A stretch of 64,000 nucleotides of DNA from Blastococcus sp. PRF04-17 (GTDB taxonomy: Bacteria > Actinomycetota > Actinomycetes > Mycobacteriales > Geodermatophilaceae): NCBI RefSeq assembly GCF_023016265.1, contig NZ_CP095412.1, forward strand, positions 4,464,001 to 4,528,000, written 5' to 3'. A model generated the notes under the pieces. It was not told the origin of the DNA. It did not search any database and was given only the letters and a program-made list of their open reading frames with translations. Each line of letters begins with the position of its first letter. Position 1 is the stretch's first letter. Shown here piece by piece: positions 1-64,000 of this stretch. The translations under genes and the position numbers were made by a program.

Positions 1-2
1 GC

Positions 3-737
3 GACCTCGTCGTCCACAACGACCAGGGCGTCCCCGCGCTGCACGGCGTCGATCTGGCCGTGGCCGCCGGAGAGGTGCTCGGGGTCGCGGGGGTGGCCGG
101 CAACGGTCAGGTCGAGCTGGCCGAGGCGCTCGCCGGCGTCCGCCCGGTGCACCGCGGCAGCGTCCGGGTCGACGGGGAGGATCTCGCCGGCCGGACCACC
201 CGCCGCTGGCTCGACGCCGGCGTGGCCTACGTGCCCGAGGACCGCCACCGCGACGGAATCCTCGGTGCTGCCACGGTCACCGACAACCTGCTGCTCGGCT
301 CCCAGCGGGAAGCCGCCTTCCGCCGGGGCGGGCTGATCGACTGGCGCAAGGTGCGCCAGCACGCGCAGACGACCATCGACAACTACGCGATCAAGACACC
401 GGGTGCCGACGCCCCGGCCGGCAACCTCTCCGGCGGCAACATCCAGCGGCTGGTGCTGGCCCGGGCCTTCGGCCGTGAGCCCGCGGTGCTGGTCCTGCAG
501 AACCCGACCCGCGGCCTGGACCTGCGCTCGGCCCGGTTCGTCTACGACCGGGTCCAGGAGGCCCGCGAGCGCGGCTGCGCCGTCGTCCTCATCTCCGAGG
601 ACCTCGACGAGCTCAGCCTGCTCGCCGACCGGATGGTCGTCCTCTACTCCGGCCGGATCGTCGGCGAACGCCGGCGCGGCCACTACGACGCCTACGCGCT
701 CGGCCGTCTCATGGCCGGCGTCCAGGAGACCGCATGA
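3..737 (+). CDS. Nucleoside-type ABC transporter ATPase, C-terminal part (5' end outside window)
   Basis: This is the second nucleotide-binding half of a double-domain sugar/nucleoside ABC ATPase; the first half lies upstream of the window. The frame is open from base 3. It shows the degenerate P-loop GVAGNGQ typical of the second domain, the signature LSGGNIQRLVLARAF and a weakened Walker B, QNPTRGLDL, then SEDLDEL. The GNGQ and GGNIQR variants are characteristic of the YufO/BmpA-associated family that energises purine or pyrimidine nucleoside uptake, rather than of ribose or xylose importers. The stop codon overlaps the start of the next permease (ATGA), so the three genes are translationally coupled. 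The BMP-type binding lipoprotein is expected upstream and is not visible. Substrate is inferred from family only. Confidence 0.9.
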   Translation, partial: DLVVHNDQGVPALHGVDLAVAAGEVLGVAGVAGNGQVELAEALAGVRPVHRGSVRVDGEDLAGRTTRRWLDAGVAYVPEDRHRDGILGAATVTDNLLLGSQREAAFRRGGLIDWRKVRQHAQTTIDNYAIKTPGADAPAGNLSGGNIQRLVLARAFGREPAVLVLQNPTRGLDLRSARFVYDRVQEARERGCAVVLISEDLDELSLLADRMVVLYSGRIVGERRRGHYDAYALGRLMAGVQETA

Positions 738-1819
738 CCGCCCCCGTCCTGACCGAACCGGATGCCGAGGCGCCGGTGCCCCGCGGCCGGCTCTTCCGTC
801 TGCTCCGCGGGCTGCTGCCCTACGTCCTGGCGATCGTGGCCGCGTTCGTCGTCTCGGGCATCGTCATCGCCGCGCTCGGCTACGACGCGATGGGCGCGTT
901 CCGGACCATCCTCACGACGTCCTTCCGGACCGACTTCGGCTTCACCGAGACGCTGACGAAGTGGGTGCCGCTCACGCTCCTGGCGCTGGGCTTCACCATC
1001 CCCTTGGCCGTCGGCCGGTTCAACATCGGTGGCGAGGGCCAGCTGCTGGTCGGCGCGACCGCGTCGGCCGGCGTGGGCATCGTCTACGCCGACCTGCCCA
1101 TGGCGGTCCTGCTGCCGATGGTCGTCGTCGCCGGCGTCCTGGCCGGTGTCGTCTGGGCCGGGATCGCCGCGTTCCTCATGGGCCGGTTCGGGGTCAACGA
1201 GATCCTCAGCACGGTGCTGTTGAACTTCGTGTCCTTCCAGGTCGTCGATTACGCCGCCACGGAGGTCTGGTCGGACCCGGCCGCGGGCGTGGCCGCCACC
1301 CAGCGCGTCGGGCTCGGCGCGGTGCTGCCCGACATCGGCGGCCCACCCGGGGTGCACGCCGGCATCCTGCTCGCCGGACTGGTCGCGCTGGCCACGATCG
1401 TGGTCACCCGCGGCACGGCCGCGGGCTTCGAGTTGCGCGCGGCGGGCACGAACCCGCGGGCCGCCGGTATCAACGGCATCCGGGTCGAGAAGGTTGCGGT
1501 GATCGCGCTCATCGTCGGCGGCGCGCTCGGCGGACTCGCCGGGGCCCTCGAGGTCAGCGGCGTGCACAGCAGGGCGATCGAGGGCATGCAGTCCAACTTC
1601 CTGCTGCTCGGCATCATCATCGGGCTGATCGCCCGCGGCAGCGCGCTCTGGGTGCCCGTCGTGGCGTTCGGCATCGCGATCCTCGAGGTCGGTGCCAGCT
1701 CGATGCAGCGCACCGTCGGAGTCCCGGCCGAGATGGTGCTGATCATCGAGGCGCTGATCCTGATCTTCCTGCTGCTCTCCGACGTGATCGCAGCGCGCCT
1801 GGCGAGGAGAGCGGCATGA
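734..1819 (+). CDS. Nucleoside-type ABC transporter permease 1
   Basis: A 361-aa inner-membrane permease with about eight to nine hydrophobic segments. The family region FNIGGEGQLLVGA (about residues 96-108) and the later ELRAAGTNPRAAGINGI loop match the BPD_transp_2 permeases of the BmpA/YufP nucleoside group; the second is the cytoplasmic loop that contacts the ATPase. The ATG overlaps the ATPase stop by 4 bp and the gene's own stop overlaps the next permease by 4 bp. It should form a heterodimeric channel with the following permease. Confidence 0.92.
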   Translation: MTAPVLTEPDAEAPVPRGRLFRLLRGLLPYVLAIVAAFVVSGIVIAALGYDAMGAFRTILTTSFRTDFGFTETLTKWVPLTLLALGFTIPLAVGRFNIGGEGQLLVGATASAGVGIVYADLPMAVLLPMVVVAGVLAGVVWAGIAAFLMGRFGVNEILSTVLLNFVSFQVVDYAATEVWSDPAAGVAATQRVGLGAVLPDIGGPPGVHAGILLAGLVALATIVVTRGTAAGFELRAAGTNPRAAGINGIRVEKVAVIALIVGGALGGLAGALEVSGVHSRAIEGMQSNFLLLGIIIGLIARGSALWVPVVAFGIAILEVGASSMQRTVGVPAEMVLIIEALILIFLLLSDVIAARLARRAA

Positions 1820-2745
1820 GCGAGTTCACGTCCCTGGCCCAGCTCACGGTGATCGCGATGGTCCCGTACCTGCTGGCCTCCCTCGGCACGATGCTGGGCG
1901 GGCTGGCCGGCGTCTTCAGCGTCTCCCAGGAGGGAGTCATGCTGTTGGGCGCCTCGGTCGGCTTCCTCATCAGCTTCGCCACCGACAGCAGCACGCTCGG
2001 CATCCTGCTGGCCGCCGGCGTGGGTGCGGTCTTCGGCTTCGCACTCGGCTGGGCGACGACCATCCTGCGGCTGGACCAGTTCGTGGTGGGGCTGGCGTTG
2101 TTCTTCGCCGCGACCGGCCTGGCCGGGCTGTTGTACCGGGTGGTCATCGGGCAGACCGCCACCACGCCGCGCACGGCCACGCTGCCCCGGCTGGAGATCC
2201 CGCTGCTCAGCGACATCCCGGTGATCGGCACGGTCTTCTTCTCGCACAACATCCTGGTCTACCTCGCCGCCCTGCTGGCGGTGGCGCTGTACTTCTTCCT
2301 CTACCGCACGCGGGCCGGGCTGGACCTGCGCTCGGTGGGCGAGAACCCCCGGGCGGCCGACAGCCTCGGCATCCCGGTGGTCCGCACCCGACTCTGGACG
2401 ACGACAGCCGGGGGCGCGCTGATGGGGGTGGCGGGGGCCTTCCTGCCGCTGGTCTACACCGGCGCGTTCACCGAGGGCATCGTCGGCGGCCGGGGATGGC
2501 TGGCGATCGCGCTGACCTTCTTCGGCGGCTGGCGCCCGCAGTTCATCGTCGCCGGTGCGCTGTTCTTCGCGGCGATGGACGTCGTCGCGCTGCGGGCGGA
2601 GATCGCCGGGACAGGGATCCCCGGCCAGGCGCTGCTCGTCGTCCCCTACGTGGCCACGCTCATCGTGATGATCTTCGCTTTCCGGTGGGCGCGGGTGCCG
2701 CAGTTCCTGGGCCGCAACTACGACCGGGAGAGCCGCACCGCGTGA
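1816..2745 (+). CDS. Nucleoside-type ABC transporter permease 2
   Basis: A 309-aa permease of the YufQ group. The start is the ATG at 1816, which overlaps the preceding stop (ATGA); the open frame extends far upstream but that part is a shadow of the ATPase gene. Recognisable elements are SQEGVMLLGASVGF near residue 37 and the coupling loop LRSVGENPRAADSLGI near residues 173-188. About eight to nine membrane segments are visible. Two hairpins follow the stop (2767-2792 and 2851-2884), marking the end of the operon. Confidence 0.92.
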   Translation: MSEFTSLAQLTVIAMVPYLLASLGTMLGGLAGVFSVSQEGVMLLGASVGFLISFATDSSTLGILLAAGVGAVFGFALGWATTILRLDQFVVGLALFFAATGLAGLLYRVVIGQTATTPRTATLPRLEIPLLSDIPVIGTVFFSHNILVYLAALLAVALYFFLYRTRAGLDLRSVGENPRAADSLGIPVVRTRLWTTTAGGALMGVAGAFLPLVYTGAFTEGIVGGRGWLAIALTFFGGWRPQFIVAGALFFAAMDVVALRAEIAGTGIPGQALLVVPYVATLIVMIFAFRWARVPQFLGRNYDRESRTA

Positions 2746-2766
2746 GCACGCCGGTTGCTCGGTCAA

Positions 2767-2792
2767 GGAGCCACTTCCGCGGTTCTGGCTCC
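2767..2792 (+). terminator. Stem-loop downstream of nucleoside transporter operon
   Basis: A 7-bp stem, GGAGCCA (2767-2773) with TGGCTCC (2786-2792), encloses a 12-nt loop 22 bp after the permease stop. No T-run follows, as is common for actinobacterial terminators. The loop and a second site at 2804-2821 share the sequence CCGCGGTTCTGG (2777-2788 and 2810-2821); the second copy is an almost perfect 18-bp palindrome centred on GAACCGCGGTTC. Confidence 0.5.
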
Positions 2793-2850
2793 CCGCAGAG
2801 GGACCGGAACCGCGGTTCTGGTCGTTCACGAGAGTTGACCCGCATCGAGG

Positions 2851-2884
2851 GACGTGGAGCCGGGTCACAGTGCGGCTCCACGTC
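2851..2884. terminator. 12-bp perfect hairpin between convergent genes
   Basis: GACGTGGAGCCG (2851-2862) pairs perfectly with CGGCTCCACGTC (2873-2884) around a 10-nt loop. It lies between the end of the ABC operon and the end of the convergent HtrA gene, so it can stop transcription from either side. Confidence 0.65.
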
Positions 2885-2931
2885 GGCCGGCCCGGGTTGA
2901 CCCGTGCCGGAGCCGAGGGTGGGGAGCGGAC

Positions 2932-3897
2932 TCAGCCGCCGGTGAGCTCGGTGGGCGTCGCGATCACGTCGACCATCGCGCCCCGCCGGTGGACCGTCAG
3001 GGGCAGCGGCTGCCCGATGGCCTCGGCGAACAGCAGCCGCTGCAGGCTCTGCGCGTCGGCCACCGGCCGTCGTCCGGCCTCGAGGACCAGGTCGCCGGCC
3101 TTGAGGCCGGCCCGGTCCGCCGGCGCGCCGGGGACGACGTCGACGATGCGCAGCGCCCGTCGCCGTCCTGTCCGCTCGGCGAGGTGCGCCGGCAGGGGTG
3201 CCGGGCTGCTGACGAGCCCGAGGTAGGCGCGGCGCACCCGTCCGTCGGCGACGAGTGCGCCGATGATGCGGTGCGTCGTGTCGTTGATGGGCACCGCCAG
3301 ACCGAGCCCCCAGCCGGCGACCGCGGTGTTGATGCCCACGACGCGGGACGACGAGTCCGCGAGCGCTCCGCCGCTGTTGCCCGGGTTGAGCGCGGCGTCG
3401 GTCTGGATGACGTCCTCGACCACCCGCGCGGTGCGCCCGTCGCGGGTCGGCAGCGAGCGGCCCAGCCCGCTGACCACGCCGGCGGTGACCGAGCCGGCCA
3501 GCCCCAGCGGGTTGCCGACGGCGACGACGAGCTGGCCGACGCGCAGCGAGCCGGCGTCCCCCAGCTCCGCCGGGGACGGCGTGGTGGTCCGGGCGCGCAC
3601 GACGGCGAGGTCGGAGAGCGGGTCGGCGCCGACCACGTCGACCGTGGCTTCCGTGCCGTCGGAGAAGACCGCCGTCCCCCGGACCGCCCGCGCCACGACG
3701 TGCGCATTCGTGAGGAGCAACCCGTCGCCGGTGAAGACGACGGCCGAGCCGGCCCCGCCCCGCCCGCCCGGACCCTCCACCTGGAGAGCGGCGACGTGCG
3801 GCGTGAGGTCCGCCGCCACGGCCGTCACGATCCGTGAGTAGGCGTCCAAGGCGTCCTGGCGGTCGGGTTCGACGTCCGGATCCGGTGCGAGCGACAT
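2932..3897 (-). CDS. HtrA/DegP-like serine protease with PDZ domain, probably cytosolic
   Basis: A 321-aa trypsin-fold protease of the S1C family. The triad is visible as His66 (LLTNAHVV), Asp96 (LSDLAVV) and Ser175 (GNSGGAL). A single PDZ domain occupies about residues 225-315 (DVVPGAPADRAGLKAGDLV). The start is the ATG at 3897, behind a good GGGAGGA site; the longer open frame upstream has no coding character. Most actinobacterial HtrA proteins carry a membrane anchor or signal peptide, but none is visible here, which suggests a cytosolic quality-control role, an inference from the missing segment. It diverges from the amylosucrase gene across 136 bp. Confidence 0.9.
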   Translation of the reverse strand: MSLAPDPDVEPDRQDALDAYSRIVTAVAADLTPHVAALQVEGPGGRGGAGSAVVFTGDGLLLTNAHVVARAVRGTAVFSDGTEATVDVVGADPLSDLAVVRARTTTPSPAELGDAGSLRVGQLVVAVGNPLGLAGSVTAGVVSGLGRSLPTRDGRTARVVEDVIQTDAALNPGNSGGALADSSSRVVGINTAVAGWGLGLAVPINDTTHRIIGALVADGRVRRAYLGLVSSPAPLPAHLAERTGRRRALRIVDVVPGAPADRAGLKAGDLVLEAGRRPVADAQSLQRLLFAEAIGQPLPLTVHRRGAMVDVIATPTELTGG

Positions 3898-4033
3898 GGC
3901 CGTCCTCCCGATTACGCGCTTACACCCCAGTGAACGCCTCACCCGCGGTCGCGCGCACCTGTCATGCCGTGGGCGAACGGCGCGAGGAGGGGAGTGCCCT
4001 CGATACTGGGCCGATGACGACCGGAGAGCTGCG

Positions 4034-6013
4034 GTGACGGGCTCGGATCCCCGGGGCCGGGGCGCCGCGGACGAGGCGTGGCAGGAGCTGCGACCCAGGC
4101 TGGCCGCCGAGGCCGTCGCCCTCCTCGGTGCGGAGGAGGCCGACCTCTTCCTCACCCGGGCCGAGGTCGCGCTGCACGACGTCCACGAGCCCCTCGCGGT
4201 GCTCTACGGCGACACCGCCGACGTCGACGCGCTGTTCGGGCGGGCCCTGCGCACGGCGCTGGCCGCGGCCGCGGAGCGCCCCGCGGACCTGCGCCGGCTC
4301 GACCGCCGCCGCGAGATCGACCCGACCTGGTTCCAGAGCCCCCGCATGCAGGGCTACGTCTGCTACGTCGACCGGTTCTGCGGCGCGCTGAGCGAGCTGC
4401 CGACCAGGCTGGACTACCTGGCCGAGCTCGGGACCACCTACCTGCACCTCATGCCGCTGCTCGCGCCTCGCCCGGGCGAGAACGACGGCGGCTACGCGGT
4501 CGCGGACTACCGGGCGGTCGATCCGCGGCTGGGCACGATGGCCGACCTCGAGAAGGTCGCCCGCGCCCTGCACGAGCGCGACATGAGCCTCTGCATCGAC
4601 CTGGTGCTCAACCACACCGCCCGCGAGCACGCGTGGGCGCAGGCCTGGCTGGCCGGCGACCCCGCGTACGCCGGCTTCTACACGGCCTTCCCCGACCGCG
4701 AGATGCCCGACGCGTACGACGCGACGATCCCCGAGGTGTTCCCCGACCGGGCGCCGGGCTCCTTCAGCTGGGTGCCCGAGGCCCTCGGGGGCGCCGGCGG
4801 CTGGGTCTGGACCACCTTCTGGCCCTACCAGTGGGACCTGGACTACACGAACCCGGACGTCACCCTGGCGATGCTCGGGGAGATCACGTGGCTGGCCAAC
4901 CGCGGCGTCGACGTCTTCCGGATGGACGCCGTGCCGTTCATGTGGAAGCGGCTGGGCACTACCTGCCAGAACCAGCCGGAGGGGCACCGGCTGCTGCAGC
5001 TCCTCCACGCGCTCACCCGCCTGGCCGCGCCGGGCGTGATCTTCAAGGCGGAGGCGATCGTCTCGCCCGAGGACCTGGTGCCCTACCTCGGTGGCCACGA
5101 GCGGTACCGCCCGGAATGCGAGCTGGCCTATCACAACCAGCTCATGGTGATGCTGTGGAGCAGCGTCGCCACCCAGGACGCGCGGCTCGCCGCGCAGGCG
5201 CTGGGCCGGATGCCCCAGATCCCGCCGACGACGTCCTGGGTGACCTACGTCCGTGGCCACGACGACATCGGCTGGGCGGTCAGCGACACCGACGCGGGGG
5301 CCGTCGGCGGCAGCGGGTTCGGCCACCGGCGTTTCCTCAACGACTTCTTCAGCGGCCGATTCGCCGGTTCCTTCGCCCGCGGTGCGCTGTTCCAGGAGAA
5401 CGAGGTGACCGGCGACGCCCGCATATCCGGCTCGGCCGCGTCGTTGTGCGGGATCGAGCAGGCACTGGAGTCGGGGGACGCCGCGGCCCTCGAGCGCGGC
5501 CTGCGCCGCCTGGTGCTGCTGCACTCGGTCATCTACTCGTTCGGCGGCATCCCGCTGCTCTACATGGGTGACGAGCTGGCTCTCCGCAACGACACCGGCT
5601 ACCTCGACGACCCCGAGCGGGCTCCGGACAACCGCTGGATGCACCGGCCGCCGATGGACTGGTCCGCCGCCGCCCGCCGCGCCGACCGCGGGACCCTCGA
5701 GGGCCGCGTCTTCGGCTGGCTCCAGCGGCTGGGGGAGGTCCGGCGTGAGCTGCCGGCGCTGCGCGGCGGGGGCGAGGTACGCATCCTGGACGTCGGCAAC
5801 GACGCCGTCCTGGCCTGGCTGCGCCGGCACCCCCGCAGCGGCACCTTCGTCGGCCTGGCGAACTTCAGCCCCGCCGTCCAGACCGTCGACGCCGACACGG
5901 TCACCGGCTTCGGCACGTTCGAGCCGGTGCTCAGCAGCGACGGCCGGCCGGATCTGCGGGCCGACCGACTGCTCCTGCCAGGACTGGGCTTCGCCTGGTT
6001 CGCCGAGCCCTGA
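4034..6013 (+). CDS. Amylosucrase / GH13 sucrose-acting glucosyltransferase
   Basis: A 659-aa GH13 enzyme most like amylosucrases, which move glucose from sucrose onto an alpha-1,4-glucan and release fructose. Catalytic positions visible are the nucleophile Asp298 (FRMDAVPFMWK), the acid/base Glu340 (FKAEAIV) and the transition-state Asp near residue 410 (RGHDDIGW). The distinctive N-terminal helical region, the motif PRPGENDGGYAVADYR and the insertion DATIPEVFPDRAPGSFSW support amylosucrase over trehalose synthase. The start is GTG 4034 with GGAGAG six bases upstream; the 46 codons before it have no family similarity. A sucrose phosphorylase-like or sucrose hydrolase activity cannot be excluded from sequence. 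Confidence 0.88.
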   Translation: MTGSDPRGRGAADEAWQELRPRLAAEAVALLGAEEADLFLTRAEVALHDVHEPLAVLYGDTADVDALFGRALRTALAAAAERPADLRRLDRRREIDPTWFQSPRMQGYVCYVDRFCGALSELPTRLDYLAELGTTYLHLMPLLAPRPGENDGGYAVADYRAVDPRLGTMADLEKVARALHERDMSLCIDLVLNHTAREHAWAQAWLAGDPAYAGFYTAFPDREMPDAYDATIPEVFPDRAPGSFSWVPEALGGAGGWVWTTFWPYQWDLDYTNPDVTLAMLGEITWLANRGVDVFRMDAVPFMWKRLGTTCQNQPEGHRLLQLLHALTRLAAPGVIFKAEAIVSPEDLVPYLGGHERYRPECELAYHNQLMVMLWSSVATQDARLAAQALGRMPQIPPTTSWVTYVRGHDDIGWAVSDTDAGAVGGSGFGHRRFLNDFFSGRFAGSFARGALFQENEVTGDARISGSAASLCGIEQALESGDAAALERGLRRLVLLHSVIYSFGGIPLLYMGDELALRNDTGYLDDPERAPDNRWMHRPPMDWSAAARRADRGTLEGRVFGWLQRLGEVRRELPALRGGGEVRILDVGNDAVLAWLRRHPRSGTFVGLANFSPAVQTVDADTVTGFGTFEPVLSSDGRPDLRADRLLLPGLGFAWFAEP

Positions 6014-6118
6014 GGGGTGCGCCCCCGGCCCGCAGGCCTTACCGTCAGCACGCGGCCGGGTACCCGCCGACGACAGTACGCGCCGACGACACAGCCCGAT
6101 CGGGTCACAGGAGGGTGC

Positions 6119-7281
6119 GTGGACCTCGCCCCCGACCGAACGCCCACGGCACCGCTCGAGGAGGCGCGGCCCGCTCCGGCCGGCGCCACGTTCGGTGTCG
6201 AGGAGGAGTTCCACCTCGTCGACCCGGGCAGCTACCGGCTCACCCGCAGCCCCAGCCTCGCCACGGCCGTGCTCGCCGGGGAGTCGGGCCGGCACCTGCA
6301 CGCCGAGATCACGACGACCCAGCTGGAGTCGGCGACCGACATCTGCACGACCCTGTCGCAGCTGCGCGCCGAGCTGGTGACGACCCGGGCCGAGGCAGCC
6401 GGGGCGGCGGCGCGCGCCGGCGTGCGGATCCTGGCCGCCTCGACCCATCCCTTCGACAGCTGGCAGCAGCAGGACATCACGCCGGCCCCCGTTACCAGGC
6501 GATGGTCGACCGGTGGGCGGGCCTGGCGCAGCAGCAGGACATCGTCGGCTGCCATGTGCACGTCGGCGTCCCCGACCTCGACACCGCTGTGGCGATCATG
6601 GATCGCGCTCGGCCCTACCTCTCGGCGCTGCTGGCCATGACCGGCAGCTCGCCGTTCCACGACGGCGTCGACACCGGCCACGACAGCTACCGGACGATGT
6701 GGTGGTCGCGGTGGCCGCACACCGGGCCTCCCGAGTACCTGGGCAGCGCCGAGCGCTTCCGCGAGGTGCTCGACGGCCTGGTCGCCTCGGGGCTGGTCGC
6801 CGACGGGTCGCACCTGTACTGGGACCTCCGCCCGTCGTCGCACCTGCCCACGCTGGAGTTCCGGCTGGCCGACGTCTGCACGGAGGTCGACGACGTCGTG
6901 CTGCACGCCGGGCTGGTCCGGTCGCTGGTGCGGGTGCTGGCCGGGCGGGCGCAGCGGGACGAGGCCTGCCCGCAACCGCGCCCGGAGCTGCTGCGGGCCG
7001 CGCGCTGGCGGGCGGCCCGGTTCGGACTCGACGGCGAGCTATTCGACCCGGTCCGCTGCGAGCTGGTCCCGGCACGGGTCGCCGTCCGCCGCTTGCTGGC
7101 CGAGCTCCGGGAGGACCTGGAGGGCCACGGCGAGTGGCCGGTCGTCGTCGAACTGGTGGAACGGCTCTTCGAGCGGGGTACCTCGGCCTCGCGGCAGCGG
7201 AGGACCTGGCTGCGCACCGGTGACTGGCGCGAGGTCGCCGCCCGGATCGTCCGGGAGGGGACCGCGCTGGAGAGCGGTTAG
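6119..7281 (+). pseudogene. ybdK: YbdK-type carboxylate-amine ligase, interrupted by a one-base frameshift
   Basis: Glutamate-cysteine ligase type 2 (GCS2) family; members join glutamate and cysteine weakly or have unknown amine substrates. The N-terminal part reads FGVEEEFHLVDPGSYRL, then ITTTQLESAT. The frame is lost in the C-run 6486-6490. The continuation RYQAMVDRWAGLAQQQDIVG, CHVHVGVPD and LRPSSHLPTLEFRLAD lies one frame over and runs to the stop at 7281. Adding one C restores an uninterrupted 387-aa protein of normal family length. GTG 6119 is preceded by AGGAGG. Because all family motifs are intact on both sides, a consensus error is more likely than decay. Confidence 0.85.
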
Positions 7282-7292
7282 GACGGGGCACC

Positions 7293-8621
7293 ATGACGAG
7301 GGCCGTGACGGGGGCCATGACGGGGGCCATGACGGGGACGAGGGACGACGTCCGGGCGCTGGCCCGCCCCCTGCGCGACGAGCGCGACCTCGACCCACTG
7401 CTGGATCGGATCGGGTCTGCGCGCGTCGTGGCGATCGGCGAGGCCAGCCACGGCACCCACGAGTACTACGCCTGGCGGGCCACGCTGACGCGGCGGCTGA
7501 TCGAGGAGCGCGGCTTCGGCTTCGTCGCGGTCGAGGGCGACTGGCCCGACTGCTACCGCGTCAACCGCAGCGTGCGGCTGCGGCCCGGCGCCGACGACGA
7601 CCCGCGGGATGCCCTCGACGCCTTCGACAGGTGGCCCACCTGGATGTGGGCGAACGACGAGGTGGTCGACTTCTGCCGCTGGCTCCGGGCTGCCAACGCC
7701 GCGCGGGACGAGGAGCGGCGCGTCGGCTTCTACGGCGTCGACGTGTACAGCCTCTGGGACTCCATGCAGCTGCTCGTCGGGTGGCTGCGCGAGCACGAGC
7801 CGGAGCACGTGGACACCGCGATGCAGGCGCTCGCCTGCTTCGAGCCCTACGGGGAGGACGGCGCCGAGTACGCGTTCGCCACCCGCCTCGCGCCCACGTC
7901 GTGCGAGCAGCACGTCGTCGACCTGCTCCGTTCGATGTGCGAGGAGCGCGGCCGCGAGGAGTACCCCTCCGACCCGGAGGCCCGGTTCTCCGCGGAGCAG
8001 AACGCCGCCGTCGTGGTCGAGGCCGAGCGGTACTACCGCGCGATGGTCCGCGGCTCGGCGGAATCCTGGAACGTCCGTGACCTGCACATGGTCGACACCC
8101 TCGACCGGCTGCTCGCCCATGCCGGCGGCAAGGCGGTGGTGTGGGAGCACAACACGCACATCGGTGACGCCCGGGCGACCGACATGGCCGCCGCGGGCAT
8201 GGTGAACGTCGGCCAGCTGCTCCGGGAGCGGTACGGCAGGGACGACGTCGTCCTCGTGGGCTTCGGTGGCCACCGGGGTGGCGTGATCGCCGGAGCCGGC
8301 TGGGGGGCGCAGATGGCGCGGATGCCGGTGCCGGAGGCGCGCCGCGGCAGCCTGGAGGCGCTGCTGCACGACCGGCTCGGCGCCGACGCGTTGTTGGTCT
8401 GGCCGCGGCAGGACCGGCCGGGGTGGCTGGACCGGCCGCTGGACCACCGCGCGATCGGCGTCGTCTACCGCCCGGAGCGGGAGCGGTGGGGCAACTACGT
8501 GCCCACCGTCCTCGGCGAGCGCTACGACGCGTTCCTGTACCTGGAGGACACCGCGCCGCTGCGGCCCCTGCACCTCGAACGCCCGGACGAGCACGTGCCG
8601 CCGCCGGGTCACACCGCCTGA
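7293..8621 (+). CDS. Erythromycin esterase-like protein
   Basis: A 442-aa member of the EreA/EreB-like fold. The family core is clear: VAIGEASHGTHEYYAW with its catalytic-type His near residue 54, then FVAVEGDWPDCYRVN, and VVWEHNTHIGDAR in the second half. True Ere enzymes open the macrolide lactone, but most chromosomal relatives have unknown substrates, so antibiotic resistance should not be assumed. The gene begins in four imperfect 12-bp repeats, each offering an in-frame start (7293, 7305, 7317, 7329); the first is chosen, 11 bp after the ligase stop. The next hydrolase starts 2 bp after this stop, so they are probably co-transcribed. Confidence 0.82.
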   Translation: MTRAVTGAMTGAMTGTRDDVRALARPLRDERDLDPLLDRIGSARVVAIGEASHGTHEYYAWRATLTRRLIEERGFGFVAVEGDWPDCYRVNRSVRLRPGADDDPRDALDAFDRWPTWMWANDEVVDFCRWLRAANAARDEERRVGFYGVDVYSLWDSMQLLVGWLREHEPEHVDTAMQALACFEPYGEDGAEYAFATRLAPTSCEQHVVDLLRSMCEERGREEYPSDPEARFSAEQNAAVVVEAERYYRAMVRGSAESWNVRDLHMVDTLDRLLAHAGGKAVVWEHNTHIGDARATDMAAAGMVNVGQLLRERYGRDDVVLVGFGGHRGGVIAGAGWGAQMARMPVPEARRGSLEALLHDRLGADALLVWPRQDRPGWLDRPLDHRAIGVVYRPERERWGNYVPTVLGERYDAFLYLEDTAPLRPLHLERPDEHVPPPGHTA

Positions 8622-8623
8622 TC

Positions 8624-9301
8624 GTGGCACCGGCGCGCGCGGCGGAGGGCCGCCTGGAGAGCCGTCCCTCCGCTCGGTCGCCGTCCCTGCCGTTGCCGGC
8701 GGGCGTGCACGAGGTGCCGCTGGGGGCCGGCAGCGACGCCCTGCTCGCCGTCCCACCGGGGGAGCCGGTGGCCCGTCCGCTGCTGGTCTTCTGCCACGGC
8801 GCAGGCGGAACCGCCGGCTCCGCGCTGCGAACGGTGGGCGAGGTGGCCGCCGACCGTGGCGTCCTGGTGCTCGCGACGAGCTCGACGGCCTCGACGTGGG
8901 ACCTGATCGCCGGAGGGCTCGGCCAGGACGTCGCCGTGCTCGACGCCGCGCTGGCCGAGGTGTCGGCACGGGTCCCGGTCGCCGGGCTGGCCGTCGGCGG
9001 CTTCTCCGACGGGGCGTCCTACGCGCTCTCGCTCGGGCTGGCCAACGGCGACCTCTTCGACGCGGTGCTGGCCTTCTCCCCGGGCTTCATGGCCCCGCCG
9101 AGCGCACGCGGCCGGCCGCGCGTCTGGCTCTGCCACGGCCGGCAGGACCGGGTGCTGCCGGTGGAACGGTGCGGCCGGCGGGTCGCCGGACACCTGCGCG
9201 GGGCCGGCTACGACGTGACGTACGAGGAGTTCGACGGCGGACACGCGGTGACGCCCGCGCTGGTGAGGGCCGCTGTGGACACGTGGCTGGGGGAGACCTG
9301 A
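8624..9301 (+). CDS. Alpha/beta hydrolase, esterase/depolymerase-like
   Basis: A 225-aa single-domain alpha/beta hydrolase. The oxyanion region is LLVFCHGAGGTAGS, the nucleophile elbow is GGFSDGASYAL, and the acid and base are in CHGRQDRVLPVE and FDGGHAVTP. The pattern resembles PHB depolymerase/feruloyl-esterase-like serine esterases. The start is GTG 8624, 2 bp after the erythromycin-esterase stop; the longer frame upstream overlaps that gene and is not conserved-looking. The substrate is unknown. The gene converges on the DUF2254 gene only 7 bp away. Confidence 0.8.
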   Translation: MAPARAAEGRLESRPSARSPSLPLPAGVHEVPLGAGSDALLAVPPGEPVARPLLVFCHGAGGTAGSALRTVGEVAADRGVLVLATSSTASTWDLIAGGLGQDVAVLDAALAEVSARVPVAGLAVGGFSDGASYALSLGLANGDLFDAVLAFSPGFMAPPSARGRPRVWLCHGRQDRVLPVERCGRRVAGHLRGAGYDVTYEEFDGGHAVTPALVRAAVDTWLGET

Positions 9302-9308
9302 CGGCCGG

Positions 9309-10630
9309 TCACATCGAGCGGGCCTCGCCGGCCCGATCGGCGAAGGCCATGTCGGTGCGCCCCTCGAGGGCGGCGGTCACCCGTTCGCGGTGGTCCCGGA
9401 CGGCGGCGACGTCCTCCGCGGTCGCCTCCTCGGACTGCTCGTCGACGATCAGGTCCGCGGCACGGGCCACCTCCGCACGCTGCTCGTCGTCGCGGGCGGA
9501 GACGGCGACGTCCCGCAGCATGCGCAGCAGGGCCATGAGCACGGTCGGCTCCCCGGCACCGAAGCGGCGCAGCTGGCCGCACGTGAGGTCCAGGTAGTAG
9601 CGCAGGTCGCGGTCCGGCACGATGACCCGGCCCACCCCGTCGGCGTCCTCGTGCAGCGTCTGACCCAGTCGGCAGCCGGTGAGCCGTACGAGCAGGTCGG
9701 TCATGTGGGCGACGGCCGTCGCGGCGGTGGCGGGGTCGTTGATGCCCGGCGACATGGCCTTCACCGCGATGTCCTCGAGCTGGCGGAGGCCGAAGGCGGC
9801 GTCCTGGTCCAGGGTCCGCTCGTACTTCAGGACGACGGCCTCGTGCACGGCCTCGTCGAGATCGCCGTCGGCCTGCCTGCCCGACGGTCCCCAGATCGTC
9901 GCGATGGGTGTCCCCCGTGTGACGTGGTCGCCGGGGCGGACCTCGACGCGGACCGTGCTGTCGTGCCGCTGCGCGCCGCCACCGCCCGGTCCACGTCGAT
10001 CATCTGGACGAAGCCGCTCTTGCGGGCACTGACCGTCCGGCCCTCCGACCGATCCAGCCGCAGGTCGTCACCGGACCGGACGTCGCTCCCGTACGCCGGA
10101 TAGAACTGGCTGATGGCCCGGTCGGTGTCCTCGTGGACGCGGGTCATCATCGTGTCGACCCGCAGCAGCTTGACCATGTGCGTGATGAATCCGAGCACCG
10201 CGCCGAAGGAGGCAAGGCCGAGCGCCGCGGCGAGCAGGCAGAGCAGCGTGGGCACCGGCTCCTCGCCGTTCACCGAGCGCAGTCCGACGAGGCCGACGAC
10301 GAACGTCGCGGACAGCACCGCCAGCACCTGCTTGGTCGTGCGGTCGCGGGCGAACTCGCGCAGCAACCTCGGTGAGAACTGCTGCGACGCCAGTTGCAGC
10401 GCCACGATCGTGATGCTGAAGGTCAGCGTCGTGATCGTGATGGCGCCCGTGGCGACCAGTTGCAGGAGCGTACCGGCCGCACTCGTGTCGCTCGGCCACA
10501 GTCCCGCGAGGAAGCCCCCGCGCGGCTTGACCGTGCCCAGCGCCCAGGCCGCGACCCCGGCGACCACACCGGACGTCGTAGGCCAGACCCACAGCGGTTG
10601 CCGGGAACCCTCTGCGCTGTTCGCCGCCAT
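9309..10630 (-). pseudogene. DUF2254-family membrane protein, interrupted by a one-base frameshift
   Basis: The N-terminal part (from ATG 10630) carries about four membrane helices and the segment SITIVALQLASQQFSPRLLR, typical of DUF2254. The frame is lost in the GC-rich run around 9971-9981 after MIDVDRAVAA. The remainder (RHDSTVRVEVRPGDHV, then LKYERTLDQDAAFGLRQLED and AMSPGINDPATA) continues in the next frame to the stop at 9309. Adding one G gives a 440-aa protein of normal length. Function is unknown; the family is an integral membrane protein with a soluble C-terminal domain. It lies 93 bp downstream of NDH-2 on the same strand. Confidence 0.82.
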
Positions 10631-10723
10631 GATCAGCCGCCCTACCCGCGGGCGCGGTGCGGACACATCCCGGCCCGCTGCCTGCGTCCCCCGGCCCTCC
10701 CTGGCGGCTGGGGACCGGGCGGC

Positions 10724-12148
10724 TCAGGCTGATTCGCGGCCGGTCAGGTCACCCCTGATCGGTTCGTCCTTGAGGCCGCCGGTCTTCGACGCCTCGAAGT
10801 CAGGTCCGAGGTTCTCCAGGGCCAGCCGGCCGAACACCTGCTGCTGCGTGGCGACGCGCTGGGACCGCCCGCGGCCCATGAAGCTGACCATCCAGTGCAG
10901 CACGGTGGTGATCCGGCTCTTGAAGCCCACGATGTAGAAGAGGTGGATCACCAGCCAGATCATCCAGGCGACGAAGCCCTCGAACTTGAACCTGCCGATG
11001 TCGGCCACGGCGTGGAACCGGGAGATCGTGGCCATCGAGCCCTTGTCGAAGTACTCGAAGGGTCCCTTGGGCGGCTTGCCCGCCAGCCGGCGCTTGATCT
11101 GGTCGGCGGCGTAGCGACCACCCTGGATGGCCACCTGTGCGACCCCGGGCAGCTTGTTCAGCGACATCATGTCGCCGACGACGTGCACCTCGGGGTGCCC
11201 GGGGAGCGTCAGGTCGGGGAGCACGGCGACCCGACCGGCGCGGTCGACCTCGGCGCCGGACTGCTCGCCGAGCTTGCGCCCGAGCTCGCTGGCCTGCACA
11301 CCCGCAGCCCAGATCTTGGTCGCCGCGTTGAGCCGGCGCACCTGCCCGTCGGCGTCCTTGATGTCCAGGCCGTCGGCGTCGACGTCGGTCACCATGGCCC
11401 CGAGCTGCACCTCGACCCCGATGTCGTTGAGCTGCCGGCGGGCACGACCGCCGAGCTTCTCGCCGAACGACGGCAACACGTACGGCGCGGCGTCGAGCAG
11501 GACGATGCGGGCCGTGCGCGGGTCGATGTTGCGGAAGTCCTTCTTGAGGGTGCGGTGCGCGAGCTCGGCGATCTGCCCGGCCATCTCGACGCCGGTCGGG
11601 CCGGCGCCCACGACGACGAACGTCATGAGGCGGTCGATCTCGGCCTGGTCGGTGGCGAGCTCGGCCAGTTCGAACGCGCCGAAGATGCGGCCTCGGAGCT
11701 CCAGGGCGTCGTCGATGCTCTTCATCCCGGGAGCGAACTCGGCGAACCGGTCGTTGCCGAAGTAGGACTGCCCGGCGCCGGCGGCGACGATGAGCTCGTC
11801 GTACGGATGCACCGTGGTGCGGCCGAGGATCGTCGACGTGACTGTGCGGTTGGCCAGGTCGATGTCGGTCACCTCGCCGAGCACGACCCGGGCGTTCTCC
11901 TGGCGGCGCAGGATCTCCCGGGTCGCCGGCGCGATCTCGCCCTCGGAGAGGATGCCGGTCGCCACCTGGTAGAGCAGCGGCTGGAAGAGGTGGTGGCTGG
12001 TCTTGCCGATCAGGGTGACGTCGACGTCGGCCCTGCGCAGCCGCTGGGCAGCGAACAGACCGCCGAACCCGGAGCCGATGATGACCACGCGCGGCCGGCC
12101 GCCGCCCGTCTCGCTGGCAGCAGGGACACTCGCTCGTGATGTCGTCAT
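10724..12148 (-). CDS. ndh: Type II NADH:quinone oxidoreductase (NDH-2)
   Basis: A 474-aa single-subunit, non-proton-pumping NADH dehydrogenase feeding electrons to menaquinone at the inner membrane face. The FAD-binding motif [17 protein letters not shown] is near residue 20, the NADH-binding motif [20 protein letters not shown] near residue 180, and the quinone-site region [17 protein letters not shown] near residue 330. The C-terminal hydrophobic segment [14 protein letters not shown] supports membrane attachment. The start is ATG 12148 with AAGGATCAGG upstream. The frame stays open further upstream through a broken xylB frame, but that is accidental. Confidence 0.95.
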
Positions 12149-12244
12149 GATGACCTGATCCTTCCACTCCGGCCGGTGCCCCGACCCCGCGGCGCCGAGC
12201 GATCCAGGCCACACTCTTCCGCTCCGGTCCGCGATTCGCGCGTC

Positions 12245-12907
12245 GTGGCGCCCCCTGTAGAACCAGCGGCGGTGGGCACGTCTTCCGCACGAGTGGTCCT
12301 CGTGCCCGGGCTGGGCCTGGACGAACGCTCGTCGGCCCGGATCCGCTCGATCGTCCCGGGAACCGTGGTGCGCCTGCCCGGCATGGGTTCGGCGGAGCCG
12401 GTGCCACCGCTGGACGAGCTCGCCGAGCACCTGCGGGCCCGGCTGGGGGAGGGGCCGGTCGTCCTGGTCGGGCACTCGCAGAGCTGCCAGGTGGTCGTCG
12501 CGGCCGCCGTCGATCCCAGGGTCGCCGGGGTCGTGCTGCTCGGGCCGACCACCGACCCCCGACTCCGGACGGCGTGGGGGCTCGCCGGGCGCTGGCTCGC
12601 CACGGCGGTCGCCGAGCCGTGGTGGCAGCTGCCGCTGGTCCTCGCCCAGTGGTGGGCGACCGGCCCCCGCGCGATGGTCGCGCTGTGGCGGAGGGCCGCG
12701 CCCGACCGCACGGACCTCCGGCTGCGCCAGGTGACCGCGCCGGTCACCGTCGTCCGCGGCACCCGCGACCGGCTCTGCCCCCGCGACTGGGCGCAGCGCC
12801 TGGTCGCGGCGGCTCCGGACGGCCGGCTCGTCGAGCTGCCCGGCGCGGCGCACATGACGGTCCAGACCCACCCGGACGCCGTCGCCCGGATCCTGCAGTC
12901 GCTGTAA
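12245..12907 (+). CDS. Alpha/beta hydrolase
   Basis: A roughly 220-aa hydrolase with strand [14 protein letters not shown], nucleophile [10 protein letters not shown], acid [10 protein letters not shown] and base [12 protein letters not shown]. Both GTG 12245 and GTG 12272 are possible starts and neither has a strong ribosome site, so the first 9 residues are uncertain. It diverges from NDH-2 and converges on xylB. No substrate can be inferred. Confidence 0.75.
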
Positions 12908-12938
12908 CGGAGGCCGAGCAGCGAGGAAAATTCGCCTG

Positions 12939-14356
12939 TCAGCCTCCGTACATGCGGCCCCGTGCCTCGGCGTAGCGCTCGCGCACCGCCGTTGCCGGGG
13001 CGGCCTCGAAGGTCTGCAGCCCGGGCTGCGGCCAGTCCGGCGGGGCGGCTCGCCGGAGAGCACCCAGGCGGCCTGCCGCGCGGCGCCGTCGGCGACGTAC
13101 TCACCCGGCGGCGGCACCAGCACCGGCCGCCCGAAGATGCCCGGGGCCAGCTGCTGCACGGCCGGTGACGCGGCCGCCCCACCGATGAGCAGCACCCGCT
13201 CGACGGCGACACCCTGGGCCACCACGGCCTCCATCCCGTCGGCCAGCCCGCAGAGCAGCCCCTCGACCGCGGCGCGCGCCAGGTGGGCCGGGGTGGTGGT
13301 GCGCAGGGTGAGGCCGTGCACGGAGCCGGTGGCCAGGGGCAGGTTCGGCGTCCGCTCGCCCTCGAGGTAGGGGACCAGTACCAGACCGTCGGCGCCGGAG
13401 GGCGCCGCGAGCGCCAGGTCGGAGAGGGTCGCGTGGTCGACACCGAGCAGCCGTGCCGCGGCGTCCAGCACGCGGGCGGCATTGAGCGTCGCGACCAGGG
13501 GCAGGTGGTTCCCGCTCGCGTCGGCGAAGCCGGCGACGGTGCCGGTGACGTCGGCGACCGCGGTCGTCGTGACGGCCGAGACGACGCCGGAGGTGCCGAT
13601 CGAGACGATGACGTCGCCCGGTCGCGCGGCCAGTCCGAGCGCGGCCGCGGCGTTGTCGCCGGTGCCCGGCCCGAGCACCGCGGCCGACCCCGCCATCCGG
13701 CCGACCGCCTCGGACGGGCCGGCGACCCGCGGCACGGCCGGCCGGCGGCCCCGCATGGCCAGCTCCAGCAGGTCCAGCCGGTACTCACCGGAGCGGGCCG
13801 ACCAGTACGCCGTGCCGCTGGCGTCACCGCGGTCGGTGACCAGCGCGTCGAGGCCGCGGTCCTCCGACAGGCGCCAGGTGAGCCAGTCGTGGGGGAGACA
13901 GACGGCGGCGGTGCGGTCGGCGTTGGCCGGCTCCGCGTCGGCCAGCCAGCGGAGCTTGGCCGCGGTGAAGGAGGCGACCGGCACCAGGCCGACCGCGTCC
14001 GCCCACGCACGGCGCCCGGCCGCCTCGTCGCCGTCCCCCAGTTCGGTGATCAGGTCGGCGGCGGCGGGTGCCGAGCGGACGTCGTTCCAGAGCAGCGCGT
14101 CCCGGACGACGGCGCCCTCGGCGTCGAGGCACACCATCCCGTGCTGCTGCCCCCCGACCGCCAGGGCGGCCACGTCCTCGAGCCCTCCGGCCGCGTGCGC
14201 CGCGGCGGTGAACGCCTCCTCCCACGCCCGGGGTGCCACCTCGGTGCCGTCAGGGTGGGGTGCGCGACCGGAGCGGACGAGCGCTCCGGTCTCGGCATCG
14301 CGGACGACGACCTTGCATGCCTGGGTGGACGTGTCGACCCCGGCGACCAGCGTCAT
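12939..14356 (-). pseudogene. xylB: Xylulokinase, interrupted near its 3' end by a one-base frameshift
   Basis: FGGY-family kinase that phosphorylates D-xylulose to xylulose 5-phosphate. Motifs: [18 protein letters not shown] at the N terminus, [13 protein letters not shown], then [10 protein letters not shown]-like ATP-site region [14 protein letters not shown] and [19 protein letters not shown]. The frame breaks at the G-run 13042-13045; the expected tail ([14 protein letters not shown] to RGRMYGG) continues one frame over to the stop at 12939. One added base gives 472 aa, the family's usual length. It is divergent from xylR-xylA across the palindrome at 14441-14461, so it is very probably XylR-controlled. 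Consensus error is the likeliest cause of the break. Confidence 0.87.
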
Positions 14357-14440
14357 CGTGGCCGGCCCGGTGCTCGGAAGGCGTTCATGAGCGAGCAACC
14401 TAGCGAGGCAGAGGTTGACCCACCAGACGCCGGGCCCTAA

Positions 14441-14461
14441 TTTGTTGGTGTAACCGACAAA
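14441..14461. promoter_or_regulatory. Candidate XylR operator between xylB and xylR-xylA
   Basis: A 21-bp inverted repeat, half-sites TTTGTTGGT and ACCGACAAA around GTA, with one mismatched pair (14446 with 14456). It sits in the divergent region between the xylulokinase and the ROK regulator/xylose isomerase genes. ROK-type XylR proteins bind such AT-bordered palindromes and release them in xylose. The last A is also the A of the ATG at 14461, so binding there would block transcription or initiation directly. Confidence 0.65.
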
Positions 14462-15774
14462 TGCGCGACGACGCGCAGCGGGGGCCGCCGGAGGGGGTGC
14501 CGCATGCTCGACGGACGACCGCTCTGCCGATCCGCGGGGGTCGCGCCCCGGCCGACCAGGCCGGTGTGCGCCGCAGCAATCTCGGTCTGGTGCTGCGCCA
14601 CCTCCGGGACTCGGGGCCGCGGTCGCGTGCCCGTATCGCGCAGGACACCGGCCTGAACAAGGCGACCGTCTCCAGCCTGGTGGCCGAACTCGGCGAACGG
14701 GGGCTGGTGGGCACCGGCGACGTCGACCGGGACGGCTCGGTCGGGCGGCCCGGCCTGATCGTCCACCTCGACGGCCGCGCCGTGTGCGGCATCGGCGTCG
14801 AGCTCAACGTCGACTACGCCGCCACCCTGGTGCTCGACCTCCGCGGCGAGGTGGTCTTCGAGCACCGCGTCCCCCTCGACGCCCCGGCCATGGGCCCCGA
14901 GCGGACCCTCGACGAGCTGGCCGCCCTCGTCGGCGAGGCGCTGGGCGCGGTCGCCGGGCGCGGCGCCGTACCCGCCGGCCTGACCGTCGCGGTGCCCGGG
15001 CTGGTGCGCAGCGTCGACGGCGTCGTCACCGTCGCCCCCAACCTCGGCTGGCACGACGTCCCCGTCCTCGACGGGCTGCGCGACCGGCTCGACGCGGCCT
15101 TCCCGATCCGCGTGGAGAACGACGCCAACCTGTCGGCCATCGCCGAGTGGGCGATGGGGTCCGAGGCTCGCACACCCGACCTCCTCTACCTCACCGGTGA
15201 GGTCGGCGTCGGTGGCGGCGTGATCGTCGCCGGGCAGCTGCTCCGCGGCGCCGGCGGGCTCTCCGGCGAGGTCGGCCACATGTCTCTCGGCGACCCGGGG
15301 CGGGTGTGCGGCTGCGGCCGTTCCGGGTGCTGGGAGACCGTCGTCGGCCTCGCCGCCCTGCTCCGGGAGGCCGCCGACCGCGACGACCCGGTGCGGGATC
15401 CCGGCCGCGACCTCGAGACCCGCCTGGCCGAGATCGAGCGCCGCGCGGCCGACGGCGACGTCCGGACGCTGCACGCGCTGGCGCGGATCGGCACCGCCCT
15501 GGGCACCGGCGCGGCGGTCCTCATCAACGTCTTCAACCCGGCGGTGATCGTCCTCGGCGGGTACTTCGCCGTCCTGGGCCGGTGGCTCATGGAGCCGCTG
15601 ACCGCCGAGCTGGAGGCCCGGGTGTTCGCGCCCGGCCTGGCCGGCGCCCGGGTCGTCCTCTCGACGCTCGGTTTCACCGCCGCCGTGCGCGGCGGAGCCC
15701 ACGTCGCCCTCGAGTCCGTCTTCGACGACCCGACCCTCGTCCAGCCCGTGGCGGCCGCCGCGGGCACGCCCTGA
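14461..15774 (+). CDS. xylR: ROK-family repressor, probable XylR
   Basis: A protein of up to 437 aa with an N-terminal winged helix ([20 protein letters not shown], about residues 57-76) followed by a ROK sugar-kinase-like fold. The zinc motif [14 protein letters not shown] is present, as are [12 protein letters not shown] and [14 protein letters not shown]. Position between xylB and xylA makes it the xylose-responsive repressor. The ATG at 14461 overlaps the proposed operator; GTG 14497 with GGAGG just upstream is an alternative, and the first 40 residues show nothing conserved. xylA begins 19 bp after its stop, so the two form an operon. Confidence 0.88.
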
Positions 15775-15793
15775 CCCCGATGGAGAACCACAG

Positions 15794-16957
15794 ATGAGTG
15801 ACCGCTTCACGCCCACCAAGGACGACAAGTTCAGCTTCGGTCTCTGGACCGTCGGCTGGCAGGGCGTCGACGTCTTCGGCGGGGCCGTCCGCCCGCCGCT
15901 CGACCCGGTGGAGGCGGTGCACCGCCTCGCCGAGCTCGGCGCCGCCGCCGTCACCTTCCACGACGACGACCTCGTCCCCGACGACGCGACCCGCGAGGAG
16001 ACGCTGAAGCGGTTCCGGCAGGCCCTGGACGAGACCGGCGTCGGCGTCGAGATGGCCACCACCAACCTCTTCGGCGCGCCGGTGTTCAAGGACGGCGGCT
16101 TCACCGCCAACGACCGGCAGGTCCGCCGCTACGCGCTGGCCAAGGTGCTGCGCAACATCGACCTCGCCGCGGAGCTGGGCGCGAGGACCTACGTGCTCTG
16201 GGGCGGCCGCGAGGGTGCGGAGTCCGGTGGCAGCAAGGACGTGCGCGCCGCGCTCGACCGGTACAAGGAGGGCCTGGACACCCTCTGCTCCTACGTGCGG
16301 GAGAAGGGCTACGACATCCGGTTCGCCCTCGAGCCCAAGCCGAACGAGCCGCGCGGCGACATCCTGCTGCCGACCATCGGGCACGCCATCGCCTTCATCA
16401 ACGAGCTGGAGGAGCCCGACCGCGTCGGTCTCAACCCCGAGGTCGGGCACGAGGAGATGGCCGGGCTGAACTTCGCGCAGGGCATCGCGCAGGCGCTGTG
16501 GCACGGCAAGCTGTTCCACGTCGACCTCAACGGCCAGCACGGCCCCCGCTTCGACCAGGACCTCCGCTTCGGCGCGGGCAACCTGCGGGGCGCCTTCTGG
16601 ACGGTCGACGCCCTGCTGGGCTCCGGCACGGCCCCGGCGTACGACGGCTACCTGCACTTCGACTACAAGCCGCCGCGGACCGAGGACATGGACGGCGTCT
16701 GGGAGACCGCCCGCGCCTGCATGCGCAACTACCTGATCCTCAAGGAGAAGGCGCAGGCCTTCCGCGCGGACCCGGAGGTGGCCCAGGCCCTGGAGGCGGC
16801 CCGGGTGGGCGAGCTCGCCGTCCCGACGCTCGCCGACGGCGAGTCGCTCGACGACCTGCGTGCCGAGACCTTCGACCCCCAGGCGCTGGGGGAGCGCGGC
16901 CTGCACTTCGAGCGCCTGGACCAGCTGGCCATGGAGCACCTGCTCGGCGTCCGCTGA
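15794..16957 (+). CDS. xylA: Xylose isomerase
   Basis: A 387-aa class I xylose isomerase that converts D-xylose to D-xylulose with two divalent metals. Signature segments are [14 protein letters not shown], the substrate and metal region [38 protein letters not shown] and the late [14 protein letters not shown]. Length matches Streptomyces-type enzymes. ATG 15794 follows GGAGAACC. With xylB it completes the two-step entry of xylose into the pentose phosphate pathway. A 14-bp hairpin follows the stop. Confidence 0.97.
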
Positions 16958-16960
16958 CCT

Positions 16961-17008
16961 CACCCGGGCGGAGCAGTCCCGGGGTCCGGGTCTGCTCCGC
17001 TCGGGGTG
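16961..17008 (+). terminator. Terminator-like hairpin after xylA
   Basis: CCCGGGCGGAGCAG (16963-16976) pairs with CTGCTCCGCTCGGG (16992-17005) with one G-T wobble; past a one-base bulge two further outer pairs extend the stem. The loop is 15 nt. It separates xylR-xylA from the second ROK gene. Confidence 0.7.
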
Positions 17009-17039
17009 TTCCGATCACCGAGCGTGTCACTATGGCGCC

Positions 17040-18206
17040 GTGGCCATCTCCTCCGCCTCGGCCGGCGCCCTGCTGCGCCACGTGCGCACCGGACGCGCGC
17101 GCAGCCGGGCCGACCTGGTGGCCCTCACCGGCGCCTCGCGCAACACGGTCAGCGCGCGCGTCGACCAGCTGATCGCCGCGAACCTGCTGGAGGAGGGCGG
17201 CCGCGGCTGGAGCACCGGAGGCCGGCCGCCCACCATCCTGCGGTTCAACAGCCGCGCCGGCTGCGTGCTGGCCGTCGACCTCGGCGCCACGAGCGTCGAC
17301 GTCGCGGTCACCGATCTGTCGGCGCAGATCCTCGCCACCGACGGGCACCGCATCGACATCGCCGAGGGTCCCGTGGCGGTGCTGGCCGAGGCCGACCGGC
17401 TGGCCCAGAAGGTGCTGGCCGAGGCCGGGCTCGCCCCGGCCGACGTGTGCGCGGTGGGCGTCGGCGTGCCCGGGCCGGTCGAGTTCTCGACCGGGCGGCC
17501 GTCGCACCCCCCGATCATGCCGGGCTGGCACGACTATCCGATCCCGAGCGCGTTCGGCCGCTACGGGTGCCCGGTCTACGTCGACAACGACGTGAACGTC
17601 ATGGCGCTCGGCGAGATGGGCATCGCCGGGTCGATGCAGGACGTCCTCGTGGTCAAGGTCGGCACCGGCATCGGCTGCGGCGTGATCGTCGACGGACAGG
17701 TGTACCGCGGAGCACAGGGCAGCGCCGGCGACATCGGGCACATCTACGTGGCCCAGCCCGACGGTCGGACCGTCGTCTGCCGCTGCGGCAACGAGAACTG
17801 CCTGGAGGCGATCGCCGGCGGCGGCGCGCTGCTCCGCGACGCCGTGGCCGCCGGCATGCCCGTCAGCACCGTGCGCGAGGTCGTCGAGCGAGCGGCACAC
17901 GGCGACGGGCAGGCGCTCGAGCTGGTGCGGAACGCCGGCCGGACCATCGGGACGGTGCTCGCCGCGCTGGTCAACTTCTTCAACCCGCACCGGATCGTGC
18001 TGACCGGAGGGGTGGCGCAGGCCGGCGTGCCGCTCATCGCGGGGATCCGCGAAGCGGTCTACCGGCGGGCCATGCCGCTGGCCGCCCGCTCGCTGGAGAT
18101 CACCGTCAGCGACGCGCCGGACCTCTCCGGGCGGCTCGGTGCCGCCCTCATGGCGATCGAGGGCTTCCTGGCCGAGGACGCGGTCGACCAGGCGGTCAGC
18201 CGCTAG
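17040..18206 (+). CDS. Second ROK-family transcriptional regulator
   Basis: A 388-aa repressor with an N-terminal helix-turn-helix (SRADLVALTGASRNTVSARV, near residues 21-40) and a ROK domain: VDLGATSVDVAVTD, VDNDVNVMALGE, VGTGIGCGVIVDG and zinc motif CRCGNENCLEAIAGG. It starts at GTG 17040. It lies directly upstream of the sugar ABC importer, which has its own promoter at 18276-18304, so it is the probable regulator of that importer; its inducer is unknown. It is distinct in sequence from XylR (388 against 437 aa, different HTH). Confidence 0.9.
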   Translation: MAISSASAGALLRHVRTGRARSRADLVALTGASRNTVSARVDQLIAANLLEEGGRGWSTGGRPPTILRFNSRAGCVLAVDLGATSVDVAVTDLSAQILATDGHRIDIAEGPVAVLAEADRLAQKVLAEAGLAPADVCAVGVGVPGPVEFSTGRPSHPPIMPGWHDYPIPSAFGRYGCPVYVDNDVNVMALGEMGIAGSMQDVLVVKVGTGIGCGVIVDGQVYRGAQGSAGDIGHIYVAQPDGRTVVCRCGNENCLEAIAGGGALLRDAVAAGMPVSTVREVVERAAHGDGQALELVRNAGRTIGTVLAALVNFFNPHRIVLTGGVAQAGVPLIAGIREAVYRRAMPLAARSLEITVSDAPDLSGRLGAALMAIEGFLAEDAVDQAVSR

Positions 18207-18275
18207 CTCGCGTCCCGTCCACCCGTGTGACCCGAACCACGGATGGTCTCTTTTCGATAACCCTCGCCCTGGCCC

Positions 18276-18304
18276 TTGACCTATTAGTTGTGCGGCCATA
18301 CGTT
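18276..18304 (+). promoter_or_regulatory. Housekeeping promoter of the sugar ABC importer
   Basis: TTGACC (18276-18281) and TACGTT (18299-18304) are separated by exactly 17 bp, in a locally AT-richer stretch 18 bp before ATG 18322. ATTAGT (18283-18288, inside the spacer) and ACTAAT (18318-18323, over the start codon) are inverted copies that could be half-sites for the upstream ROK repressor; this last part is speculative. Confidence 0.65.
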
Positions 18305-18321
18305 CTCCGCTGATCCGACTA

Positions 18322-19992
18322 ATGGTCAACGATGAGCAAAAGTCTGGTGGTGGCGGGGTGCCCGGGTCGCAGGCAGCACTGCTCGAGATGCACGGCATCG
18401 TGAAGCAGTTCCCGGGCGTCCGGGCGCTGGACGGGGTCGACCTCGACGTGCGCGCCGGTGAGGTCCACTGCCTGCTCGGCCAGAACGGCGCCGGCAAGTC
18501 CACGCTGATCAAGGTGCTGGCCGGCGCACACCAGCCCGACGAGGGCTCCATCTCCTGGCGGGGCGAGCAGGTCTCGCTCGGCAACCCCCAGGCGGCGATG
18601 CGGCTGGGCATCGCGACCATCTACCAGGAGCTGGATCTGGTCCCGGGCCTGACGGTCGCCGACAACATCTTCCTGGGCCGCGAGCACGCGCGCTTCGGCC
18701 TGGCCCGCCCGGCCGCGGCCAACCGGGCGGCCGCCGCCCTGCTGACCCGGCTGGGCCACCCGGAGATCCGCCCGACGGCCGAGGTCGGCTCGCTGTCGGC
18801 GGCGTCGCAGCAGATGGTCAGCATGGCCCGCGCGCTGTCGCAGGACGCCAAGTTGATCATCATGGACGAGCCGTCGGCGGTGCTCGACAACGAGGAGGTC
18901 GAGCGCCTCTTCGCGGTCATCCGTGAGCTCACCCGCGACGACGTCGCCGTCGTCTACATCTCCCACCGGCTCGAGGAGATCCGGGAGATCGGCGACCGGA
19001 TCACGGTGCTCAAGGACGGCCGCACCGTGGCCACCGGGCTGCCCGCGCGGGAGACCCCCACGCGCCAGGTCATCGAGCTCATGACCGGCCGCGACATCGA
19101 GTACGTCTTCCCGGAGCGGCGGCCCGTGCCCGAGGCGGAGCCGCTGCTCGAGGTCGAGGACCTGGGCCTGCTGGGCACGTTCGGCGGCGTCTCGTTCTCC
19201 GTCCGTCCCGGGGAGGTCGTCGGCCTCGCCGGGCTCGTCGGCTCGGGCCGCTCGGAGATCCTGGAGACGATCTACGGCGCCCGCAGGGCGACCTCCGGCA
19301 CCGTCCGGGTGGCCGGCAAGAAGCTCCGGTCCGGGAGCGTCGCCGCCGCCGTGGCCGCCGGCGTGGGCTTGGCGCCCGAGGAGCGCAAGAGCCAGGGCCT
19401 GCTCCTCGGCGAGTCGGTGACCCGCAACATCAGCATCGCCAGCCTGGCGCGGTTCACCCGTGGCGGCTTCGTCGCCCGCGGCTCGGAGCGGGCCGCCGCA
19501 CGCGACCAGGTCGCCGCGCTGGAGGTCCGCCCGCGGGACGTCGACCGCGAGGTGCGCACGCTCTCCGGCGGCAACCAGCAGAAGGTCGTCCTGGCCCGCT
19601 GGCTGCTGCGCGAGTGCCGGGTGCTGCTCCTCGACGAGCCGACCCGCGGCGTCGACGTCGGCGCCCGCTCGGAGATCTACGCGCTGATCCGCACCCTGGC
19701 CGACCGCGGCGTCGCCGTCGTCGTCGTGTCGAGCGAGATCCCCGAGGTCCTGGGCCTCGCCGATCGCGTGCTGGTCATCGCCGAGGGCCGGGTGCTCGCC
19801 GCCGAGCCGGCGGGCGCCCTCGACGAGCACCGCGTGCTCGACCTGGTCATGGAGGGGACGGGCCATCGCGGCGCCCCCCTCGCGGGATCCACCCAGCACA
19901 GCGCAACCCGGCACGAGGCAACCCGGCACGAGGCAACCCGGCACGAGGCAACCCGGCACGAGGCAACCCGGCACGAAGGGGACGTGGCATGA
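18322..19992 (+). CDS. Ribose/xylose-type sugar ABC importer ATPase
   Basis: A 556-aa ATPase with two fused nucleotide-binding domains. First domain: Walker A GQNGAGKSTLIKVLAG, signature SAASQQMVSMARALS and Walker B LIIMDEPSAVL. Second domain: the degenerate P-loop GLVGSGRSEIL, signature LSGGNQQKVVLARWL and LLLDEPTRGVDVG. This is the RbsA/XylG/MglA layout. The C terminus carries five copies of a 15-bp repeat encoding Ala-Thr-Arg-His-Glu (19903-19977), absent from normal family members. The start at ATG 18322 fits the promoter; GTG 18358 is an alternative. The stop overlaps the permease start (ATGA). Confidence 0.93.
   Translation: MVNDEQKSGGGGVPGSQAALLEMHGIVKQFPGVRALDGVDLDVRAGEVHCLLGQNGAGKSTLIKVLAGAHQPDEGSISWRGEQVSLGNPQAAMRLGIATIYQELDLVPGLTVADNIFLGREHARFGLARPAAANRAAAALLTRLGHPEIRPTAEVGSLSAASQQMVSMARALSQDAKLIIMDEPSAVLDNEEVERLFAVIRELTRDDVAVVYISHRLEEIREIGDRITVLKDGRTVATGLPARETPTRQVIELMTGRDIEYVFPERRPVPEAEPLLEVEDLGLLGTFGGVSFSVRPGEVVGLAGLVGSGRSEILETIYGARRATSGTVRVAGKKLRSGSVAAAVAAGVGLAPEERKSQGLLLGESVTRNISIASLARFTRGGFVARGSERAAARDQVAALEVRPRDVDREVRTLSGGNQQKVVLARWLLRECRVLLLDEPTRGVDVGARSEIYALIRTLADRGVAVVVVSSEIPEVLGLADRVLVIAEGRVLAAEPAGALDEHRVLDLVMEGTGHRGAPLAGSTQHSATRHEATRHEATRHEATRHEATRHEGDVA
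19903..19977 (+). repeat. Five tandem 15-bp repeats in the ABC ATPase gene
   Basis: The unit GCAACCCGGCACGAG occurs five times head to tail in frame (last copy ends GAA), adding (ATRHE)5 just before the C terminus. The near-perfect identity of the copies suggests recent slipped-strand expansion. Confidence 0.95.
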
Positions 19993-21179
19993 CCGGCAGC
20001 ACCACCGCGACGACGGGGGCGGCGGCGACCACGTCGCCGGGCCCCGCCACCAACGGCGGCGGGGGGAAGAGCGGGGCCGGCATCATGGCCGGGCCGATCG
20101 GTCGCAACCTCGGCCTGGTCGTGGGGCTCGCGATCCTGTGCGTGGTCGGTCTGATCACCGCAGGTGACCGCTTCGCCGACGTGAACAACGTCCTGACGAT
20201 CCTGCGGCTGGCCGCCGTCATCGGCGTGGTCAGCATCGGGATGACCTTCGTGATCATCGGTGGCGGCATCGACCTCTCCGTCGGCGCACTGGTGGCACTC
20301 TCGTCGGTCTGGGCGACGACGCTGGCGACCCAGGCGATGGCCGAGGACTTCCACTGGATCGTCATGGTGTTCACGGCCATCGCGGTGGGTGCCGGCGCCG
20401 GCTTGGTCAACGGCATCGTCATCGCCTACGGCCGGCTGGTGGCCTTCATCGCCACCCTGGCCATGCTCGTCTCCGCCCGCGGCCTGGCCGAGATCCTGGC
20501 CAACCGGCGCACCCAGATCGTGCAGGACCGCGACTTCCTGTCCTTCTTCTCCGGGGACGTCCTGGGCATCCCGACGCTGGTGATCATCTGGGCCCTCGTG
20601 TCACTGGCCGGCTGGGTCCTGCTGAACCGGACGACCTTCGGGCGGCACACCTTCGCCGTCGGCGGCAACGCCGAGGCCGCCCGCCTGGCCGGCATCCGCG
20701 TGCAGCGGCACACGCTCAGGCTCTACGTCCTGTCCGGCATCACCTGTGGGATCGCCGCGGTCATGATCATGGCCAGGACGACGACCGGCAGCTCGACGCA
20801 CGGCACGCTGTACGAGCTCGACGCCATCGCCGCGGTGGTCATCGGCGGCACGCTGCTGATCGGCGGCCGCGGCACCATCGTCGGCACGGTCTTCGGCGTC
20901 CTGATCTTCCAGACCCTCCGCAACGTCTTCACGCTGAACAACCTGTCGAGCTCCGCCCAGGCGGTCGCCACCGGCGTGATCATCGTGCTCGCCGTCCTGC
21001 TGCAGATGCGCCTGGCGGAGGGACGCGCCGGTTTCCCCTGGCTGCGCGGGTCGGGCACATCGCCGTCCCCCGGGGGAGCCGTCGCCGCCGGCGCGCCGTC
21101 CGGCGCCGTCTCCGGCGGCACCAGCGTGCCCGGCGCGCCCGGCGGCGACCGTCCCGGCGCCGGCGGCAGCACTCCCTGA
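19989..21179 (+). CDS. Ribose/xylose-type sugar ABC importer permease
   Basis: A 396-aa BPD_transp_2 permease of the RbsC/XylH group. After a low-complexity Ala/Thr/Gly leader of about 37 residues come eight to ten membrane segments. Family motifs: FVIIGGGIDLSVGALVALSS, and the coupling loop FAVGGNAEAARLAGIRV. The C-terminal 50 residues are Gly/Pro/Ser-rich and probably disordered. The start overlaps the ATPase stop by 4 bp. A 7-bp hairpin lies between it and the binding-protein gene. Confidence 0.93.
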   Translation: MTGSTTATTGAAATTSPGPATNGGGGKSGAGIMAGPIGRNLGLVVGLAILCVVGLITAGDRFADVNNVLTILRLAAVIGVVSIGMTFVIIGGGIDLSVGALVALSSVWATTLATQAMAEDFHWIVMVFTAIAVGAGAGLVNGIVIAYGRLVAFIATLAMLVSARGLAEILANRRTQIVQDRDFLSFFSGDVLGIPTLVIIWALVSLAGWVLLNRTTFGRHTFAVGGNAEAARLAGIRVQRHTLRLYVLSGITCGIAAVMIMARTTTGSSTHGTLYELDAIAAVVIGGTLLIGGRGTIVGTVFGVLIFQTLRNVFTLNNLSSSAQAVATGVIIVLAVLLQMRLAEGRAGFPWLRGSGTSPSPGGAVAAGAPSGAVSGGTSVPGAPGGDRPGAGGSTP

Positions 21180-21216
21180 CGACACGACCCCTGATCCCCC
21201 CACCGCATCCAGTCGT

Positions 21217-21233
21217 CCCGGCCGCCGGCCGGG
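21217..21233 (+). other. Intra-operon stem-loop before the binding-protein gene
   Basis: CCCGGCC (21217-21223) and GGCCGGG (21227-21233) form a 7-bp stem with a 3-nt loop, 22 bp upstream of ATG 21256. Such hairpins commonly stabilise the binding-protein portion of the message so that it is made in excess; this role is inferred from position. Confidence 0.45.
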
Positions 21234-21255
21234 TCTGCCACACCGAGGAGAGAAC

Positions 21256-22326
21256 ATGTCTGCAGCGAGGCTTGGTCATGGTCGCGGCCCCTACCGCCGC
21301 CTGATGACCACCGCGGTCGCGTTCGTGGGCGCCGGTGCCCTCGTCGCCGGCTGCACGAGCAACGAGCCGGAGAACCAGGGCTCGGGCGGCGGCGGCGGAG
21401 GCAACGCCGCCAGCTCGAACGACGAGACCGGCGACACCGTGGTCATCGGCTTCTCGGCACCCGCGGCCGACCACGGCTGGATGGCCGGCATCACCGAGGC
21501 CGCCCGTGCCGAGGCCGAGAACTACGAGGACGTCGAGCTCCGGGTCGCCGAGGGCACCAACGACGTCAACACCCAGATCAGCCAGGTCGAGACCTTCATC
21601 AACGACGGCGTCGACGCCATCGTGCTGCTGCCCTTCGACGGCGCCGCCCTGACGCCGGTCGCGCTGCAGGCGATGGAGGCCGGCATCCCGGTGATCAACG
21701 TCGACCGCGAGTTCAACGACCCGGCCGCCTCCCGCGCCACGATCCTGGGCGACAACTACGGCATGGGCGTCTCGGCCGGCGCGTACATCTGCGAGCAGGT
21801 CGGCGACAACCCCGACGCGATCGTCGCCGAGATCGCCGGCATCGACTCGCTGCCGCTGACCCAGGACCGCAGCCAGGGCTTCGAGGACGCGCTCGCCGAG
21901 TGCGGGCTCGACGTCGACAACCGGGTCGCGGCGGAGTTCACCGTCGAGTCCGGCGAGGAGGTCACGGCCAACCTGCTCCAGGCCGCGCCGCAGATCGACG
22001 CCATCTGGAATCACGACGACGACCAGGGCGTCGGCGTCCTGGCCGCCATCGCCAACGCCAACCGCAGCGAGTTCATCATGGTCGGCGGCGCCGGCTCGGC
22101 GAACGCGATGGAGGAGATCCAGTCCGGCGACTCGGTGCTGCAGGCGACCGTCATCTACCCGCACACGCAGGCGGCCGACGGCATCAAGCTCGCCCGCCTC
22201 GTGGCCCAGGGCAAGAACATGTCGGACCTCACCTCCCAGGGGGTCCCGCGGCGCATCGTGCTCGACGCGCCGGTCGTGACCGCCGAGAACGTCGACCAGT
22301 TCATCGAGAACGCGTTCCGGTCCTGA
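21256..22326 (+). CDS. Sugar-binding lipoprotein of the ABC importer
   Basis: A 356-aa periplasmic-binding-protein-1-type lipoprotein. The signal is followed by lipobox LVAGC with Cys33 as the lipidated residue, then a Gly/Ser linker. The mature region VVIGFSAPAADHGWMAGI, VDAIVLLPFDGAALTP and IPVINVDREF matches the ribose/galactose/xylose-binding class. AGGAGAG lies 6 bp before the ATG. The ligand is not determinable, though position next to xyl genes suggests a pentose or related polyol. Confidence 0.93.
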   Translation: MSAARLGHGRGPYRRLMTTAVAFVGAGALVAGCTSNEPENQGSGGGGGGNAASSNDETGDTVVIGFSAPAADHGWMAGITEAARAEAENYEDVELRVAEGTNDVNTQISQVETFINDGVDAIVLLPFDGAALTPVALQAMEAGIPVINVDREFNDPAASRATILGDNYGMGVSAGAYICEQVGDNPDAIVAEIAGIDSLPLTQDRSQGFEDALAECGLDVDNRVAAEFTVESGEEVTANLLQAAPQIDAIWNHDDDQGVGVLAAIANANRSEFIMVGGAGSANAMEEIQSGDSVLQATVIYPHTQAADGIKLARLVAQGKNMSDLTSQGVPRRIVLDAPVVTAENVDQFIENAFRS

Positions 22327-22336
22327 CCGACTGAAC

Positions 22337-22375
22337 GGAGTGGGAGGGGCGCGGTTTCCGCGTCCCTCCCACTCC
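22337..22375 (+). terminator. Very strong 18-bp hairpin after the binding-protein gene
   Basis: The arms 22337-22354 and 22358-22375 pair along all 18 positions with a single G-T wobble and a 3-nt TTT loop. It begins 10 bp after the binding-protein stop and ends 21 bp before the dehydrogenase start. It should terminate or strongly attenuate transcription into the downstream catabolic genes, or protect the transporter mRNA from 3' decay. Confidence 0.85.
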
Positions 22376-22396
22376 ACCTCCCCTGGAGCCCAGCAC

Positions 22397-23572
22397 ATGA
22401 CCTCCCCTGACCGGCCGGCGCTCGGTGTCGGCCTGATCGGCTACGCCTTCATGGGCGCGGCGCACTCGCAGGCCTGGCGCACCGCCCCCCACTTCTTCGA
22501 CCTCCCCCTCCGCCCGCGCATGACCGCGATCGCCGGCCGCAACCAGGCGGCGGTGACCGACGCCGCCGCGCGGCTGGGCTGGGAGAGCACGGAGACCGAC
22601 TGGCGTCGCGTGATCGAGCGCGACGACGTCGGCCTCGTCGACGTCTGCACGCCCGGCGACACCCACGCCGAGATCGCCATCGCCGCGCTCGAGGCCGGCA
22701 AGCACGTCCTCTGCGAGAAGCCGCTGGCCAACACCGTCGCCGAGGCCGAGGCCATGGCCGAGGCGGCCGCCAAGGCCGCCGCGCAGGGCGTCCGGTCGAT
22801 GGTCGGCTTCACCTACCGCCGCGTGCCGGCGATCGGCCTGGCCCGCACGCTCGTGGCCGACGGCCGGCTGGGTCAGATCCGCCACGTGCGCGCCCAGTAC
22901 CTCCAGGACTGGATCGCCGACCCGGCGGCCCCCATGTCGTGGCGGCTCGAGAAGGACAAGGCCGGCTCGGGGGCGCTCGGCGACATCGGCGCGCACATCG
23001 TGGACCTGACGCAGTACATCACCGGCCAGACCCTCACCGGGGTCAGCGCGCTGATGGAGACCTTCGTCAAGGAGCGGCCGCTGCCCACGGAGACCGGCAG
23101 GCTCGGCGGCGTGGGCGGCTCGGAGACCGGCCAGGTGACCGTGGACGACGCGGCGCTCTTCCTCGGCCGGTTCAGCGGCGGTGCCCTGGCCAGCTTCGAG
23201 GCGACCCGCTTCGCGCTCGGCCGCAAGAACGCGATCCGGATCGAGGTCAACGGCTCGGCCGGCAGCCTCGCCTTCGACTTCGAGGACATGAACGTCCTCG
23301 AGTTCTTCGACGGCGCCGAACCGGCCGCGACGGCGGGTTTCCGCCGGATCATCGTGACCGAGCCCGAGCACCCCTACGTCGCGGCGTGGTGGCCGGCCGG
23401 GCACGGCCTCGGCTACGAGCACGGCTTCACCCACCAGGTCGTCGACCTGCTCACCGCGATCGCCGCGGACGAGAACCCTGCCCCGTCGTTCGCCGACGGC
23501 CTGCAGGTCCAGCGGGTGCTCGACGCCGTCGAGCGCAGCGCAGCCAGCAAGTCCGCCTGGACCGAGATCTGA
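22397..23572 (+). CDS. Gfo/Idh/MocA-family sugar dehydrogenase
   Basis: A 391-aa NAD(P)-dependent oxidoreductase for sugars or cyclitols. The N-terminal Rossmann motif is slightly unusual ([16 protein letters not shown]), followed by the family hallmark CEKPLA and the catalytic segment [14 protein letters not shown] with the conserved Asp and His. The start is ATG 22397 after CTGGAG. It is followed after 16 bp by the TIM-barrel isomerase, with which it probably acts on the imported sugar. A myo-inositol-like or keto-sugar substrate is possible. Confidence 0.9.
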
Positions 23573-23588
23573 AAGAAGGAGCGCACCG

Positions 23589-24596
23589 ATGCCGCGTCCC
23601 ATCACCCTGTTCACCGGCCAGTGGGCCGACCTGCCCTTCGAGGAGGTGGCCCGGCTCGCCTCGGAGTGGGGCTACGACGGCCTCGAGATCGCCTGCTGGG
23701 GCGACCACCTCGACGTCGAGCGCGCCGCCAACGACGACTCGTACGTGCAGGAGCGCCTGGCGCTGCTCGACAAGTACGGCCTCAAGGTCTGGGCCATCTC
23801 CAACCACCTGCACGGCCAGGCGGTCTGCGACGACCCGATCGACGAGCGCCACAAGGGCATGCTGAACGCCCGGGTGTGGGGGGACGGCGAGCCCGAGGGC
23901 GTGCGGCAGCGGGCTGCCGAGGAGATGAAGCTGACCGCCCGGGCGGCGCGCAAGCTGGGCGTCGACGTCGTCGTCGGGTTCACCGGGTCGAAGATCTGGA
24001 AGACCGTCGCGATGTTCCCGCCGGTGCCGGAGTCGATGATCGAGGACGGCTACCGCGACTTCGCCGACCGCTGGAACCCGATCCTCGACGTGTTCGACGA
24101 GGTCGGCGTGAAGTTCGCGCACGAGGTGCACCCATCGGAGATCGCCTACGACTACTGGACGACGGTGCGCACGCTGGAGGCGATCGGGCACCGCGAGGCC
24201 TTCGGCCTGAACTGGGACCCGTCGCACTTCGTGTGGCAGGACCTCGACCCGGTGTCGTTCATCTGGGACTTCAAGGACCGGATCTACCACGTCGACTGCA
24301 AGGACGCGAAGAAGCAGGTCGGCAACGGCCGCAACGGCCGGATGGGCTCGCACCTGCCCTGGGCCGATCCGCGGCGCGGGTGGGACTTCGTCTCCACCGG
24401 GCACGGCGACGTCCCGTGGGAGGCGTCGTTCCGGATGCTGAACACGATCGGCTACGACGGCCCGATCTCCGTGGAGTGGGAGGACGCCGGCATGGACCGC
24501 CTCGTCGGCGCGCCCGAGGCGCTGGAGTTCGTCCGCCGGCTCGCGTTCGACCCGCCCGCGGCCGCCTTCGACGCGGCCTTCGCCAGCGGCAACTGA
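23589..24596 (+). CDS. Sugar phosphate isomerase/epimerase-like TIM-barrel protein
   Basis: A 335-aa AP-endonuclease-2-fold enzyme (xylose-isomerase-like TIM barrel). Likely metal ligands are in [38 protein letters not shown] and the terminal [10 protein letters not shown]. Members isomerise or epimerise sugars and inososes. It is co-directional with, and 16 bp after, the dehydrogenase, with AAGAAGGAG upstream. Specific substrate unknown. Confidence 0.9.
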
Positions 24597-24601
24597 CGCC
24601 C

Positions 24602-24643
24602 GACCGGGGAGGAGGGCGGGGTCACGGCCCCTTCTCCCCGGTC
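24602..24643. terminator. Bidirectional terminator between sugar operon and cupredoxin gene
   Basis: GACCGGGGAG (24602-24611) pairs with CTCCCCGGTC (24634-24643); inside, GGGG (24618-24621) pairs with CCCC (24628-24631). It lies between two convergent genes. Confidence 0.75.
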
Positions 24644-24663
24644 ACCGGCGCCGGTGCTGCTGG

Positions 24664-25161
24664 TCAGGTCACCTCGACGGAGATCTCCATCCCCATCTCC
24701 CGGTGGTTGCCGACGCCGCAGTAGAAGACGTAGGTGCCGGGCTCGAGGGTGACCGTGAACGTCGCGGAGTCGCCCGGAGCGATGCCGGCGGACGCGGCCA
24801 CCTGCTCCCCGTCGCGCTCGACGACCAGGTCGTGCGTCATGCCACCGGCGTTGACGACCACGACCTCGTACTCGCCCGCGCTGAGGTCCGGGCGGTCCAG
24901 GGAGATGCGGAAGTCGGCCTCGGTGGCGGTGATCGTCCGGGTCTGCGCAGCCGGCGACTCCACCGGCGACTCCACCGGCGACGGCGTGGCGGCAGAGCTG
25001 GTGCTCGGGGTCGTCGTCGCCTCGCTCGTGGGCGTGCGGGCGGCGGCGGCCCGGTCGTCGTCCCCGCCACAGGCGGCCAGGATTCCGAGGACGACGGCGA
25101 TCCCGACGGTGCCGCGCAACCGTCTGGAGCGCGGAAGGGTCGAACCTGTACGGCGGTGCAC
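24664..25161 (-). CDS. Cupredoxin-like lipoprotein
   Basis: A 165-aa exported blue-copper-type protein. A signal segment ends in lipobox ILAACG, so it is probably lipid-anchored outside the membrane. A Ser/Thr/Pro linker with SPVESPVESP follows. The C-terminal domain has a beta-sandwich pattern with ligands His (GMTHDLVV), Cys and His (FYCGVGNHREMGM) and Met. The spacing is like plastocyanin or the cytochrome-oxidase-type cupredoxin variants. GTG 25161 is chosen because GAGGAG sits 5 bp before it, whereas the alternative GTG 25167 directly abuts that site. An electron-transfer or copper-binding role is inferred. Confidence 0.85.
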   Translation of the reverse strand: MHRRTGSTLPRSRRLRGTVGIAVVLGILAACGGDDDRAAAARTPTSEATTTPSTSSAATPSPVESPVESPAAQTRTITATEADFRISLDRPDLSAGEYEVVVVNAGGMTHDLVVERDGEQVAASAGIAPGDSATFTVTLEPGTYVFYCGVGNHREMGMEISVEVT

Positions 25162-25232
25162 GGGCACTCCTCACCGGCGAGAGGCGTCAGATACTGCAAC
25201 TTTCCAGTACCTGGCGGAAGCCCTTCCGGCAC

Positions 25233-26150
25233 TCAGCCCGCGAGACCGGTGACCTCCCGACACCACGTCACCACGGTGCGCAGGACCTCCGGGTTCACCG
25301 GTTCGCGCAGTTCCCTGCGGTAGGCCTTGAGCGACGGCGCACCCGGCTGGCGTCGCAACGTGTGCGTCACGTCGGCCGGCCGGTGGGTCACCGCACCGCC
25401 GGGGACGGAGTCCGCGATGACGCCGAGGTCGTCCGGGTCCACCTGGAGGTCCTTGGCGCCGGTGAGGGCCAGCACGGGCACGGCAACCCGGCGGAGATCG
25501 TCCCGGGGGTCGTGCGCCAGGAACTCCCGGAGCCACCGCGCGTTGTGGCGGACGCCGCCGATCCGCGCGACGTCGGTCGTCGTGGCCTTGATCCGCTCGT
25601 GGTTCGCGGCCACCTTCCGCTCCAGGTCCACGCGGAACAGCCGCAGGATCCCGCGGACGACGGCCGGCAGGGTCGGTGCGATCCGCCGCGCCTGCCAGCG
25701 CAGCAGCTGCTCGCCGGGGGTGGCGCTCATGGAGAGCAGCACCAGCCCGGTGGCCGGCACGCCGCGAGCGGACGCCGCCGCCAGGATCGCCTCCTCGCTG
25801 TGACCGGCGAGGAGGATGCGGTCCGCGTCGACCTCGGTCCGGGCGGCGAGCGCCTCGCGCGCGCGAGCCAGGTCGTCCACGTTGTCGTACAGACCCGCCG
25901 TCCGCCAGTCGCCCGGGCTCTCCCCGACGCCACGCTTGTCGTAGCGCAGCGACGCGATCCCGCCGTCGGCCAGCGCCGCGGCGAGCTGCCGGGAGATGTC
26001 GAACCGGGCCCGGCGGTGGTTGGAGTCGCGATCCAGCGGGCCCGAGCCGGACGCGATCACCACGGCCGGGACGGGACGGTCGCGGTCCGGGAGGGCGAGG
26101 GTGCCGGCGAGTGGCGGGACGCCGGGGATCGACAGCGTCAGCTCGCGCAC
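25233..26150 (-). CDS. S33-type alpha/beta hydrolase
   Basis: A 305-aa hydrolase with oxyanion region VVIASGSGPLDRDSN, LRYDKRGVGES and nucleophile elbow LLAGHSEEAILAA; the usual GHSEGG is altered to GHSEEA. Late acid and base residues lie in LALTGAKDLQVDP and DVTHTLRR. The family includes serine aminopeptidases and lipid esterases. It starts with GTG 26150, one base after the stop of the upstream 119-aa gene, so both form an operon. Confidence 0.82.
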   Translation of the reverse strand: MRELTLSIPGVPPLAGTLALPDRDRPVPAVVIASGSGPLDRDSNHRRARFDISRQLAAALADGGIASLRYDKRGVGESPGDWRTAGLYDNVDDLARAREALAARTEVDADRILLAGHSEEAILAAASARGVPATGLVLLSMSATPGEQLLRWQARRIAPTLPAVVRGILRLFRVDLERKVAANHERIKATTTDVARIGGVRHNARWLREFLAHDPRDDLRRVAVPVLALTGAKDLQVDPDDLGVIADSVPGGAVTHRPADVTHTLRRQPGAPSLKAYRRELREPVNPEVLRTVVTWCREVTGLAG

Positions 26151-26151
26151 G

Positions 26152-26511
26152 TCAGCTCGCGGCGGAGCGGGCCGCGGTGATCGCGGCCGCTGTGGTGGCG
26201 GCGTCGTCGACGCCGACGAGCAGGACGTCGTAGCGGCATCCGCTCAGCTCGATGCGCACGGCGGGCTGGTCCCTGCGCACGCTGACGAAGCTGCGCTCCC
26301 CGGGCCGGCGCCAGGTGCCGATCTTCCGGACGCCGGGCAGCCCGAGTCCGGGGGCGCGCAGCCCGCGGGCGGCCTCCAGGGCGTCGTCGGCGGCCTCGAT
26401 GCTGCGGATCGCCGTCAGCGACACCTCGACGTCCCGGAGCAGGCCGAAGAACTTCTCCACCCGGGTCAGGGAGACGGTCAGGGTGGTGGCGGTCAGTTGC
26501 AGCGTGGCCAT
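26152..26511 (-). CDS. Small uncharacterised protein, first gene of a leaderless operon
   Basis: A 119-aa soluble protein with alternating short strands (LQLTATTLTVSL, SFVSVRRDQPAVRIEL, YDVLLVGVDD) and a C-terminal Ala-rich helix, reminiscent of small beta-barrel PH-like folds. No family is recognised with certainty. The ATG at 26511 is about 6 nt from a good -10 element, so the transcript is probably leaderless. It is divergent from the HTH regulator gene, which probably controls it. Confidence 0.75.
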   Translation of the reverse strand: MATLQLTATTLTVSLTRVEKFFGLLRDVEVSLTAIRSIEAADDALEAARGLRAPGLGLPGVRKIGTWRRPGERSFVSVRRDQPAVRIELSGCRYDVLLVGVDDAATTAAAITAARSAAS

Positions 26512-26517
26512 GCCGCC

Positions 26518-26546
26518 ACTATTCTCATCGTCGAGATCATTGTCAA
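26518..26546 (-). promoter_or_regulatory. Promoter for the 119-aa gene/hydrolase operon, probably leaderless
   Basis: On the minus strand TTGACA (26546-26541) and AATAGT (26523-26518) are spaced 17 bp. The -10 element ends only 6 bp before ATG 26511, so transcription would begin at or very near the start codon. Confidence 0.6.
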
Positions 26547-26559
26547 GTCTGATAACGAT
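26536..26559. promoter_or_regulatory. Candidate operator of the divergent HTH regulator
   Basis: ATCATTGTC (26536-26544) and GATAACGAT (26551-26559) are inverted half-sites matching at 7 of 9 positions with a 6-bp spacer. The site covers the minus-strand -35 hexamer and ends 8 bp before the regulator's ATG, well placed for coordinated repression of both genes. Confidence 0.5.
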
Positions 26560-26567
26560 GGAGCGCC

Positions 26568-27128
26568 ATGGCGACCGCCGACCTGCTGCTGCACCCGGTC
26601 CGCCTGCGCGTCGTGCAGGCCTTCCTCGGCGATCGGACGCTCACCACCGCCGACCTCCGGAGCGAACTGTCCGACGTCCCGGTGGCCTCCCTGTACCGCC
26701 ATGTGGGCGTGCTGGCCGACGCCGGCGTGCTCACCGTGGTGGGGGAGCGGAAGGTCCGGGGGGCCGCCGAGCGCAGTTACCGGCTGGTCCTCGAGGCGGC
26801 GTCGGTGACCGGGGACGAGGCGCGGACCATGTCGGTCGAGGACCACCGCCGGGCGTTCACCGCCTTCGTCGCCATGCTGCTGGCTGACTTCGACCGGTAC
26901 CTGAGCCGGTCGGCGCCGGATGGCCCCGACCTGCGGGCCGACCGGGTCGGCTACCGGCAGGCGGCGGTGTGGGTCACCGACGAGGAGGCCGACGCGCTCG
27001 TGGCCGATCTCGCCGCGGCGCTCCGCGCCCGCATGACGAACCAGCCGGGGAGCGGGCGGCGGCGGCGGCTGGTGAGCACGGTCCTCCTGCCGGCGGACGC
27101 CGACCCGGCGGAGGGCCTCAGCCCCTGA
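26568..27128 (+). CDS. ArsR-like helix-turn-helix regulator
   Basis: A 186-aa protein with an N-terminal winged helix (HPVRLRVVQAFLGDRTLTTA, then LSDVPVASLYRHVGVLADAG and a wing at VVGERKVRGAAERSYRL), followed by a helical ligand or dimerisation domain of about 100 residues. This layout is seen in YdfH/ArsR-like actinobacterial regulators of transport or hydrolase genes. Start ATG 26568 follows GGAG. No metal-binding cysteines are present, so metal sensing is unlikely. It overlaps the convergent DoxX gene by 11 bp at the stop. Confidence 0.85.
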   Translation: MATADLLLHPVRLRVVQAFLGDRTLTTADLRSELSDVPVASLYRHVGVLADAGVLTVVGERKVRGAAERSYRLVLEAASVTGDEARTMSVEDHRRAFTAFVAMLLADFDRYLSRSAPDGPDLRADRVGYRQAAVWVTDEEADALVADLAAALRARMTNQPGSGRRRRLVSTVLLPADADPAEGLSP

Positions 27129-27633
27129 CGGTGCTCGTGGCCCGCCGCTGGGCCTTCGCGGCCTTCTTGTTGGCCTTGGCGAGGGTCTTCGCCGCCTTGC
27201 GGACCCGGCGCGGCTCGCGGTCGACCGTCCCGCGGGTGAGCAGGCCGATGCCGATGCCGAGCAGCCAGACGTCCTTGGCGATGGCCAGGCCCTGCTCCGT
27301 GGGGGCCAGGCTGCCCGGCTTCCGCATGCCCGGCGTGTTCAGGTAGAGCCCGAGCAGCCCGCCGGAGAAGCCGGTGAGCACCAGGCCGGCGACCGCCGTC
27401 GGCACGAACGGCGCCAGCAGGGTCGCGCCGACCGCGATCTCGGCGGTGGCGAGAGTCTTGGCGAACTGTTGCGGGTCGAGGTTCTTGAGGAACGGATAGG
27501 TGCCGGAGGCGAAGCCGTGCATCCCGGCGGCGGCCTCCGCGTCGGCACCCCGCTTGCCGAGGCCGCTGTTGAGGATGAACGCCCCGGCGGAGATGCGTGG
27601 GGCGATCTCGGACAGGGTGATGGGCAGACCCAT
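27118..27633 (-). CDS. DoxX-family membrane protein
   Basis: A 171-aa protein with four hydrophobic segments (AGAFILNSGLGK, TAEIAVGATLLAPFVPTAVA, LVLTGFSGGLLGLYL, DVWLLGIGIGLL) and a strongly basic Lys/Arg/Ala C-terminal tail of about 40 residues. DoxX proteins are linked to redox and oxidative-stress complexes, but this subgroup is unassigned. Start ATG 27633 is preceded by GAGGTG. Confidence 0.85.
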   Translation of the reverse strand: MGLPITLSEIAPRISAGAFILNSGLGKRGADAEAAAGMHGFASGTYPFLKNLDPQQFAKTLATAEIAVGATLLAPFVPTAVAGLVLTGFSGGLLGLYLNTPGMRKPGSLAPTEQGLAIAKDVWLLGIGIGLLTRGTVDREPRRVRKAAKTLAKANKKAAKAQRRATSTVRG

Positions 27634-27725
27634 GGTGGGGCACCTCGCTGGTCGGCGGGTCGGAGTCGTGCGCCGTCTCCGGCGCTCGACTCCTGTGCCC
27701 ACGGACGGACGGGTCAACCGCGCGC

Positions 27726-29300
27726 TCAGCGGCCCCGGCGGGAGCGGGCGCTGAAGGAGGCGGCGGACGTGGTCCCGGCGCGGGCGGCGAGCTCGGCGCG
27801 CGTGCGCGCGGGACCGCTCGCCCGGCCGGAGCCGGAGCGGCTCCCGGAGGACGGGGCGCCCGACGACGCGCCGCCCCCGGACCCGCCGCGACGGCGCCGG
27901 CCGGAGCCCGACCCCTGCGGCTGGGGCTCGGGAGCCGGGGCCGGCTCGACGTAGGGGGCCGGGGGGCCGGTCAGCTCGACGATCTGCGGCGCACCGGGCC
28001 GGACGGCACTGACGGTCGGAGCGATGCCGGCCTGGCGCGCCAGGGTCCGCACCTCGCCGGCCTGGTCGGGCGTGGAGACGGTGACGACGACGCCCTCGGC
28101 GCCGGCGCGGGCGGTCCGGCCCGAGCGGTGCAGGTAGGCCTTGTGCTCGGCGGGCGGGTCCACGTGCACCACCAGCGCGACGTCGTCCACGTGGATGCCG
28201 CGGGCGGCGATGTCGGTCGCGCAGAGCACCCGGCTGGCGCCGCTGCTGAACGCCTCGAGGTTGCGCTCGCGGGCGTTCTGGCTCAGGTTGCCGTGCAGGT
28301 CGACCGCCGGGATGCCGGCCGCGGTGAGCTGCTTGGCCAGCTTCTTGGCCTGGTGCTTGGTCCGGGTGAACAGCACGCTGCGGCCGAGCCCGGAGGCCAG
28401 CTGGCGGACGACCTCCGCCTTGTCGGCGTTCTGCACCTGCAGCACGTGGTGGGTCATGGTGCTGACGGGAGCCACGGCCGGGTCGACCGAGTGCGTGGTG
28501 GGAGTGGTCAGGTAGCGCTTGACGAGGACGTCGACGCCGTTGTCCAGCGTGGCCGAGAACAGCAGCCGCTGGCCGACCTCCGGCGTCCGGTCCATCAGGC
28601 GCTTGACGCCGGGGAGGAACCCCAGGTCCGCCATGTGGTCGGCCTCGTCGAGCACGGTGATCTCGACGGCGCCGAGGTCCGCGTGGCCCTGGCCGATGAG
28701 GTCCTCGAGCCGGCCGGGGCAGGCGATGACGACGTCCACGCCCCTGGCCAGGGCCTGGACCTGGGGGTTCTGGCCGACGCCGCCGAAGATGGTGGTCGCC
28801 GACATGCCCAGGGCACGCGCCAGCGGGTCGACGACGGCGTACACCTGGTTGGCCAGTTCGCGGGTCGGCACCAGCACGAGGGCGCGCGGCCTGCGCGGCT
28901 GCCGCTTCGAGTCGGAGGCGGCCAGGCGGGCGACGAGCGGGATGCCGAAGGCCAGCGTCTTGCCCGAGCCGGTGCGGCCGCGGCCGAGCACGTCCTTGCC
29001 GGCCAAGCTGTCGGGCAGCGTGGCGACCTGGATGGGGAACGGCCGGTCGATACCGCTGGCGGACAGCACCTCGACCATGGGCGCCGGCACGCCGAGCGCG
29101 GCGAAGGTCGTCTCGGTCGGGAGCACGGTGGCGTCGGTGCCGGTGGGGACCACGACCGGCGCCGGAACGGCGTCGCGGCGGGCCTCGGCCTGAGGGGCCC
29201 CGGTGGTGGGGCGTCCGCCGCGGCCGCGTCCCCCGCGGCGACGGCGGGGACGGTCGCCGCCGCCCGGAGTGGTGGACGGGACGTGGTTCTGCGAAGTCAT
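27726..29300 (-). CDS. DEAD-box ATP-dependent RNA helicase
   Basis: A 524-aa helicase. Motifs in order: Q motif (FAALGVPAPMVEVL to RPFPIQ), Walker A GRGRTGSGKTLAFG, PTRELANQV, VLDEADHMADLG, SAT, and in the second RecA domain RVLCATDIAARGIHVDDV and HRSGRTARAG. The N terminus is Arg/Gly-rich (RRRRGGRGRGGRP) and the C terminus is Ser/Gly/Arg-rich, both typical RNA-binding tails in actinobacterial RhlE/DeaD relatives. The start is ATG 29300 with GAGGAA upstream. A 239-bp gap before it, without a gene, may hold a long regulated leader. Role inferred: RNA remodelling, cold or stress response. Confidence 0.95.
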   Translation of the reverse strand: MTSQNHVPSTTPGGGDRPRRRRGGRGRGGRPTTGAPQAEARRDAVPAPVVVPTGTDATVLPTETTFAALGVPAPMVEVLSASGIDRPFPIQVATLPDSLAGKDVLGRGRTGSGKTLAFGIPLVARLAASDSKRQPRRPRALVLVPTRELANQVYAVVDPLARALGMSATTIFGGVGQNPQVQALARGVDVVIACPGRLEDLIGQGHADLGAVEITVLDEADHMADLGFLPGVKRLMDRTPEVGQRLLFSATLDNGVDVLVKRYLTTPTTHSVDPAVAPVSTMTHHVLQVQNADKAEVVRQLASGLGRSVLFTRTKHQAKKLAKQLTAAGIPAVDLHGNLSQNARERNLEAFSSGASRVLCATDIAARGIHVDDVALVVHVDPPAEHKAYLHRSGRTARAGAEGVVVTVSTPDQAGEVRTLARQAGIAPTVSAVRPGAPQIVELTGPPAPYVEPAPAPEPQPQGSGSGRRRRGGSGGGASSGAPSSGSRSGSGRASGPARTRAELAARAGTTSAASFSARSRRGR

Positions 29301-29539
29301 CGGTTCCTCGACGCTCGGGTGGCCGCGCGGCGGCCCGCCGGGGCGAGCGCGGGCGCGCCTGCGCAGGGGGCAGGGCGGGCTCACCTCGTCGGCGGGACGT
29401 CGCGCGACCGGGCGCGCCTCGGTGGCGCAGCCTCGGTCCGACGTCGATCCCTGCCGCTCCGGATGAGCGAGGGCGGCGCCGGTACCTGTACTCAACCAGA
29501 GTTCCGGGCCGCGTGGTCCCGTTCCGGGGGAGTGTCCGG
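29301..29539 (-). other. 239-bp leader/promoter region of the RNA helicase gene
   Basis: No gene is supported here. The part nearest the helicase is extremely GC-rich with many short self-complementary stretches; the AT-richer piece GGTACCTGTACTCAACC (29480-29496) is the most promoter-like. A long structured leader would fit the autoregulated 5' regions known for some DEAD-box genes, but nothing specific is recognised. Confidence 0.3.
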
Positions 29540-30532
29540 TCACATGGGGTGAGCGACCGGGCCCCGGAAGCTGCGGCGGTAGGCCAGGGGAGGCACACCG
29601 ATCGCGGCGTGCAGGTGCTGGCGCAGCGAGGCCGTGGTGCCGAAACCCGCCAGCTCGGCGACCCGTTCGACGGGCGCATCGGTCGACTCCAGCAGACGGC
29701 GGGCCAGCGCGACCCGCTGCAGGACCAGCCAGCGGGTGGCCGACATCCCCGTCTCCTCGCGGAAGCGCCGCGTGAACGTGCGCACGCTCATCCGCGCGTG
29801 CGCGGCGAGATCCGCGAGGACCAGCGGCTCGTGCAGCCGCTCCAGGGCCCACGCGCGCGTCGCGGCCGTGCCCGAGTCGCCGGGGTCGGGCACCGGCCGC
29901 TCGATGAACTGCGACTGCCCGCCCTCCCGCCAGGGGGCCACGACGCTGCGACGGGCCACCCGGCCGGCGACCTCGCTGCCGTGGTCGCGCCGCAGCAGGT
30001 GGAGCAGGAGGTCGATGCCGGCCGCGTTGCCGGCCGAGGTGAGCACGTCGCCGTCGTCGACGAAGAGGACGTCGGGATCGAGGTGCACGCCCGGGAAGAG
30101 CCGGGCGAACGCCGGGCTGTGCACCCAGTGCGTGGTGGCCGGACGGCCGTCGAGCAGGCCGGCCGCGGCGAGGACGAACGCGCCGGTGCAGATCGACACC
30201 ATGCGGGCACGCGTGGCCGTCCGGCGCAGGAGGCCCGTCAGCTCCTGGGGGAGCGTTCCGTCGGTCATCGCGGAGGTGCCGTATATGCCCGGGATGATGA
30301 CCGTCTGCGCCGCGTCGAGGATCGACGCATCGTGCTCGGGCAGCACGGCGTAGCCGGCCGAGGTGCGCACGGGACCCCCGTCGAGGCTGGCCACCCGCAC
30401 GCGGTAGAGCCGGCGACCCTCGGCGTCCACGGCTCCGCCGAGGAACTGGTGCGGCAGGCCGATCTCGTAGGCCATCGCCTCGGGCAGGGCGAGGACGGCC
30501 ACCTCGTGCCGCTCGACAGATCCCGAGGCCAT
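29540..30532 (-). CDS. GlxA-type regulator (DJ-1/PfpI domain plus AraC HTH)
   Basis: A 330-aa transcription factor. Residues about 10-180 form a DJ-1/PfpI-like amidotransferase fold with VSICTGAFVLAAAGLLDG holding the cysteine elbow. The C-terminal hundred residues are an AraC DNA-binding domain: LADLAAHARMSVRTFTRRFR and VERVAELAGFGTTASLRQHL. ATG 30532 has AAGGA at ideal spacing; ATG 30550 is a weaker alternative. It diverges from the MFS gene across 60 bp and probably regulates it. Relatives respond to quaternary amines or other small molecules. Confidence 0.92.
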   Translation of the reverse strand: MASGSVERHEVAVLALPEAMAYEIGLPHQFLGGAVDAEGRRLYRVRVASLDGGPVRTSAGYAVLPEHDASILDAAQTVIIPGIYGTSAMTDGTLPQELTGLLRRTATRARMVSICTGAFVLAAAGLLDGRPATTHWVHSPAFARLFPGVHLDPDVLFVDDGDVLTSAGNAAGIDLLLHLLRRDHGSEVAGRVARRSVVAPWREGGQSQFIERPVPDPGDSGTAATRAWALERLHEPLVLADLAAHARMSVRTFTRRFREETGMSATRWLVLQRVALARRLLESTDAPVERVAELAGFGTTASLRQHLHAAIGVPPLAYRRSFRGPVAHPM

Positions 30533-30592
30533 GGCCGGATCCTTGCACATGTTGGCCGCCGGGCCACTCGTTGCGCCGGCGAAGGGTCGGCC

Positions 30593-31939
30593 ATGCTCGG
30601 CGGCGTGACCACCGCCGCCCCGACGCGCACCCATCGGATCCACCCTGCGTGGTGGGTGGCCGCCGTGACGTTCCTGGCGCTCGTCGGGGCCGCCGCCTTC
30701 CGCGCCGTCCCGGGTGTGCTGATCCACCCGCTGCGCGACGAGTTCGGCTGGTCGGTCTCGACGATCTCGGCGGCGGTCGCGGTCAACATGGCGCTTTACG
30801 GGCTGACCGCGCCGTTCGCCGCGGCCCTCATGGAGCGCTTCGGCATCCGCCGGGTCGTCGTCGGCGCGCTGCTGCTGACCGCCCTGGGCAGCGGGCTGAC
30901 CGTCTTCATGACGGCGAGCTGGCAGCTGGTCCTGCTGTGGGGCTTCGCCGTCGGCCTCGGCACGGGCTCGATGGCGCTCTCGCTGGTGGCCACGGTGACC
31001 GGACGCTGGTTCGTGGCCCGCCGGGGGCTGGTGTCCGGCATCCTCACCGCAGGCGGAGCGACCGGGCAGCTGGTCTTCCTGCCGCTGGTCGCCTGGGCCG
31101 ACACGCACTGGGGCTGGCGATCGGCCTCGCTGGGCACGACTGCGGCCGCGCTGGCCGTCGTGCCGCTGGTGCTGTGGCTGCTCCGCGATCGGCCGAGCGA
31201 CGTGGGCGTCGTGCCGTACGGCGGGACGGCGACCGACGACCGCATCTCGACGGACAGGGATCCGGTGCGCACCGGCGCGGCGCGCACCGCCGTCCGAGGA
31301 ATGGTCGAGGCGTCGCGCAGCCGGCCGTTCTGGCTGCTCGCCGCCGGCTTCTTCATCTGCGGCCTGTCGACCAACGGCCTCGTCCAGCCGCACTTCATCC
31401 CGGCGGCGCACGACCACGGCATGCCGGTGACCACCGCCGCGGGGCTGCTGGCCGTGGTCGGCGTCTTCGACATCGCGGGCACGATCTTCTCCGGCTGGCT
31501 TACCGACCGGGTCGACCCGCGGGTGCTCCTGCTGGCCTACTACGGGCTACGCGGGCTGTCGCTGTTCGCGCTGCCGACCCTCTTCGGGCCCGACCTGCAC
31601 GTCAGCATGATCGCGTTCATCGTCTTCTACGGCCTCGACTGGGTCGCCACGGTGCCGCCCACGCTGGCGCTGTGCCGCGAGCACTTCGGCGCACGGGCCC
31701 CGGTGGTCTTCGGCTGGGTCTTCGCCTCGCACCAGTTGGGCTCGGCCTTCGCGGCGTTCGGTGGCGGCGTCATCCGCGACGTCACCGGCTCCTACGACCT
31801 GGCGTGGTTCCTCGCCGGCGGCCTGTGCATGGTGGCGGCGGCCGCGTCGATCTCCATCCGCCGCAACCTGCCGCCCCCGGCCGAAACCCTGCTGCCGACG
31901 AACCCCGAGGAGGCGGCGGCCGCCCAGTCCCACGGCTGA
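30593..31939 (+). CDS. MFS transporter
   Basis: A 448-aa major facilitator protein with twelve predicted membrane segments. The conserved loop between helices 2 and 3 is LMERFGIRRVVVGA, and a central cytoplasmic loop holds the DRPSDVGVVPYG sequence common in oxalate/formate-antiporter-like and monocarboxylate-type MFS members. The C-terminal half has SGWLTDRVDPRVLLL. Start ATG 30593; GTG 30605 is possible. It pairs divergently with the GlxA-type regulator. Substrate unknown, plausibly a small carboxylate. Confidence 0.88.
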   Translation: MLGGVTTAAPTRTHRIHPAWWVAAVTFLALVGAAAFRAVPGVLIHPLRDEFGWSVSTISAAVAVNMALYGLTAPFAAALMERFGIRRVVVGALLLTALGSGLTVFMTASWQLVLLWGFAVGLGTGSMALSLVATVTGRWFVARRGLVSGILTAGGATGQLVFLPLVAWADTHWGWRSASLGTTAAALAVVPLVLWLLRDRPSDVGVVPYGGTATDDRISTDRDPVRTGAARTAVRGMVEASRSRPFWLLAAGFFICGLSTNGLVQPHFIPAAHDHGMPVTTAAGLLAVVGVFDIAGTIFSGWLTDRVDPRVLLLAYYGLRGLSLFALPTLFGPDLHVSMIAFIVFYGLDWVATVPPTLALCREHFGARAPVVFGWVFASHQLGSAFAAFGGGVIRDVTGSYDLAWFLAGGLCMVAAAASISIRRNLPPPAETLLPTNPEEAAAAQSHG

Positions 31940-31941
31940 CC

Positions 31942-31995
31942 CAGCTTTCTGTACAGAAAGCTGCGGTGGGACCGGCAGCTTTCTGTACAGAAAGC
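31942..31995. repeat. Two tandem palindromes between convergent genes
   Basis: AGCTTTCTGTACAGAAAGCT occurs perfectly at 31943-31962 (22 bp symmetric including flanking C/G) and again as an 18-bp palindrome at 31978-31995. Each can fold as an 8-bp stem with a GTAC loop. It begins 2 bp after the MFS stop and ends 4 bp before the convergent oxidoreductase stop at 32000. It is likely a bidirectional terminator, though exact 20-bp symmetry could also be a protein-binding site. Confidence 0.85.
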
Positions 31996-31999
31996 GGGT

Positions 32000-33613
32000 T
32001 CAGTCGGCGGCGGCCAGGGCGGGGTCGACGGTGCGACCCAGGATCAGGTCCGCGGCCCGCTCGGCGATCATGATCGTCGGCGCGTTCGTGTTGCCCCGCA
32101 CGAGCGTGGGCATCACCGAGGCGTCGGCGACCCGCAGCCCCTCGATCCCGCGCACCCGCAGCTCGGAGTCGACGACGGCCTGCTCGTCGGTGCCCATGCG
32201 GCACGACGAGACCGGGTGGTAGAGCGACTCGAGGGTGTCGCGCACGGAGGCGCGCAGCGCGTCCCGGCCCTGCACCGACGGCCCGGGCGACCACTCGTCG
32301 GCGAGCACCGAGGTGATCGGCCCGACCGAGGCGATCTCCCGCGCCTTCTCCACGCCCGTGACCAGGGCCTCGAGGTCGCGCTCGTCGGTGAGGTAGCCGG
32401 CGTCGATCGCCGGCGCCCACGTCGGGTCGGCCGACCGCAGCCGCACCGAGCCACGGGAGTGCACCCGCACCAGGACGACGAGCGTGCTGAACGCCTCGAC
32501 GTCCGGATCGATCTCCGCCTGCTTCCAGAACTTCACCGGCAGGAAGTGGAACTGCAGGTCCGGTTCGGGCTGCTCCGGGGACGACTTCGTGAACAACCCG
32601 GCCTCGGCCAGGTTCGACGTCAGCGGCCCGCGCCCGGCGGCCTTCCACTTCGCCAGGTTCACCGGCGACTCGGCCAGCCGCAGGGACTTGCCCGACCGCA
32701 CGTTCCACACCATCGGGACCAGCGGGTGGTCCTGCAGCCCACCGCCGACTCCGGACAGGTCGTGGACGACGTCGACGCCGACCTCGCGCAGGTGGTCGGC
32801 GGGGCCGATGCCCGAGAGCATCAGCAGCTGCGGGGAGTTGATGGCGCCGCCGGACAGCACGACCTCGCGCGCGGCGTGCGCGGTGTGCACCCGCCCCCCG
32901 CGGCGGTACTCCACGCCGGTGGCGCGGCCGTTCTCGACGAGCACGCGGGTGGCGAGCGCGCCGGTCAGCACGGTCAGGTTCGGCCGGCCCATCGCAGGGT
33001 GCAGGTACGCGTCGGCCGACGACCAGCGGCGGCCCCGCCGCTGGGTCACCTGGTACTGCCCGACGCCCTCCTGCGCGGCGCCGTTGAAGTCGTCGTTGCG
33101 CGGATAGCCCGCCGCGACCGCGGACTGGACGATCGCCCGCGTCCACGGGTGCGGCGAGCGCAGGTCCTCGACGCGCAGGGGGCCGCCGACGCCGTGGTAC
33201 CGGTCGGCGCCGCGGATGTTGTCCTCCATCCGCCGGAACAGCGGCAGCACGTGCTCGTAGGACCACGACTTGTCGCCGGTCAGCTCGGCCCACTCGTCGT
33301 AGTCGGCCGCCGCCCCGCGGATGTAGATCATCGCGTTGATCGACGACGAACCGCCGAGCAGCTTGCCGCGGGGCCAGAACAGTCTCCGGCCGTCGAGCGC
33401 CGGCTGCTGCTCGGTCGTGTAGTTCCAGTCCAGCCGGGTGCGCCACACCTTGTAGAGGCCGGCGGGCACGTGCACCTCGAGGACGTCGTCCGAGCCGCCG
33501 GCCTCGAGCAGCAGCACCCGCAGCGACGGGTCCTCGGAGAGCCGGCCGGCCAGCGCGCACCCCGCGGAGCCGGCGCCGACGACGACGACGTCGAAGTCGT
33601 CTGCCTCGCTCAC
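32000..33613 (-). CDS. betA: GMC-family oxidoreductase, choline dehydrogenase-like
   Basis: A 537-aa FAD enzyme. The dinucleotide motif VVVVGAGSAGCALAGRL is at the N terminus, GMC signature 1 is RGKLLGGSSSINAMIYIRG and signature 2 is SGGAINSPQLLMLSGIGP. The active-site region near the C terminus reads YHPVSSCRMG. It follows the aldehyde dehydrogenase after 25 bp on the same strand, the arrangement of choline-to-glycine-betaine genes. A different alcohol substrate remains possible, since the symbol rests on context. Start GTG 33613. Confidence 0.85.
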   Translation of the reverse strand: MSEADDFDVVVVGAGSAGCALAGRLSEDPSLRVLLLEAGGSDDVLEVHVPAGLYKVWRTRLDWNYTTEQQPALDGRRLFWPRGKLLGGSSSINAMIYIRGAAADYDEWAELTGDKSWSYEHVLPLFRRMEDNIRGADRYHGVGGPLRVEDLRSPHPWTRAIVQSAVAAGYPRNDDFNGAAQEGVGQYQVTQRRGRRWSSADAYLHPAMGRPNLTVLTGALATRVLVENGRATGVEYRRGGRVHTAHAAREVVLSGGAINSPQLLMLSGIGPADHLREVGVDVVHDLSGVGGGLQDHPLVPMVWNVRSGKSLRLAESPVNLAKWKAAGRGPLTSNLAEAGLFTKSSPEQPEPDLQFHFLPVKFWKQAEIDPDVEAFSTLVVLVRVHSRGSVRLRSADPTWAPAIDAGYLTDERDLEALVTGVEKAREIASVGPITSVLADEWSPGPSVQGRDALRASVRDTLESLYHPVSSCRMGTDEQAVVDSELRVRGIEGLRVADASVMPTLVRGNTNAPTIMIAERAADLILGRTVDPALAAAD

Positions 33614-33638
33614 CGGTGCCGCCCGTGGATCATCCCCA

Positions 33639-35162
33639 TCACCCGGGCCAGCGCATCGGCCGCCGCGGGGGTCGGCTGAAACTCATCAGGTTCACCGGCA
33701 GCGCCACGCGCTGGCGGGTGATGGCCTTGGCGCGGGTGAACTCCTTGAGCCCGTCCTCGCCGTGGATCCGGCCGAACCCGCTCTCGCCCACGCCACCGAA
33801 GGGCAGCGCCGGCACGGAGGCGAAGGTGAGCACCGAGTTCACCGACGTCATGCCGCTGCGCATCCGCCGGGCGAGGTCCATCGCCTTGGTCTTCGACCTG
33901 GAGAACACGGCACCGGCCAGGCCGTAGGAGCTGGCGTTGACCCGCTCGAGGGCCTCCTCGGCGTCGCGCACCTTCGTGATCGCCAGCGTCGGGCCGAAGG
34001 TCTCCTCGCGGATCGCCGCGGCGTCCTCGGGCAGGTCGAGCAGCACGGCGGGCACGAGGTAGTTCTCGTTCGGGAACAGGCTCGGATCGGCCTCCCCGCG
34101 GACCACGCGGCCGCCGCCGGTCTCGGCCTCCTCGATGTGCCGGCGGACGATGCCGCCCTGCGAGGCCATGGTCATCGGGCCGTACGTCGCCTCGTCGTCC
34201 GAACCGGGGCGCAACCGGCGAACCTGCTCGGTGACCTCGGCGACGAACCGGTCGTAGACGGCGCTGGTGGCGTAGACGCGCTCGATGCCGATGCAGGTCT
34301 GGCCGGCGTTGCTCATCGCCCCCCAGACGGCGGCGTCGGCGGCGGCGACCACGTCGGCGTCGTCGTCGACGATCATCGCGTCCTTGCCACCGAGTTCCAT
34401 CAGCACGGGCGTGAGGGTCTCCGCGCAGGCGGCCATCACCTTCCGGCCGGTCGGCGCCGAGCCGGTGAAGGCCAGCTTGCCGACGCCGGCGCGGCACAGC
34501 GCGGCGCCGGTCGGGCCGAAGCCGGTGACGACCTGGAAGGCGTCCTCCACGTCCGGGACGGCGGCCCGCCAGGCGGCTGCGAGCCACGCGCCGACGGCCG
34601 GCGTGTACTCCGAGGGCTTGAAGACGACGGCGTTGCCGGCGGCCAGCGCGTAGGCGATCGAGCCCATCGGCGTGAAGACCGGGTAGTTCCACGGGCCGAT
34701 GACGCCCACGACGCCCAGCGGCTGGTACTCCAGATACGCGGCGTGGTTGGCCGCGAGCATCCCGGCGCGGACCCGGCGCTGACCGAGCACCCTGCGGGCG
34801 TGCGTGGCGGCCCACGCGAGGTGGTCGATGGTGAGCGTGATCTCGAGGATCGCGTCGGCGTGGGGCTTGCCGTTCTCCCGGTGCACCAGGTCGGCCAGCT
34901 CGTTGATCCGGCGGGCGAGGTAGCCGCGGTAGGCGGTCAGCCGCTGCCGGCGGCCGTCGAACCCGAGCGCGGCCCACGTCTCGGCGGCGGCCCGGGCACG
35001 CTCGACGGTCTCGTCCACCGCGTCCGCGTCGTGCACCGGGAAGACGCCGACCACGGCCCCGGAAGCCGGGTTGGTCGACTCGAAGGTCTCGGTCGTCTCG
35101 TGCCGGTCGACCGTGCCCGCGGAGGCGTCGGTCACCGTGTCCATCTGCTCGGCCAAGGACAT
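33639..35162 (-). CDS. Aldehyde dehydrogenase, betaine/succinic-semialdehyde type
   Basis: A 507-aa NAD(P)-dependent aldehyde dehydrogenase. Landmarks are PWNYPVFTPMGSIAYALAAG, the cofactor loop FTGSAPTGRKV, the general base Glu in LMELGGKD and the nucleophile Cys in NAGQTCIGIERVY, followed by EETFGPTLAI. Paired with the GMC enzyme, it may finish oxidation of choline to betaine or of a related alcohol. Start ATG 35162. A shared transcript is likely. Confidence 0.92.
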   Translation of the reverse strand: MSLAEQMDTVTDASAGTVDRHETTETFESTNPASGAVVGVFPVHDADAVDETVERARAAAETWAALGFDGRRQRLTAYRGYLARRINELADLVHRENGKPHADAILEITLTIDHLAWAATHARRVLGQRRVRAGMLAANHAAYLEYQPLGVVGVIGPWNYPVFTPMGSIAYALAAGNAVVFKPSEYTPAVGAWLAAAWRAAVPDVEDAFQVVTGFGPTGAALCRAGVGKLAFTGSAPTGRKVMAACAETLTPVLMELGGKDAMIVDDDADVVAAADAAVWGAMSNAGQTCIGIERVYATSAVYDRFVAEVTEQVRRLRPGSDDEATYGPMTMASQGGIVRRHIEEAETGGGRVVRGEADPSLFPNENYLVPAVLLDLPEDAAAIREETFGPTLAITKVRDAEEALERVNASSYGLAGAVFSRSKTKAMDLARRMRSGMTSVNSVLTFASVPALPFGGVGESGFGRIHGEDGLKEFTRAKAITRQRVALPVNLMSFSRPPRRPMRWPG

Positions 35163-35193
35163 GGGAACGGAGGTTACCCGCGAGTCACCTGGT

Positions 35194-35210
35194 CGGCCCG
35201 GGACGGGCCG
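35194..35210 (-). terminator. Small hairpin after the HATPase gene
   Basis: CGGCCC (35194-35199) and GGGCCG (35205-35210) form a 6-bp stem with a 5-nt loop, extendable by one T-A pair. It sits just downstream of the HATPase stop on the minus strand. Confidence 0.4.
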
Positions 35211-35213
35211 AGG

Positions 35214-35651
35214 TCAGTCCTGCGCGGCGACGACCGCCCACACGGTCTTGGCGCCGGGCTGCCGGAACCAGCCGTGCCGCGCCGCGAGGTCGGCGACCAG
35301 GTAGAGGCCGAAGCCGCCGAGGCCCGGGTCCCGGCCCTCCGCCGGGGCGGGGGGCACCTCGGTGGAGGAGTCGCTGACCGAGATCAGCCACTCGTCCTCG
35401 CCCCGGCTCAGCGCCGCGGCGACCGGCGCGCCGCCATGGCGCAGCGCGTTGGAGGCGAGCTCGTCGCTGATCAGCACCAGCCGCTCGGCCCAGTGCTCGC
35501 GCTGGGGGTGCTCGACCGCGGCACTCCCCGTCAGCTCGACGCGGAGTCGCGCCCGCAGCGTGGCGAGCTCGGCGAGCGAGTACAGCTCCTGGCACCAGAG
35601 CTCGCGGAAGCCGGACGGAAGGCGAGCCGGCTGCCAGAGGGCCACCCTCAC
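35214..35651 (-). CDS. Anti-sigma-factor-like HATPase (start uncertain)
   Basis: A serine-kinase/anti-sigma type ATPase of about 145 aa. The N box is ISDELASNALRHGG and the G boxes lie in SVSDSSTEVPP and DPGLGGFGLYLVADLAARHG. Members (RsbW/SpoIIAB-like) bind sigma factors and phosphorylate STAS antagonists. The conserved-looking frame extends upstream to about 35745, but no ATG/GTG/TTG with a ribosome site is found there; ATG 35751 is in another frame and would need a one-base correction. GTG 35651 is a conservative choice. The STAS protein at 39444 is a possible partner. Confidence 0.72.
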   Translation of the reverse strand: MRVALWQPARLPSGFRELWCQELYSLAELATLRARLRVELTGSAAVEHPQREHWAERLVLISDELASNALRHGGAPVAAALSRGEDEWLISVSDSSTEVPPAPAEGRDPGLGGFGLYLVADLAARHGWFRQPGAKTVWAVVAAQD

Positions 35652-35814
35652 CGCCTTCGTCGCCGGGCCCGCGGGTTCGAGCCGTGCCCGGAACCGCTCC
35701 TGCCGCTCCGTGCCGTCCGTCGGGTGCCCGCGACGACGCCTTCCGAACCATGACGATGAATGGTTACCCCGACCGGGGGAGGGCGCCCGCGCACTGCCTC
35801 TAGGGTCCCATCCC

Positions 35815-38781
35815 GTGGCAGCCGACACGTTCGGGACGGCGGACCTGCGCCGTGCCGTGCTCGCGGCGTGGGCCGACTCCCCGGCGCGGTTCCGGGAGGA
35901 CGCCAACGCCGAGGAGGACCTGGTCCGCGGCGGCTACCGCGACCGGCTGCTCGTCGAGCTGGCGCAGAACGCCGCCGATGCCGCCGTCCGCGCCGGAGCG
36001 CCCGGCCGGCTCCGGCTGGAGCTGACCGGCGACACGCTGCGCGCGGCCAACACCGGCACCCCGCTCGACGCCGACGGGGTACGGGGACTGGCGACCCTGC
36101 GCGCGTCGGCGAAGCGCGACGACGTCGCGAGCGTCGGCCGGTTCGGCGTCGGCTTCGCGGCCGTGCTGGCGGTCAGCGACGAGCCCGCCGTCCTCTCGAC
36201 GACCGGCGGCGTGCGGTTCAGCGCGGCCGCCACCCGCGCGGAGGTGGCCGCGCTGCCGGGGCCGGCGGCGGAGCTGGCGCGACGGGAGGGTGCCGTCCCG
36301 GTTCTGCGCCTGCCCTGGCCGGCGGCCGGAGCGCCACCCGAGGGCTTCGCGACCGAGGTGGTGCTGCCACTGCGGTCCGGCGCCCGGGCCGCGGTCGCGG
36401 CGGCGCTGGAGGCGGTGTCCGGCGATCTGCTGCTCGCGCTGCCCGGGCTGGCGTCGGTGGAGGTGGTCGTCGACGGAACACCGCGCACCGTCGACGTCGA
36501 GCGGTCCGAGGGCCGCGTCCGGATCCGCGACGGGGCGGGGACGACGGTCTGGCGGGTCGCGGAGCGATCCGGGGAGCTGGCCGAGGAACTGCTCGCCGAC
36601 CGCCCGGTGGAGGAGCGCGCGCGGCGCACCTGGACCGTCACCTGGGCGGTACCGCTCGACGAGGACGGGGGACCGTGCCCGCTGACCGGTCGGCAGGTGG
36701 TGCATGCGCCGACGCCGAGCGACGAGCCGCTCTCGCTGCCGCTGCGGCTGATCGCGCCGTTCCCGCTGGCGCTCGACCGGCGGCACGTCCTACCCGGCCC
36801 GGTGACCGATGCGCTGGTCGCCGGCGCGACCGCGGCGCTGCCCGACCTGCTGGGCGGGCTGCCGCCCGTGCCGGCCCTGCTGGCGCTGGTGCCCCGGGTC
36901 GGGCTGGCCGGGGCCCCGCTCGACGCCGCCGTCTGCGCGGCATCGCTCGACCGGCTGCGGCACGCCGCCTGGCTGCCCGCGGCCGGGGAACGCCGCCGGC
37001 AGGCACCCGGCCGCGCGTGCGCACTGGACGAGGCCACCGAGCAGCGGATCGCTGCCCTGACCGGCGTGCTGCCCGGGCTCCTGCCCACGGAGTGGTCGCG
37101 CCGCGCCGACGCACCGGCGCTCGCTGCCCTCGGGGTCCGGCGGGTGAGCACCGCCGAGGCGGTCGAGGCGGTCCGGGGCATCGACCGCCCGCCGTCGTGG
37201 TGGGCACGCCTGTACGCCGCCCTGGACGGCGCCGACCGGGAGGAGCTCGCCGCGCTGCCCGTGCCGCTGGCCGACGGGCGCACCGCGCACGGGCCGGCGG
37301 GGGTGCTGCTGCCCGCCGACGGACTGCCGGTCGCCCGGCTCGCGCCGCTCGGCCTCCGGCTGGCCGAGCCCGAGGCGGTGGCCCTCCCGGCCGCCCGGCG
37401 GCTGCTGGAGCGGCTCGGTGCGCGTCCGGCCACGGCCGCCGCGGTGCTCGCCGACCCCTCGGTGCGGTCCGCCGTCGAGACGTCGATGGACGCCGTGGAG
37501 GACGTCACCGGGGAGGGGCCCGACCCGGCCGAGCTGGCCGAGGCGGTGCTCGCCCTCGTCGCCGCGGCCCGCCCGCAACCCGGGGAGCTGCCGTGGCTGG
37601 CCGAGCTGGCGCTGCCCGACGACGACGGAGCGTGGGCGCCGGCGGGCGAGCTGGTGCTGCCCGATTCGCCGCTGGCCGCCGTCCTGGAGCCGGGCGCACT
37701 GGGGGTGCTCGCCGAACGGACCGCCGCCACCGCCGACCCGGACGCGCTCCGGGCCGTCGGCGTCCTCGACACCTTCCCCCTGGTCCGGGCCGAGGACCCC
37801 GACGACCTGGACGTCGACGCCGCGGCGGAGTGGGTCGACGCCGTCCTCGACCGGCTGCCCGTCGACGCCCCGCCACCGCGGTGGCCGGCGGTCACCGCCG
37901 TGCGTGACCTCGAGCTCGTGGCCGACTGGCCGCGCGCGCTGCCGCTGCTGGCCCGGCTGCCGGCCCGGGCGCGGGACGACGTGGTTCTCGCCGGAACCAG
38001 GGCGCCCAGTTATCTGCGCTGGTGGCTCCGGACCCGGCCGGTGCTCGGCGGGCAGCGGCCCGGCCGGCTCCGCCACCCCGACGGCGCGGAGTTGCAGGGA
38101 CTGTACGAATCCGCGGTCGCGTCGCCGGAGGTGCTCGCCCTGCTCGCTCCGCCGCGCACGGTCGACGACCTGCTGGTCGACGTCGACGACGCCCTCGACC
38201 TGCTCGACCGTCTCGGTGACCCGGCCCGCACGGTGCGTCCAGAGGTGCTCAGGACGGTCTACGCCCGTCTGGCCTGCGCGCTCGAAGGCGTCGACGCCGA
38301 TCCGCCGGAGCGGGTCCGCGTCGCGCCCGACCGGGTGGCCGAGGACGCCGTGGTGCTCGACCTGCCGTGGTTGCAGCCGCTGGTCGACGTGCCGCTGGTG
38401 CCCGGTGGCGGCGCTCCCGGCGCGGTCGCCGACCTGCTCGACCGCCCGCTGGCCGGTGAGGTCGTGCGCGCCGCCGTGGCGGGGAGCGGCCGGCGCACGC
38501 CCTGGGCCGACCTGCCGGGGGCCGACCTCGCCGCGGCCCGTCTCGGCCGGGACGGCCTCGGCGGTGAGGTCGAGGTGCACGAGGCGCTGGCCGTCGGTGG
38601 CCGGTCGGTCTCCTGGTGGCGCGACGGCGAGGTCGACCACGTCGACGGCTCGCCGGAGGCGCTCGGCCGGGCCCTCGCGTGGCGGGCCGGCGCCTGGTCG
38701 CGCCGGCAGGCGCTGGCGGAGGCGTTCGCCTTCCCCGACCGCGCCGACCGGCTGGCCGCCGAGGACGCGGTCGAGCAGTAG
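35815..38781 (+). CDS. Large sacsin N-terminal-like (Hsp90-type) ATPase
   Basis: A 988-aa protein. The first 200 residues form a Bergerat ATP-binding fold like sacsin/Hsp90: RDRLLVELAQNAADAA contains the N box, LRAANTGTPLDADGVRGL the next, and VGRFGVGFAAVLAVSD the glycine box. The remaining 750 residues are Ala/Leu/Asp-rich and have no recognised domain. Start GTG 35815. Proteins of this layout occur widely in actinobacteria but no function is established; a chaperone or stress role is inferred from the ATPase type. It diverges from the anti-sigma-like ATPase gene. Confidence 0.82.
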   Translation: MAADTFGTADLRRAVLAAWADSPARFREDANAEEDLVRGGYRDRLLVELAQNAADAAVRAGAPGRLRLELTGDTLRAANTGTPLDADGVRGLATLRASAKRDDVASVGRFGVGFAAVLAVSDEPAVLSTTGGVRFSAAATRAEVAALPGPAAELARREGAVPVLRLPWPAAGAPPEGFATEVVLPLRSGARAAVAAALEAVSGDLLLALPGLASVEVVVDGTPRTVDVERSEGRVRIRDGAGTTVWRVAERSGELAEELLADRPVEERARRTWTVTWAVPLDEDGGPCPLTGRQVVHAPTPSDEPLSLPLRLIAPFPLALDRRHVLPGPVTDALVAGATAALPDLLGGLPPVPALLALVPRVGLAGAPLDAAVCAASLDRLRHAAWLPAAGERRRQAPGRACALDEATEQRIAALTGVLPGLLPTEWSRRADAPALAALGVRRVSTAEAVEAVRGIDRPPSWWARLYAALDGADREELAALPVPLADGRTAHGPAGVLLPADGLPVARLAPLGLRLAEPEAVALPAARRLLERLGARPATAAAVLADPSVRSAVETSMDAVEDVTGEGPDPAELAEAVLALVAAARPQPGELPWLAELALPDDDGAWAPAGELVLPDSPLAAVLEPGALGVLAERTAATADPDALRAVGVLDTFPLVRAEDPDDLDVDAAAEWVDAVLDRLPVDAPPPRWPAVTAVRDLELVADWPRALPLLARLPARARDDVVLAGTRAPSYLRWWLRTRPVLGGQRPGRLRHPDGAELQGLYESAVASPEVLALLAPPRTVDDLLVDVDDALDLLDRLGDPARTVRPEVLRTVYARLACALEGVDADPPERVRVAPDRVAEDAVVLDLPWLQPLVDVPLVPGGGAPGAVADLLDRPLAGEVVRAAVAGSGRRTPWADLPGADLAAARLGRDGLGGEVEVHEALAVGGRSVSWWRDGEVDHVDGSPEALGRALAWRAGAWSRRQALAEAFAFPDRADRLAAEDAVEQ

Positions 38782-38900
38782 CGCGCGGCGCCACTGGCCC
38801 CACCGCGGGATGGCGGCGGCTCCGGCCGCGTGACCGCGAGCGGACGGGCGCCCGCCGGACCGGGAGACCGCAGGAACGGGCGCCGGCGCTGTCGAGGGAA

Positions 38901-39224
38901 TTACCCGTCGGGGGCCCGCTGCGCCTGCCGTGCCTGGTGGGCCTCCCAGCGGGCGCGGTCGCGGGCGCGGGCGGCGGCGCCGCGTTCCCACTTCTCCTTG
39001 CGCCGGCGCGCGCGGGCGGCCTCGCGCTCCTCGTAGGTCGCGTGCTGGTCCCAGTTGCGAGCGGCGAAGGCCATCGCCAGCCCGGTCGTGCCCACGATCA
39101 CGACGAACGAGGCCAGCACCCAGTCGAGCCAGGTGAACGCGGCGACCCCGGCGGCCGCCCAGACCAGCGTCGCGGTCCAGAGCAGCGTCGGCCGGTCCCG
39201 CCCGGCCTGCTGCTCGTCCGTCAT
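38901..39224 (-). CDS. Small two-helix membrane protein with a charged tail
   Basis: A 107-aa protein with two membrane segments (LLWTATLVWAAAGVAAFTWL and WVLASFVVIVGTTGLAMAFA) and a cytoplasmic Arg/Glu-rich helix of about 45 residues, probably a coiled coil. ATG 39224 starts it. No family is recognised. It diverges from the STAS gene across 219 bp. Confidence 0.75.
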   Translation of the reverse strand: MTDEQQAGRDRPTLLWTATLVWAAAGVAAFTWLDWVLASFVVIVGTTGLAMAFAARNWDQHATYEEREAARARRRKEKWERGAAARARDRARWEAHQARQAQRAPDG

Positions 39225-39443
39225 GCCGCCCAGTATCCGCTCCCCGGTGGGCCCCGTCCGGTTCCGGTCCGCGATCGATCGTGTGACATCTGTGACGATC
39301 GGGGGTGTCGGGGCCTTGCGGATGACGCCGGTGATCCCTACCGTCAGGGGCGCGGTTCAACAGACAGCCGTCTCCAGTGGTCGTCCTGTCGGAACCGCCT
39401 CGGCCGCGTCTTCACTGGTCCGGTACCTGCTGAAAGGTGCTCC
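39225..39443. promoter_or_regulatory. Divergent promoter region between small membrane protein and STAS genes
   Basis: No gene is supported in this 219-bp gap. A direct repeat TGTGACATCTGTGAC (39282-39296) is the clearest element and could be a regulator site. No convincing SigB/SigF-type promoter was found despite the STAS context. Confidence 0.35.
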
Positions 39444-39829
39444 GTGACCGCAATGCCGCTCGATCCACCTGTCGACGAACTCGTCACCATCGACGTCGCC
39501 CAGTCCGATTCCGCCGTGTGCGTCACCGCCGTCGGCGAGATCGACTCCACCTCCGCGCCCGTGCTCCGTCAGAAGCTCGACGCCGTGCTGGAGAGCGGCC
39601 TGCCCGAGCTGACCGTCGACCTGGGCGGGGTCACCTTCCTGGACTCGGCGGGCCTCTGCGTGCTGGCCGCCACCCACCGCCGCGCCGTCCGTCAGGGCAT
39701 GCGGATGCGGGTCCTCGCCTCGTCGCGGGCGGTCATCCGTCCGCTGCAGATCACCGGTCTGTGGGAGCTGCTCGAGGCCGAGCAGGTCGAGGAGGGGTCC
39801 TCGGCGGCGCGGGGCACGGCGCCGCCTGA
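39444..39829 (+). CDS. STAS-domain anti-anti-sigma factor (3' end uncertain)
   Basis: A SpoIIAA/RsbV-type antagonist that frees a sigma factor when unphosphorylated. The domain runs from about residue 14 to 112, with the phosphorylatable Ser68 in TFLDSAGLCVLAA. GTG 39444 has AAAGG 7 bp upstream. The frame has no stop before the thiolase gene and would run on to 41159. A one-base shift near 39790-39825 would end it at TGA 39827-39829, giving about 128 aa, a normal length, so the end given here is inferred. The anti-sigma-like ATPase at 35214 is a candidate partner. Confidence 0.75.
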
Positions 39830-39946
39830 CGCCCCGTTCCCGGCCACTCGTCCCGCTCCCCCGCCGAGGGACGGCAGGGTCCTCGCACGTCTCGTGACGG
39901 CCAGGAGCACACTCGGTGCCCAGCGGAGACGTTCGAGGAGGAGCAC

Positions 39947-41159
39947 GTGCGAGAAGCGGTCATCTGCGAGCCCCTGCGGACCCCGGTCGGGGGTTTCGGC
40001 GGATCGCTGCGGGACGTGCCGGCCCAGGAGCTGGCCGCCACGGTCATCCGGGCGCTGCTCGAGCGGACCGGCCTCCCCCGAATCGGTGGACGACGTCCTG
40101 CTGGGCCACTCCTACCCCACGATGGACGCCCCGGCGCTCGGCCGCGTCGCCGCCCTCGACGCCGGACTGCCCGTGACCGCATCGGGCCTGCAGATCGACC
40201 GGCGCTGCGGCTCCGGACTGCAGGCCGTGCTGTACGCGGCCATGCAGGTGCAGTCCGGCGCGATGGACGTCGTCCTCGCGGGTGGCGCGGAGTCGATGAG
40301 CAACGCGCCGTTCTACTCGTCGGCCATGCGCTGGGGCGTCAAGGCGGGCCCCGGCGTCCTGCTGCAGGACGGCCTCTCCCGGGGCCGCGTCACGGCCGGC
40401 GGGCAGTTCCACCCGGTTCCCGGCGGCATGCTCGAGACGGCGGAGAACCTGCGCCGCGAGTACAAGATCTCCCGCGAGGAGCAGGACGAGTACGCCGTCC
40501 GCAGCCACCAGCGCGCGGCTGCCGCGACCGAGTCGGGCACGTTCGCCGAGGAGATCGTGCCGGTCACCGTGACCAGCCGGAAGGCCGAGACGGTCGTCGA
40601 CCGCGACGAGCACATCCGCCCGGACTCGACCGTCGAGACCCTCGCCAGACTACGGCCGGTCATGGGGCGGGACGACCCCGAGGCCACCGTCACCGCCGGG
40701 AACGCCAGCGGTCAGAACGACGGCGCGGCGGTCGCGATCGTCACCCACCCGGACAAGGCCGCCGAGCTCGGACTGCGCCCGCTGGCCCGGCTGGTGTCCT
40801 GGGGGCTGGCGGGCGTTCCGCCGAAGACGATGGGCATCGGCCCGGTGCCGGCCACCGCCAAGGCCCTCGGACTGGCCGGGATCACGCTGGCCGACGTCGA
40901 CCTGATCGAGCTCAACGAGGCCTTCGCCGCCCAGGTGCTGGCGGTGACCCAGGAGTGGGGCTTCACGCCGGCCGACTTCGAGCGCACCAACGTCAACGGC
41001 TCGGGCATCTCGCTGGGCCACCCGGTCGGTGCCACCGGGGGCCGCATCCTGGCCACCCTGCTGCGGGAGATGGACCGACGCGAGGTCCGCTACGGCCTCG
41101 AGACCATGTGCATCGGCGGCGGACAGGGGCTGGCCGCGCTGTTCGAGCGCGTGTCGTGA
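39947..41159 (+). pseudogene. Acetyl-CoA C-acetyltransferase (thiolase), with a one-base insertion
   Basis: A thiolase of the acetoacetyl-CoA type. It begins at GTG 39947 behind GAGGAGGAG and reads REAVICEPLRTPVGGFGG. The frame is lost in the C-run 40075-40079; dropping one C restores GLPESVDDVLLGHSYPTMDA and a 403-aa product. Catalytic residues are intact: Cys in DRRCGSGLQAV, His in SLGHPVGATGGR and Cys in MCIGGGQGLA. It overlaps the FabG-like reductase start by 4 bp (GTGA), so together they can make 3-hydroxyacyl-CoA, as in phaA-phaB pairs. Sequencing error is the likely reason for the break. Confidence 0.88.
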
Positions 41160-41908
41160 GGTCGCGGGTCGCGATCGTCACCGGTGCCGCTCGCGGCATC
41201 GGCGCGGCCACCGCCCAGCGGCTGGCGGCCGACGGCTTCGCCGTCGCGGTGCTCGACCTGACCGAGGACGACGTCCGCGACACGGTGGCCGCGATCGAGT
41301 CCGCCGGTGGGCGGGCCCTCGCCGTGGGAGCCGACGTGGGCGACAGCGAGCAGGTGCAGCTCGCCGTCGACCGGATCGCCGCCGAGCTCGGGCCGCCCGT
41401 GGTGCTGGTGAACAACGCCGGCGTGACGCGCGACAACCTGCTGTTCAAGATGACCGACGCCGACTGGGACCTGGTCATGCACGTGCACCTGCGGGGCTCG
41501 TTCCTGATGTCCCGCGCGGCGCAGCAGCACATGACCGAGGCCGGCTGGGGCCGGATCGTGAACCTGTCGAGCACCTCCGCGCTGGGCAACCGCGGCCAGG
41601 CCAACTACGCCGCCGCCAAGGCGGGGCTGCAGGGGTTCACGAAGACGCTGGCCATGGAGCTCGGCAGGTTCGGCGTCACGGTCAACGCCGTCGCTCCCGG
41701 CTTCGTCGTCACCGACATGACCAGGGCCACCGCCCAGCGCCTGGGCCAGGAGTGGGAGCCCTACGTCGCCGCCCGCGCGGCCGCGATCCCGGTCGCCCGG
41801 GCCGGGCAGCCGGAGGACATCGCGCACACCGTGTCGTTCCTCGTCAGCGAGGGCGCCGGGTTCGTCTCCGGTCAGGTGCTCTACGTGGCCGGCGGGCCCC
41901 GGACCTAG
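41156..41908 (+). CDS. Short-chain 3-oxoacyl-(ACP/CoA) reductase, FabG/PhaB-like
   Basis: A 250-aa SDR. Cofactor motif TGAARGIGAATAQRL, structural NNAGVTRDNLLFKMTD, and catalytic Ser, Tyr, Lys in NLSSTSALGNRGQ and ANYAAAKAG. Start GTG 41156 overlaps the thiolase stop. The partnership with thiolase suggests reduction of acetoacetyl-CoA or a longer 3-oxoacyl-CoA. No PHA synthase is nearby, so PHA synthesis is not shown. Its stop codon shares the bases CTAG (41905-41908) with that of the convergent DUF1206 gene. Confidence 0.92.
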   Translation: MRSRVAIVTGAARGIGAATAQRLAADGFAVAVLDLTEDDVRDTVAAIESAGGRALAVGADVGDSEQVQLAVDRIAAELGPPVVLVNNAGVTRDNLLFKMTDADWDLVMHVHLRGSFLMSRAAQQHMTEAGWGRIVNLSSTSALGNRGQANYAAAKAGLQGFTKTLAMELGRFGVTVNAVAPGFVVTDMTRATAQRLGQEWEPYVAARAAAIPVARAGQPEDIAHTVSFLVSEGAGFVSGQVLYVAGGPRT

Positions 41909-42756
41909 GTGCGCTCGGGATAGCGGGCCCGCACGAAGCAGAACGCCCCGAACGCGGCGATGCCCACGGCGACGAGGGTGAGCAGGATCTGGCCGAAGGG
42001 CAGGTCGAGGATCGTGCGCAACGCGCCGTCCAGCCCGCGGGCCTTCGACGGGTCGAACGTGACCGCCGCCCAGATGAGCAGCGCCCCCACGCCGGCCAGG
42101 GCGATGCCCTTGCCGGGGAAGCCGACCTGGCCGAGCCGGGTGACCAGACGGACGGCGCCCCGGGAGCAGTCGGTGGTGTCGATCTCCTTCAGGAAGTGCT
42201 TGTTGAAGCCCTTGCGCACGTGCCAGGCGCCCACGCCGATCAGGACGAGGCCGGCCGCACCGACCAGCCACTGACCGGCGGGCCAGCTGAAGACGCCGGC
42301 GGTGGTCTGCTGCTGGGAGCCCGAGCTCGAGGTCGCGCTGCCGGTCGCGTAGCGGATCGCCAGCACGGCCAGCGCGACGTAGATGACCGCCTTGACCAAA
42401 GCCCTGCCGGACCGCCGGAGCGCCGTGGTGCGCGTCTTGCCGGACGCCGACCAGCCGTGCCGCCAGCGGAGCACCTCGGCGGCCTGCCACACGGCGAGCG
42501 CGATGAGACCCACGGCGAGGATCCACAGCAGCGGCTTCCCGAACGAGGACTCGGCCAGGGTGGCCATGGCGCCCGACTGGTCGGCCGACTCGCCCCCGCC
42601 GCCCCAGGCCAGCTGCAGGGCCAGCCATGCGACGAGGACGTGGACCAGCCCGTAGGCGATCAGGCCCACCCGGGCGAGGTGCTCGAGCCCATCGCTGTCG
42701 GCAGCCTCCCGGGCCGCAGCCAGTGGAGAACCGGTCGATCGTCCTGCCCGCACCAC
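41905..42756 (-). CDS. DUF1206-family membrane protein
   Basis: A 283-aa protein with six predicted membrane helices arranged as three internal repeats. Each repeat has a Gly-rich helix pair, for example ARVGLIAYGLVHVLVAWLAL, SGRALVKAVIYVALAVLAIR and LGQVGFPGKGIALAGVGALL. This threefold pattern is diagnostic of DUF1206. GTG 42756 has GGAGGAG 6 bp before it. Function unknown. Confidence 0.85.
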   Translation of the reverse strand: MVRAGRSTGSPLAAAREAADSDGLEHLARVGLIAYGLVHVLVAWLALQLAWGGGGESADQSGAMATLAESSFGKPLLWILAVGLIALAVWQAAEVLRWRHGWSASGKTRTTALRRSGRALVKAVIYVALAVLAIRYATGSATSSSGSQQQTTAGVFSWPAGQWLVGAAGLVLIGVGAWHVRKGFNKHFLKEIDTTDCSRGAVRLVTRLGQVGFPGKGIALAGVGALLIWAAVTFDPSKARGLDGALRTILDLPFGQILLTLVAVGIAAFGAFCFVRARYPERT

Positions 42757-42879
42757 CCGCCGCTCCTCCGTGCACCGTCCCCGCGGATCGCTCCGCCGTG
42801 GAGGACCACTGTTCAGCGTGGCACGGGACGCAGCGCGGTGCCTGCCGGACGCGCGCTCAGGGTGAGGGACACTGGAGCC

Positions 42880-43551
42880 GTGGCGAACGCAGTGACCGGC
42901 ATCCTGGCCAGCAGCACCCCCGACCTGGCGGCTCCGGACGTGGCCCGCCGGGCGTGGCCGCAGTGGCTCGCTCTGGGTGGCGGGATGATCGCGGTCGCCG
43001 TCGCCGCGCTCGTGTGGCAGGCGGCGGGCGCCCGGCTGCTGCTCGGTGCGGTCGGGCTCTTCCTGGCGGTTCGGGGCGCGCTGCTGCTGCGCGGCGCACG
43101 GTCCGGGGCCATGAGCGCCGCCGTGGCCGACCGCGCCCGTGGCCTGGGTGCCGCATCGGTGGCCGCGGGCGCCGCCGCGCTGGTGGTCGCCGCCGTGTCG
43201 GGCGCCGCGGCGGCGGGGGTGCTGGTGATCGCCGTACCCGTGGTGCTGCTGGCCGGCGCGGCGTCGTTGCTGGCCCGCCGGGGCCCCGGTCGCAAGGTGC
43301 TCGGCGTCGCCACACTGGTCTGGGGGGTCCTGGTCACCGGCCTGCTCGCCCTCGCGGGAGCCACCCAGGGGTGGGAGCGCGCCGCGGAGGCCGCCACGGT
43401 CGTGACCGCGCTGGTGCTCGCCGTCCTCGCGGTGCCGCTCATCGTCTCCGCCCTGGGTCTGCGTCAGGTGGCGGCCCGGCCGGCACCGCCGCCGTCCCGT
43501 CCGGCGGCCTGCGCCGGCTGCGCTTGCGGCGCCGGCGGCTGCGGGGCCTGA
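42880..43551 (+). CDS. Five- to six-helix membrane protein with Cys-rich C terminus
   Basis: A 223-aa protein of Ala/Val-rich membrane segments from about residue 30 to 205, ending in CAGCACGAGGCGA, with four cysteines in the last 13 residues. Such a tail could bind metal or be an odd low-complexity end. GTG 42880 follows GGAG. No family recognised. It precedes the macro-like/SIR2 gene by 51 bp on the same strand. Confidence 0.7.
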   Translation: MANAVTGILASSTPDLAAPDVARRAWPQWLALGGGMIAVAVAALVWQAAGARLLLGAVGLFLAVRGALLLRGARSGAMSAAVADRARGLGAASVAAGAAALVVAAVSGAAAAGVLVIAVPVVLLAGAASLLARRGPGRKVLGVATLVWGVLVTGLLALAGATQGWERAAEAATVVTALVLAVLAVPLIVSALGLRQVAARPAPPPSRPAACAGCACGAGGCGA

Positions 43552-43602
43552 CCCGGGCGCATCCGGACGGTTCCGGGCCGCCGGCTGGGTACAGCACGGG
43601 CC

Positions 43603-45222
43603 GTGAGCGGTCACGTCTTCGTCGTCGGCGCGGACCTGACACGGCTGTCCTGCGACGACGTCCTGGTGCCGACCGACCGCTCGCTGCGGGTGTCGTCGGG
43701 CTGGTGCCCGCTGCTGCCGCCGCAGCTGATCGGCGGGCACGACGACGACAGCGCCTGCCTCGACCTCGAGTGGTCCGGGAACGGGCGCGTGCTGCGCGTG
43801 CCGGGGGACGGCGACCGTTGCGTGTGGCTGGTCGACACGGTCGACGCCTCCGACCGGGAGGGCGACGGCAGTCTCGACCGGCTGATCGACGGCGCGCGCG
43901 AGGCGCTGGCCGCCGTGGCACGGCGCGACGTGCCGGTGCCGGCGCACGGCCGGGCCAGGCGGCTGGTCGGGCTCCCGGCGCTCGGCACCGGCTGGGGCGG
44001 TGCGGCCGGTGAGCGCGGGGCGCTCCTGCAGCGGCTGCTCCCGGTGCTGCGCGCGGCGGCGGAGGAACACGGTTTCGACGTCGCCCTGGTGCTGCGCGGC
44101 CCGAGCGATCTCGCCGCCGCCCAGCGGGTGCGGCGTGGCGAGGACGGCGGCTGGGACCTGCCCGACCACCTGCGGGAGGTGGCCCGGCAGCTCGGGGAGC
44201 GGGCCCGGCGCGGACAGCTCGCGGTGTTCATCGGCGCGGGCGTGAGCGCCGCCGCCGGGCTGCCCACGTGGGAGCAGCTGCTGGGGGAGCTGGCCGAGCG
44301 GACCGGTCTGGCCGACGACCTGCGGGCCGGTCTCGAGCGGTTGCCGGCGCAGGACGCGGCGGCACTGCTGGCGCGGGAACTCGGCCGCGAACAGCTGGAG
44401 GGCTACGTCAAGGAGCGGTTCGGGCCGGGCCCGTACGCGCTGGCCCACGCACTGATCGCCGACCTGCCGGTGCAGGAGTTCGTGACCACGAACTACGACC
44501 CCCTGGTCGAGCTGGCGGCCGCCGACATCGGGCGCGACGTGCGGGTGCTGCCCTTCGAGGAGGCCGCGCCGGGCCATCCCTGGCTGCTCAAGCTGCACGG
44601 GGACGCCGCCCATCCGGAGAGCGTCGTGCTGACCCGCGAGGAGTACCTGCAGTTCGGGGACAGCCGGGCCGCGCTGGCCGGCGTCCTGCACTCGCTGCTG
44701 CTCACCCGGCACGTGCTCTTCGTCGGCACCTCGATGCTGGACGACGACCTCGTCCGCATCGCCCACCAGGTCCGCAGCGCCCTCCAGCTGCAGGGGACGC
44801 CGTCCGAGCGGCGCAACGGCACGGTGCTGGCCCTGCGCCACGACCCGGCGCGGGCGCGGCTGTGGGAGCGGGACGTCGAGACGATCGCGATGAGCGCCGG
44901 CGACACGTCACCGGCCGAGGCGGCGCGGCGGCTCGAGGTGCTGCTCGACCTGATCGGCTGTCTGTCCACCCCGCCGACCGGGTACCTGCTCGACCCGGCC
45001 TACCGGGGCATGCTCGACGACGAGGAGCGCCGGCTGTCCGACGCGCTGTCGGCGGTCGCGACGACGCTGCCGGACGACGTCCGCTCGTCCGCGGCGGCCG
45101 AGGTCGGTGCGCTGCTCCGGCGGCTGGGTCACCGCGGCGGGGCGGGGGGCGGCGAGGAGCCTCCGCCCGACGGCGCGACCGCCGACCGCGACGACCGCGT
45201 GCAGGAGCAGCGCCCGGGCTGA
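43603..45222 (+). CDS. Macro-like/SIR2 fusion protein
   Basis: A 539-aa two-domain protein. Residues about 1-165 look like a divergent macro (ADP-ribose-binding) domain: FVVGADLTRLSCDDVLVPTD at the N terminus and VGLPALGTGWGG near 122-133, then HGFDVALVL. Residues about 200-455 are a SIR2-like NAD domain: GAGVSAAAGLP (211-221), FVTTNYDPLVE with Asn297, KLHGD with His332 and FVGTSMLDDDLV. SIR2_2-type domains are NAD hydrolases in several anti-phage systems; whether this one is, is inference. The tail is Gly/Glu/Pro-rich. Start GTG 43603. A CYP152 gene follows after 40 bp. Confidence 0.82.
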   Translation: MSGHVFVVGADLTRLSCDDVLVPTDRSLRVSSGWCPLLPPQLIGGHDDDSACLDLEWSGNGRVLRVPGDGDRCVWLVDTVDASDREGDGSLDRLIDGAREALAAVARRDVPVPAHGRARRLVGLPALGTGWGGAAGERGALLQRLLPVLRAAAEEHGFDVALVLRGPSDLAAAQRVRRGEDGGWDLPDHLREVARQLGERARRGQLAVFIGAGVSAAAGLPTWEQLLGELAERTGLADDLRAGLERLPAQDAAALLARELGREQLEGYVKERFGPGPYALAHALIADLPVQEFVTTNYDPLVELAAADIGRDVRVLPFEEAAPGHPWLLKLHGDAAHPESVVLTREEYLQFGDSRAALAGVLHSLLLTRHVLFVGTSMLDDDLVRIAHQVRSALQLQGTPSERRNGTVLALRHDPARARLWERDVETIAMSAGDTSPAEAARRLEVLLDLIGCLSTPPTGYLLDPAYRGMLDDEERRLSDALSAVATTLPDDVRSSAAAEVGALLRRLGHRGGAGGGEEPPPDGATADRDDRVQEQRPG

Positions 45223-45262
45223 GCGGCGATTGCCCGCCGGTCGTCCGGGGCACCGACAGCTC

Positions 45263-46486
45263 ATGGTGCGACTGGAGAACGGCCTGCTCCTGCTCGCCAA
45301 GGGCTACGGCTGGTTGCCCGACAAGCGCCGGGCACTGGGCCGGCGGACCGTGCCGACCCGGCTGGGCGGGATGCCGGCGTTCGGCATCGAGGGCCCGGAC
45401 GCCGCGCGGTTCCTCTACGACGAGGATCACGTGCTGCGGTCGCACGCCATCCCCGAGCCGGTGCAGGGCACGCTGTTCGGCAAGGGCGCCGTGCACACCC
45501 TCGACGGCGAGGAGCACCGGGTCCGCAAGGCCATGTTCGTCGCGCTGCTCATGCGCGAGGAGGGCATCGCCTCGCTGGTGCAGCGGGTGACCGAGGCCTG
45601 GGACGACGCCGCCGCCGAATGGGCCCGCCGCCCCTTCGTCGTGCTGTTCGGCGAGTCCGCGCAGGTGATCGCCGGCGCGGTGACCCGCTGGACCGGCGTC
45701 CCCGTGCGCGACGACGAGGTGCCGTCCCTGGCCCGCGACCTGCAGGCGATGGTCGACGGCTTCGCCACCGGCGGGCCCCGGCACTTCCGCGCGCGGCGGG
45801 CTCGCGGCCGTCGCGAGGCGTGGCTGGCGCAGCTCGTCCGCGACGTGCGGAGCGGGACGAGGACGGTGCCTGAGGACTCCGCGGTGGCCGTGGTCGCCGA
45901 TCACCGGGACGCCGATGGCGCGCAGCTGGACTCCCGCGTGGCGGCCGTCGAGCTGCTCAACATCATCCGGCCCACGACCGCGATCAGCTGGTTCGTCGCC
46001 TTCTCGGCGCACGCCCTCATCCGCTGGCCGGAGGTGCGCAAGCGGCTGGCCGACGGCGACCCGGCCTTCGCCGAGGCCTTCGCCCACGAGGTGCGCCGGT
46101 TCTACCCGTTCGCTCCGTTCATCGGCGGCCGGGCGGCACAGCAGCTCGAGTGGGACGGCGAGCCGATCCCGGAGAACGCGATGGTGCTGCTGGACCTGTA
46201 CGGGCAGAACCACGACGCCGACCTGTGGGGCGACCCGTACGCGTTCCGGCCGGAGCGCTTCCTCGGCCGACAGATCGGGGAGTTCGAGCTGGTGCCGCAG
46301 GGCGCCGGCGAGCCGCGCACCAACCACCGCTGCCCGGGAGAGCAGATCACCGTGGCGGTGCTGTCGGCGCTGGCCGTCCGGCTGGCCCGGCTGGAGTTCG
46401 ACGTGCCCGAGCAGGACCTGTCGATCTCGCTGCGCCGGATCCCCGCGAAGCCGGCCAGCGGCGTCGTGCTCAGGGTGCGGGGCTAA
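45263..46486 (+). CDS. CYP152-family fatty-acid peroxygenase/decarboxylase P450
   Basis: A 407-aa cytochrome P450. The heme ligand is Cys357 in NHRCPGEQ. The CYP152 hallmark RP is present as Arg236-Pro237 in NIIRPTTAISWF; that Arg binds the fatty-acid carboxylate and substitutes for the usual acid/alcohol pair. In the distal pocket, Phe72 and His78 (LFGKGAVHTLDG) align with Phe79 and His85 of OleT-JE, whereas BSbeta-type hydroxylases have Gln there. This favours a decarboxylase making terminal alkenes using hydrogen peroxide, though other His-type CYP152s mainly hydroxylate. The start is ATG 45263. A hairpin at 46503 follows. Confidence 0.88.
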   Translation: MVRLENGLLLLAKGYGWLPDKRRALGRRTVPTRLGGMPAFGIEGPDAARFLYDEDHVLRSHAIPEPVQGTLFGKGAVHTLDGEEHRVRKAMFVALLMREEGIASLVQRVTEAWDDAAAEWARRPFVVLFGESAQVIAGAVTRWTGVPVRDDEVPSLARDLQAMVDGFATGGPRHFRARRARGRREAWLAQLVRDVRSGTRTVPEDSAVAVVADHRDADGAQLDSRVAAVELLNIIRPTTAISWFVAFSAHALIRWPEVRKRLADGDPAFAEAFAHEVRRFYPFAPFIGGRAAQQLEWDGEPIPENAMVLLDLYGQNHDADLWGDPYAFRPERFLGRQIGEFELVPQGAGEPRTNHRCPGEQITVAVLSALAVRLARLEFDVPEQDLSISLRRIPAKPASGVVLRVRG

Positions 46487-46502
46487 TTCTGCGATCGACA
46501 AG

Positions 46503-46534
46503 GGGTGCCCATGAAGGCGGCCTATGGGACACCC
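46503..46534 (+). terminator. Hairpin after the P450 gene
   Basis: GGGTGCCCAT (46503-46512) pairs with ATGGG-A-CACCC (46524-46534) with one bulged A and an 11-nt loop. It begins 16 bp after the P450 stop. Confidence 0.6.
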
Positions 46535-46729
46535 GCGCCTGCGACAACGGCCGAAGGAGGCTTGGTAAGGCGCTGCACTCGTACGGCGAAGTCACCGTGC
46601 CGGTTGGATCGCCGAGATGGGCATGCCCTCCCCGTTCGCGTCGCCCGGGGACGAGGCAAGCTTCCCGCCTGGGATGCTGCCGAGCGCACGGCCCCGGGTG
46701 TCCACGGGCGGCTGCGCCAAGATGGGCGG

Positions 46730-47722
46730 GTGGCCAGCAAGTCAGTCCCTGAGGCGATCCGCGCGACTGTGGGAGCCCTGCCCTCTAGCAAGAAGCAACT
46801 CAAGAAGCTTGGTCAACGTCTCGTCGATGGGACAGCGACTGCCGAAGATCAGGAATCATATAACCAAACGATCGCATTCTACGACGATCTACAAGCAGCC
46901 ACCGTGAATGCCCTAGTTCACATTCCCTGGGAAAAGGTCGCAAAGGCTCCTGGGGAAGTCATTGTCGCCGGTCGCGCGAAGACTTTGGACACGCTCTTGC
47001 AGAAGTTGGAGCGCACGCCGGAGATCGGCTTTGCCAACGTGCGCGATGTGGCTGGCGTCCGCGTCGTGGGTGACTTCACCCTGGCTGAGCAGGACGTCGT
47101 GGTGGGAGTGATCAAGCGAGTGTTCCAGTGCCCCGACGCCCAAATTATTGATCGCCGGGCGCAGCCCGAGGCTGGATACAGAGCAGTGCATGTAGTCCTC
47201 CCGCTGTGCGGAGTCCACGTCGAGGTCCAAGTCCGCACTCGCCTGCAGCACCACTGGGCCGAGCTGTTCGAACGGCTGGCAGACCAGTGGGGACGTCAGA
47301 TCCGCTATGGAGGCGCCCCCGACCCGGGGGACTCCAGCGAGCTCGCCGAGACCCGCAAGGAGTTTGTCCACGACCTGCAGCAGGCGAGTGTCGAGGTGAT
47401 CGCGCCAATGGAAGAGACGCGGTCCAGCATCGATCTGCTGCGCCGCGCGGTGACGGGAGACGTCCAAAGCGACGACCCAATGCTCGAACGGATCGCGAGG
47501 ACGGCACCAGACATGACGATCACTTCAGAGGAGCTGCCAGACCTTCCGCCGGAGTTGGCCCACACGGGCAACCTCACCGCGGTACTGGACTGGGAGATGG
47601 CGAAGGCGCAAAGCCTCGCCAACCAATTGGGGGAATCTCTGCTGCAGTTCAGTGCGCTGCTTGCCGAAGACGAGGAGACGCAGGGTCCTCAGGCCTACGA
47701 TGAGGGGGTGACGCAGCCGTGA
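46730..47722 (+). CDS. Stand-alone RelA/SpoT synthetase-domain protein
   Basis: A 330-aa protein with a RelA/SpoT nucleotidyltransferase domain (about residues 75-190) and no HD hydrolase, TGS or ACT domain. Motifs match alarmone synthetases: VAGRAKTLDTLLQKLER, RDVAGVRVVGDF, EAGYRAVHVVL, VEVQVRT with the catalytic-type Glu165, and HHWAELFERLADQWG. Flanking helices at 15-60 and 205-330 are probably regulatory. Start GTG 46730 after GGGCGG. Base composition is clearly less GC-rich than neighbours. It overlaps an 82-aa gene by 4 bp (GTGA). It could be a small alarmone synthetase or a toxSAS-type toxin; which is not decidable here. Confidence 0.85.
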   Translation: MASKSVPEAIRATVGALPSSKKQLKKLGQRLVDGTATAEDQESYNQTIAFYDDLQAATVNALVHIPWEKVAKAPGEVIVAGRAKTLDTLLQKLERTPEIGFANVRDVAGVRVVGDFTLAEQDVVVGVIKRVFQCPDAQIIDRRAQPEAGYRAVHVVLPLCGVHVEVQVRTRLQHHWAELFERLADQWGRQIRYGGAPDPGDSSELAETRKEFVHDLQQASVEVIAPMEETRSSIDLLRRAVTGDVQSDDPMLERIARTAPDMTITSEELPDLPPELAHTGNLTAVLDWEMAKAQSLANQLGESLLQFSALLAEDEETQGPQAYDEGVTQP

Positions 47723-47967
47723 GCAGTTTCCTGCTGGTCTACAACCGTCGAACCGGGCAACTGGAGCATGAGGAGTTCGCGGGGGAGCGAGGCCGTCGGC
47801 GTGCCCTCCGCCGACGCTTAGAACTTGAGCGAGACCGACCGAGCAAGGACATTGAGGTTGTCGTGCTGTCGGCCAACTCCATCGATCAGATCAAGCAAAC
47901 GCACGGACGGTACTTCCGGACAGCCAGTGGTCTTCTACGTGACACGGCCCAGCTGGACCAGGTGTAG
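47719..47967 (+). CDS. Small partner protein of the RelA/SpoT gene
   Basis: An 82-aa protein whose GTG overlaps the preceding stop by 4 bp, so the two are translationally coupled. It has an N-terminal beta hairpin (SSFLLVYNRRTGQLEHEEF), a very basic Arg-rich helix (RGRRRALRRRLELERDRP), a strand IEVVVLSANS and a final helix with QIKQTHGRYFRTASGLL. No family is recognised. Its size, coupling and charge fit an antitoxin or regulator of the synthetase, or an RNA-binding subunit; this is inference. Confidence 0.8.
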   Translation: MSSFLLVYNRRTGQLEHEEFAGERGRRRALRRRLELERDRPSKDIEVVVLSANSIDQIKQTHGRYFRTASGLLRDTAQLDQV

Positions 47968-48011
47968 CTCCTGGGGTCGGTAGCCCTCCAGCTCAGGCCG
48001 CTGTAGCCACG

Positions 48012-48045
48012 CGCTTCCGCGGAAGCGTCTGCCGGCATGTGCCGG
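48012..48045 (+). other. Two adjacent hairpins between the small genes
   Basis: CGCTTCCGCGGAAGCG (48012-48027) is a perfect 16-bp palindrome and CCGGCA-TG-TGCCGG (48032-48045) a second. They lie after the 82-aa gene and before the 57-aa gene, and could terminate the two-gene transcript. Confidence 0.55.
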
Positions 48046-48087
48046 GCGCCTTCTCAGCGAGCACATGTGAGGCGGTCTACTTCTGCC

Positions 48088-48261
48088 ATGTCGACATACG
48101 ACCGTGACATCGCCCGCCTCGAAGCCATGGCCGAGGACATTCGAGCGATCAGGGCCCGCACGTGCGAGCCCAAGAACCAAAGCAACCCTCGCTATCACGC
48201 GTTGTCCATGGCGGTGTCGGGCCTGTTAAAGGCTGTCGACGACATGCGTAAGGAGTCCTAG
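48088..48261 (+). CDS. 57-aa helical protein
   Basis: ATG 48088 to TAG 48261, read as two amphipathic helices (DRDIARLEAMAEDIRAIRAR and RYHALSMAVSGLLKAVDDMR) separated by a polar loop. It resembles small helical bundle or antitoxin-like proteins but no family is recognised. Codon use, with more A/T, matches the RelA/SpoT gene rather than the rest of the window, so it belongs to the same islet. The ribosome site (GAGGCGG) is 12 bp away and weak. Confidence 0.6.
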   Translation: MSTYDRDIARLEAMAEDIRAIRARTCEPKNQSNPRYHALSMAVSGLLKAVDDMRKES

Positions 48262-48300
48262 GAGTGTCGCGTGAGACGCGGTCTCCGACGCTCGGCCGCA

Positions 48301-48329
48301 GTGTCCCTGAGTGGGCCGCTCAGGGACAC
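48301..48329 (+). terminator. 11-bp perfect hairpin
   Basis: GTGTCCCTGAG (48301-48311) pairs perfectly with CTCAGGGACAC (48319-48329) around a 7-nt loop, 39 bp after the 57-aa gene. A related sequence (GTCCCTCAGTGGG and AGGGACAC) recurs near 48479-48503. Confidence 0.7.
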
Positions 48330-48377
48330 CAGCGTCGGGCCGGCTCTGAGGGCGGCTTCCGGGACCGCACCTGCTCC

Positions 48378-48442
48378 CCGAACATTGGGCGCTGAGGACC
48401 AGTTTTCAGGCCGGAAACGGGTACTTGGCGCCCACTGTTCGG
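48378..48442. repeat. 65-nt long inverted repeat
   Basis: CCGAACATTGGGCGC (48378-48392) and GCGCCCACTGTTCGG (48428-48442) match at 14 of 15 positions. Inside, GTTTTC and GGAAAC near 48402-48418 can form a second stem. The shape suggests a structured RNA, a recombination site or the remnant of a small mobile element. Confidence 0.7.
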
Positions 48443-48578
48443 CAGCCGGAGCAATCCGAGGGACGCTGCGACTCGGAGTCCCTCAGTGGGTGGACAGGGA
48501 CACCTCGCCCGCGCGGCTCGGGGCACCCCACGTAGAGGAGAGTCCCCGTGGGCACGGTGGCGGAGAAGTCCGACGCGG

Positions 48579-49373
48579 TCAGCGACGGGAGCCGGGAGGC
48601 GCGTCCCCGCTGACCGCCCAGCGCCCCGAGGGCAGGTCCATGGCCCAGATCGCCTGGCACAGCGTCGGGTATCCGAGAACCATCGCCATGGGCTCGGGGA
48701 GATCGGCCACGGCGACCACATGACCCGCGAAGGGGACCTCTGCGATCCGGTAGTCGCCCATGCGGCACACGTCCGTGGCCACCGTCGTCCCGGACGAGTC
48801 GGTCCCACGGGCGCTGCCCGGCGCGGTGAACAGCTGCTGATGCGAGGCCACCAGTCCCCGGTCGACCACCGTGACATCGGCACCGGTGTCCCACAGCGCC
48901 CGGACCACCCGTCCTCCGGGCAGGGTCACCGGCAGGTAGCAGTGCCCCCGCGGACCACGCTCGAGCGGCAGGTCGGGTGCCAGGTCTTCGGGCGCCGTCG
49001 CGTGCAGGCTCGCCGCCGGACCGTCGAGCAGGAGCCCGTGCGCACCGAGTACGTCCAGGCCCAGGAGCGAACGGGAACGCGCGCCGCCGGTGCGGAGCCG
49101 GGCAACCGTGCGCGGTCCGGCGGTGAGGCCCGGCACGGTGAGGTCCGGCAGGGCCACTCGCTCGACCGGGGCGCGGCCGAACAGACCCTCCGCCGTGTCC
49201 TGACCGACCAGGTTGGCCGGGACCAGACCGTCGGGGTCCGCGAGCTGCGTCGAGGGACTCCCGGTGTCCAGCACGAACGAGTGCGGCGCTCCGGCCACCG
49301 TCCCGTCGACGCAGAGCAGGGCGCACTCGTCGAACTCCGCATCGGGCTCGACCCGGAGCGGGACCGGCAGCAC
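48579..49373 (-). CDS. Aspartic protease-like protein with two DTG motifs
   Basis: A 264-aa protein holding two retropepsin-like halves, each with its own catalytic-type motif: FVLDTGSPST near residues 33-42 and ALWDTGADVTVVD near 158-170. Each half continues with the strand and Gly patterns of aspartyl proteases (LLGLDVLGAHGLLLDG, then MVLGYPTLCQAIWAMDL). No signal peptide is seen, so it is probably cytosolic. GTG 49373 begins 1 bp after the LuxR regulator stop, so it is part of the histidine kinase operon. Substrate unknown. Confidence 0.78.
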   Translation of the reverse strand: MLPVPLRVEPDAEFDECALLCVDGTVAGAPHSFVLDTGSPSTQLADPDGLVPANLVGQDTAEGLFGRAPVERVALPDLTVPGLTAGPRTVARLRTGGARSRSLLGLDVLGAHGLLLDGPAASLHATAPEDLAPDLPLERGPRGHCYLPVTLPGGRVVRALWDTGADVTVVDRGLVASHQQLFTAPGSARGTDSSGTTVATDVCRMGDYRIAEVPFAGHVVAVADLPEPMAMVLGYPTLCQAIWAMDLPSGRWAVSGDAPPGSRR

Positions 49374-49374
49374 G

Positions 49375-50037
49375 TCAGCCGCCGGGGGCGGGGCCGAGGC
49401 CGGCGTCGCGGGCCAGCGCCACGGCCTCGGCGCGGCTGGCGGCGTGCAGCTTGGTGAGCACGTCGGAAACGCGGTTGCGCACGGTCTTCTCGCTCAGGAA
49501 CAGCCGGGTCGCGATCGCCGCGTTCGGCAGCCCGTGCGCGACCAGGTCGAGCACCTCCCGCTCGCGGTCGGTCAGCTCCGGGAAGGGGATTGCGGTCGAC
49601 CGACCGCGCGACGACGCGAAGAACGCCAGCACCCGGTCGGCGATCCGCGGCCCGAACACCGCCTCGGACCGCGCCGCGGCACGCACGGCGCGGGCGATGT
49701 CGGCGCCCTCGCTCTCCTTGAGCAGGTAGCCGCGGGCACCGGCCCGCAGGGCGGCGAACACCGAGTCGTCGTCGTCGCTCATCGTCAGCACGACCACCGC
49801 CGTCTCCGGCTGGGTGGCCGCGATCGTCGCCGTCGCCGGCACCCCGCCACCGCCGGGCATCCGCAGATCCATGAGGACGACGTCCGGGCGCAGCTCGCGG
49901 GCGACGGCGACCGCCGCCTCGCCGTCCGCGGCCGTGCCCACCACGTCGATGTCCTCGGCGTCGTCCAGCGCGTCGGCGACCCCGTCGCGGTAGACGGGAT
50001 GGTCGTCGACGACCACCACCCGGATCGGTGCGCTCAC
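49375..50037 (-). CDS. NarL/LuxR-type response regulator
   Basis: A 220-aa regulator. The receiver domain has the acidic pair VVDDHPVY, phosphoacceptor Asp in VVLMDLRMPG, and Lys in YLLKESEGA. The C-terminal HTH is LTDREREVLDLVAHGLPNAA to LFLSEKTVRNRVSDVLTKL. GTG 50037 overlaps the histidine kinase stop by 4 bp. Targets are unknown; the neighbouring hemerythrin gene and the downstream protease are candidates. Confidence 0.95.
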   Translation of the reverse strand: MSAPIRVVVVDDHPVYRDGVADALDDAEDIDVVGTAADGEAAVAVARELRPDVVLMDLRMPGGGGVPATATIAATQPETAVVVLTMSDDDDSVFAALRAGARGYLLKESEGADIARAVRAAARSEAVFGPRIADRVLAFFASSRGRSTAIPFPELTDREREVLDLVAHGLPNAAIATRLFLSEKTVRNRVSDVLTKLHAASRAEAVALARDAGLGPAPGG

Positions 50038-52085
50038 CGGGCCGCCAGCGGGAGGAGGGCCCGGACCGTCGTGCCCTCACCGGGTGCGGTGCGCACGTCC
50101 AGGCTGCCGCCGAGCTCGGCGGCCCGCTCGCGCATCGACGTCGTCCCCACCCCCGGGACGGCGTCGGCCGGCACGCCGCGGCCGTCGTCGCTGATCTCCA
50201 CGAGCAGATCGTCGCCGGACACCCGCAGCCCGACCGTGCAGGTGGCGGCCTCGGCGTGGCGCACGGCGTTGGCCACGGCCTCGGTGGCGATGCGGTACGC
50301 GGCCACCTCCACGGCGGCGCGCAGCGGGGGCAGCGCCTCCGCCTCGACGGTGACGCGGGCCTCGTCCGCCGTCCCGACCGGGCCACCGGCGCCGACCGGC
50401 AGCCGGTAGGCGGCGACGTGCTCGCGCAGCGCCGCGACCAGGCCGAGCTCGTCCAGCGCCGGAGGCCGGAGGTCGTCGACCGCCCGGCGCACCGCGGCCA
50501 CGGTGCGGCGCATCTGGTCGCGCAGCCGGCCGGCCACCGCCGCCATCTCCGGGTCGCCGGACAGCTTCCCCGCCAGCCGCTCCAGCTGCAGCGCCATGCC
50601 GGCGAGCTCGGGCCCCACGCCGTCGTGCAGGTCGTGCCGCAGCCGGCGACGCTCCTCCTCCCGCCCGGCGACGATCCGCTCGCGGCTGGCCTGCAGGTCG
50701 GCGACCAGCCCGGCGGCCCAGACGAACGCCGCGGCGCGGCGGGCGGCGAGGTCGAGGGCGTCCCGCTCCGACCGGCGCCACCGCTCGCCGGGGAACCGGT
50801 GCGTCACCCGCAGGACGCCGACCTCGCGGCCCAGCGAGGTCAGCGGCAGGTCGTCCGCGCCGCCCTCCACGCGCGCCTCGCCGGTCGAGCTCACGGCCGG
50901 TAGCCGGGGGTCGGCGGGCAGCACCTCGACGCGCGGCAGCCGAAGCGCCCGGGCCAGCTCGTCGGCCAGCGCCTGCATCGCCTCGGCGGGGGCGCTCACC
51001 GAGTCCAGCGACGTACCGAGGCGGGTGGCGACGGCCATCGGGTCGCGGCGCTCCCCGTAGAGCAGCCGGTCGACCGCCCGCTGCGCCCGCTCCCACCCCG
51101 CCGCCGCGGCCAGGGCGGCCAGGGCGGCCACGACGACGGCGATCCGCCGCTCGCCGGCGCTCAGCTCACCGACGACCGCGACCACCACGGCGTAGGCCAC
51201 CAGCAGGAGGACCGACAGGAGGCTGAACACCAGCGCGCGGCCGACGACCAGACCGACGTCGAACAGGCCGTGCCGCAGCACGGCCACCGCCACGGCCACC
51301 GGGACCGCGGCAAAACCGACGGCGAACAGGAGGCTGGAGACCACCGGCAGGTCGATGACGATCGAGGCGATGGAGCAGACGAACAGCACCGATTCGCCCA
51401 GCAGCAGCCACTGCAGCCGGGTGCGGACCACGCCTGCGGCGCGCCGCATCCGGACGAACTGGGCGGCGACGCCGACCGCACCGCCGACCAGGAAGCAGCC
51501 GATCGAACTGATCAGCAGCAGCGCGTTGATCCAGATCGGCCCGGCCAGCGGGTTTCCCCGGTCCGGCACGTAGTCGATCGGGCCGCCGCGGAACATCGCG
51601 GCGAGGATGCCGAGCACGACCAGCGCGCCGAGTGCCCGGGCCACTCCCGTCCACCGTGCGGAGGGGAGCCGGCCGTCCGGGAAGTACAGCGGCACCAACG
51701 CGACGATGACGTAGTACGGCACGAACCCCCACGCGGCCAGCCACAGGGCGAACGACTGGAGGCCGGTCGGGTCGGCGCCGGCGTCCAGGGTGAGGACGGC
51801 GTACTCGCCGGCGAGCAGGTAGGGGCCGGTGAGCGCGCTGACCATGAGCAGCCAGCCGACCCGGTTGCCCGGCTGGCGGGCGAGCACCAGGGCGGCGACC
51901 AGCGGGTAGAGCGTGCCCAGGGTCGCGTCACCGGCGTCGACCGGGCGACCCCGCTCGAGCAGGGCTCCCAGGGCCACCGCCGCCAGCGTGCAGCCGACGC
52001 CGAGCAGCGCGAGCGCCCCCGGCAGCCAGCGGGGGACGCCGGGGGCGGGGGAGCGGCGGTCCGTCGCACCCGGCACGGCGGACAT
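50034..52085 (-). CDS. Membrane sensor histidine kinase (HisKA_3 type)
   Basis: A 683-aa kinase. Residues about 20-330 carry eight to ten membrane segments, without a large external domain. A GAF-like region follows (about 350-460). The phospho-acceptor helix is RRRLRHDLHDGVGPELAGMA and the ATPase domain has EAVANAVRHA, VEISDDGRGVP and GVGTTSMRERAAELGGSL. This intramembrane architecture resembles NarL-type kinases that sense membrane state. It is the first gene of the kinase, regulator, protease operon. Confidence 0.95.
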   Translation of the reverse strand: MSAVPGATDRRSPAPGVPRWLPGALALLGVGCTLAAVALGALLERGRPVDAGDATLGTLYPLVAALVLARQPGNRVGWLLMVSALTGPYLLAGEYAVLTLDAGADPTGLQSFALWLAAWGFVPYYVIVALVPLYFPDGRLPSARWTGVARALGALVVLGILAAMFRGGPIDYVPDRGNPLAGPIWINALLLISSIGCFLVGGAVGVAAQFVRMRRAAGVVRTRLQWLLLGESVLFVCSIASIVIDLPVVSSLLFAVGFAAVPVAVAVAVLRHGLFDVGLVVGRALVFSLLSVLLLVAYAVVVAVVGELSAGERRIAVVVAALAALAAAAGWERAQRAVDRLLYGERRDPMAVATRLGTSLDSVSAPAEAMQALADELARALRLPRVEVLPADPRLPAVSSTGEARVEGGADDLPLTSLGREVGVLRVTHRFPGERWRRSERDALDLAARRAAAFVWAAGLVADLQASRERIVAGREEERRRLRHDLHDGVGPELAGMALQLERLAGKLSGDPEMAAVAGRLRDQMRRTVAAVRRAVDDLRPPALDELGLVAALREHVAAYRLPVGAGGPVGTADEARVTVEAEALPPLRAAVEVAAYRIATEAVANAVRHAEAATCTVGLRVSGDDLLVEISDDGRGVPADAVPGVGTTSMRERAAELGGSLDVRTAPGEGTTVRALLPLAAR

Positions 52086-52192
52086 CCTGCCCCGCGCGGT
52101 CCCTGCCCGGTATCCCAGTCGCTCTCAAGTCCTCTTCAAGAGGAGCCCGTGACAGTGCGGGTGGACGACCCGACGACACCGATGAGGACCAG

Positions 52193-52912
52193 ATGACCAG
52201 CACGAACACGACGACCCAGCTGCTGCTCCCGGGGCAGGCCGCCGCGCCGGAGGGCCCGATCGACCTGACCCCGATGTGGCTGATGCACCACGCCTTCCGT
52301 CGCGATCTCGCCGCGTTCGCCGCCGCTGCCCAAACCACGCCGCTCGACGACCGCGCGACCTGGCAGGCGCTCTCCCAGCGGTGGCAGCGGTTCGCGAACG
52401 TCCTGCACCACCACCACAGCGGCGAGGACACCTACATCTGGCCCGTCCTGCTCGCCGCAGTCGACGAGGCCGGCGACCCGGCCGGACGGGAGACCCTCGA
52501 GGCGATGGAGGCCGAGCACGCGCAGATCGACCCGCTGCTCGAGCGGTGCGCCCGCGGCTTCGCGGCCCTCGGGCGTCGCGGCGACGCGGCGGCCCGCGCC
52601 GAACTCGCCGAGTGCGTGGCGACGACCCGTGAGCGGCTGGCCGCCCACCTCGGGCACGAGGAGCGCGACGCCATGGCCCTCGTGCAGCGTCTGCTGACCC
52701 CCGAGGCCTGGCACGCCCTGGACAAGCAGATCGGCTCGGGCTACCCGGTGCGCGAGGTTCCCTTCACCCTGGCCTGGGTGCTGCACGGGCTGCCGGCCGA
52801 CGCGCTGCCGCGAGCGAAGGCCTTCCTCGGGACGCCGGCGTACACGCTCGCCACCGTCGTGTTCCGCCGCGGCTTCGAACGCGGGGAGCGGGCCGCCTTC
52901 CGGTACGCGTGA
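52193..52912 (+). CDS. Hemerythrin-like HHE domain protein
   Basis: A 239-aa protein with an N-terminal hemerythrin four-helix domain. Probable iron ligands are in LMHHAFRRDL, VLHHHHSGEDTYIWP, EAEHAQIDPLLE and HLGHEERDAMALVQ. The C-terminal 80 residues (GYPVREVPFTLAWVL onward) are typical of a larger actinobacterial HHE group. It may bind oxygen, nitric oxide or iron. It diverges from the histidine kinase operon across 107 bp. Confidence 0.85.
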   Translation: MTSTNTTTQLLLPGQAAAPEGPIDLTPMWLMHHAFRRDLAAFAAAAQTTPLDDRATWQALSQRWQRFANVLHHHHSGEDTYIWPVLLAAVDEAGDPAGRETLEAMEAEHAQIDPLLERCARGFAALGRRGDAAARAELAECVATTRERLAAHLGHEERDAMALVQRLLTPEAWHALDKQIGSGYPVREVPFTLAWVLHGLPADALPRAKAFLGTPAYTLATVVFRRGFERGERAAFRYA

Positions 52913-52962
52913 GGGCCCGTCGGGGGTCGGTCCGGAGGGATGCCGGGGCGGCCCGGAAGTTC

Positions 52963-52976
52963 GGGACGGCCGTCCC
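52963..52976 (+). terminator. Palindrome after the hemerythrin gene
   Basis: GGGACGGCCGTCCC is a perfect 14-bp palindrome that can fold as a 5-bp stem with a GGCC loop, 50 bp after the hemerythrin stop. Confidence 0.35.
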
Positions 52977-53047
52977 TGGGATCGGGGACGCGGGGCGCCG
53001 GAGGCTTCCGGCCGTACCCACCGACCCCCTCCGGAAGGACCCCCGAC

Positions 53048-53746
53048 ATGACCACCACCACCGACCCGGTGACTCCGGCGGCCGGCGCCGCGACGGCCGA
53101 GCTGAAGCCCGGCGCCCGGTTCCGCCGCGTCGGCGGCGCGCTCTCGCTGCTGGGCGCCGGCACGCTGACCTTCGTCAGCCTGCTGATGATCCCGTACGAG
53201 AACCAGACCCACGCCGAGTACCTGCAGACCGGGGTCGACCACACGACGAACATCCTGTGGGCGGCCGTGGTGCTCCACTTCGGCTACCTGCTGCTCGTGC
53301 CTGCCGCGTTCACCCTGGTGCGGCTGGCCCGCCGCACCGCGCCGAAGCTGTCGATGACGGCGATGGTGCTGGCCGGTCTGGGCTCCGGCCTCTCCGGGAT
53401 CATCGTCGTGGACTTCTACGACGTCGCACTGGCCAACTCGCTGCCCGCAGACCAGGCCCTGGAGATCTGGAACCTGGCCGGGAGCTACGGGCAGGGCGCG
53501 ATCATCGCCGCCTCGAGCGTCCTCGGCATGGCCCTCGGCATCAACCTCGCCGTCTTCGCCGCGTGGCGGGCGCGGGCCATCCCGGTCTACCCGCTGGTGC
53601 TCAACGTGGTCGGCTGGGCCGTCTTCACGCTGTTCTCCGGCGACGCCTGGCTGCCCTCGATCGGCACCGGCCTGGTGGCGATCGGCCTGGCCTGGGCCGG
53701 CGTCATCGTGCTCAGGACCCGCGACGAGGTGTGGGACCGCCTGTAG
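53048..53746 (+). CDS. Six-helix membrane protein of unknown function
   Basis: A 232-aa protein with six hydrophobic segments (for example LSLLGAGTLTFVSLLMI, ILWAAVVLHFGYLLLVPAAF, LNVVGWAVFTLF). An acidic and Asn-containing loop IPYENQTHAEYLQTGVDHT lies between helices 1 and 2. ATG 53048 is preceded by GGAAGGA. No family is recognised with confidence. It converges on helD across a strong hairpin. Confidence 0.75.
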   Translation: MTTTTDPVTPAAGAATAELKPGARFRRVGGALSLLGAGTLTFVSLLMIPYENQTHAEYLQTGVDHTTNILWAAVVLHFGYLLLVPAAFTLVRLARRTAPKLSMTAMVLAGLGSGLSGIIVVDFYDVALANSLPADQALEIWNLAGSYGQGAIIAASSVLGMALGINLAVFAAWRARAIPVYPLVLNVVGWAVFTLFSGDAWLPSIGTGLVAIGLAWAGVIVLRTRDEVWDRL

Positions 53747-53754
53747 CCCGAGCG

Positions 53755-53795
53755 CCGCGAGGGCCCGGCAGCCGCGCGCTGCCGGGCTCTCGCGG
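53755..53795. terminator. 17-bp bidirectional terminator
   Basis: The arms 53755-53771 and 53779-53795 pair along 17 positions with one G-T wobble and a 7-nt loop, between the membrane-protein stop (53746) and the helD stop (53800). Confidence 0.85.
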
Positions 53796-53799
53796 TGTC

Positions 53800-56120
53800 T
53801 CAGGTCGGGCGGACCTCCAGGCCGGCCAGCTCGGGCGGCAGCTCGCCGGCGTGGACCACGCCGAGCCGCTGGGTGGCCCGGGTGAGGGCGACGTAGAGGT
53901 CGTTGTGCCCCCGCCACCCCTCCGCCACGATCGCCGCCGGGTCGACGACCAGCACCGAGTCGAACTCCAGCCCCTTGGCGCCCTCGGCCGACAGGACGAC
54001 CGGTCCGGCGGTCAGGTCGTCGGACGTGGCCGGGAGGCGGGCGCTCACCGCTGCCGCCACCGCGGCGAGCCGGGTCCGGGGCGCCAGGACGGCGAGGGTG
54101 CCCTCCTCCCGGTCGAACGACGCAGCCGCCTCCGCCGCGGCGGCCGCGACCCGCTCCTCGGGCACCCGCAGCGCCCACGGCCGCACGCCCGTGGCGCGCA
54201 CGGAGCGCCCCGTCGAGGTGCCCGCGCCACCCGCGGCGAGCACGTCGGCCGCCACCTCCATGATCTCGGCCGGGGTCCGGTAGTTGACCGTCAGCTCCTC
54301 CAGCCGCCAGTTCCAGCCCTGGCTCGGCCCCAGGTGCGGGGTGAGCATCGCCGCCCAGCTGCTGCCGCCGGCCGGTGAGCTCGTCTGCGCCACGTCGCCC
54401 ACGAGCGTCATCGACCGGGTGGGGCAGCGGCGCAGCAGCAGCCGCCACGCCATGGCCGACAGCTCCTGCGCCTCGTCGACGATCACGTGCCCGTACGTCC
54501 AGGTGCGGTCGGTGCCGGCCCGTTGGGCCAGCGTCCGGGAGTCCGACTCCTCCTGGCGCTCCGCGAGGCCCTCGGCGTCGAGGAGGTCCCCGGCCGACAG
54601 CTCCTCGGCCTCCTCCTCGGTCTCGCTGTCGGTGGACCGGGAGCCGTGCAGCAGGTCGAGGGTCTCCTGGGCGTGCCGCCGGCGCCGCTGCCGCTCGCGC
54701 CGCGCCGCCGACCGCTGCGCCGAGTCGTCGACGCCGAGCAGTTCGTCGGCCTCGTCCAGCAGGGGGACGTCGGCGACGGTCCAGGGCGCGTCCGCCGGCC
54801 GCAGGAGCAGGGACCGGTCGGCGTCGCTCCAGCCGGACGTGGCCGCCGCGAGCTGGTCCGGCGACGCCAACAGGTCGCGCAGCAGCCGCTCGGCGGTCAG
54901 CCGGGGCCACAGCCGGTCGATCAGCCGGTGCACCGCGGGCTCGGCGGCCACCTCCCGCCGCAGCGCGAGGACGTCGGTGCGGTCGAGCAGGTTCGCCCCA
55001 CCCAGCACGTTCTCGCCCAGCGTGTCGGCGTACTTGCCGGCGACCAGTTCGACGACGGCGCGGGCGGCGGCGGCCGGGCCTCGTTGTGCACCCGCGACGC
55101 CGCGCGGGCGCGGGAGCGGATCCGTGCCGCGTCGGCCCGGGTGAATCGGAGCCGGGTGCCGTCGACGTCGAGCTCCACCGGCCGGTCGAGGACCGCCTGC
55201 CGGTTGCGCACGGCGGCCGCGATCACCCCGGCCATGGCGGATCGGCCCTTGACCTCGGCGACCTCGGGGCGCTCGGCGGCCTCCGCGCGCAGGCCGGGCC
55301 GCAGCCCGCCCAGGTCGGCCAGCACCACGCCGGTCTCGCCGAGGGAGGGCAGCACGTCGGCGATGTACCGCAGGAAGGTGGCCGACGGCCCGACGACCAG
55401 CAGCCCGCTGCGGGCCAGCCGCTCCCGGTGGGTGTAGAGCAGGTACGCCGCCCGGTGCAGCGCCACCGCCGTCTTGCCGGTGCCGGGCCCGCCCTGGACG
55501 ACGAGCACGCCGCGGGCGTCGGCGCGGATGATCCGGTCCTGCTCGGCCTGGATGGTGCGGACGATGTCGGTCATGCGCCCGGTCCGGCCGGCGTTCAGGG
55601 CCGCCAGCAGCACCGACTCGCCGGCCGGCCCCGGGCGCTGGGCGAGGTCCGGGTCGTCGAGGTCGAGGGTCTCGTCGGTGAGGGAGACCACCGTGCGCCC
55701 GCGCGTGCGGATGTGCCGACGGCGCCGGACACCGAGGTCGTGCAGCGGGGTCGCCGTGTAGAACGGCTGGGCGGCCGGTGCCCGCCAGTCGATGAGCAGT
55801 GGCTCCTCCACGCCGTCCTCCGCGGACAGCCCGATGCGTCCGACGTACCGCGGCACGTCGGCGTCCCTGCGGTCCAGCCGGCCGAAGCACAGCCCGTCCT
55901 GGGCCGCGTCGAGCGCGACGAGCCGCTCGGTGTGCAGCTGCACGGCGGCCTCCCGCTCACCCACCGACTGCGGGTTGTGGGTGCGGGTCGCCAGCGCCTC
56001 GGCCAGCCGGGACGCCGTCCGCGCCCGGAGGTCGTCGAGGCGGCGGTGCAGACCGGTCACGTATGCCTGCTCCGCGGCCAGTTCGGCATCCGCCGCATCC
56101 GCGGACCCAGCTGTCGACAA
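53800..56120 (-). pseudogene. helD: HelD/HelR-like RNA polymerase-associated helicase, with a one-base frameshift
   Basis: A UvrD-like ATPase of the HelD family, which remove RNA polymerase from stalled or rifampicin-bound states. N-terminal helices (AAEQAYVTGLHRRLDDLRAR) lead to LLIDWRAPAAQPFYTA and Walker A GGPGTGKTAVALHRAAYLLY. The frame breaks at 55071-55080; one added base continues it as RAVVELVAGKYADTLGENV. Then come HVIVDEAQELSAMAW, TVNYRTPAEIMEV, SAEGAKGLEFDSVLV and DLYVALTRATQRLGVVH. Corrected length is 773 aa. No ATG or GTG is in frame upstream; TTG 56120 with GAGAGAAG is the best start. All motifs are intact, so a consensus error is likely. Confidence 0.87.
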
Positions 56121-56239
56121 GGCTCTTCTCTCTCCGGGCGCTCCCGTGACCGGCGTGGGTGCCGGTCGTCCTGTTCGCGACCAGCGTCCCAGGCCTCGTC
56201 CTGCTGCCGGTCGGCGATCGACCTCGACGACGGTGTCGC

Positions 56240-56926
56240 CTACGTCGAGGTCAGGTGGCTCGACAGCCGGTCGGCCAGCTCGCCCGGGCGGCTGAGGGCC
56301 ACGAGGTGGCCGCCGGGGACCTCCTCGACCGGGCACCCGAGCCGCTCCGCGGCCAGCCGGCGCTGGAAGTCCGCCGGGAAGAAGCGGTCGTCGCGGCCGC
56401 ACAGCACGCGGGTCGGCACGTCCGGCCAGGCGACCAGCGGCCACGGGTCCTCGAAGGGGCGGGCGGACTGGCCGAAGGGCTGGGCGTACGCGGCGGCCAC
56501 CACGTCGGCCGGGACGTCGTGGAAGAAGTACTCGTCCTGGTCGCCCGCGTCGCCGCTGAGACCGTGCCGCGCGGAGTGCTCGGCGACCGCCGCCGCGTGA
56601 CCGGTGACCGTCCACCACTCGCCGCCGGTCTCGCCCGGCCGCGGCACCATCGCGTTGACCAGCACCAGCAGCTCCACCGGCACCCTGTCGCAGACCAGCG
56701 GAGCGGTGAGCCCGCCCATGGACTGCGCCACCAGGACCACCGGCCGTCGGGCCCCGATCGCGGTGACGACCGCGTCGGCGTACGCCGCCAGGCCCGCCGT
56801 GTCGTCGTCGGCGGGCAGATCCACCGCCACCGCGGCGTACCCGCGACGCTCCAGCTCGGGCACCAGACGGTGCCAGTACCAGGCCTGTCCGCCTGCCCCG
56901 GGGATCAGCACGAAGGTCGCCGTCAC
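56240..56926 (-). CDS. Alpha/beta hydrolase (MenH/methylesterase-like)
   Basis: A 228-aa hydrolase: ATFVLIPGAGGQAWYWHRLV at the N terminus, nucleophile VLVAQSMGGLTAPLV, acid CGRDDRFFPADFQRR and base PGGHLVALSRP. The pattern matches salicylate-methylesterase/EstC-like enzymes. GTG 56926 starts it. It precedes helD on the same strand by 119 bp. Substrate unknown. Confidence 0.82.
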   Translation of the reverse strand: MTATFVLIPGAGGQAWYWHRLVPELERRGYAAVAVDLPADDDTAGLAAYADAVVTAIGARRPVVLVAQSMGGLTAPLVCDRVPVELLVLVNAMVPRPGETGGEWWTVTGHAAAVAEHSARHGLSGDAGDQDEYFFHDVPADVVAAAYAQPFGQSARPFEDPWPLVAWPDVPTRVLCGRDDRFFPADFQRRLAAERLGCPVEEVPGGHLVALSRPGELADRLSSHLTST

Positions 56927-57061
56927 GCCTGGTCCGACCGTCCCTCAGCACCGAACTCATCGCCACCGGTCTCATCGCTGTCGGGGCGCAACGTCGAGGT
57001 CACCTCGCCGTCACATCCGACTCCTACCGTTCTCGGTGCGCCGAGAGAAGGGGGAGCACCC

Positions 57062-57169
57062 GTGAGCACGACCACGACGGAACCGGCCACCTGGGTCTGC
57101 GAGAACTGCCGGGCCGAGACGGCCGCCGACCGCAAGCGGTGCCGCGACTGCGGGACCACCCGGTACTGA
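57062..57169 (+). CDS. 35-aa zinc-ribbon microprotein
   Basis: A 35-codon gene from GTG 57062 to TGA 57169, with a clear ribosome site (AAGGGGGAG). The protein is a short Thr-rich lead followed by WVCENCRAETAADRKRCRDC, which supplies two CxxC knuckles, and ends GTTRY. This is a minimal RanBP2/rubredoxin-like zinc ribbon. A function in RNA, protein or ubiquitin-like binding cannot be inferred. It is convergent with the second HHE gene 27 bp away. Confidence 0.75.
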   Translation: MSTTTTEPATWVCENCRAETAADRKRCRDCGTTRY

Positions 57170-57196
57170 CACCCGCGGGTCACGCGGACGGAGGGG

Positions 57197-57964
57197 TCAC
57201 GCGGCCGGCGGTGCCCCCCGCAGCCGCACGACGGCTGCCCGGTAGTGCCGGATGCCGTAGGTGCGCCAGGCCAGGCGGACCGAGCGCGGGAGCCCGTCCA
57301 GCAGGCGGGCGCGGTCACCGGCGCAGGAGTCCTCGAGGGCCAGACCGAGCACCAGCAGCTGCTCCGGACCGGAGAGCCGGCAGTGCGAGGACCGGGCGAT
57401 CGCCGCCCAGTCGCCCAGCCGCAGGTACTCGCCCAGCAGGGGGAGCAGCGTCCGCTCCTCCTCGGCGGTCTGCGCGTCGACGGCGTCGGCGACGGTCGCG
57501 CAGGCGGCCGCGAAGCCGTCCCGTGCGCCGCCCGTGCCGGCGACCTGCCACTGGCGGGCGGCGGTCGCGACGTCGCGCAGCATGTTGTCGATCCGCGCGC
57601 AGCCTGCTGTCCAGTCCTCCACCGCGGACCGCACCTCGGCGGCCCGGTCGTCGGGAACCATCCGGAGCAGGGCGGGCCACACGGCCTCCCGCTCCACCGC
57701 GTGGTGGTGCAGCAGGACCCGGCTGATCAGGTCGGCGTGGCGGGTGAGCGTCGCGCTGCGCCCCTGGTCGGCGGGCGCGGCCCAGACGGCCAGCTCGGCC
57801 AGCATGCGCAGCTCGCGGCGCACCAGCTGGTGCAGCACGCGCTGGTAGGAGACCGCCCGGCCGGCGGTCGTCGCCGCCGCCTGGACGACGGCGTCGCACA
57901 CGCCGTCGCCGGACGAGCGGGGAGCGGGGATCAGGGTGGTCGGTCGGACCACGGTCGTGGTCAT
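57197..57964 (-). CDS. Hemerythrin-like HHE domain protein 2
   Basis: A 255-aa protein with HHE helices around RHADLISRVLLHHHAVEREA and the later EEERTLLPLLGEYLRLGDW. The order is like that of the protein at 52193, but sequence similarity is low. ATG 57964 starts it. The C-terminal 60 residues contain a conserved-looking GIRHYRAAVVRLRG. A role in oxygen or nitric oxide handling is inferred. Confidence 0.78.
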   Translation of the reverse strand: MTTTVVRPTTLIPAPRSSGDGVCDAVVQAAATTAGRAVSYQRVLHQLVRRELRMLAELAVWAAPADQGRSATLTRHADLISRVLLHHHAVEREAVWPALLRMVPDDRAAEVRSAVEDWTAGCARIDNMLRDVATAARQWQVAGTGGARDGFAAACATVADAVDAQTAEEERTLLPLLGEYLRLGDWAAIARSSHCRLSGPEQLLVLGLALEDSCAGDRARLLDGLPRSVRLAWRTYGIRHYRAAVVRLRGAPPAA

Positions 57965-58178
57965 GCGGCGCACCTCGTTCGGTGGTCGTGCCGGAGCACC
58001 GGTGGTCCTACCGGTACGGATGCCGGGAGGGTAGGACCGAGGCGCCGACCGCACCAGGGGATTGCGGAGACGCATCGGATCGGTGATCCGCACGTCTCCG
58101 GCGCGTCGTGCCGCCGTGTGATCGCGCTCTGCGGTTCCCGAGCGGCCACGCCGGGCGGGTCTCGCCTACATTCGGCGG

Positions 58179-58979
58179 GTGGACAACGTCGTGGCACGCA
58201 ATGCCGTGAGCACCACCGGGGTCCCCGACGGCCGCCCGATCGTGTTCGTGCACGGCTTCGGGTGCGACCAGACGATGTGGCGGTTCGTCGCTCCCGACTT
58301 CGAGGTGGACCACCGTGTGGTCCTCCTGGACCTGGTGGGTTCCGGCAACTCCGACCTCTCCGCGTACGACGCCGAGAAGTACGGCTCGCTCGACGGCCAT
58401 GCCGGCGACGTGGTGGAGATCTGCCGCGAGCTCGACCTCCACGACGTCGTCCTCGTGGGCCATTCGGTGAGCGCGATGATCGGCGCCCTGGCCACCTGCA
58501 AGGCCCCGGAGCTCTTCGGGGCGCTGGTCATGGTGGGTCCCAATCCCCGCTACGTCGACGACGGCGACTACGTCGGCGGCTTCAGCCGCACCGACATCGT
58601 CGGTCTGCTCGACGCCCTCGAGGCCAACCACCTCGGCTGGTCCACCCAGATGGCGCCGGTGATCATGGGCAACCCGGACCGGCCGGCGCTGGCGCAGGAG
58701 CTGACCAACAGCTTCTGCCGCACCGATCCGGCGATCGCCGCACACTTCGCCCGCGTCACGTTCCTGTCCGACAACCGTGCCGACCTGCCGAACGTCTGCG
58801 TACCGACGTTGGTGCTGCAGTGCAGCGAGGACGCCATCGCGCCCGACGTCGTGGGCCGGTACGTGCACGAGCAGGTACCCGGGAGCGTGTTCACCCAGTT
58901 GCGGGCCACCGGCCACGTCCCCCACCTGAGCGCCCCGGAGGAGACCACCGCCGCCATCCGGGCGTTCCTGTCGGGATGA
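58179..58979 (+). CDS. rsbQ: RsbQ-like alpha/beta hydrolase
   Basis: A 266-aa hydrolase closely resembling Bacillus RsbQ, the energy-stress activator of the phosphatase RsbP. Shared segments include HGFGCDQTMWRFVAPDF, HRVVLLDLVGSGNSDL, nucleophile VGHSVSAMIGALA, VMVGPNPRYVDD and LQCSEDAIAPDVVG with the base in TGHVPHLSAPEE. In the known pair RsbQ is thought to supply a small hydrophobic ligand to the PAS domain of RsbP. The stop overlaps the phosphatase start by 4 bp, strongly supporting the pairing. GTG 58179 or GTG 58191 may be the start. Confidence 0.92.
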   Translation: MDNVVARNAVSTTGVPDGRPIVFVHGFGCDQTMWRFVAPDFEVDHRVVLLDLVGSGNSDLSAYDAEKYGSLDGHAGDVVEICRELDLHDVVLVGHSVSAMIGALATCKAPELFGALVMVGPNPRYVDDGDYVGGFSRTDIVGLLDALEANHLGWSTQMAPVIMGNPDRPALAQELTNSFCRTDPAIAAHFARVTFLSDNRADLPNVCVPTLVLQCSEDAIAPDVVGRYVHEQVPGSVFTQLRATGHVPHLSAPEETTAAIRAFLSG

Positions 58980-61273
58980 TCCCGTCCGGGATGGAGGCTG
59001 GAGACTCGGCGATGGACCCGGCGATGGACCCGGTCGGCAACCCGGGGAGCGACCCACGCGCCCAGCTCGGGCGGCTCCTGGAGGAGGACCCCGCCGATCT
59101 CTACGAGAACGCGCCCATGGGCTACCTCTCCACGCTGCCCGACGGGCGGATCGTCAAGGTCAACCGCACGTTCTGCGCGTGGACGGGGAGGGCTCCCGAC
59201 GACCTGATCGGCACACGGTTCCAGGACCTGCTCAGCATCGGCGGGCAGGTCTTCCACGAGACCCACCTGGCGCCGCTGCTGCGGATGCAGGGCGCGGTGC
59301 GGGAGATCGCCCTGGACGTCGTCCGGGTCGACGGCTCGCTGCTGCCGTGCCTGCTCAACGCCGTCGAGCTGCGCGACGAGGCCGGGGCGCCGCTGCTGGT
59401 GCGGGCGACCCTGTTCGAGGCGACGGCGCGACGGCGGTACGAACGCGAGCTGCTGGCGGCCCAGCGGACCGCGCAGGAGTCCGAGGCCCGGTCGCGCGTG
59501 GTGCAGACGGTGGTCAGCGATCTGGCCGCCGCCACGTCGGTGGACGGCGTCGGGGCCGTGATCGTCCAGCACGGCCGGTCGGCGTTGCGGGCCAAGGGCG
59601 CGGCGCTGGTGCTGGTCGAGCAGGAGGGTCCCGACGGCGTCCCGACGCTGCGCACCGCGCACGGCCAAGGCATCTCCGAGGCGCTGATGGCGGAGCTGCG
59701 GCGGGCGGCCGCCGACCGGCTGCCCCTGGAGCTGGCGGAGGGCGTGCGCACCGTCGCGCTCGACGAGCGGCTGCGTCAGCGACAGCCCGGCGTCGCCGCC
59801 GCGATGAGCACCGAGTCGCTGACCGCGCTGGTGACCGTTCCGGTCACCGCGGACAGCCGGCGGCTCGGCATGCTGCTGCTCGCCCTGGGCACCCCGGCCG
59901 GTGGCCTGATCAGCCTCGACGACCCCGGCGAGCCGGTCCTGTCACCGGCGGACGTCGACCTGCTGTGGACCCTGGGCCGGCAGGCCGGTCAGGCGCTCGA
60001 ACGGGCCCGGCTCTACGAGGAGACCGCCCGGCAGGCGGAGCGCGCGGCGTTCCTGCTCGACGCGGCACGATTGCTGGCCGGTGCGGCGGACGTCGTCGAG
60101 GTCGTGGAACGGCTGGCCGAACTGGCGGTGCAGCGCCTCGCCGACCTCTGCGTGATCGACCTGGTCACCGACGAGGGCATGACGCGACCGGCCGCACGAC
60201 ACCGGGATCCTGCCCTCCAGGAACTGATGGACGAGCTCAAGGTGCGGCACCTGGGGCCCCGCCGGGGGCCGCATCCGAGCGTGGCGGCGGTGCGCGAGGG
60301 CGGCACCCACTGGATCCGGCACGTGGACGACGAGCTGCTCGCCTCCCTCACCTCCGACGACCGGCACCTCGAGATCGCCCGGGCCCTGGACCTCGCGAGC
60401 ATCGTCGCCGTGCCGCTGGTGGCCGACGGGCAGCGTCTGGGCGTGGTGACGCTGTGCGCCGACCGCCGGCGCGGCGGCTTCACCGAGGCCGACGTGGAGA
60501 TGGCCGAGCAGCTGGGCCTGCAGGTGTCGCTGGTGGTGGCGAAGGCCCAGCGGTACGAGCTCGACGTCCGGACCTCCCACACCCTGCAGTCCAACCTGCT
60601 GCCGCCGGCGCCTCCGGCGCTGCCCGGGTTGGTCACGGCGGTGCGCTACCTCGCCGCGAGCTACGGCGTGGAGGTGGGCGGGGACTTCTACGACGTCGTG
60701 GAGCTGCCGAACCAGCACGTGTCGCTGGCGGTCGGTGACGTCGTCGGCCACGACATCACCGCGGCCGCCACCATGGGCCAGCTCAACAGCGTCTACCGGG
60801 CGCTCCTGGTCGACCGGCCCACCCCCAGCTCGATGATCGACCGGCTCCAGGCCTCCTGGCCGCTGCTCGGCCTGCAGCGCATGGCGACGGCGCTGTTCGC
60901 CACCCTGGACCCGGCGACCGGACAGCTCCGGATCGCCTCGGCCGGGCACCTGCCGCCGCTGCTGATCACCGCCGGCCACGCGGAGTTCCTGCCGGTGACG
61001 CCGAGCCGGATGCTGGGTGCCCCGCCGGCACCCGCGCCGGCGCCGGAGTGGGCAGGTGTGCTGCCGGCCGGGGCGACCCTGGTGCTGTTCACCGACGGGC
61101 TGGTCGAGAGCCGGTCGGCCGACATCGACGAGGGCCTCGCGCAGCTGCTGGCGCTGGCCGCGTCCGCGGAGACCACCGACCCCGACGAACTCTGCGACCG
61201 GCTGCTGGCCGGGCTGACGGGGGCGCACCGCGCCGACGACATCGCGCTGCTGGCGATCACCCGAGCCGGCTGA
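58976..61273 (+). CDS. RsbP-like PAS-GAF-GAF-PP2C phosphatase
   Basis: A 765-aa signalling phosphatase. A PAS domain (about 36-145: YENAPMGYLSTLPDGRIVKV) is followed by a short coiled region, two GAF-like domains (about 165-315 and 335-510) and a SpoIIE/PP2C phosphatase domain (about 530-765) with VGGDFYDVVELP, VGDVVGHDITAAA, FATLDP and VLFTDGLVESR. It should dephosphorylate a STAS antagonist to release a sigma factor. ATG 58976 overlaps rsbQ. The N terminus has a small repeat MDPAMDPVG. The GAF domains are additional to Bacillus RsbP, suggesting more inputs. Confidence 0.92.
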   Translation: MIPSGMEAGDSAMDPAMDPVGNPGSDPRAQLGRLLEEDPADLYENAPMGYLSTLPDGRIVKVNRTFCAWTGRAPDDLIGTRFQDLLSIGGQVFHETHLAPLLRMQGAVREIALDVVRVDGSLLPCLLNAVELRDEAGAPLLVRATLFEATARRRYERELLAAQRTAQESEARSRVVQTVVSDLAAATSVDGVGAVIVQHGRSALRAKGAALVLVEQEGPDGVPTLRTAHGQGISEALMAELRRAAADRLPLELAEGVRTVALDERLRQRQPGVAAAMSTESLTALVTVPVTADSRRLGMLLLALGTPAGGLISLDDPGEPVLSPADVDLLWTLGRQAGQALERARLYEETARQAERAAFLLDAARLLAGAADVVEVVERLAELAVQRLADLCVIDLVTDEGMTRPAARHRDPALQELMDELKVRHLGPRRGPHPSVAAVREGGTHWIRHVDDELLASLTSDDRHLEIARALDLASIVAVPLVADGQRLGVVTLCADRRRGGFTEADVEMAEQLGLQVSLVVAKAQRYELDVRTSHTLQSNLLPPAPPALPGLVTAVRYLAASYGVEVGGDFYDVVELPNQHVSLAVGDVVGHDITAAATMGQLNSVYRALLVDRPTPSSMIDRLQASWPLLGLQRMATALFATLDPATGQLRIASAGHLPPLLITAGHAEFLPVTPSRMLGAPPAPAPAPEWAGVLPAGATLVLFTDGLVESRSADIDEGLAQLLALAASAETTDPDELCDRLLAGLTGAHRADDIALLAITRAG

Positions 61274-61339
61274 TACACCCCTTCCCGGCGGCGCCGGATG
61301 GGGCGACCATGGCAGTGGACCCCTGTGCTGGAGGTGGCC

Positions 61340-61660
61340 ATGGATTCCTCTTCCGTCGACCCGGTGGCCCCGAACCCGGTTGCGGTGGCGATCGACGGCG
61401 CGACCGGCGACTGGTCGATGTCCGGCGACGCCATGCGCTGGTCACCCGACCTGGCCTCCCGCGAGCCCACGCCCGGCGAGCTGCGGGGCCTGGACGTCGC
61501 TGCGGGCATCGGCGCGGGTCTCGGCCTGGACATGACCGGCGTCCGCCGCCTGGTGTCCGGTGCGCTCACCTCACTGGGCGCGGTCGCCAGCGACGTCGTG
61601 ACCGAGTTCCGGCAGCTCACCCGCGGAACGCAGGAGGGCGAGGCGCGGGTGGACGACTGA
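61340..61660 (+). CDS. 106-aa uncharacterised protein
   Basis: ATG 61340 behind GGAGGTGG. The protein has a Pro/Val-rich acidic N terminus (SSSVDPVAPNPVAVAIDGAT) and a central helix (GLDVAAGIGAGLGLDMTGVR, then LVSGALTSLGAVASDVV). It is acidic with no membrane segment. No family recognised. It is on the same strand as the phosphatase, 66 bp after it, and may be co-expressed. Confidence 0.6.
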   Translation: MDSSSVDPVAPNPVAVAIDGATGDWSMSGDAMRWSPDLASREPTPGELRGLDVAAGIGAGLGLDMTGVRRLVSGALTSLGAVASDVVTEFRQLTRGTQEGEARVDD

Positions 61661-61673
61661 CCCCGGCGGGTCA
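61658..61673. terminator. Hairpin containing both convergent stop codons
   Basis: TGACCC-CGGC-GGGTCA (61658-61673) is a perfect 6-bp stem. Its first three bases are the stop of the upstream gene and its last three, read on the other strand, are the stop of the SMP-30 gene. Confidence 0.6.
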
Positions 61674-62558
61674 GCCCGGCGAGCCGTAGGACGCCACCGG
61701 CACCCCCGGCGCGTCGACGTCGAACGCGAGGACGCTGCCGCCGAGGGGTTCCGCGGCGTCCTGCTCGGGGGTGAGTCGGGTGCGCGAGGTCGTTACGAAG
61801 ACCGTGCGCAGGTCGTCGCCGCCGAACGCGACGCTGGTGGGGTAGGTGACCGGCACCGGCACCACGTGGGTCAGCGCCCCGCCGGCGTCGTACCGGTGCA
61901 CCGCCCCGCCGCCGAAGAGGGCGACCCACACGCCGCCGGCGGTGTCCGTGGCCAGGCCGTCGGGCAGGCCGGCGTCCTCGCCGATCCGGGCGAAGACCTC
62001 CCGGTCGCCCAGCTCCCCGCCGTCGAGGCGGTAGTCGTACCGCCAGATCACCCGCCGCGGCGTGTCGACCAGGTACAGGACGGTGGACTCGGCATCCCAG
62101 GCGAGCCCGTTCGACGCGGAGAGGCCGGTCTCCGCCACCCGCACCGAGCCGTCCACGTCCACGACGTGCAGCGTCGCCAGGGAACCGCCGTCCCGGTCGT
62201 AGGTGCCGATCCAGAGCCGCCCGCGATCGTCGCACTTGCCGTCGTTCAGGGTGGTGGACTCCGTGTCCGGGTCGATCCGGCAGAGCTCGGCGCGGCTGCC
62301 GTCGGCCCGCCACCGCGTCACGGTGCTGCCCCCTGCCACGACCAGTCCGCCGTCGCGGTCGGGGACGGCGAGGCTGACCGGCCCTCCGACGGCGGTGCGG
62401 GTCTCCTGCCCGGTGTCCGCGGACCACCGGATCACCTGCTCGGCCCGGATGTCCACCCGCACCAGCTCCCGCCGGCCGGGGTGCCAGCTCGGTCCCTCGC
62501 CCAGCGTGTCGCGGGCCGCCACCGCGACCCGGACCTCGGCCGTTCCCCGTCGCTGCAC
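61671..62558 (-). CDS. SMP-30/gluconolactonase-family protein
   Basis: A 295-aa six-bladed beta-propeller. Metal and active-site positions are visible: Glu in TLGEGPSWHP, Asn in STTLNDGKCDDRGRLWIGTY and SASNGLAWD, and Asp in GLPDGLATDTAGGVW. Members hydrolyse sugar lactones or organophosphates, or have no known function. GTG 62558 starts it. No sugar operon is adjacent, so no specific substrate is suggested. Confidence 0.9.
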   Translation of the reverse strand: MQRRGTAEVRVAVAARDTLGEGPSWHPGRRELVRVDIRAEQVIRWSADTGQETRTAVGGPVSLAVPDRDGGLVVAGGSTVTRWRADGSRAELCRIDPDTESTTLNDGKCDDRGRLWIGTYDRDGGSLATLHVVDVDGSVRVAETGLSASNGLAWDAESTVLYLVDTPRRVIWRYDYRLDGGELGDREVFARIGEDAGLPDGLATDTAGGVWVALFGGGAVHRYDAGGALTHVVPVPVTYPTSVAFGGDDLRTVFVTTSRTRLTPEQDAAEPLGGSVLAFDVDAPGVPVASYGSPG

Positions 62559-62618
62559 GTCGCTAGTGGATCAGAGCGGCGGCCCGGGCGACAACGGCGC
62601 CGTCCTAGGGTGCGACGC

Positions 62619-63323
62619 GTGCAGACATCGGGCGAGGTCAAGGTCCACGCGTTCATGGTCAAGAAGGCCGGGCTGTCCGACGAGGAGTTCCACCGGCACT
62701 GGCGCGATCCGCACGGCCACCTCGCGATGCGGGTCAGGGAGATCATCCGCTACGTGCAGGACCACACGTTCGGCGCGCAGCCGCGGTTCGACGGCTGGGC
62801 GCCGCTGATCTACCACGGGCTGCCCGCGGTGTGGTTCGCCGACATTGGGACCGCCACGGGACTGCACTCGAACCCGGACTTCCAGGAGTCGCACGCCGAC
62901 GAGGAGAACCTCGTGGAGCGGGACCAGCTCGGCTGGTTGCGCAGCACCGAGACGGTGCTCGTGCCGGGCCCGGTGCCCGCTCCGGGCGATCCGGAGCGGT
63001 GGAAGCTCACGCTGCTGGTCCGCGGGCGACCGTCGTGGGCGGGGGAGGCGTTCCGGTCGGCGATCGTCGACGTCGCGCGCGACGTGGCGGGCACCCTGCC
63101 CGATCTGGTCCGCGCCACGGTGTCGCTGCCCCGGCCCGACCAGTACACGGAGACCAGGGCGCTGTACGACGCCGTCCTGGAGTTCGCGTTCGGCAGCCGG
63201 GCGGAGCTGGAGGTCGCCACCGACGTCTTCGCGGAGCGGAGCCTGCCCGCGGTCGAGCGCGTCGTGGACCCAGCCGGATCCAGCGCCGCCTGGACCTACG
63301 AGGAGCGCTGGATCTGGCCGTGA
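62619..63323 (+). CDS. EthD-domain protein
   Basis: A 234-aa protein with two ferredoxin-like EthD repeats. The first starts VHAFMVKKAGLSDEEFHRHW and RDPHGHLA; the second begins near WKLTLLVRGRP. Such proteins are dimeric alpha/beta barrels associated with ether degradation, polyketide cyclisation or unknown oxidations. GTG 62619. A 10-bp hairpin begins 2 bp after the stop. Confidence 0.82.
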   Translation: MQTSGEVKVHAFMVKKAGLSDEEFHRHWRDPHGHLAMRVREIIRYVQDHTFGAQPRFDGWAPLIYHGLPAVWFADIGTATGLHSNPDFQESHADEENLVERDQLGWLRSTETVLVPGPVPAPGDPERWKLTLLVRGRPSWAGEAFRSAIVDVARDVAGTLPDLVRATVSLPRPDQYTETRALYDAVLEFAFGSRAELEVATDVFAERSLPAVERVVDPAGSSAAWTYEERWIWP

Positions 63324-63325
63324 CG

Positions 63326-63349
63326 GGCCGAGGTCAGACGACCTCGGCC
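63326..63349 (+). terminator. 10-bp hairpin after the EthD gene
   Basis: GGCCGAGGTC (63326-63335) pairs perfectly with GACCTCGGCC (63340-63349) around AGAC. It starts 2 bp after the EthD stop and overlaps the last codons and stop of the convergent CMD gene. Confidence 0.7.
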
Positions 63350-63897
63350 GGAGCCTGCCTCCACGGCGCCAGCACGGCGTCCGGGTCGGTGTACTCGGTC
63401 GGCAGGTCGTCGGTCATGTCCAGGATCGCCCCCATGCGGCCGTAGCCGACGAACGTGGCGACCTGGAAGCACAGCTCCATCACCTCCTGGGTGGTGAAGT
63501 GGTCGTAGAGCCGGGCGAAGGTCTCGTCGGTCACCGACAGGTGGTCGGTCGCCATCTTGTCCGCGAGCGCGAGCGCCGCCTTCTCCGCCTCGGTGAGGTC
63601 GGGCGCCTCCTCCGGCCGCTCGAGCGAGCACACCAGGCCCTCGTCGATGCCCGCGTCCAGGGCGTCGCTGTACCGGATCGACATGCACGTGCGGCACTGG
63701 TTGTGGAAGGAGACCCGCAGCCGGACCAGCTCCACGAGGCGACGGGGGAGCGTGCCGTTGTCGCGCATCGCCCGCATGAACTGCAGGTACGGGCCGGCGA
63801 TAGCGGGTGCCTGGGCGTAGACCTGTTGCCGCAACGGCGCTCCGGCTCCCACCAGGGGCTCGTACTGCTCTCTCGGTGCGGGGGGAACTCGCGACAT
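63334..63897 (-). CDS. Carboxymuconolactone decarboxylase-family protein (AhpD-like)
   Basis: A 187-aa protein of the CMD/AhpD fold. The redox-type motif CRTCMSIRYSDA carries the CxxC pair and the nearby conserved residues. The C-terminal part VMELCFQVATFVGYGRMG is typical. The proteins act as alkylhydroperoxidases or as decarboxylases in aromatic pathways. ATG 63897 is preceded by GGAGGC. The CxxC supports a peroxidase-like role over a decarboxylase. Confidence 0.88.
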   Translation of the reverse strand: MSRVPPAPREQYEPLVGAGAPLRQQVYAQAPAIAGPYLQFMRAMRDNGTLPRRLVELVRLRVSFHNQCRTCMSIRYSDALDAGIDEGLVCSLERPEEAPDLTEAEKAALALADKMATDHLSVTDETFARLYDHFTTQEVMELCFQVATFVGYGRMGAILDMTDDLPTEYTDPDAVLAPWRQAPAEVV

Positions 63898-64000
63898 GGT
63901 GCCTCCGATCCGGACGGGATGAAGCTGACTATGCCCCACCGGACCCTGTCCTAGCAGGCCTATCTCTGCATACAGTGCGCATGGACTTTGCGCATGGAAG
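63898..64000. other. Terminal intergenic region; possible start of a truncated gene
   Basis: The last 103 bp have no complete gene. TACAGT (63971-63976) is a -10-like hexamer 4 bp before ATG 63981, which opens a frame to the window's end (MDFAHG). A direct repeat TGCGCATGGA occurs at 63976-63985 and 63989-63998. A leaderless plus-strand gene is possible but only six codons can be read. Confidence 0.25.

Follow-up and report, generated by a model that had tools for sequence, protein, structure and literature searches.

A divergent macro domain fused to a SIR2_2 domain in Geodermatophilaceae: a candidate ligand-gated NAD hydrolase with relatives in ADP-ribose-processing gene clusters

Among bacterial suicide effectors, SIR2 NADases form a major class, and for each of them the main question is what triggers it. 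The window analyzed here, a 64,000-nucleotide stretch of Blastococcus DNA, poses this question through a gene that an earlier note had read from the letters alone as a macro-like domain fused to a SIR2-type NAD domain; a macro domain in the same chain suggests that an ADP-ribose metabolite may be the SIR2 switch. The macro-SIR2 ORF (Table 1) is real, conserved and coding. Its GTG start corresponds to the same first residue in an alignment of orthologues and, in the orthologue comparison, the fraction of differing sites is 0.29-0.46 at codon position 3 vs. 0.07-0.30 at positions 1 and 2. This concentration of changes at position 3 indicates that the ORF codes for a real protein. The lowest differences at positions 1 and 2 (0.07-0.15) are those of the SIR2 domain, the most conserved part of the gene. 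The protein consists of a macro-fold domain, a SIR2_2 domain and a helical tail, in that order.

Table 1. Features of the macro-SIR2 gene and its flanks, in window coordinates
Feature	Position	Strand	Basis or remark
Small membrane-protein gene, upstream (start approximate)	42847..43551	+	Found at the site also in species without macro-SIR2
Leader with ORF, a unit that is either there or cleanly missing between the membrane-protein stop and the P450 5' leader	43552..45222	+	Empty-site comparison
Macro-SIR2 protein gene (539 aa, GTG start)	43603..45222	+	ORF call and orthologue comparison
Macro-fold domain (residues 1-179), putative sensor of an ADP-ribose-type ligand	43603..44139	+	Profile vs. 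PDB; AF2 model; Foldseek/VIA
Asp11, at the alignment position of the GD(I/L)T-type macro-domain Asp	43633..43635	+	Alignment, profile
Macro loop 2, LPALGTGWGG (diphosphate loop), residues 124-133	43972..44001	+	Alignment and profile
SIR2_2 NAD-binding domain, about residues 200-425	44200..44877	+	Pfam, PADLOC, PDB chains
GAGVS NAD-binding motif, residues 211-215	44233..44247	+	Alignment
Asn297 in TTNYD, matching the Asn of TTNYD in ThsA	44491..44493	+	Alignment, ThsA match
His332 in KLHGD, matching the His of K(M/L)HGD in ThsA	44596..44598	+	Alignment, ThsA match
Helical C-terminal region and tail ending DDRVQEQRPG	44878..45219	+	Alignments, full-length model; kept in most orthologues
Cytochrome P450 gene, downstream after a 40-bp gap, syntenic	45263..46486	+	Retained in many species without macro-SIR2

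No macro model in Pfam was matched at E≤1 by any of 18 diverse members of the family, and profile and fold comparisons were therefore used in place of Pfam. A profile of the first 190 residues of these 18 members, run against the PDB, gave macroH2A macro domains as its best matches (7ny6, E 4.2e-8; 1yd9, E 7.8e-5). Because a full-length AlphaFold2 model from an alignment of 23 close orthologues was weak (pLDDT 51.7), being good in the N-terminal part only and poor in the SIR2 half, residues 1-186 were modelled alone (pLDDT 81.8, pTM 0.80); neither model drew on the more divergent family sequences. Foldseek placed macro domains at the top of the matches to this model (E 1.1e-6, probability 1.00, TM to query 0.56-0.65). 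The top VIA Z scores were about 13-15, those of about 15 spanning about 150 residues, with OiMacroD and YmdB both at 14.7, PARP9 macro 2 at 14.6 and macroH2A1.1 at 14.3. The structural matches were macro domains almost throughout, and the top ones included designed hydrolases built on a macro scaffold. Profile and model together thus identify the N-terminal domain as a predicted macro fold, divergent enough to be missed by library searches, which bears out the reading in the earlier note; the two stretches quoted there, VGLPALGTGWGG (residues 122-133) and DVALVL (159-164), fall on macro loop 2 and on a core strand of the domain, respectively. That the likeness is a matter of chance, the N-terminal region having a Rossmann-like instead of a macro domain, would account for the lack of Pfam macro matches in all 18 members, but is scarcely credible given the profile E value to macroH2A and Z scores of about 15 to macro domains.

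Alignment of the 18 members shows that loop 2 is kept, while loop 1 is divergent (VPTDRS, or PTDRS-type) and lacks the NAAN plus glycine run that is the loop 1 signature of macro hydrolases. With loop 2 kept and the hydrolase signature missing from loop 1, we read the domain as a binder rather than an eraser, fitting a predicted role in binding an ADP-ribose-type ligand.

The only Pfam domain found in the 539-residue protein is SIR2_2 (E 5.7e-28, residues 292-421). The PADLOC ThsA model also matches the SIR2 part (E 1.4e-31), and the nearest solved chains are ThsA-type, over residues 192-395, followed by DSR2 and KomC, all of them aligning to the SIR2 part. In the 18-member alignment, Asn297 is invariant and His332 is present in at least 90% of members; the NAD motifs with their Asn and His are thus intact, as had been claimed from the letters. 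With a predicted macro fold and intact SIR2 motifs, neither of the outcomes that the earlier note had named as refuting its reading was encountered. Residues 200-425 contain zero cysteines and the four-cysteine zinc-binding module of sirtuin deacylases is therefore absent. By analogy with its family (ThsA, DSR2, KomC), the SIR2_2 domain is a putative NAD hydrolase. The extreme C-terminus of the protein, DDRxQEQRPG (45190-45219), is strongly kept in most orthologues, though the residues that precede it vary, and is missing from the L070/L071/L083/L084 group; the tail might serve as a tag for binding or turnover.

These properties bear on the idea of a SirTM-like writer and eraser in one chain, in which the SIR2 part would ADP-ribosylate a target and the macro domain would remove or read the modification. 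Macro-sirtuin pairs are known as two-gene systems (PMC9503650), and the gene clusters around relatives of our protein, described below, concern ADP-ribose removal. SirTM operons likewise combine macro and sirtuin functions; however, they do so in two genes and with a protein-ADP-ribosylating sirtuin, whereas we find a single chain with an NADase-type SIR2_2 domain, most like those of ThsA and DSR2 and lacking the zinc cysteines, next to a macro domain that lacks the eraser signature. The neighbours are DUF1206, membrane-protein and P450 genes; there is no separate macro gene beside a sirtuin gene, and inspection revealed no lipoylated carrier target and no lipoate/GcvH-type partner genes nearby. 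We therefore consider the SirTM-like reading improbable.

The closest comparison is with Thoeris. Like the SIR2-SLOG form of ThsA, the macro-SIR2 protein has a SIR2_2 domain of the same family, the Asn/His motifs and a second domain of nucleotide-binding type in the chain. It differs in that its sensor is an N-terminal macro domain rather than a C-terminal SLOG, and in having no ThsB nearby. Neither the SLOG nor the TM partner domain of ThsA was found in the protein, for which Pfam gives SIR2_2 only and whose N-terminus is a predicted macro domain. There are precedents both for nucleotide-gated SIR2 and for ADPR-binding macro domains in Thoeris (PMC11204291). The TM-macro form of ThsA described there is also an effector that uses a macro domain as a sensor of an ADPR-type ligand, but its effector part is transmembrane where ours is SIR2; our N-terminus, moreover, has no Pfam macro match, and no ThsB is near. 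Among 26 family-bearing genomes, 23 had no match to ThsB_TIR (PF08937), and in the other three the match was at least 150 kb away or on another contig. With no adjacent thsB TIR gene in these 26 genomes, identity with Thoeris was rejected. A looser variant, a ThsA with macro in place of SLOG that is activated by a cyclic-ADPR isomer or base-exchange product made by a TIR protein encoded at a distance, could draw on the PADLOC match over the SIR2 part, on the existence of TM-macro effectors and on three TIR matches elsewhere in this genome. In view of the missing or remote ThsB_TIR genes and the absence of SLOG, we hold it to be very unlikely. That the protein senses ADP-ribosyl or cyclic-ADPR signals, as the earlier note supposed, is plausible; a Thoeris-like cyclic-ADPR pathway is disfavoured, because no ThsB_TIR gene lies near any family member.

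The combination of domains had also been called uncommon. This holds outside Geodermatophilaceae, where macro-SIR2 is sporadic (15/395 genomes drawn from the class), but not inside the family (Blastococcus, Geodermatophilus and others), where a match occurs in 73/115 genomes and in 68 of the 99 good ones, mostly as one orthologue of 72-82% identity. Full-length relatives at 32-46% identity are also encoded in further families of this order and phylum. The combination has, in addition, been recorded before: SIR2_2 proteins are labelled 'Macro' in a FAM118 sirtuin tree of 2025 (PMC12700824, Extended Data Fig. 2 legend). These have the same Macro plus SIR2_2 combination, but what the legend provides is a label on a tree, without a sensor model, gene context or function. 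We found no description of the function or context of macro-SIR2 proteins in the open-access literature searched. The combination itself is thus already known; the divergent macro sensor, the linkage of relatives to clusters of ADP-ribosylglycohydrolase (ARG) genes, and a site of clean presence or absence are new relative to that literature.

Within Geodermatophilaceae, the order thiolase-SDR-DUF1206-membrane protein-macro-SIR2-P450 is kept across the family, and the window gene lies in a conserved chromosomal neighbourhood, not a defence island. At this site, we compared nine species that lack macro-SIR2 and have the P450. In 7/9, the membrane-protein gene meets the P450 leader after a short gap and without a remnant; no macro-SIR2 remnant above chance was detected at the empty sites. 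At L244 and L245, the leader (GCGATTGCCC...GGGGCACCG) is the sequence found right after the macro-SIR2 stop codon in the window. The L247 site has a gap of several hundred bases with an unrelated small ORF, and the L248 site has other genes instead, LysR-type and DUF222/HNH-like by inspection. We infer that the whole unit is cleanly gained or lost, the simplest course being repeated loss. Such clean gain or loss, with the flanks staying in place, is what an effector that is dispensable or costly would be expected to show. Split or stop-interrupted copies (G007, G020, G009 and G003) are either a further sign of gene loss or assembly errors. A functional operon with the P450 is weakened as an explanation, since the P450 persists in many species without macro-SIR2. 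The P450, the position of which is conserved across Geodermatophilaceae, has a CYP152-like look (fatty-acid peroxygenase type).

The GC content of the gene is that of its surroundings. Full-length copies were found neither on plasmids nor in phage records, and matches on viral contigs were to the SIR2 part only. A mobile element or recent acquisition was rejected on native GC, family-wide synteny and the lack of any full-length plasmid, phage or viral copy in the records searched. Vertical inheritance across genera, together with this lack of mobile copies, is unusual for a defence gene.

The divergent relatives have a different neighbourhood. In a survey of 25 divergent macro-SIR2 loci, recurrent neighbours included an ADP-ribosylglycohydrolase fused to a dual-specificity phosphatase (PF03747 + PF00782), ARPP-1 (PF20208), NrtR-like NUDIX (PF00293, PF21906), HD_4 and REase-ARP genes. 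PF03747 was present within 10 kb in 13/25 loci, 12 of them with an intact gene, vs. 0.10 loci expected by chance from the 0-2 ARG genes per genome; at L060 the nearby copy is broken and an intact one lies 18 kb away. ARG-linked loci occur in 5 of 11 taxonomic families and at several separate places in the tree. Co-occurrence at the level of whole genomes (21/26 family-bearing vs. 105/198 class genomes) partly reflects shared ancestry and is weak alone; the argument stands on physical proximity. The window orthologue does not share this linkage: in its clade, an ARG gene was found within 8 kb in 0/29 loci, and the sole ARG gene of this genome is about 167 kb from macro-SIR2 and without other cluster genes; it shares 75% identity with the ARG of L061.

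We know of no experimental support for the predicted anti-ADP-ribosylation, or ARG-centric, systems to which these clusters lead. Such host systems were predicted in 2022 to counter viral ADP-ribosylation (PMC9503650, section 3.8), and the clusters around the divergent relatives are the ARG-centric systems of that paper: the relatives adjoin the same ADP_ribosyl_GH-DSP, ARPP-1, NrtR-like NUDIX, HD and REase-ARP genes. The survey in that paper sought clusters without coupled sirtuins, and it lists Macro, NADAR and REase genes among the additions to ARG clusters. No SIR2 is among the named additions and the window gene lies outside such a cluster; nor did we find, in the available description of ARG-centric systems, mention of a fused macro-SIR2 effector. 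The relatives beside ADP-ribosylglycohydrolase, ARPP-1 and NrtR-like genes thus tie SIR2 effectors to predicted anti-ADP-ribosylation systems whose published description, in that portion, has no SIR2 effector.

The location of relatives in ADP-ribose-processing clusters adds support for sensing of an ADP-ribose-type signal. Computation covers the gene, its fold and catalytic residues, how relatives are linked and the presence or absence at a fixed site, whereas we infer the ligand, gating, NADase activity, toxicity and defence role in the following scheme, which we think somewhat better supported than not: macro-SIR2 would be an NAD hydrolase gated by a ligand within a single chain, and it probably shuts the cell down in response to an ADP-ribose-type signal. 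The macro domain would bind a small molecule derived from ADP-ribose, ligand binding would alter the packing or oligomerization of the SIR2_2 domain, and this domain would then cleave NAD+ via Asn297 and His332, leading to growth stop or cell death; the macro domain would gate SIR2 as SLOG does in ThsA. In the ARG-linked relatives, the cue may be ADP-ribose or a phosphorylated derivative, freed as the ADP-ribosylglycohydrolase and phosphatase strip modified macromolecules, and the relatives would be the suicide arm of the ARG pathway. The window orthologue would be a stand-alone accessory gene of the same architecture, sensing a metabolite of that kind in the cellular pool.

This scheme has points against it: the window clade is unlinked to ARG genes, the vertical inheritance and lack of full-length mobile copies noted above are unusual for a defence gene, and Asp11 is lost in several ARG-linked members. 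The equivalent Asp contacts adenine in macroH2A1.1; the position is D in 12/18 aligned members and is replaced in the ARG-linked paralogues of Geodermatophilaceae and in the L224/L225 branch. Its replacement in several ARG-linked members suggests that the ligand may differ between clades.

A role in NAD/ADP-ribose homeostasis was also considered, with macro-SIR2 as a housekeeping regulator that trims NAD as an ADPR-type metabolite rises under oxidative or desiccation stress, and no anti-phage function. In several Geodermatophilaceae genera the gene is almost core; it is inherited vertically and in synteny, without mobile copies, and NrtR-like NUDIX genes adjoin the relatives, NrtR being a repressor of the NAD pathway. 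Sporadic occurrence elsewhere (15/395), recurrent clean absence in sister species and the resemblance of ARG clusters with REase-ARP to conflict systems make this role unlikely, though not negligibly so. The ligand-gated hydrolase can be taken one step further, in an extension that we put forward tentatively: macro-gated SIR2 NADases may be the missing suicide arm of ARG-centric systems and, in addition, a free-standing sentinel found family-wide in Geodermatophilaceae. The ADP-ribose sensed would be that freed upon repair of host macromolecules modified by phage ADP-ribosyltransferases, such that repair itself would be the alarm.

Several minor observations concern the neighbouring genes. A REase-ARP nuclease (PF22558) lies near macro-SIR2 in ARG clusters (L061:7773-10094, L062:7821-9953 and L224:16433-17365), pointing to two effectors per system. 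A small protein family (..WLAITxPGARxxIDRxKVWTLIPDRR..NWxVTEDxHxQ..) adjoins the macro-SIR2 of family f8 (G343, G334) and is a possible partner; it is encoded at L090:6615-7022 and twice in L093 (4263-4781 and 10890-11291). DUF222/HNH-like genes, recognized by eye (L248:2767-4050, L022:9677-10903 and L205:14359-15570), occur at or near the membrane-protein/P450 site in two species, with a further one close to this genome's ARG gene. Lastly, a RelA/SpoT-domain gene (PF04607) followed by an 82-aa ORF is found just past the P450 in the window (46586-47967). The GC content of this stretch is clearly lower (0.64-0.68 vs. 0.74-0.79), and it has the look of a small alarmone synthetase module acquired recently, which may be toxic or defensive.
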